Source of the DNA: Candidatus Poribacteria bacterium
Lineage (GTDB): Bacteria > Poribacteria > DTPJ01 > WJIO01
Length of the DNA stretch: 15,036 nt
Reading direction: 5' to 3'
Assembly: GCA_014730235.1 (NCBI GenBank)
Contig: WJIO01000051.1
Location: 1 to 15,036 of the forward strand
A model generated the notes under the pieces. That model saw only the letters and a list, made by a program, of their open reading frames with translations, made no database searches and had not been told where the DNA came from. The first letter of the stretch is position 1, and every line of letters starts with the position of its first letter. Made by a program: the position numbers and the translations under genes. Below, piece by piece: positions 1-15,036 of the stretch.

Positions 1-117
1 CTTCAGTATTCAATGCCCAATGAAACTGAATTCACAATTACAATTTCCGCTACCGATGCTGCTGGTAACACCGCGGAAGTAGATTATGGATTTAGAACAA
101 TGGCCAAAGAACAATAA
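1..117 (+). CDS. C-terminal end of an Ig-like domain protein (5' truncated)
   Basis: Frame 1 is open from the first base to a TAA at 115-117 and gives the last 38 residues of a protein. The pattern TITISATDAAGNTAEVDY, followed by GFRT, is the closing strand pattern of bacterial Ig-like/cadherin-type repeats (typically 'xVxATDxAGNxxxxxxxFxT') seen in large secreted or surface proteins. The chain ends ten residues later (TMAKEQ), so the Ig-like domain is at or near the C-terminus and no anchor or sorting signal follows. The gene body is outside the window, so the rest of the architecture cannot be judged. A strong terminator lies just downstream. The domain type is recognised by pattern only. 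Confidence 0.72.
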   Translation, partial: LQYSMPNETEFTITISATDAAGNTAEVDYGFRTMAKEQ

Positions 118-174
118 AAATGGTCATACAGGAAATCTGATATTTTCCTGATGAATATTGGGTAATAAAATAAT

Positions 175-215
175 AAGGGCAACATGTTTTATTAACATGT
201 TGCCCTTTGTTTTGA
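175..215 (+). terminator. Rho-independent terminator after the Ig-like gene
   Basis: A perfect 14-bp stem (175-188 paired with 194-207, AAGGGCAACATGTT and its complement) closes a 5-nt loop TTATT and is followed by TTTGTTTTG. It lies 58 bases after the stop of the Ig-like gene and ends that transcript before the rpsU promoter. The stem begins with AA, so a weaker reading on the minus strand is also possible, but no minus-strand gene ends here. Confidence 0.85.
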
Positions 216-245
216 TTATTTATCCAGAGCTTTGCCAATTTTCTC

Positions 246-274
246 TTGAAGGTTAAATGCACATATGGTATAAT
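246..274 (+). promoter_or_regulatory. sigma70-type promoter of rpsU
   Basis: TTGAAG (246-251) and TATAAT (269-274) are separated by exactly 17 bases, which is a near-consensus housekeeping promoter. Transcription would start near 281 and leave a leader of about 130 nt before the rpsU start codon. The location directly after the upstream terminator fits an independent transcription unit. Seen in sequence; activity is inferred. Confidence 0.75.
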
Positions 275-280
275 TTTTCG

Positions 281-413
281 GAAATTGTGCAAAGATTGTA
301 GAGAGAATATTTTTGATATTTAGGTGCACGGTCTGTTTAAGAATGCCAGACATACCGTCTTTTTTTAGCTTTGCACGAAAAACAAATATGTATAATAGGG
401 AGTGAAATTCTGC
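281..413 (+). promoter_or_regulatory. Structured rpsU leader with terminator-like hairpin
   Basis: The leader can form an outer stem in which 285-294 pairs with 369-378 (core GTGCAAAG with CTTTGCAC). Inside it is a hairpin in which ACGGTCTG (328-335) pairs with CAGA and CCGT (347-350 and 355-358, with the four bases CATA bulged). Seven Ts at 360-366 follow the inner hairpin, so it resembles an intrinsic terminator upstream of the coding start. Further GTGC/GCAC complementarity (GTGCAC at 325-329 region) could support an alternative fold. This arrangement would allow attenuation or autoregulation of S21, but no known leader family is recognised. Confidence 0.45.
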
Positions 414-599
414 ATGCTTGAAGTCAGGGTCAAGAAAGATGAATCCATAGATAAAGCTCTTCGAAGATTTAAAAAACAATGTGATAAAGAAGAGTTAATC
501 AAGGAAATGAAAAAGCGGGAACGTTATGAAAAACCCAGTGAAAGGCGTAGGAAGCGCATGATAAAATCCCAAAGAAGATTCAGAACACAGGATATGTAA
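414..599 (+). CDS. rpsU: Small ribosomal subunit protein bS21
   Basis: This is a 61-residue, strongly basic protein of the bS21 family, which binds the 30S platform near the 3' end of 16S rRNA and helps translation initiation. The N-terminus MLEVRVKKDESIDKALRRFK matches the family signature (short beta segment, then 'ESI..ALRRFK'), and the Arg/Lys-rich helical tail (SERRRKRMIKSQRRFR) is typical. The frame is open from a GTG at 402, but the ATG at 414 is preferred: it gives the usual family N-terminus and has GGGAG at 398-402 about 11 bases upstream. The gene is monocistronic, with its own promoter and a structured leader. No clear terminator follows. Length is normal for the family. Confidence 0.95.
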   Translation: MLEVRVKKDESIDKALRRFKKQCDKEELIKEMKKRERYEKPSERRRKRMIKSQRRFRTQDM

Positions 600-940
600 T
601 TCTGGTTACTTTAATCCCCCTCAATTATCCTGGGATATAATCATTACTAACCGTTGTTTCTGACCTGATTTAGCGTTTTGACCGCTTAATGGATATTAGC
701 ACAAAACAGCTAAAGATTTTCAAACTTAATCCCTGCTTAATGTGGTAATATTAAGCAGGGATTAAGTTCCAATCAGATAAAAAATAGTCATATCCAATAT
801 ATGACTTACCCTCAATTCTCATATTTGTTTTTATCAAAGCAGAATCAATAATTCCACATTTTTTAATTTTACCGTTAGAAATTTCCCTTGATCCCATCTG
901 GAAAAAGGTGAAAATGAGGTTGTGAATAGAATATATAAAT
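600..940. other. Gene-free region with two hairpins, upstream of htrA
   Basis: No credible gene was found in these 341 bases. The region holds the perfect 19-bp inverted repeat at 723-768 (listed separately) and a smaller hairpin in which AGTCATAT (786-793) pairs with ATATGACT (799-806) around a 5-nt loop. No convincing -35/-10 pair for htrA was found, and no U-tract terminator for rpsU. The ATG of htrA has no close Shine-Dalgarno sequence: a GAGG at about 916 is too far away. Confidence 0.6.
723..768. repeat. Perfect 19-bp inverted repeat
   Basis: The arm starting AACTTAATCCCTGC (723-741) is repeated as its exact complement at 750-768, separated by 8 bases (GTGGTAAT). As RNA it would be a very stable hairpin, but no T-tract follows on either strand, so it is not a standard intrinsic terminator. 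It could be a dispersed palindromic repeat, an operator, or a processing or stabilising element behind rpsU. It does not share obvious sequence with the other repeat families in the window. Confidence 0.7.
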
Positions 941-2470
941 ATGGATAATTATAAACCAAAATTCGGTAAATACGTTATAATACTTGTAATAGCATTTTTG
1001 GGATTAGCTGTTTATTACTTTTTTGAAGTCAAGGACTCATCCAAGACCGAATCCCGGGGTGGACCTTATTTTGTTGAAGGATTAAGCAAAGCTCAACTTA
1101 CTTCAACTACAGCAGAGATAGATAATAACAGACATAATGCAATAGTAATGGCTGTGCAAAAAGCAGGCCCATGCGTGGTTAGCGTTAGTACATTACATGT
1201 TGAGACTGTCGAGGTTCCCTGGTTTGATAGCTGGTTTGAAGATTTTTATCCCTTTGGTCGCAAAATAGAAAGAAAAAGTCGAGGACTTGGTTCAGGATTT
1301 ATTATAGATAAACGGGGATATGTAATTACTAACCAGCATGTCATAGAAAACGCGGATGTTGTGGAAGTAACCCTCACAACCGGTGAAGTCTATAAAGCAA
1401 GAGTTCTGGGAGCGGACTACGAAGCTGATCTCTCTGTGCTAAAAATTGACCCTGATTCTGATTTGCCTATTGCAGAACTGGGTGATTCATCAGATCTAAT
1501 GGTTGGCGAATGGGCGATTGCCATAGGAAGCCCGTTCGGATTTTTGCTTAAAGATACACATCCAACGGTTACTGTAGGTGTTATCAGCGCATTAAACAGA
1601 CCCCTTGAAGAACGAGGACGGACTTTGAATAACCTGATCCAGACAGACGCGGCTATCAACCCCGGCAACAGCGGAGGCCCATTGGTCAACAGTTATGGCC
1701 AGGTTATTGGAATAAATACGGCTATTTTCTCTACCAGCGGTGGATCTCAGGGTATAGGTTTTGCCATGCCCATTAATACTGCAAAAGATATAATCAATGA
1801 ACTTATCAAATACGGAAGTGTGGTCGAAGTATGGGTAGGCCTTGAATATCAACAACTAACACCCGAGATAGCAGAACATCTGGATTCACCGGTTAATAAA
1901 GGGCTTATCATATCAGATGTCGTGAAAGACAGTCCAGCCCATGATGCAGGACTTAAAACAGGTGACATAGTTTTTAAAATTGGGGAAAAGAAAGTAAATA
2001 CAACCGATGATGCCCAAAATGCAGTTGAAGAGCTAAAGAAAAACGGAGAAGTTGTATTCCATATTGTCAGAAAGGGTAAAACTCAGGAAGTGCCGGTAAC
2101 AATTGAATTGGTTGAATCATCCGATACTGCAAAAACCTGGTTCGGCATTTCTGTGCAAAATCCTGACCGTGAATTGGCAATGAAATATAATCTTTCATCA
2201 TATAATAAAGGTGTTATAATTACCGAGGTAGAACAAAGCAGCGCGGCAGATGAGGCAGAACTTAGACCAGGAGACCTTATAAGAGTTATGAGCGTGGTCA
2301 GAACAAGTATTTTTCGCGGCTTAAGCAGATCAGAAGATACTGAAATCAAAAACATCAATGACTTTAGAAAATTTGTTTCTGGCATTAGAAAAGGACAGCG
2401 CATAAAAATAATATTTGAACGTAAAAGAGAATTGTGGCAAACTTACTTGACTGCCGTTAAAAACGAATAA
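941..2470 (+). CDS. htrA: HtrA/DegP-family serine protease with two PDZ domains
   Basis: This 509-residue protein is an envelope quality-control protease. An uncleaved-looking membrane anchor (about residues 11-28, YVIILVIAFLGLAVYYFF) precedes a linker and a trypsin-like domain (about 65-290). The catalytic triad is visible: His133 in ITNQHVIEN, Asp163 in YEADLSVLKI and Ser244 in NPGNSGGPL. Two PDZ domains follow (about 295-390 and 398-500); the second contains a basic, Ser-rich insertion around 450-468 (VVRTSIFRGLSRSED). DegP/DegQ/DegS-type proteins of about 450-500 residues have this order. The start is ATG 941, because an in-frame TGA at 923-925 leaves no other start; its ribosome binding site is poor. 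A TPR gene and a membrane-protein gene follow on the same strand, so a common role in the envelope is likely. The hairpin at 2485-2544 may end some of the transcripts. Confidence 0.95.
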   Translation: MDNYKPKFGKYVIILVIAFLGLAVYYFFEVKDSSKTESRGGPYFVEGLSKAQLTSTTAEIDNNRHNAIVMAVQKAGPCVVSVSTLHVETVEVPWFDSWFEDFYPFGRKIERKSRGLGSGFIIDKRGYVITNQHVIENADVVEVTLTTGEVYKARVLGADYEADLSVLKIDPDSDLPIAELGDSSDLMVGEWAIAIGSPFGFLLKDTHPTVTVGVISALNRPLEERGRTLNNLIQTDAAINPGNSGGPLVNSYGQVIGINTAIFSTSGGSQGIGFAMPINTAKDIINELIKYGSVVEVWVGLEYQQLTPEIAEHLDSPVNKGLIISDVVKDSPAHDAGLKTGDIVFKIGEKKVNTTDDAQNAVEELKKNGEVVFHIVRKGKTQEVPVTIELVESSDTAKTWFGISVQNPDRELAMKYNLSSYNKGVIITEVEQSSAADEAELRPGDLIRVMSVVRTSIFRGLSRSEDTEIKNINDFRKFVSGIRKGQRIKIIFERKRELWQTYLTAVKNE

Positions 2471-2484
2471 TTCTTACAAATAAT

Positions 2485-2603
2485 GGTTCTTCAGAGTTAA
2501 ATGTGGAAATCTTCAATTATTACCATACTGAACCCGGAAGAACCTATTTTTTCTTATTTGCACAATGTTTTTTGGTATTTCCATTAATCAAGTCGGAAGA
2601 ACC
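2485..2603. repeat. Degenerate MITE-like element, family B copy
   Basis: GGTTCTTC at 2485-2492 begins an imperfect 26-base arm (2485-2510) that pairs with 2519-2544, whose outer part reads AACCCGGAAGAACC. The inner flank TTCAATTAT and the end CTGAACCCGGAAGAA are shared with the family B element at 13093-13270. A further end-like sequence, CGGAAGAACC, lies at 2594-2603, so the element may extend to there or be two overlapping remnants. The hairpin is followed by TATTTTTTCTT (2545-2555), so on the + strand it may also act as the terminator of htrA. Confidence 0.6.
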
Positions 2604-2648
2604 AAATTAATAATATATTGAAACATCTGAGAAGGGAGATAGGAAATC

Positions 2649-3434
2649 ATGAAAACTCCTGTCGTAACAATATTTGTAATTTTCATACTGGCAATTGGTA
2701 TTGGCCTGGCGATTTATGATTACAGCAAACACGGTCCTCGCCAGGGAAATAGCGATATATCCAAATCAGAAGCTGAAACCCTTAAGGAAACTAAATTGTC
2801 AGGAGATGAACAGGCTTATAAGGGGTCATACGAAAAAGCCATTGAAAAATATAAACACGCCCTGAAGATATCCCCCAGAGATGCTTATATACATAATGAT
2901 CTGGGAACAGCCTATTATCATCTTGGATTGGAAAAAGCCGATCCCCCCATGACTGAAGACCAATTTGATTTTGGAATAGAAGTAGATGCAAGACGTGTAG
3001 AAGAAACGGAAACGGTTCTTCAGATGTTTGAAAATGCTGAGGAAAAAACTAAATCAGGTATTATAACTATAGTTGTAGACGAACCAGAGATTAAAGATAC
3101 AGTTGTAAATAAAGCCCTGGCTGAAGATTATTATGCTCATGCGGAAACAGAAACTCAGGAGAATAAAAAGGAATATTGGATAACTGTAATTAAAGGTGAG
3201 ACAAAGGAAGCTTTTTTAAATGCTGAAAAGGAATATTTAGAAGCCATAGATATTAAATCTGTAAGGGACGCGGAAGGAAGAAAATATTCCAGTTATTCTA
3301 CAGCCTCCAGAAATCTTGGCGTTCTTTACTTTAGAATGGGCAGAAAAAAAGATGCCGTTGAACAATGGCGCAGGGCCTTCCAGCTTGAACCCACCGATGC
3401 TGAATTAAGAAATCTACTTGGCAAATATGAATAA
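2649..3434 (+). CDS. Membrane-anchored TPR protein
   Basis: This 261-residue protein has an N-terminal membrane segment (about residues 4-24, PVVTIFVIFILAIGIGLAIYD) that places the remainder outside the cytoplasm. A tetratricopeptide repeat at about 44-90 contains the typical pattern 'A.KGSYEKAIEKYKHALKI.P.DA..HNDLGTAYY', and a second clear repeat lies at about 218-251 (SRNLGVLYFRMGRKKDAVEQ). The charged segment between them (about 95-210) is helical and unrecognised. TPR arrays bind protein partners, so a scaffold role for an envelope complex is likely, but the partner is unknown. A GGGAG at 2634-2638 and AGGA at 2641-2644 precede ATG 2649. Its stop codon overlaps the next gene by eight bases, indicating translational coupling. 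It follows htrA on the same strand after a 178-base repeat-bearing gap. Confidence 0.8.
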   Translation: MKTPVVTIFVIFILAIGIGLAIYDYSKHGPRQGNSDISKSEAETLKETKLSGDEQAYKGSYEKAIEKYKHALKISPRDAYIHNDLGTAYYHLGLEKADPPMTEDQFDFGIEVDARRVEETETVLQMFENAEEKTKSGIITIVVDEPEIKDTVVNKALAEDYYAHAETETQENKKEYWITVIKGETKEAFLNAEKEYLEAIDIKSVRDAEGRKYSSYSTASRNLGVLYFRMGRKKDAVEQWRRAFQLEPTDAELRNLLGKYE

Positions 3435-4335
3435 TATCTCCATATCATTTCAACCTATGACCGTTAGAGAAATACTCCGACGGTCTTTTCGTATATACAA
3501 ATCAAACTATATCAGATTTATTGGAACTATACTCCTGATAAAAGGCTCTTACCTGATACTGGGGTATATCATTAAAGAAATTATTGTATTTATTGTCAAA
3601 GGCCCCAACCCCGATACATTAGCACCTGAGACGATGATATATGTGGATTACCTGATTGATCTGGGCATAAAGGCTTTTGAGTTATTCTTCATAACACCTT
3701 TCCTGGTGGGTATTCTGACTATTTCTATATCCAGTATGCTGTTGAATAAAAAAGCTGGAATTGTTGATGTCTACAGCAGGTTATCGAAAAAAATTCTGCC
3801 GTTGATTGGAACAGTTTTTATAACCGGTGTCATGATGGCTGTGGTGTTTTTTATGTCCGCGTCACTGGGTTTATCCATGATATTTGCCGGATCACAACCA
3901 GGACTACTGGTAGTTATCGCCGGTATGTTTATGACTGGTGTTTTACTGGTCTGGTATGCCTTTATATCCCAGGCAGTTATATTTGAGGGCGAGGGTGGAA
4001 TAGGCGCAATGAAGCGCAGTAAATATCTGGTTAAAGGCAGCTTTGCAAGGACTTTTTTACTGGTCATAGTTTCCCTGATTGCTATTACATTTGCAGCCGA
4101 ATTGGCTTCTCTGGGTGTCTATCAGCTTTTTTCATTATTTGGTAGTTATGGAATTACATTGGCTGGCGGAGCTTCAGAGGGTGTTTCCAACATAATATCT
4201 GTGATTGTTGAACCCTTGAGAATTATTATCATTATTATTTTATATTATGATTTTAGGATACGTAAAGAGGGGTATGATCCGGAAATAATGGCCCAGGAAT
4301 TTAAAGGCATTACTGAAAAGGAATCGGAAGTGTAA
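3427..4335 (+). CDS. Polytopic membrane protein, GPDPase membrane-domain type
   Basis: The 302-residue product has about six membrane segments (near 31-58, 82-105, 123-153, 159-186, 207-235 and 253-275) and short charged ends. The N-terminal MTVREILRRSFRIYKSN, the loop EGEGGIGAMKRSKYLVKG and the C-terminal YYDFRIRKEGYDPE match the pattern of the stand-alone membrane domain related to the one found in some glycerophosphodiester phosphodiesterases (YciC-like superfamily). No catalytic domain is attached. Its function in such families is not established. ATG 3427 is preferred over the in-frame TTG 3418, and it lies inside the last codons of the TPR gene (overlap 3427-3434), so the two proteins are probably made together. 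A partner role in one envelope assembly is inferred from this coupling. The assignment rests on motif memory only. Confidence 0.72.
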   Translation: MNNISISFQPMTVREILRRSFRIYKSNYIRFIGTILLIKGSYLILGYIIKEIIVFIVKGPNPDTLAPETMIYVDYLIDLGIKAFELFFITPFLVGILTISISSMLLNKKAGIVDVYSRLSKKILPLIGTVFITGVMMAVVFFMSASLGLSMIFAGSQPGLLVVIAGMFMTGVLLVWYAFISQAVIFEGEGGIGAMKRSKYLVKGSFARTFLLVIVSLIAITFAAELASLGVYQLFSLFGSYGITLAGGASEGVSNIISVIVEPLRIIIIIILYYDFRIRKEGYDPEIMAQEFKGITEKESEV

Positions 4336-4384
4336 CTGCTAAAAAACTAATATCACTGTCTAATTAAGAAACAATATCCGCATT

Positions 4385-4521
4385 TTGTCATTCCTGCTTC
4401 AAGCTTTTTGAAAAAGCTTGAGCAAAAAGAAAAACTCAGTAGTAGGGACACAGCATGCCGTATCCCTACAAGCGCATAAATGCTATGCCTTTTAAAAAGT
4501 CCGAAAGTATAGAATGACAAA
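4385..4521. repeat. Composite palindromic repeat, family A copy, in the convergent intergenic region
   Basis: TTTGTCATTC at 4384-4393 is matched by its complement GAATGACAAA at about 4512-4521, giving inverted ends to a roughly 137-base block. Inside, TGCTTCAAGCTTTTT (4395-4409) pairs with AAAAAGCTTGAGCA (4411-4424) with one bulged base, and a second palindrome occupies 4442-4469. The GTCATTCCTGCTTCAAGC part also occurs at 13728 and, interrupted, at 13149. It fills the gap between a + strand operon ending at 4335 and a minus-strand operon ending at 4534, where such palindromes can serve as shared terminators. Confidence 0.65.
4442..4469 (-). terminator. GTAGGGA palindrome, possible terminator of the minus-strand operon
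   Basis: GTAGGGA (4442-4448) and TCCCTAC (4463-4469) frame a 28-base palindrome centred on GCATGC, with 12 of 14 base pairs possible. Read on the minus strand, the hairpin is followed after a few bases by GTTTTTCTTTTT, so it may terminate the four-gene operon whose last stop is at 4534. Similar GTAGGG...CCCTAC palindromes recur as dispersed repeats in several bacterial groups, from general memory, so it may equally be a mobile-type palindrome used as a terminator. Confidence 0.45.
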
Positions 4522-4533
4522 TAACCTGCAAAA

Positions 4534-7254
4534 TCAATTTTTTCCTGTACTTATTACCGTTATCCTCACCCTTGAACTGCTGTCATCGGTTGAATCACAT
4601 CGAAATTCTAAATAATTTTTCCCGTTTTTAACCAAAGGTATTTGACCTTTTGGTAAAACTTCGCTTAAAGTCTCTCCCTGTGTGCCAAAAAGTTTGCAGT
4701 TATCCATTCTGTTGAATTCCAGATACTGGCCTGTTTCCATTTTTACAGGGAAAATTATTTCCTCATTTTCTACCTTTATAGATGGATTCACAATCTTATT
4801 ATTGGTTAGTTTTATTGCCTTTACAGGTTTAATAAGACATGTAACAGATTCACCGTCAGGGATATTATTATACCAGAGACTTATACTTTCCACGCTGCTA
4901 TAATTCACTGATTCCCGGTATATGGCATAAGGAGAACCATAGGGCCATTTGTATTTGGCATATCTTTCTCCCTCTGGCTCTATAAGCTCAAAGTAACGCC
5001 ATCCGGTGAAATTAATAGTTATGTAATGATCCTCAATTCCGTGACTGATATGCTGTGGGCTTTTCAACTGAACGTTAAGAATTTCACCCTTACCATCACC
5101 ATTGACCCATATGCCTATGCCCTGATGGTTGGTTAAATTCAAAGGCTCTGGGAATTTTTTTGCAACCATACACCATGAGGATTTTTGTTCTGCACCTATA
5201 TTCTTAGCCGAATATGTTAAGATATTCTTATCAACTGAAAATTCTGCTGAGATACCATCAAAGTTTACACTCTCAGTCAATTCTTCTATACTTTCAAATC
5301 CCAGTAGTATCGGATTATCCTCTTCGCCATAGTTGTCGGCTGATGTTAAAGCCTCTATACGAAGCTTTAGCGGCTGATCCTGGAATTTATTATCTATACT
5401 CCATCTGTTGCTCCAGCCGTCAATACCTTCAACCTTATGTTTTACATACTGAATCGGCAGGAAATACCAGCTTCCGTCCTTCCTCTGTTTCAGCGTGTAT
5501 TCATCACCGGGAACTTTCAGCTTTTCCTTTATATCATTGGAAAAATAATTTGATCGTCGAAGCATTTCATACTGACGCATAATTTCCGACAGCCTCTCGT
5601 ATGCCGGTATCTGGGATATATTATCCGGTGTAATTCCCATGATGGACAGGCCTGCCTCTGTGCCAATACACTTACAGCACAGGTATTCAATATCATCGGC
5701 AAAAGTAGGTTCACCCTGATGTCCTGTCCATGTCTTAACTGCCCACCATCCCAGATGCGGCGGCAGGAACATGCGCTTGATATCTTCATTGGCGGAACAA
5801 TGCACATCAATAAAACGCTTGTGGCTTCGGGTGGGATGATCCCATGCGCCCATCCTTGCCCTTACATACCACAAATGATGATGGAACGTACTCATTTCCA
5901 TTATTGGCGATTTTTTCGCCCTTTTCACAAGCTCAAAGACAAATTTAGAACCGTAATGCCAGCTATTTTCACCACCACCCAGCACATCCTCACCATCCAG
6001 AGCATCCAGATACATCATGTCAAAACCACATTCGTTATACATATCAGCATTGGTCTCAGCTACCTTATAGAATAAATCAGAATCGGGATCAGGTGCGAAC
6101 AGACCGAAACATTCTTTCAGATGGTGTACCCTGGCTCCTGCGTCGTGCTGTGCCGGTTTGGTGCCATAAGCTCCACGATTGCAGTTGGTAAAGGCATAGG
6201 GTTTCTCTTTAGATATGCCGCTGTAAGTTATAAGTTCATCTTCAATCTGGATGGTTACGCTGTTTCGCACAAAAAAACCGGTTACTGTGGACATGCTCTC
6301 AGTGGATTCTTCCACAGGAACAATAACAGTATCCACCGTTATTGATTCAGACAGGGTAAAAGTAGCGTCTTTAGCCAATCCGGGGTCAGGAACAGGAGTA
6401 ACCCAGGGACAATCTTTCGCTATAAAGAAGGCATATGTATGAAATCCTGCCAGGATTCCGGCTTCGTGTAATTTATCGATAACAGCCTTAAAGCTGGCTC
6501 TACAGTTGGGATAAGTCTCCGGATTAGGACGACAGTCACCAAACCGGAAGGAATTACCTCCATGAAAATCGATCTGATTAACACCCACCTTTTTGGCCAG
6601 AGCAATCCAGTCATCCACGTTTTCCTCCGAAAGACCACCGAAGTTAAACATGTAGGAACCGCGATTATTTTCCGAATCCAGTGCCCAGGGACCGCCCACA
6701 TTGGATTTGGGCAGTTCTGGCGTTTCTGTAACCACCTCCTGCATAACAAAGCGCAGGTATTTCTGCGGACATCCGATGATGGCAACCTTTGCCCCTGCAA
6801 AACCAAACCGGGGATAACACATAGCCCTGAGTCTTGTATTGTCCCGGGGAATCTCAACTACGTTGGTCTGTAAATTCAAAGCCAACGCACATCCAGCCAG
6901 AGCATCGTCAGATTCGCCGGCAGGTTTAAGCTGTATGTTGGCAAAGACGAATTCATCTACAATCTTATCCGGGTTTTCGCTTTCCACCGATAGAACTTCG
7001 ATAATTATGTAGTTATCTTTTTCAGTATACCTTAAAACCGCCTTAACATCTGCTTCGCCAAATTCCAGAGATAATTGTTCTTCGGTGGTAACCACCGAAG
7101 AACAATTGTAATAACGATCGGCTATTTTTACCTTTGCGCAGCTTGATCCTTCCTTGCAGTAATCTTTGCCATTGAGCTTATCTAAAAAATTAAGATTAAC
7201 GCCGTTGGAACCTATAACATACTTCACATATTTGTTTTCAATCTCTACATTCAT
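4534..7254 (-). CDS. Large glycoside-hydrolase-like TIM-barrel protein with an inserted beta-module
   Basis: The product has 906 residues from ATG 7254. The order appears to be an N-terminal beta-rich domain (about 1-180), a (beta/alpha)8-type barrel (about 190-550) and C-terminal beta-sandwich segments (about 655-815, with INFTGWRYFELIEPE) suggestive of carbohydrate binding. NQIDFHGGNSF, GILAGFHTYAFF and GFDMMYLDALDGED resemble barrel strands of alpha-galactosidase-like or clan GH-D/GH31-like enzymes; Asp417 or Asp420 in the last motif is a candidate nucleophile and Glu453 (PIMEMSTF) a candidate partner. No named family is assigned. The barrel is interrupted near 295-380 by a module with the pattern ELITYSGI and RGAYGTKPAQHDAGARV. 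ATG 7254 has GGGGAG nine bases upstream; an in-frame TTG at 7314 would add a 20-residue hydrophobic N-terminus without basic residues. About twenty cysteines argue against an oxidising compartment. It is last in the operon. Confidence 0.7.
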   Translation of the reverse strand: MNVEIENKYVKYVIGSNGVNLNFLDKLNGKDYCKEGSSCAKVKIADRYYNCSSVVTTEEQLSLEFGEADVKAVLRYTEKDNYIIIEVLSVESENPDKIVDEFVFANIQLKPAGESDDALAGCALALNLQTNVVEIPRDNTRLRAMCYPRFGFAGAKVAIIGCPQKYLRFVMQEVVTETPELPKSNVGGPWALDSENNRGSYMFNFGGLSEENVDDWIALAKKVGVNQIDFHGGNSFRFGDCRPNPETYPNCRASFKAVIDKLHEAGILAGFHTYAFFIAKDCPWVTPVPDPGLAKDATFTLSESITVDTVIVPVEESTESMSTVTGFFVRNSVTIQIEDELITYSGISKEKPYAFTNCNRGAYGTKPAQHDAGARVHHLKECFGLFAPDPDSDLFYKVAETNADMYNECGFDMMYLDALDGEDVLGGGENSWHYGSKFVFELVKRAKKSPIMEMSTFHHHLWYVRARMGAWDHPTRSHKRFIDVHCSANEDIKRMFLPPHLGWWAVKTWTGHQGEPTFADDIEYLCCKCIGTEAGLSIMGITPDNISQIPAYERLSEIMRQYEMLRRSNYFSNDIKEKLKVPGDEYTLKQRKDGSWYFLPIQYVKHKVEGIDGWSNRWSIDNKFQDQPLKLRIEALTSADNYGEEDNPILLGFESIEELTESVNFDGISAEFSVDKNILTYSAKNIGAEQKSSWCMVAKKFPEPLNLTNHQGIGIWVNGDGKGEILNVQLKSPQHISHGIEDHYITINFTGWRYFELIEPEGERYAKYKWPYGSPYAIYRESVNYSSVESISLWYNNIPDGESVTCLIKPVKAIKLTNNKIVNPSIKVENEEIIFPVKMETGQYLEFNRMDNCKLFGTQGETLSEVLPKGQIPLVKNGKNYLEFRCDSTDDSSSRVRITVISTGKN
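7073..7107. repeat. Perfect 35-bp palindrome inside a coding sequence
   Basis: AATTGTTCTTCGGTGGT (7073-7089) and its exact complement ACCACCGAAGAACAATT (7091-7107) flank a single central base. It lies in the coding region of the TIM-barrel protein and encodes NCSSVVTTEEQL near residue 50 (counting from ATG 7254). The mRNA would carry an exceptionally strong hairpin with practically no loop as written. Its GTTCTTCGG core is vaguely similar to the family B repeat ends (GGTTCTTCCGGG), but that link is weak. Confidence 0.85.
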
Positions 7255-7377
7255 ATTTTCTATCTCCCCAGGTGTGGATAATATTGTTAAAAACAGCAGT
7301 ATAATGTATAACAAGCTCTCTTATCCCCAATTATGATCAGCACATTAACCAGTCTCAGCATTAAATGTTTTTCATAT

Positions 7378-8112
7378 TTAACCTGAAACATCCCCGATTA
7401 TCCCCTCTGGAAAACGTTCCAGTATTTCCGGATCATGGGAAGGTATAACAATATCAGCAACTTTCCTTATCTTCTTCATAGCTTCAAGACAGGGTTCAGG
7501 TTCGGCCCATCCGATAGGAATATTATTCTCCATGTTCTTATACTTATAGACTACATCACCTGTAAATACAACCGTTCCCTGTGTTGTATCCACTGCCACA
7601 GCCTGACTGCATACAGAATGGCATCCCAGCCAGAAAGTTCTGATCCCCGGCATAACCTCTTCATCCTCCACGAGTTTTAGACTTTGGGGCCACCTTCTGG
7701 CTAAAACCCGCATTACGTTGGGTTTTATGCCCATCAGCGATTCTGTAAAACCCCGTTTATTCACCACAAACTGGGCATTGGGAAACAGATCGAAGTAATC
7801 GTAATGGTCGCCGTGCAGATGGGTTATAAATACATGACTTACGTCATTAACTTCAACACCCGCCTGCTTAAGAAGCTCTGGAGTGCGCTCTTCCGGTTTC
7901 TGGATCACACCGCCCGGAATATATTTCCCTGTGCCTTTGTTAAATACTTCAACATCCCTGGGACCTGTGTCCACCAGCATAGGCTTTTCGCCGCCTTCTA
8001 TAACGTAGACATATAGATAAAAGAGGCTGGTATCATCGTTTCCATCGGTGTAGGTTATATAATTTCTGACTCTACATTCACCGTTTTTTAGAATCCTTAT
8101 TTTATATTTCAA
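7378..8112 (-). CDS. Metallo-beta-lactamase-fold hydrolase, lactonase-like (second paralogue)
   Basis: This 244-residue protein has the full set of dizinc ligands of the N-acyl-homoserine-lactonase-type MBL fold: His98, His100, Asp102 and His103 in THLHGDHYD, His165 in GCHSVCSQ, Asp186 in VFTGDVV and His226 in IPSHDPE. Related enzymes hydrolyse lactone, ester or similar bonds; the true substrate is not readable. There is no signal peptide, so it should be cytoplasmic. The start is TTG 8112, which overlaps the TGA of the preceding gene as TTGA, with AAGGAG seven bases upstream; stop and start are translationally coupled. It is clearly a paralogue of the preceding protein (shared MKYxIR start, VFITHLH, IPSHDP and the RFPEG ending). 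Quorum quenching is possible, but the glycosidase neighbours suggest catabolic lactone hydrolysis; this is inference. Confidence 0.87.
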   Translation of the reverse strand: MKYKIRILKNGECRVRNYITYTDGNDDTSLFYLYVYVIEGGEKPMLVDTGPRDVEVFNKGTGKYIPGGVIQKPEERTPELLKQAGVEVNDVSHVFITHLHGDHYDYFDLFPNAQFVVNKRGFTESLMGIKPNVMRVLARRWPQSLKLVEDEEVMPGIRTFWLGCHSVCSQAVAVDTTQGTVVFTGDVVYKYKNMENNIPIGWAEPEPCLEAMKKIRKVADIVIPSHDPEILERFPEGIIGDVSG

Positions 8113-8858
8113 CCTATGACTCCTTCAGGAAAACGGTCAAAAATACCGGGATCATGACTTGGTAAGATTATTGCATTGCGTTCTTTCAGCTTTTTCATGG
8201 CCCTTTTAACTTCCTCCAGGTCATCATATACACCTACCGGGATTTGTTTTTCTATATTTGCCAGCAGTGAAACAGTATCACCGGTCATAATGGCTTCACC
8301 GGCTTCGGTCTGGACACATACAGCCTGACTGCACGGCGTATGACCACCGATCCATATCACTTCCACACCCGGCAGTACCGTTTTATCATCTAAAGCTATG
8401 ACACGCTCTTTCCAATTCTGTGTCAAACCCCGCAGTGTCTTACCCGGTGCCCAGCTACCCACCCAACCGGGATTTGCAGTGGCGGCTTCAAGCCCGCGTT
8501 TTGATACAACGATCTTTGCGTTTTTGTAAATATCAAGCTGATCTATATGATCAAAATGCAGATGGGTAATAAATACATAACCAATATCTTTCGGCTTGTA
8601 TCCATATTTATCAAGCTGTGCAACTGCTGTCTGTTCTGGTGTCTGAGTTATAGGTTCAGCCAATACATGAGCCGCACCGCTATTCATCTCATCAACATTT
8701 TTCAGTCCTGCATCTACCAGCATGGGCCTCTCCCCACCTTCTATCAGCCAAAGAAAAAGCATATATGTATAGCGTTCATCAGGATTACCTCTGTAAAAGG
8801 CATAGTTTCCAGCAATAACACATCTGCCGTTAGGTAGTGGGCGAATGTTGTATTTCAT
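8109..8858 (-). CDS. Metallo-beta-lactamase-fold hydrolase, lactonase-like (first paralogue)
   Basis: The 249-residue product is a complete MBL-fold hydrolase of the AHL-lactonase-like group. The metal ligands are His99, His101, Asp103 and His104 in THLHFDHID, His173 in GGHTPCSQ, Asp194 in IMTGDTV and His235 in LPSHDPG. No export signal is present. The start ATG 8858 has GGAGG five to six bases upstream, a very strong ribosome binding site, and lies only 14 bases after the stop of the GH123-type gene, so the genes are co-transcribed. Both paralogues keep all metal ligands, so neither looks degenerate, and they differ most around residues 120-165, next to the likely substrate pocket. This suggests related but different substrates (for example two lactones or esters from one glycan source), though a heterodimer cannot be excluded. 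Confidence 0.88.
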   Translation of the reverse strand: MKYNIRPLPNGRCVIAGNYAFYRGNPDERYTYMLFLWLIEGGERPMLVDAGLKNVDEMNSGAAHVLAEPITQTPEQTAVAQLDKYGYKPKDIGYVFITHLHFDHIDQLDIYKNAKIVVSKRGLEAATANPGWVGSWAPGKTLRGLTQNWKERVIALDDKTVLPGVEVIWIGGHTPCSQAVCVQTEAGEAIMTGDTVSLLANIEKQIPVGVYDDLEEVKRAMKKLKERNAIILPSHDPGIFDRFPEGVIG

Positions 8859-8872
8859 TTAATCCTCCATAT

Positions 8873-11872
8873 CTACTCCAGTTCTTCTATCATCCGGGCG
8901 ATCCGTTCTCGATGGGAAAACATAGGCTCAGGATCAACAGTAAAGTCTGTCATATTTTTAACTATATTTTCCGGTAGATTCAATAATTTTTTGGCTTCAG
9001 CTATTAATTCTTCTGGTTTTTCCTTTGCTTTCTTAATCCTTTCAGCCAGAATCCAGAAGTATTCAAAATCTTCAATTCCTTCCCTCAGCATTTCCCACCT
9101 GAAGGAACTTACCGGTTCAGCAAAGCACTTTTCATCACTTTCCATAGCTTCTACCGGCGGATAAATAAATCGGCCGTCACCATTACCCCAGTAGCCTATG
9201 TAACCAACAGGACGGCCGTAGCCTGTTTGGTAACTCATGGGATCTTCATATGGATTCTGATAGTCCGGATCCGGAAACACCAGACCGCTTGTCCAGTAGT
9301 TGGTCTGCCATACCAGTATACCTTTCAGCTTGTATTTCCACGTCTGCCAAAGCCATAGACGCATCTCAGTAGCAAAATGATCTATAAATAGAGTAACATA
9401 AGGCTCTTTAGGCCCGGTGCATACATACCACCAGAAACTTTCGCCTTCTTTTCTGCGTTCTTCGGCTTTCTCATGGTTATAAGATGAAGTTACCGGACAC
9501 CAAATGTCAACGCTTCCGAATAATTCAGATTCCGGTTGCTCTGTTAGTAATCGAGTGATTTTGGGAGCCGCTCGATGTATTAAACTCATACCATCGTTGA
9601 CGAATTCGTAATCCTTCGGGGATGGTTCATCGAACCAATATACAAATGTGTGTTCCAGCCATCCCTTTTGTTCCAGATGCTTTTCCACCTGACTCAGGTA
9701 TTCGGTAAAAAGCCTTTCATGCTCAGGGGTTCCCTGCTTATGGCCGTTTATTTCCCCTAACCGTCTGGAATGGAAAGTTCCGCCGCCCATGCCGTATAAA
9801 GGCATCCTGAAAGAGGTAAATCCCATTTCATCGAAATATTTTTCAGCAGAGCGATCAAAGGCTTCAAAATCTATCTTCACCTGATCATCTGAAAAATCTA
9901 CCTTTATAGGATCAAGCTGCATAGCATTATACGGAGAAATGCGATGTTTTGAAAAGCTTTCATAATATTTATCCAGTACCTGCCTTAGTTCTTCTTCAGT
10001 TTCCAGATGGTGATATTTTTTAACATTGCCCACAGAAAAGCCCATCGCTGATCTTACGTGGCTTTCCTTTGCCAGTGAGAATCTCCACACATGCAAATGA
10101 AGCTGGAACTGCTGAGACCATGAATCGGCTTTAACCGTAAGTTTACCACGATAATCTCCGGCTGTTGCATGCGGCGGTACATATACATTTATCCACAATG
10201 GCTGATTTTGGTCTGCTTTTAAAGATAATGAACCTTTATACGGTGGCAGAGGATCGGGCCAGTAACCCACACAACCGACTCTATCGGTAGGAATTTTTAC
10301 ATATACATACCCCACTGTGGAAATCTCTATATTTTCTGTGGGGATAATATGACCTTCCATAGTCCTGAGTTCTCCTATTTCTATAGAAACATCCTGTAAG
10401 TCTTTTTCCGACCTAAGCACCAACTGGAAAGGTTCATACTCGTTTCGGGCTGCACTTATATATATTTCATCGGCCTTCTTTTCAGGAACAGGTCTTTCCC
10501 TGCTTATTTTATATGTGCTTTCCGCCCACCATATAGAGAGATCATCGCTTTTGCCTAATAAATAACCGTAGTCGGCAGCGTATAGCTGAGGAACCTGGAA
10601 ATATGTGCGGGTGGAATAGAGCGTTTCACCATACGGCGTATCAATGGATATCGTCAATTCGAATTCACCGGATTTGTGTATTTCATAAGGGATCTCCACA
10701 ATTTTTGTTTCACCCTCTGCAATATCAGGTTTTGCAGAATTTTCATATTCTTCCGTACCGGATATTTTTAAGGAGGCATTGATCGGTAAACCAAGATCAT
10801 TCATAACCTTAAGCTTTACCGAATTAGCTTCTCCCGGTTTCAGACTGCCCAGGGAAATTAACTCTACATCCAGTTGGTCACTAGCGGCTATAATGTCAAT
10901 ATATCTGGTATCCCCTACCATATCGGGTATATCAGTTCCTATCAAATCAGCCTTGTAGGAATAATTATGAATTTGCAAAGATGCCGGTTCTCCTTCAGTT
11001 CCCTGTCCCACAAGCCTGACATATACTTCCTCTGCCGGAAGCATTTCATCCGGCACGTTAAATGTTTCGTGAGATACCTTATCCATAACGCCTATAGTCT
11101 TCCAATCATTGGCATTTATACTAGTCTGTATTTCACATATACCCCTTTGATAATATCCTATTCCTACGGTCACCGATGCCTTTTTCTGCTTATAATTATT
11201 AACTTTTTGTCTATATATAACCTCTGAATTTGTTCCCATAAGCCATCGGTAAGAATTAAATCCTGCCGTATGAGAATACAGGTTTCGGGATGAGTTAGAG
11301 CCTTCACCTCTAAGGTTTGCCCGGAATTTGTATGTATCGTTTTGTATTACTTCCCCTTCTCCCAGAACCAAAGCTTTATTTTTATTATGCAGAGCAAATA
11401 CCGGGGTAAGGTTTATATTGTCAAACCAGACCTTTCCGGATTTATGCCACTGTCCAAAGCGCAGGTAAGTTCCTGAAACATTATCGGGAGCTGTAAAAAC
11501 AAAACTTCTTTTTTCCCATTCTGTACCTATGGAAAAATCTCTGTTTACGGCGTTTGATCCTGTTATGACGGTGCCTTCGCTGGAATCTGGACTGACCTTT
11601 GATGCAAAGGAAATCCTGTATATTTTCCCCGGTTCCAGTCCGGGATTTTCAAATTTCCAGTAGTTTGAATTTTCACCGTCTCCGGTTACGCTAATACTTC
11701 GCTCTCCTGTATATCCTTCCTTTTCCCATTCACCTGTTCCCTCAGATAATGACCAACCCGCAGGTGCATCTTCCCCTTTTTCAAAGGAATCATTGATGGC
11801 TTCGGCAGCACAGAATGAATAAATAATCAATAATGAAATAGACAAAATAATGCCTCCTCTTATGGTCTGCAC
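8873..11872 (-). CDS. Exported GH123/DUF4091-type glycoside hydrolase with carbohydrate-binding-like N-terminus
   Basis: A signal peptide (MQTIRGGIILSISLLIIYSF, with likely cleavage near CAAEA, residues 21-25) leads a 999-residue protein. Residues about 27-158 form a galactose-binding-like/CBM4_9-type jelly roll (FRFGQWHKSGKVWFDNINL). Residues about 160-310 form a second beta-sandwich and 330-425 an Ig-like segment. The GH123-type N-terminal beta-domain (about 430-600) and catalytic barrel (about 600-950, formerly DUF4091) follow. The Asp-Glu pair used in substrate-assisted catalysis by GH123 N-acetyl-beta-galactosaminidases is visible as Asp748-Glu749 in FVYWFDEPSP, and the closing signature RWEMLREGIEDFEYFWIL is present. 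GalNAc specificity is not certain, because DUF4091 proteins are diverse. GTG 11872 is preceded by GGAGG seven bases upstream. It is the first gene of the four-gene operon, under the promoter at 11929-11957. Confidence 0.85.
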   Translation of the reverse strand: MQTIRGGIILSISLLIIYSFCAAEAINDSFEKGEDAPAGWSLSEGTGEWEKEGYTGERSISVTGDGENSNYWKFENPGLEPGKIYRISFASKVSPDSSEGTVITGSNAVNRDFSIGTEWEKRSFVFTAPDNVSGTYLRFGQWHKSGKVWFDNINLTPVFALHNKNKALVLGEGEVIQNDTYKFRANLRGEGSNSSRNLYSHTAGFNSYRWLMGTNSEVIYRQKVNNYKQKKASVTVGIGYYQRGICEIQTSINANDWKTIGVMDKVSHETFNVPDEMLPAEEVYVRLVGQGTEGEPASLQIHNYSYKADLIGTDIPDMVGDTRYIDIIAASDQLDVELISLGSLKPGEANSVKLKVMNDLGLPINASLKISGTEEYENSAKPDIAEGETKIVEIPYEIHKSGEFELTISIDTPYGETLYSTRTYFQVPQLYAADYGYLLGKSDDLSIWWAESTYKISRERPVPEKKADEIYISAARNEYEPFQLVLRSEKDLQDVSIEIGELRTMEGHIIPTENIEISTVGYVYVKIPTDRVGCVGYWPDPLPPYKGSLSLKADQNQPLWINVYVPPHATAGDYRGKLTVKADSWSQQFQLHLHVWRFSLAKESHVRSAMGFSVGNVKKYHHLETEEELRQVLDKYYESFSKHRISPYNAMQLDPIKVDFSDDQVKIDFEAFDRSAEKYFDEMGFTSFRMPLYGMGGGTFHSRRLGEINGHKQGTPEHERLFTEYLSQVEKHLEQKGWLEHTFVYWFDEPSPKDYEFVNDGMSLIHRAAPKITRLLTEQPESELFGSVDIWCPVTSSYNHEKAEERRKEGESFWWYVCTGPKEPYVTLFIDHFATEMRLWLWQTWKYKLKGILVWQTNYWTSGLVFPDPDYQNPYEDPMSYQTGYGRPVGYIGYWGNGDGRFIYPPVEAMESDEKCFAEPVSSFRWEMLREGIEDFEYFWILAERIKKAKEKPEELIAEAKKLLNLPENIVKNMTDFTVDPEPMFSHRERIARMIEELE

Positions 11873-11928
11873 GACAACACCTCCATTATCATTTTTGTTT
11901 TTTGGTAGATCAACGGCTTACAGGCAGG

Positions 11929-11957
11929 ATCATAACAGACTGATAAGCTTTTGACAA
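11929..11957 (-). promoter_or_regulatory. sigma70-type promoter of the glycan operon
   Basis: On the minus strand, TTGTCA (complement of 11952-11957) and TATGAT (complement of 11929-11934) are separated by exactly 17 bases, a near-consensus housekeeping promoter. Transcription would begin near 11922, giving a leader of about 50 nt before GTG 11872. It lies between the sigma-factor gene and the GH123-type gene, so the operon need not be read from the sigma gene. No sigma28-type element with correct spacing was found here. Confidence 0.72.
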
Positions 11958-11976
11958 GGGAATTTAGCAGGAATTT

Positions 11977-12762
11977 TTATTCTGCAATAGCTTCCTGTTG
12001 GATGGAGTAACCTTCCGGTATCATTTTAGGTTTCAGCATTTGGAAAAGATTCAGAAGTGCGTTGGAGTGTATCTGACATATGCGGGATTCGGTAAGGGAA
12101 AGAACTTTACCAATTTCTCTCATGGTCATTTCTTCGTAGTAATAGAGGGTGATAACTATTGATTCTTTTTTATTAAGGGATTTTATCGCTTTAATGAGAA
12201 TATCTTTTGTTTCCTGAGTGATAACCTGGTCTATGGGATACTTGGGATCAGGATCCTCAATTACCATATCATTAGCATCATCATCCTCATTGGCATTTCG
12301 TCTTTGGCTAAGCATTATAATAGTGGAAGGGCCAATTTGAACGAGCATTTTGCGGAACTGTTCCAGATCCATGTTTAGTTCTTCTGCCAGTTCTTCCTCA
12401 TTAGGTGGGCGGGAATATATTTGTTCAAGATGATTATATGCACGTCTGAGGCTGTGGGCTTTTTCCTGGATAGATCTGGGTGTCCAGTGAAGTTTTCTTA
12501 TTTCGTCGAGAATTGCCCCCCTGATGCGGTATTTTGCATAAGTCTTAAAACTCGTCTGCATTAGAGGGTTATATTTTTCTACAGCATCCAGCAGCCCTAT
12601 TATACCAACACTTGCAAGATCATCAGCATTGCAACATGGGGATGCATATAATGAGAAGCGATGCGCTAAAGACTTAATCATTGGAAAACACTTTAAGATT
12701 AACTTCTCTTTAGCATCAATATCGCCCTCTTGCTTATACTGCCTCCATAGTTCCGCCAGCAT
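11977..12762 (-). CDS. fliA: RNA polymerase sigma factor, FliA/WhiG (sigma28) family
   Basis: The 261-residue protein has the group-3 sigma layout. Region 2 (about 20-95) contains DDLASVGIIGLLDAVEKYN and TYAKYRIRGAILDEIRKLHW, then PRSIQEKA opens region 3 (about 96-150). Region 4 (about 188-240) carries the helix-turn-helix EEMTMREIGKVLSLTESRIC. 'FKTYAKYRIRGAILDEIR..HW.PRS' is the family signature; FliA and SigD are 239-254 residues long, so the length is normal. The family directs flagellar, chemotaxis or other alternative regulons and is held back by FlgM. ATG 12762 has GAGGG about seven bases upstream. A FlgM-like gene, with a sigma28-like promoter, and an NtrC-family activator lie upstream on the same strand, which supports a flagellar-type circuit. 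There is a 104-base gap to the downstream glycan operon. Confidence 0.92.
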   Translation of the reverse strand: MLAELWRQYKQEGDIDAKEKLILKCFPMIKSLAHRFSLYASPCCNADDLASVGIIGLLDAVEKYNPLMQTSFKTYAKYRIRGAILDEIRKLHWTPRSIQEKAHSLRRAYNHLEQIYSRPPNEEELAEELNMDLEQFRKMLVQIGPSTIIMLSQRRNANEDDDANDMVIEDPDPKYPIDQVITQETKDILIKAIKSLNKKESIVITLYYYEEMTMREIGKVLSLTESRICQIHSNALLNLFQMLKPKMIPEGYSIQQEAIAE

Positions 12763-13092
12763 TCCTCAACCCTCTTATGGAAATTATTGTAAATATTAAT
12801 TTGTAACGTAAAAGCCATATCCAGCATTCATTAAGCATTGGTATGTATCCCTCTTGCTATATAATATCGTATAAAGAAGATAGGAACAAATATACAACAA
12901 GCAATTAACATACCAGAAAAAACAATTTACTTGTGATTATCCCCAAGTGCATAATGACTCGATTTGCGACATATACAATTTTTTATGTATATTTTGTTAG
13001 TTGGAAATTATGTTTCCTTCCGGGAAAATATTTCCATATTTGTTTATTTGTGTAAATAATTTAAAAGCTCCACAGGATAACAAGCAAAGTTT
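12763..13092. other. AT-rich gene-free region upstream of the sigma gene
   Basis: No credible gene is present. The region holds a candidate promoter (listed separately), a small inverted repeat ATATACA/TGTATAT at 12971-12991, and an imperfect palindrome at 13002-13036. In the latter, TGGAAAT pairs with ATTTCCA around TTTCCTTCCGGGAAA; its TTATGTTTCCTTCCGGG part looks like one end of the family B repeat. No sigma54-type (-24/-12) element was found upstream of the sigma gene by eye. Confidence 0.5.
12861..12889 (-). promoter_or_regulatory. Candidate sigma70-type promoter of the sigma-factor gene
   Basis: On the minus strand, TTGTTC (complement of 12884-12889) and TATTAT (complement of 12861-12866) are 17 bases apart. 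Transcription would start near 12854, giving a leader of about 90 nt before ATG 12762. The region is AT-rich, so chance matches are common and the call is tentative. Confidence 0.45.
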
Positions 13093-13270
13093 ATAATTAT
13101 GTTTCTTCCGGGTTAAGTGTGATAAAGATAAGAGACCTTTTTTATGCTGTCATTCCTGCGAAAATCTCATTCCTTTTTGCTCAAGCTTTTTCAAAAAGCT
13201 TGAAGCAGGAATAACAAGATGAGAAAATTTTCAATTATAACTACACTGAACCCGGAAGAAACATAATTAT
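13093..13270. mobile_element. MITE-like element, family B, interrupted by a family A palindrome
   Basis: A 22-bp perfect inverted repeat (13093-13114 and 13249-13270) extends to 28 bp with one mismatch (to 13120 and from 13243). The outer eight bases on each side are ATAATTAT, which is itself palindromic, so they can also be read as an 8-bp direct target duplication flanking a 162-base element that starts GTTTCTTCCGGGTT and ends AACCCGGAAGAAAC. There is no open reading frame of note inside. The interior contains the family A palindrome at 13149-13215. A related degenerate copy is at 2485-2603. This structure fits a non-autonomous transposable element; the transposase is not in the window. Confidence 0.62.
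13149..13215. repeat. Family A palindrome, interrupted copy
   Basis: GTCATTCCTGC (13149-13159) is mirrored by GCAGGAATAAC (13205-13215). In between, GCTCAAGCTTTTT pairs with AAAAAGCTTGAAGC around a single C. About 25 extra bases, including a second TCATTCCT, sit in the left half. It lies inside the family B element, so the family A sequence probably entered or rearranged after that element was present. Confidence 0.65.
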
Positions 13271-13276
13271 TTTAAC

Positions 13277-13633
13277 TCAGGAATTTTTAGCATCAGAAAT
13301 TTGCTTTATTAATTCCTGAAATTCCTTTAACATATTTTCACTTTCCCGGGCTGCGTCTTCTACGAATGATAGATATTTTCTTAGATCCTCTTTACCTATC
13401 ATTAGAAATACCAGTTGAGTATTGGCCAGGATTGTAATCAATTTATCGCTTAACTGATTGGTTAATTCATCACCTTTTATTAAGATATTATCCAGTGTAT
13501 CCGGCTGTATTTGTTCTTCCGTTTGATCCTGTAAAAAGTCCTCAACTTGATTATTCTTTAGTTTTCTTTTTCCAGCATTCCCTATTTCTTTTACAACGTA
13601 GGCGGATTTAATTCTGTCTGGACTGTTCAACAT
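13277..13633 (-). CDS. Small helical protein of unknown function between flgM-like and fliA genes
   Basis: The product has 118 residues from ATG 13633, which is preferred over ATG 13645 because GGGAG lies five bases upstream of it and the earlier ATG has no ribosome binding site. No family is recognised. It is hydrophilic and charged at the N-terminus (NSPDRIKSAYVVKEIG, then a Lys-rich and a Gln/Glu-rich stretch), followed by two or three amphipathic helices (about 50-112, including LSDKLITILANTQLVFLMIG and SENMLKEFQELIKQIS). It has no signal peptide or membrane segment. In many flagellar clusters flgM is followed by flgN, a small helical chaperone, and position and helix content make that comparison tempting, but I see no decisive FlgN motif. 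It could equally be a sigma28-related regulator or an unrelated gene. Confidence 0.55.
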   Translation of the reverse strand: MLNSPDRIKSAYVVKEIGNAGKRKLKNNQVEDFLQDQTEEQIQPDTLDNILIKGDELTNQLSDKLITILANTQLVFLMIGKEDLRKYLSFVEDAARESENMLKEFQELIKQISDAKNS

Positions 13634-13727
13634 GATGGCTCCCATGTTATTTATTATGTGGGTTTCAACTAAAACCAGATGTTTCAGTGCTTAAAGAGAC
13701 ACTAGCAAATGAAAATACTATCAGGCG

Positions 13728-13775
13728 GTCATTCCTGCTTCAAGCTTTTTTTAAAAAGCTTGAAGCAGGAATGAC
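13728..13775. repeat. Family A palindrome, perfect copy
   Basis: A 23-base arm (13728-13750, beginning GTCATTCCTGC and ending AAGCTTTTT) is followed after two Ts by its exact complement (13753-13775). It sits in the 244-base gap between the FlgM-like gene and the small helical gene. With almost no loop it would extrude as a cruciform or form a long RNA hairpin. There is no separate U-tract after it, so an intrinsic terminator role is uncertain. This is the best copy of the family and can serve as its reference. Confidence 0.8.
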
Positions 13776-13877
13776 ATAGAAATATATTTTTTGAGCATTT
13801 TCATCCGTTTCTTCATGCTGAATTCCTATAAACATCGGTTTTAGAGATTTTTTAGAATTCTCAGTACTTATTATTTA

Positions 13878-14168
13878 TCAGGTAGTTCCATCGTCTGGTG
13901 ATTGATAACAATCCTCTTCATATACAAAAAGTATATTAAGACCATAACTTATAATCCTGTCCGCAACCTGGTCTATTCCAGGGGTATAAATCCCATGTGA
14001 GATCCTTATTTTTAAATCAGAAATCATATCCTCACGGACACATGAAGACTTTTTTATAAGTTTATTCAATCTTTTTAATTCTACAGAATTATATAAAGAG
14101 GAAATTTTACCTTCTCCTGTTATACATAATTTAATATATTTCCCAGATTTTGCTGGGTTGAAGTCCAT
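13878..14168 (-). CDS. flgM: FlgM-like anti-sigma28 factor
   Basis: The product has 96 residues. The segment 45-72 (REDMISDLKIRISHGIYTPG, then IDQVADRI) fits the FlgM C-terminal pattern 'R.e.I..LK..I..G.Y.vd...vA..i', the part that wraps around sigma28. The N-terminal half is polar and poorly conserved, as is usual, and the length is that of FlgM (about 90-100 residues). A C-terminal extension (about 73-96, FVYEEDCYQSPDDGTT) goes beyond the usual end. FlgM binds FliA until the hook is complete and is then secreted. The gene lies upstream of the FliA-type gene and has a sigma28-like promoter at 14182-14208. ATG 14168 directly follows an in-frame stop and has only a weak ribosome binding site; with that promoter the leader would be very short. 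The call rests on motif, size and context. Confidence 0.62.
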   Translation of the reverse strand: MDFNPAKSGKYIKLCITGEGKISSLYNSVELKRLNKLIKKSSCVREDMISDLKIRISHGIYTPGIDQVADRIISYGLNILFVYEEDCYQSPDDGTT

Positions 14169-14181
14169 CTACATACCATCT

Positions 14182-14208
14182 ATATCGGCAAAAGGTTATA
14201 TAGACTTA
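14182..14208 (-). promoter_or_regulatory. sigma28 (FliA)-type promoter of the FlgM-like gene
   Basis: On the minus strand, TAAG (complement of 14205-14208) and GCCGATAT (complement of 14182-14189) are separated by exactly 15 bases. The sigma28 consensus is TAAA-N15-GCCGATAA, so only one base differs in each half. It lies 14 bases upstream of ATG 14168 and right after the stop of the NtrC-family gene. If used, the start point would be near 14175, giving a leader of only about seven nt. It would place the anti-sigma gene under control of its own target, a feedback known for flgM in enterobacteria. Confidence 0.65.
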
Positions 14209-14216
14209 AATTTTTT

Positions 14217-15036
14217 TTAATCCCCTTTTCCTGTAGAATCCCCCTCTGAATATTGCTGTAATTTATTTCTTATAGTTCTTGTTGTTATGCCGAGTATATC
14301 GGCAGCTTTGGTTCTGTTTCCTCCAACGCTTTCAAGGGTTTTTAGTATAAGATGTTTTTCCATCTCCTGCAGGGAAATTCCCACAGGTATCCAGTTTTCT
14401 GAATGAATAGAAGATATTTTGTCGGGAAAAAAATTTCTTACTGATAACTCAGAACCTTGGCAAAGCATCACCGCCCTTTTTATAACATTCTCCAGCTCCC
14501 GGACATTACCGGGCCAGTTATAATTTTCCAAAGCGTTCAAGGCTTTTTTTGATACATCAGGTGTCTTTTTTCCTATCTGTGATGAAAATTTATCCAGGAA
14601 GTATAACGCCAGTATTTTTATATCACGATGACGATTACGAAGGGGGGGCACAACAATTGGTATAACATCAAGTCGATAATACAGATCACCCCGGAAATTA
14701 CCTTCTTTTATTTCTTTTTCTATATTTCTGTTTGTTGTTGCTACAACCCTTACATCAACTTTTATAGGTTTAGTTCCGCCTACCCGGTCAATTTCCTCCT
14801 CCTGGAGAACGCGCAGCAGTTTTGCCTGGAGTGATGGAGCCATTTCAGCGATCTCGTCCAGCAATAAAGTTCCTTTATTAGCAAGCTCAAATTTACCAAT
14901 CCTTCTTTCTATAGCACCGGTAAAAGCCCCCTGTTCGTGTCCGAATAATTCACTTTCCAGCAGGTTTTCCGGTAGAGCGGCACAGTTTACAGCGACAAAA
15001 TCTCCATCCCGATACTTATCGCGGTTGTGTATGGCC
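14217..15036 (-). CDS. NtrC-family sigma54-dependent transcriptional activator (5' end outside the window)
   Basis: The frame is open from the window edge to the stop at 14217 and gives the C-terminal 272 residues. Visible AAA+ elements are the sigma54-contact loop GAFTGA (codons at 14913-14930), Walker [12 protein letters not shown], the ATTNR sensor segment, the [10 protein letters not shown] segment and [16 protein letters not shown] Fis-type helix-turn-helix ends the protein ([20 protein letters not shown]). Walker A and any N-terminal receiver or sensor domain lie beyond the window, so the activating signal cannot be read. These proteins use ATP to open sigma54-polymerase promoters. The ATG at 14864 is internal, not the start. 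With FlgM-like and FliA-like genes immediately downstream, it may be a FlrC/FlgR-type flagellar regulator, but the sequence here does not separate that from other NtrC relatives. Confidence 0.93.

Follow-up and report, generated by a model that had tools for sequence, protein, structure and literature searches.

A conserved, co-translated pair of AiiA-like metallo-beta-lactamase proteins encoded between a GH123-type enzyme and a large predicted TIM-barrel protein

UlaG, the L-ascorbate-6-phosphate lactonase, is a metallo-beta-lactamase (MBL)-fold protein that opens a sugar-derived lactone within a catabolic operon and thus provides a precedent for MBL proteins in sugar breakdown. It belongs to a different MBL subfamily from the two proteins described here, MBL1 and MBL2, is encoded by a single gene and acts on a phosphorylated substrate. 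The nearest PDB relatives of MBL1 and MBL2 are the AiiA-type lactonases (E = 3e-20 and 1e-21, respectively); Tyr194 of AiiA has been described as stabilizing the tetrahedral substrate (PMC12388617). Among the glycosidases, catalysis in family GH123 is defined by an Asp-Glu pair, and the enzyme of PDB entry 8k2j is an oligosaccharide/monosaccharide-releasing beta-N-acetylgalactosaminidase (beta-NGA) of the NgaDssm type (PMC11087588). Here, we describe a gene cluster in which relatives of these enzymes lie next to each other.

The window, that is, the whole stretch of DNA analyzed (15,036 nucleotides), is one whole contig (C415) of a 5.5-Mb genome that is 92% complete and consists of 451 contigs, and sequence past either end is therefore not visible. 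The cluster comprises four intact ORFs in the same orientation, as initially annotated, with the following features:

8873..11872, minus strand: putatively secreted GH123-type enzyme, 999 aa; Pfam PF13320, PF22680 and PF02018 above cut-offs
9626..9631, minus strand: codons for Asp748 and Glu749, the catalytic motif (FDEP), which aligns with the DE of 8k2j
8109..8858, minus strand: MBL1, AiiA-like MBL protein, 249 aa, without a visible signal peptide; Ser at the position of AiiA Tyr194
8109..8112, minus strand: 4-nt stop/start overlap (TTGA) of MBL1 and MBL2; NTGA overlap in 7/7 pairs
7378..8112, minus strand: MBL2, AiiA-like MBL protein, 244 aa; Tyr at the position of AiiA Tyr194
4534..7314 (start may be ATG 7254), minus strand: BIG, 926 aa, member of an unannotated cross-phylum family; characterized by a 21-sequence alignment, an AlphaFold (AF2) model and fold matches
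11929..11957, minus strand: promoter-like site TTGTCA-17-TATGAT with an extended -10 (TG); consensus match only, 10/12
4399..4469 (4399-4421 and 4442-4469), no strand assigned: inverted repeats downstream of BIG, in the convergent gap; a possible terminator region judged from the sequence only

The genes for the GH123-type protein and MBL1 are separated by 14 nt. The gap between MBL2 and BIG depends on the start codon of BIG: it is 63 nt for TTG 7314 and 123 nt for ATG 7254, and the latter codon is preceded by a good Shine-Dalgarno sequence (GGGGAG). The spacing of 14 bases, a TTGA overlap and about 120 bases that had been reported is reproduced, the last value corresponding to the ATG 7254 start. 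A sequence scan found no terminator-like site between the four genes. One strong promoter had also been postulated, and a promoter-like site is indeed present 57 nt upstream of the GH123 gene. However, 25 such matches were found in the region and 20.3 were expected from shuffled sequence; since this is near chance density, a single strong promoter is plausible but unproven. Directly upstream, on the strand of the cluster (11977-15035), lie genes for a FliA/WhiG sigma factor, an FlgM-like anti-sigma factor and a fragment of an NtrC-type regulator, the last recognized by eye. Scanning the window for tRNAs and Rfam families gave no matches. No transporter was detected among the ORFs scanned, in line with the initial annotation; no family is assigned to the membrane protein encoded at 3418-4335. 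Pfam scans of ten ORFs of the window revealed no SusC/SusD-like pair, the mark of Bacteroidota-type polysaccharide utilization loci. The cluster's GC and GC3 values, only slightly higher than those of its neighbors and near those of other contigs of the genome, gave no clear signal of recent acquisition.

The assignment of the 999-aa protein to the GH123 type stood up to closer inspection. It matched GH123_cat (PF13320) with E = 3e-26 and 92.8 bits, well above the Pfam cut-off of 23.1, Pfam also recognized both of the N-terminal GH123 domains, and its best solved relative is the beta-NGA 8k2j (E = 1e-30), followed by 8k2f and the BvGH123 structures (5l7v). As in 8k2j, an N-terminal sandwich (aa 450-581) precedes the catalytic barrel (aa 658-940), and the consecutive Asp-Glu motif is present as D748-E749. 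The segment GWLxxxxxYWFDEPxPKDYxFV, which holds this pair, is common to the relatives within the phylum. Unlike 8k2j, to which identity is low, the protein carries an additional N-terminal CBM_4_9 domain (aa 26-139) and an unassigned stretch (aa 140-440). The N terminus resembles a signal peptide by eye. By homology, the enzyme would release beta-linked GalNAc or GalNAc-ended oligosaccharides.

BIG matched no Pfam family above its cut-off and no NCBIfam model, and thus has no curated-family link to the GH-D-type clan. Nevertheless, it is not an isolated protein. It has 18 relatives elsewhere, whose records bear the titles Omnitrophota, Verrucomicrobia, Hydrogenedentota, Planctomycetota, Armatimonadota, Chloroflexi and a Cytophagaceae. 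Its own phylum contributed matches with E = 0.001 or better in ten genomes, some of them through a distant family whose members are shorter, at about 770 aa. An alignment of 21 members (39 to 60% identity to the window protein) served as input for an AlphaFold model with a mean pLDDT of 89.4, in which an N-terminal beta-super-sandwich is followed by a (beta/alpha)8 barrel (about aa 203 to 600) and C-terminal beta domains. The model thus bears out the earlier description of a giant TIM-barrel protein. The best fold matches in the PDB (Foldseek, VIA-align) were GH101, GH36, GH27 and GH31 enzymes and the galactosaminidase of F. plautii. The best VIA Z score was 19.3 over 459 residues at 12% identity, and GH36, GH27 and GH31 enzymes gave Z scores of 17 to 19. 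A profile search against PDB sequences independently retrieved the F. plautii enzyme with E = 0.001 over a short stretch of the barrel. The predicted super-sandwich and (beta/alpha)8 barrel are shared with clan GH-D-type enzymes (GH36/GH27, GH31 and the F. plautii galactosaminidase, PDB 9ayu) and with GH101 (PDB 5a59). In contrast to all these enzymes, with which its identity is about 10%, BIG has a large insertion after barrel strand 3 and extra C-terminal beta domains. D437 is invariant (21/21), and E473 and D492 are each kept in 20/20 sequences. D437 ends strand 433-437, the fourth barrel strand by our own strand count in the model; if this count is right, the residue lies at the nucleophile position of these enzymes and is a candidate nucleophile. 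We regard BIG as a putative alpha-glycosidase-type enzyme of the retaining class.

The genes adjoining relatives of BIG encode GH78, GH106-type and DUF6259 proteins, sulfatases, formylglycine-generating enzyme (FGE), 3-keto-disaccharide hydrolases, sodium:solute symporters (SSF) and Gfo/Idh proteins, which fits glycan breakdown. Signal peptides were seen by eye in some relatives and not in others; in the window protein the choice of start decides whether there is one, and its cellular location is therefore uncertain. Two further observations were made at related loci. A DUF6785/DUF6784 membrane protein, a candidate transporter partner, is encoded beside BIG in genome G003 (L091:287-2239), within an operon of the same genome that contains a distant MBL relative (L086:6971-8803), and next to a distant BIG paralogue in G001 (L101:3886-5769). 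In the genome of the window itself, a Gfo/Idh gene whose product carries a GH109-type C-terminal domain is directly followed by the gene for a distant BIG paralogue of 757 aa (L096:6903-10360).

MBL1 and MBL2 had been described as two lactonase-like MBL paralogues, and this description holds: in addition to their AiiA-type PDB relatives, both match Pfam Lactamase_B (E = 8e-15 and 1e-15). With AiiA (PDB 2a7m, 3dha) and 4-pyridoxolactonase they share the MBL fold, the HxHxDH motif and the full set of metal ligands, all seven of which are intact in every aligned MBL1 and MBL2. They differ from these lactonases in being two linked, co-translated paralogues, in having HxxCS in place of the GHxxGH of AiiA, and in scores far below the equivalog cut-offs (82.3 and 80.3 bits, against 375 for the AiiA model NF045699). 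They also differ from each other at the position of AiiA Tyr194. The tyrosine is lost in all seven MBL1 sequences (Ser in five, Phe in two) and kept in eight of nine MBL2 sequences, the exception being a Phe in one MBL2 that stands alone. The AiiA row of this alignment is a sequence that we take to be that of AiiA, and it is consistent with the PDB alignment of MBL1.

The pair was found in seven genomes of two phyla. In its own phylum group, which comprised 84 genomes, it occurs besides the window only in G005; the other five (G609, G610, G611, G612 and G640) came from 291 genomes of a phylum reached through an Armatimonadota locus (L031). MBL1 always precedes MBL2, and each MBL1 has an MBL2 directly downstream. 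The start codon of MBL2 within the overlap is ATG, GTG or TTG across the seven pairs. In a tree of 20 sequences the MBL1 clade (support 97/99) and the MBL2 clade (98/99) are separate. MBL2 without MBL1 was seen in two genomes, G622 and G623 (L141:9961-10728 and L142:10034-10762), one of which has the Phe. At E = 1e-30, searches run without an in-group positive control gave no MBL1 orthologue in the phyla of G098 (0/294), G087 (0/68), G086 (0/268) and G085 (0/14), and a search in the phylum of G092 gave two distant singles. The flanks of the pair differ in each genome and in the second phylum often consist of non-carbohydrate genes; a sugar substrate is therefore not required. In G005 the pair is flanked on one side by an alpha-L-fucosidase gene and on the other by a Gfo/Idh gene. 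That genome's MBL2, Gfo/Idh and GH123 genes (L085:9772-11300, L088:539-4000) are broken by apparent frameshifts or stops, which may be assembly errors. Our literature search for tandem or heteromeric AiiA-type lactonases found no description, and we know of no two-subunit lactonase-like enzyme of the MBL1-MBL2 kind.

Do the four genes form one system? The initial annotation saw the four genes as one operon, in which an exported GH123-type enzyme would release amino-sugar or sugar units and the MBL pair would open lactones or esters inside the cell. In a dedicated catabolic operon serving one pathway, the GH123-type enzyme and BIG would release sugars outside the cell or in the periplasm, and the MBL pair would act in the cytosol on the lactones derived from them. 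That the genes are closely packed in one direction, with no terminator-like site between them, argues for such an operon, as does the fact that all four products are hydrolases; moreover, the pair in G005 also adjoins a glycosidase and a sugar-type dehydrogenase. Co-occurrence was assayed by tblastn of the window proteins against all fetched loci, some with flanks of up to 10 kb, comprising the 18 BIG loci from other phyla, BIG and GH123 loci from within the phylum, and MBL loci. No fetched locus outside the window contained more than one of the three blocks (GH123, MBL pair and BIG). In G001, the only other genome of the same order among those searched, a convergent GH32 gene lies downstream of the GH123 relative (56%), the BIG relative lies on another contig after genes for WbsX-domain, M28 peptidase and FGE-domain proteins, and no MBL relative was found. 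Furthermore, the pairs of the second phylum occur without glycosidases. Many of the contigs with BIG or GH123 genes within the phylum are short, and part of their neighborhood is therefore unseen. The initial annotation had made its proposal depend on the four genes occurring together in other genomes; since the set was absent elsewhere, the proposal fails across the genomes searched, and we regard a dedicated four-gene operon as rather unlikely. The MBL pair alone does recur, as a conserved, co-translated unit in two phyla, which goes beyond what had been claimed.

Two other explanations concern the MBL proteins themselves. They could be a tandem duplicate of a quorum-quenching N-acyl-homoserine lactonase that is unrelated to the glycosidases, given that their closest characterized relatives are of the AiiA type, that the metal ligands are intact and that MBL2 retains the AiiA tyrosine. 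The scores far under the AiiA equivalog cut-off, the HxxCS motif and the missing tyrosine of MBL1 speak against this, as do the varied catabolic operons in which distant relatives occur, and we give it only a small chance. Plasmid relatives are at most about 33% identical and lie in mixed catabolic operons, so that they do not fix the substrate of the pair. On a Sulfitobacter plasmid (L116:1836-10596), a distant relative has a TRAP transporter and a putative quinol monooxygenase encoded on one side and otnK and an aldolase on the other, which suggests sugar-acid chemistry for some proteins of the "N-acyl homoserine lactonase family." By analogy to the inositol pathway proposed for Thermotoga maritima, whose intermediates are named in PMC5931981, the MBL proteins might instead cleave a carbocyclic or keto-sugar intermediate. 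A single relative in G003 does lie in a dehydrogenase-aldolase-kinase operon (L086:1-11547), which encodes a Gfo/Idh protein, a 1,212-aa protein without a Pfam family, GH130, a Zn-type alcohol dehydrogenase, DUF6785, a DeoC-type aldolase, the distant MBL relative and an FGGY kinase, and looks like a complete oxidative sugar pathway. However, the tree places the G003 protein with neither MBL1 nor MBL2, and no isomerase of the T. maritima pathway is encoded near the window; we consider this reading very improbable.

The explanation that we favor, with somewhat better than even confidence, is that separately inherited glycosidases and an MBL module were joined in this lineage and that MBL1 and MBL2 work together on a lactone or ester. 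The stretch would then be a cluster for glycan degradation, specific to the lineage, whose three blocks were inherited independently: a secreted enzyme of the GH123 beta-N-acetylgalactosaminidase type, a large protein with a predicted GH-D-type alpha-glycosidase fold (BIG), and MBL1-MBL2, a cytosolic module of two genes that move together. MBL1 and MBL2 always adjoin, with an invariant order and 4-nt overlap, and they differ in a fixed way at the AiiA tyrosine position; from this we infer that they act on one substrate or in one pathway, be it as subunits of a heteromer or as hydrolases of two consecutive steps. MBL2 would keep the ester/lactone chemistry of AiiA, and MBL1 would be a partner subunit or would have altered chemistry at an intact metal site. 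A stricter version, in which the two form an obligate heteromeric hydrolase that is assembled co-translationally from one subunit with an AiiA-type site and tyrosine and another with metals and no tyrosine, is possible but on balance doubtful. The substrate might be a lactone or ester that arises by oxidation of a released sugar, plausibly via a sugar dehydrogenase; this weaker suggestion is based on the alpha-L-fucosidase and Gfo/Idh neighbors in G005 and on the G003 operon around the distant single relative. Gene order, family membership, the predicted fold of BIG and the conservation and coupling of the pair are observed, and complex formation, the substrate and a functional link of the pair to the glycosidases of the window are inferred.

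In public records, proteins of the MBL1/MBL2 type carry the similarity-based label "N-acyl homoserine lactonase", and a fixed, co-translated pair in which one active site is altered offers a concrete handle on the role of this subfamily. BIG represents a widespread unnamed family, which record titles place in at least six phyla and whose alpha-glycosidase-like predicted fold is directly testable. For MBL1 and MBL2, the tight linkage across two phyla suggests a joint function.
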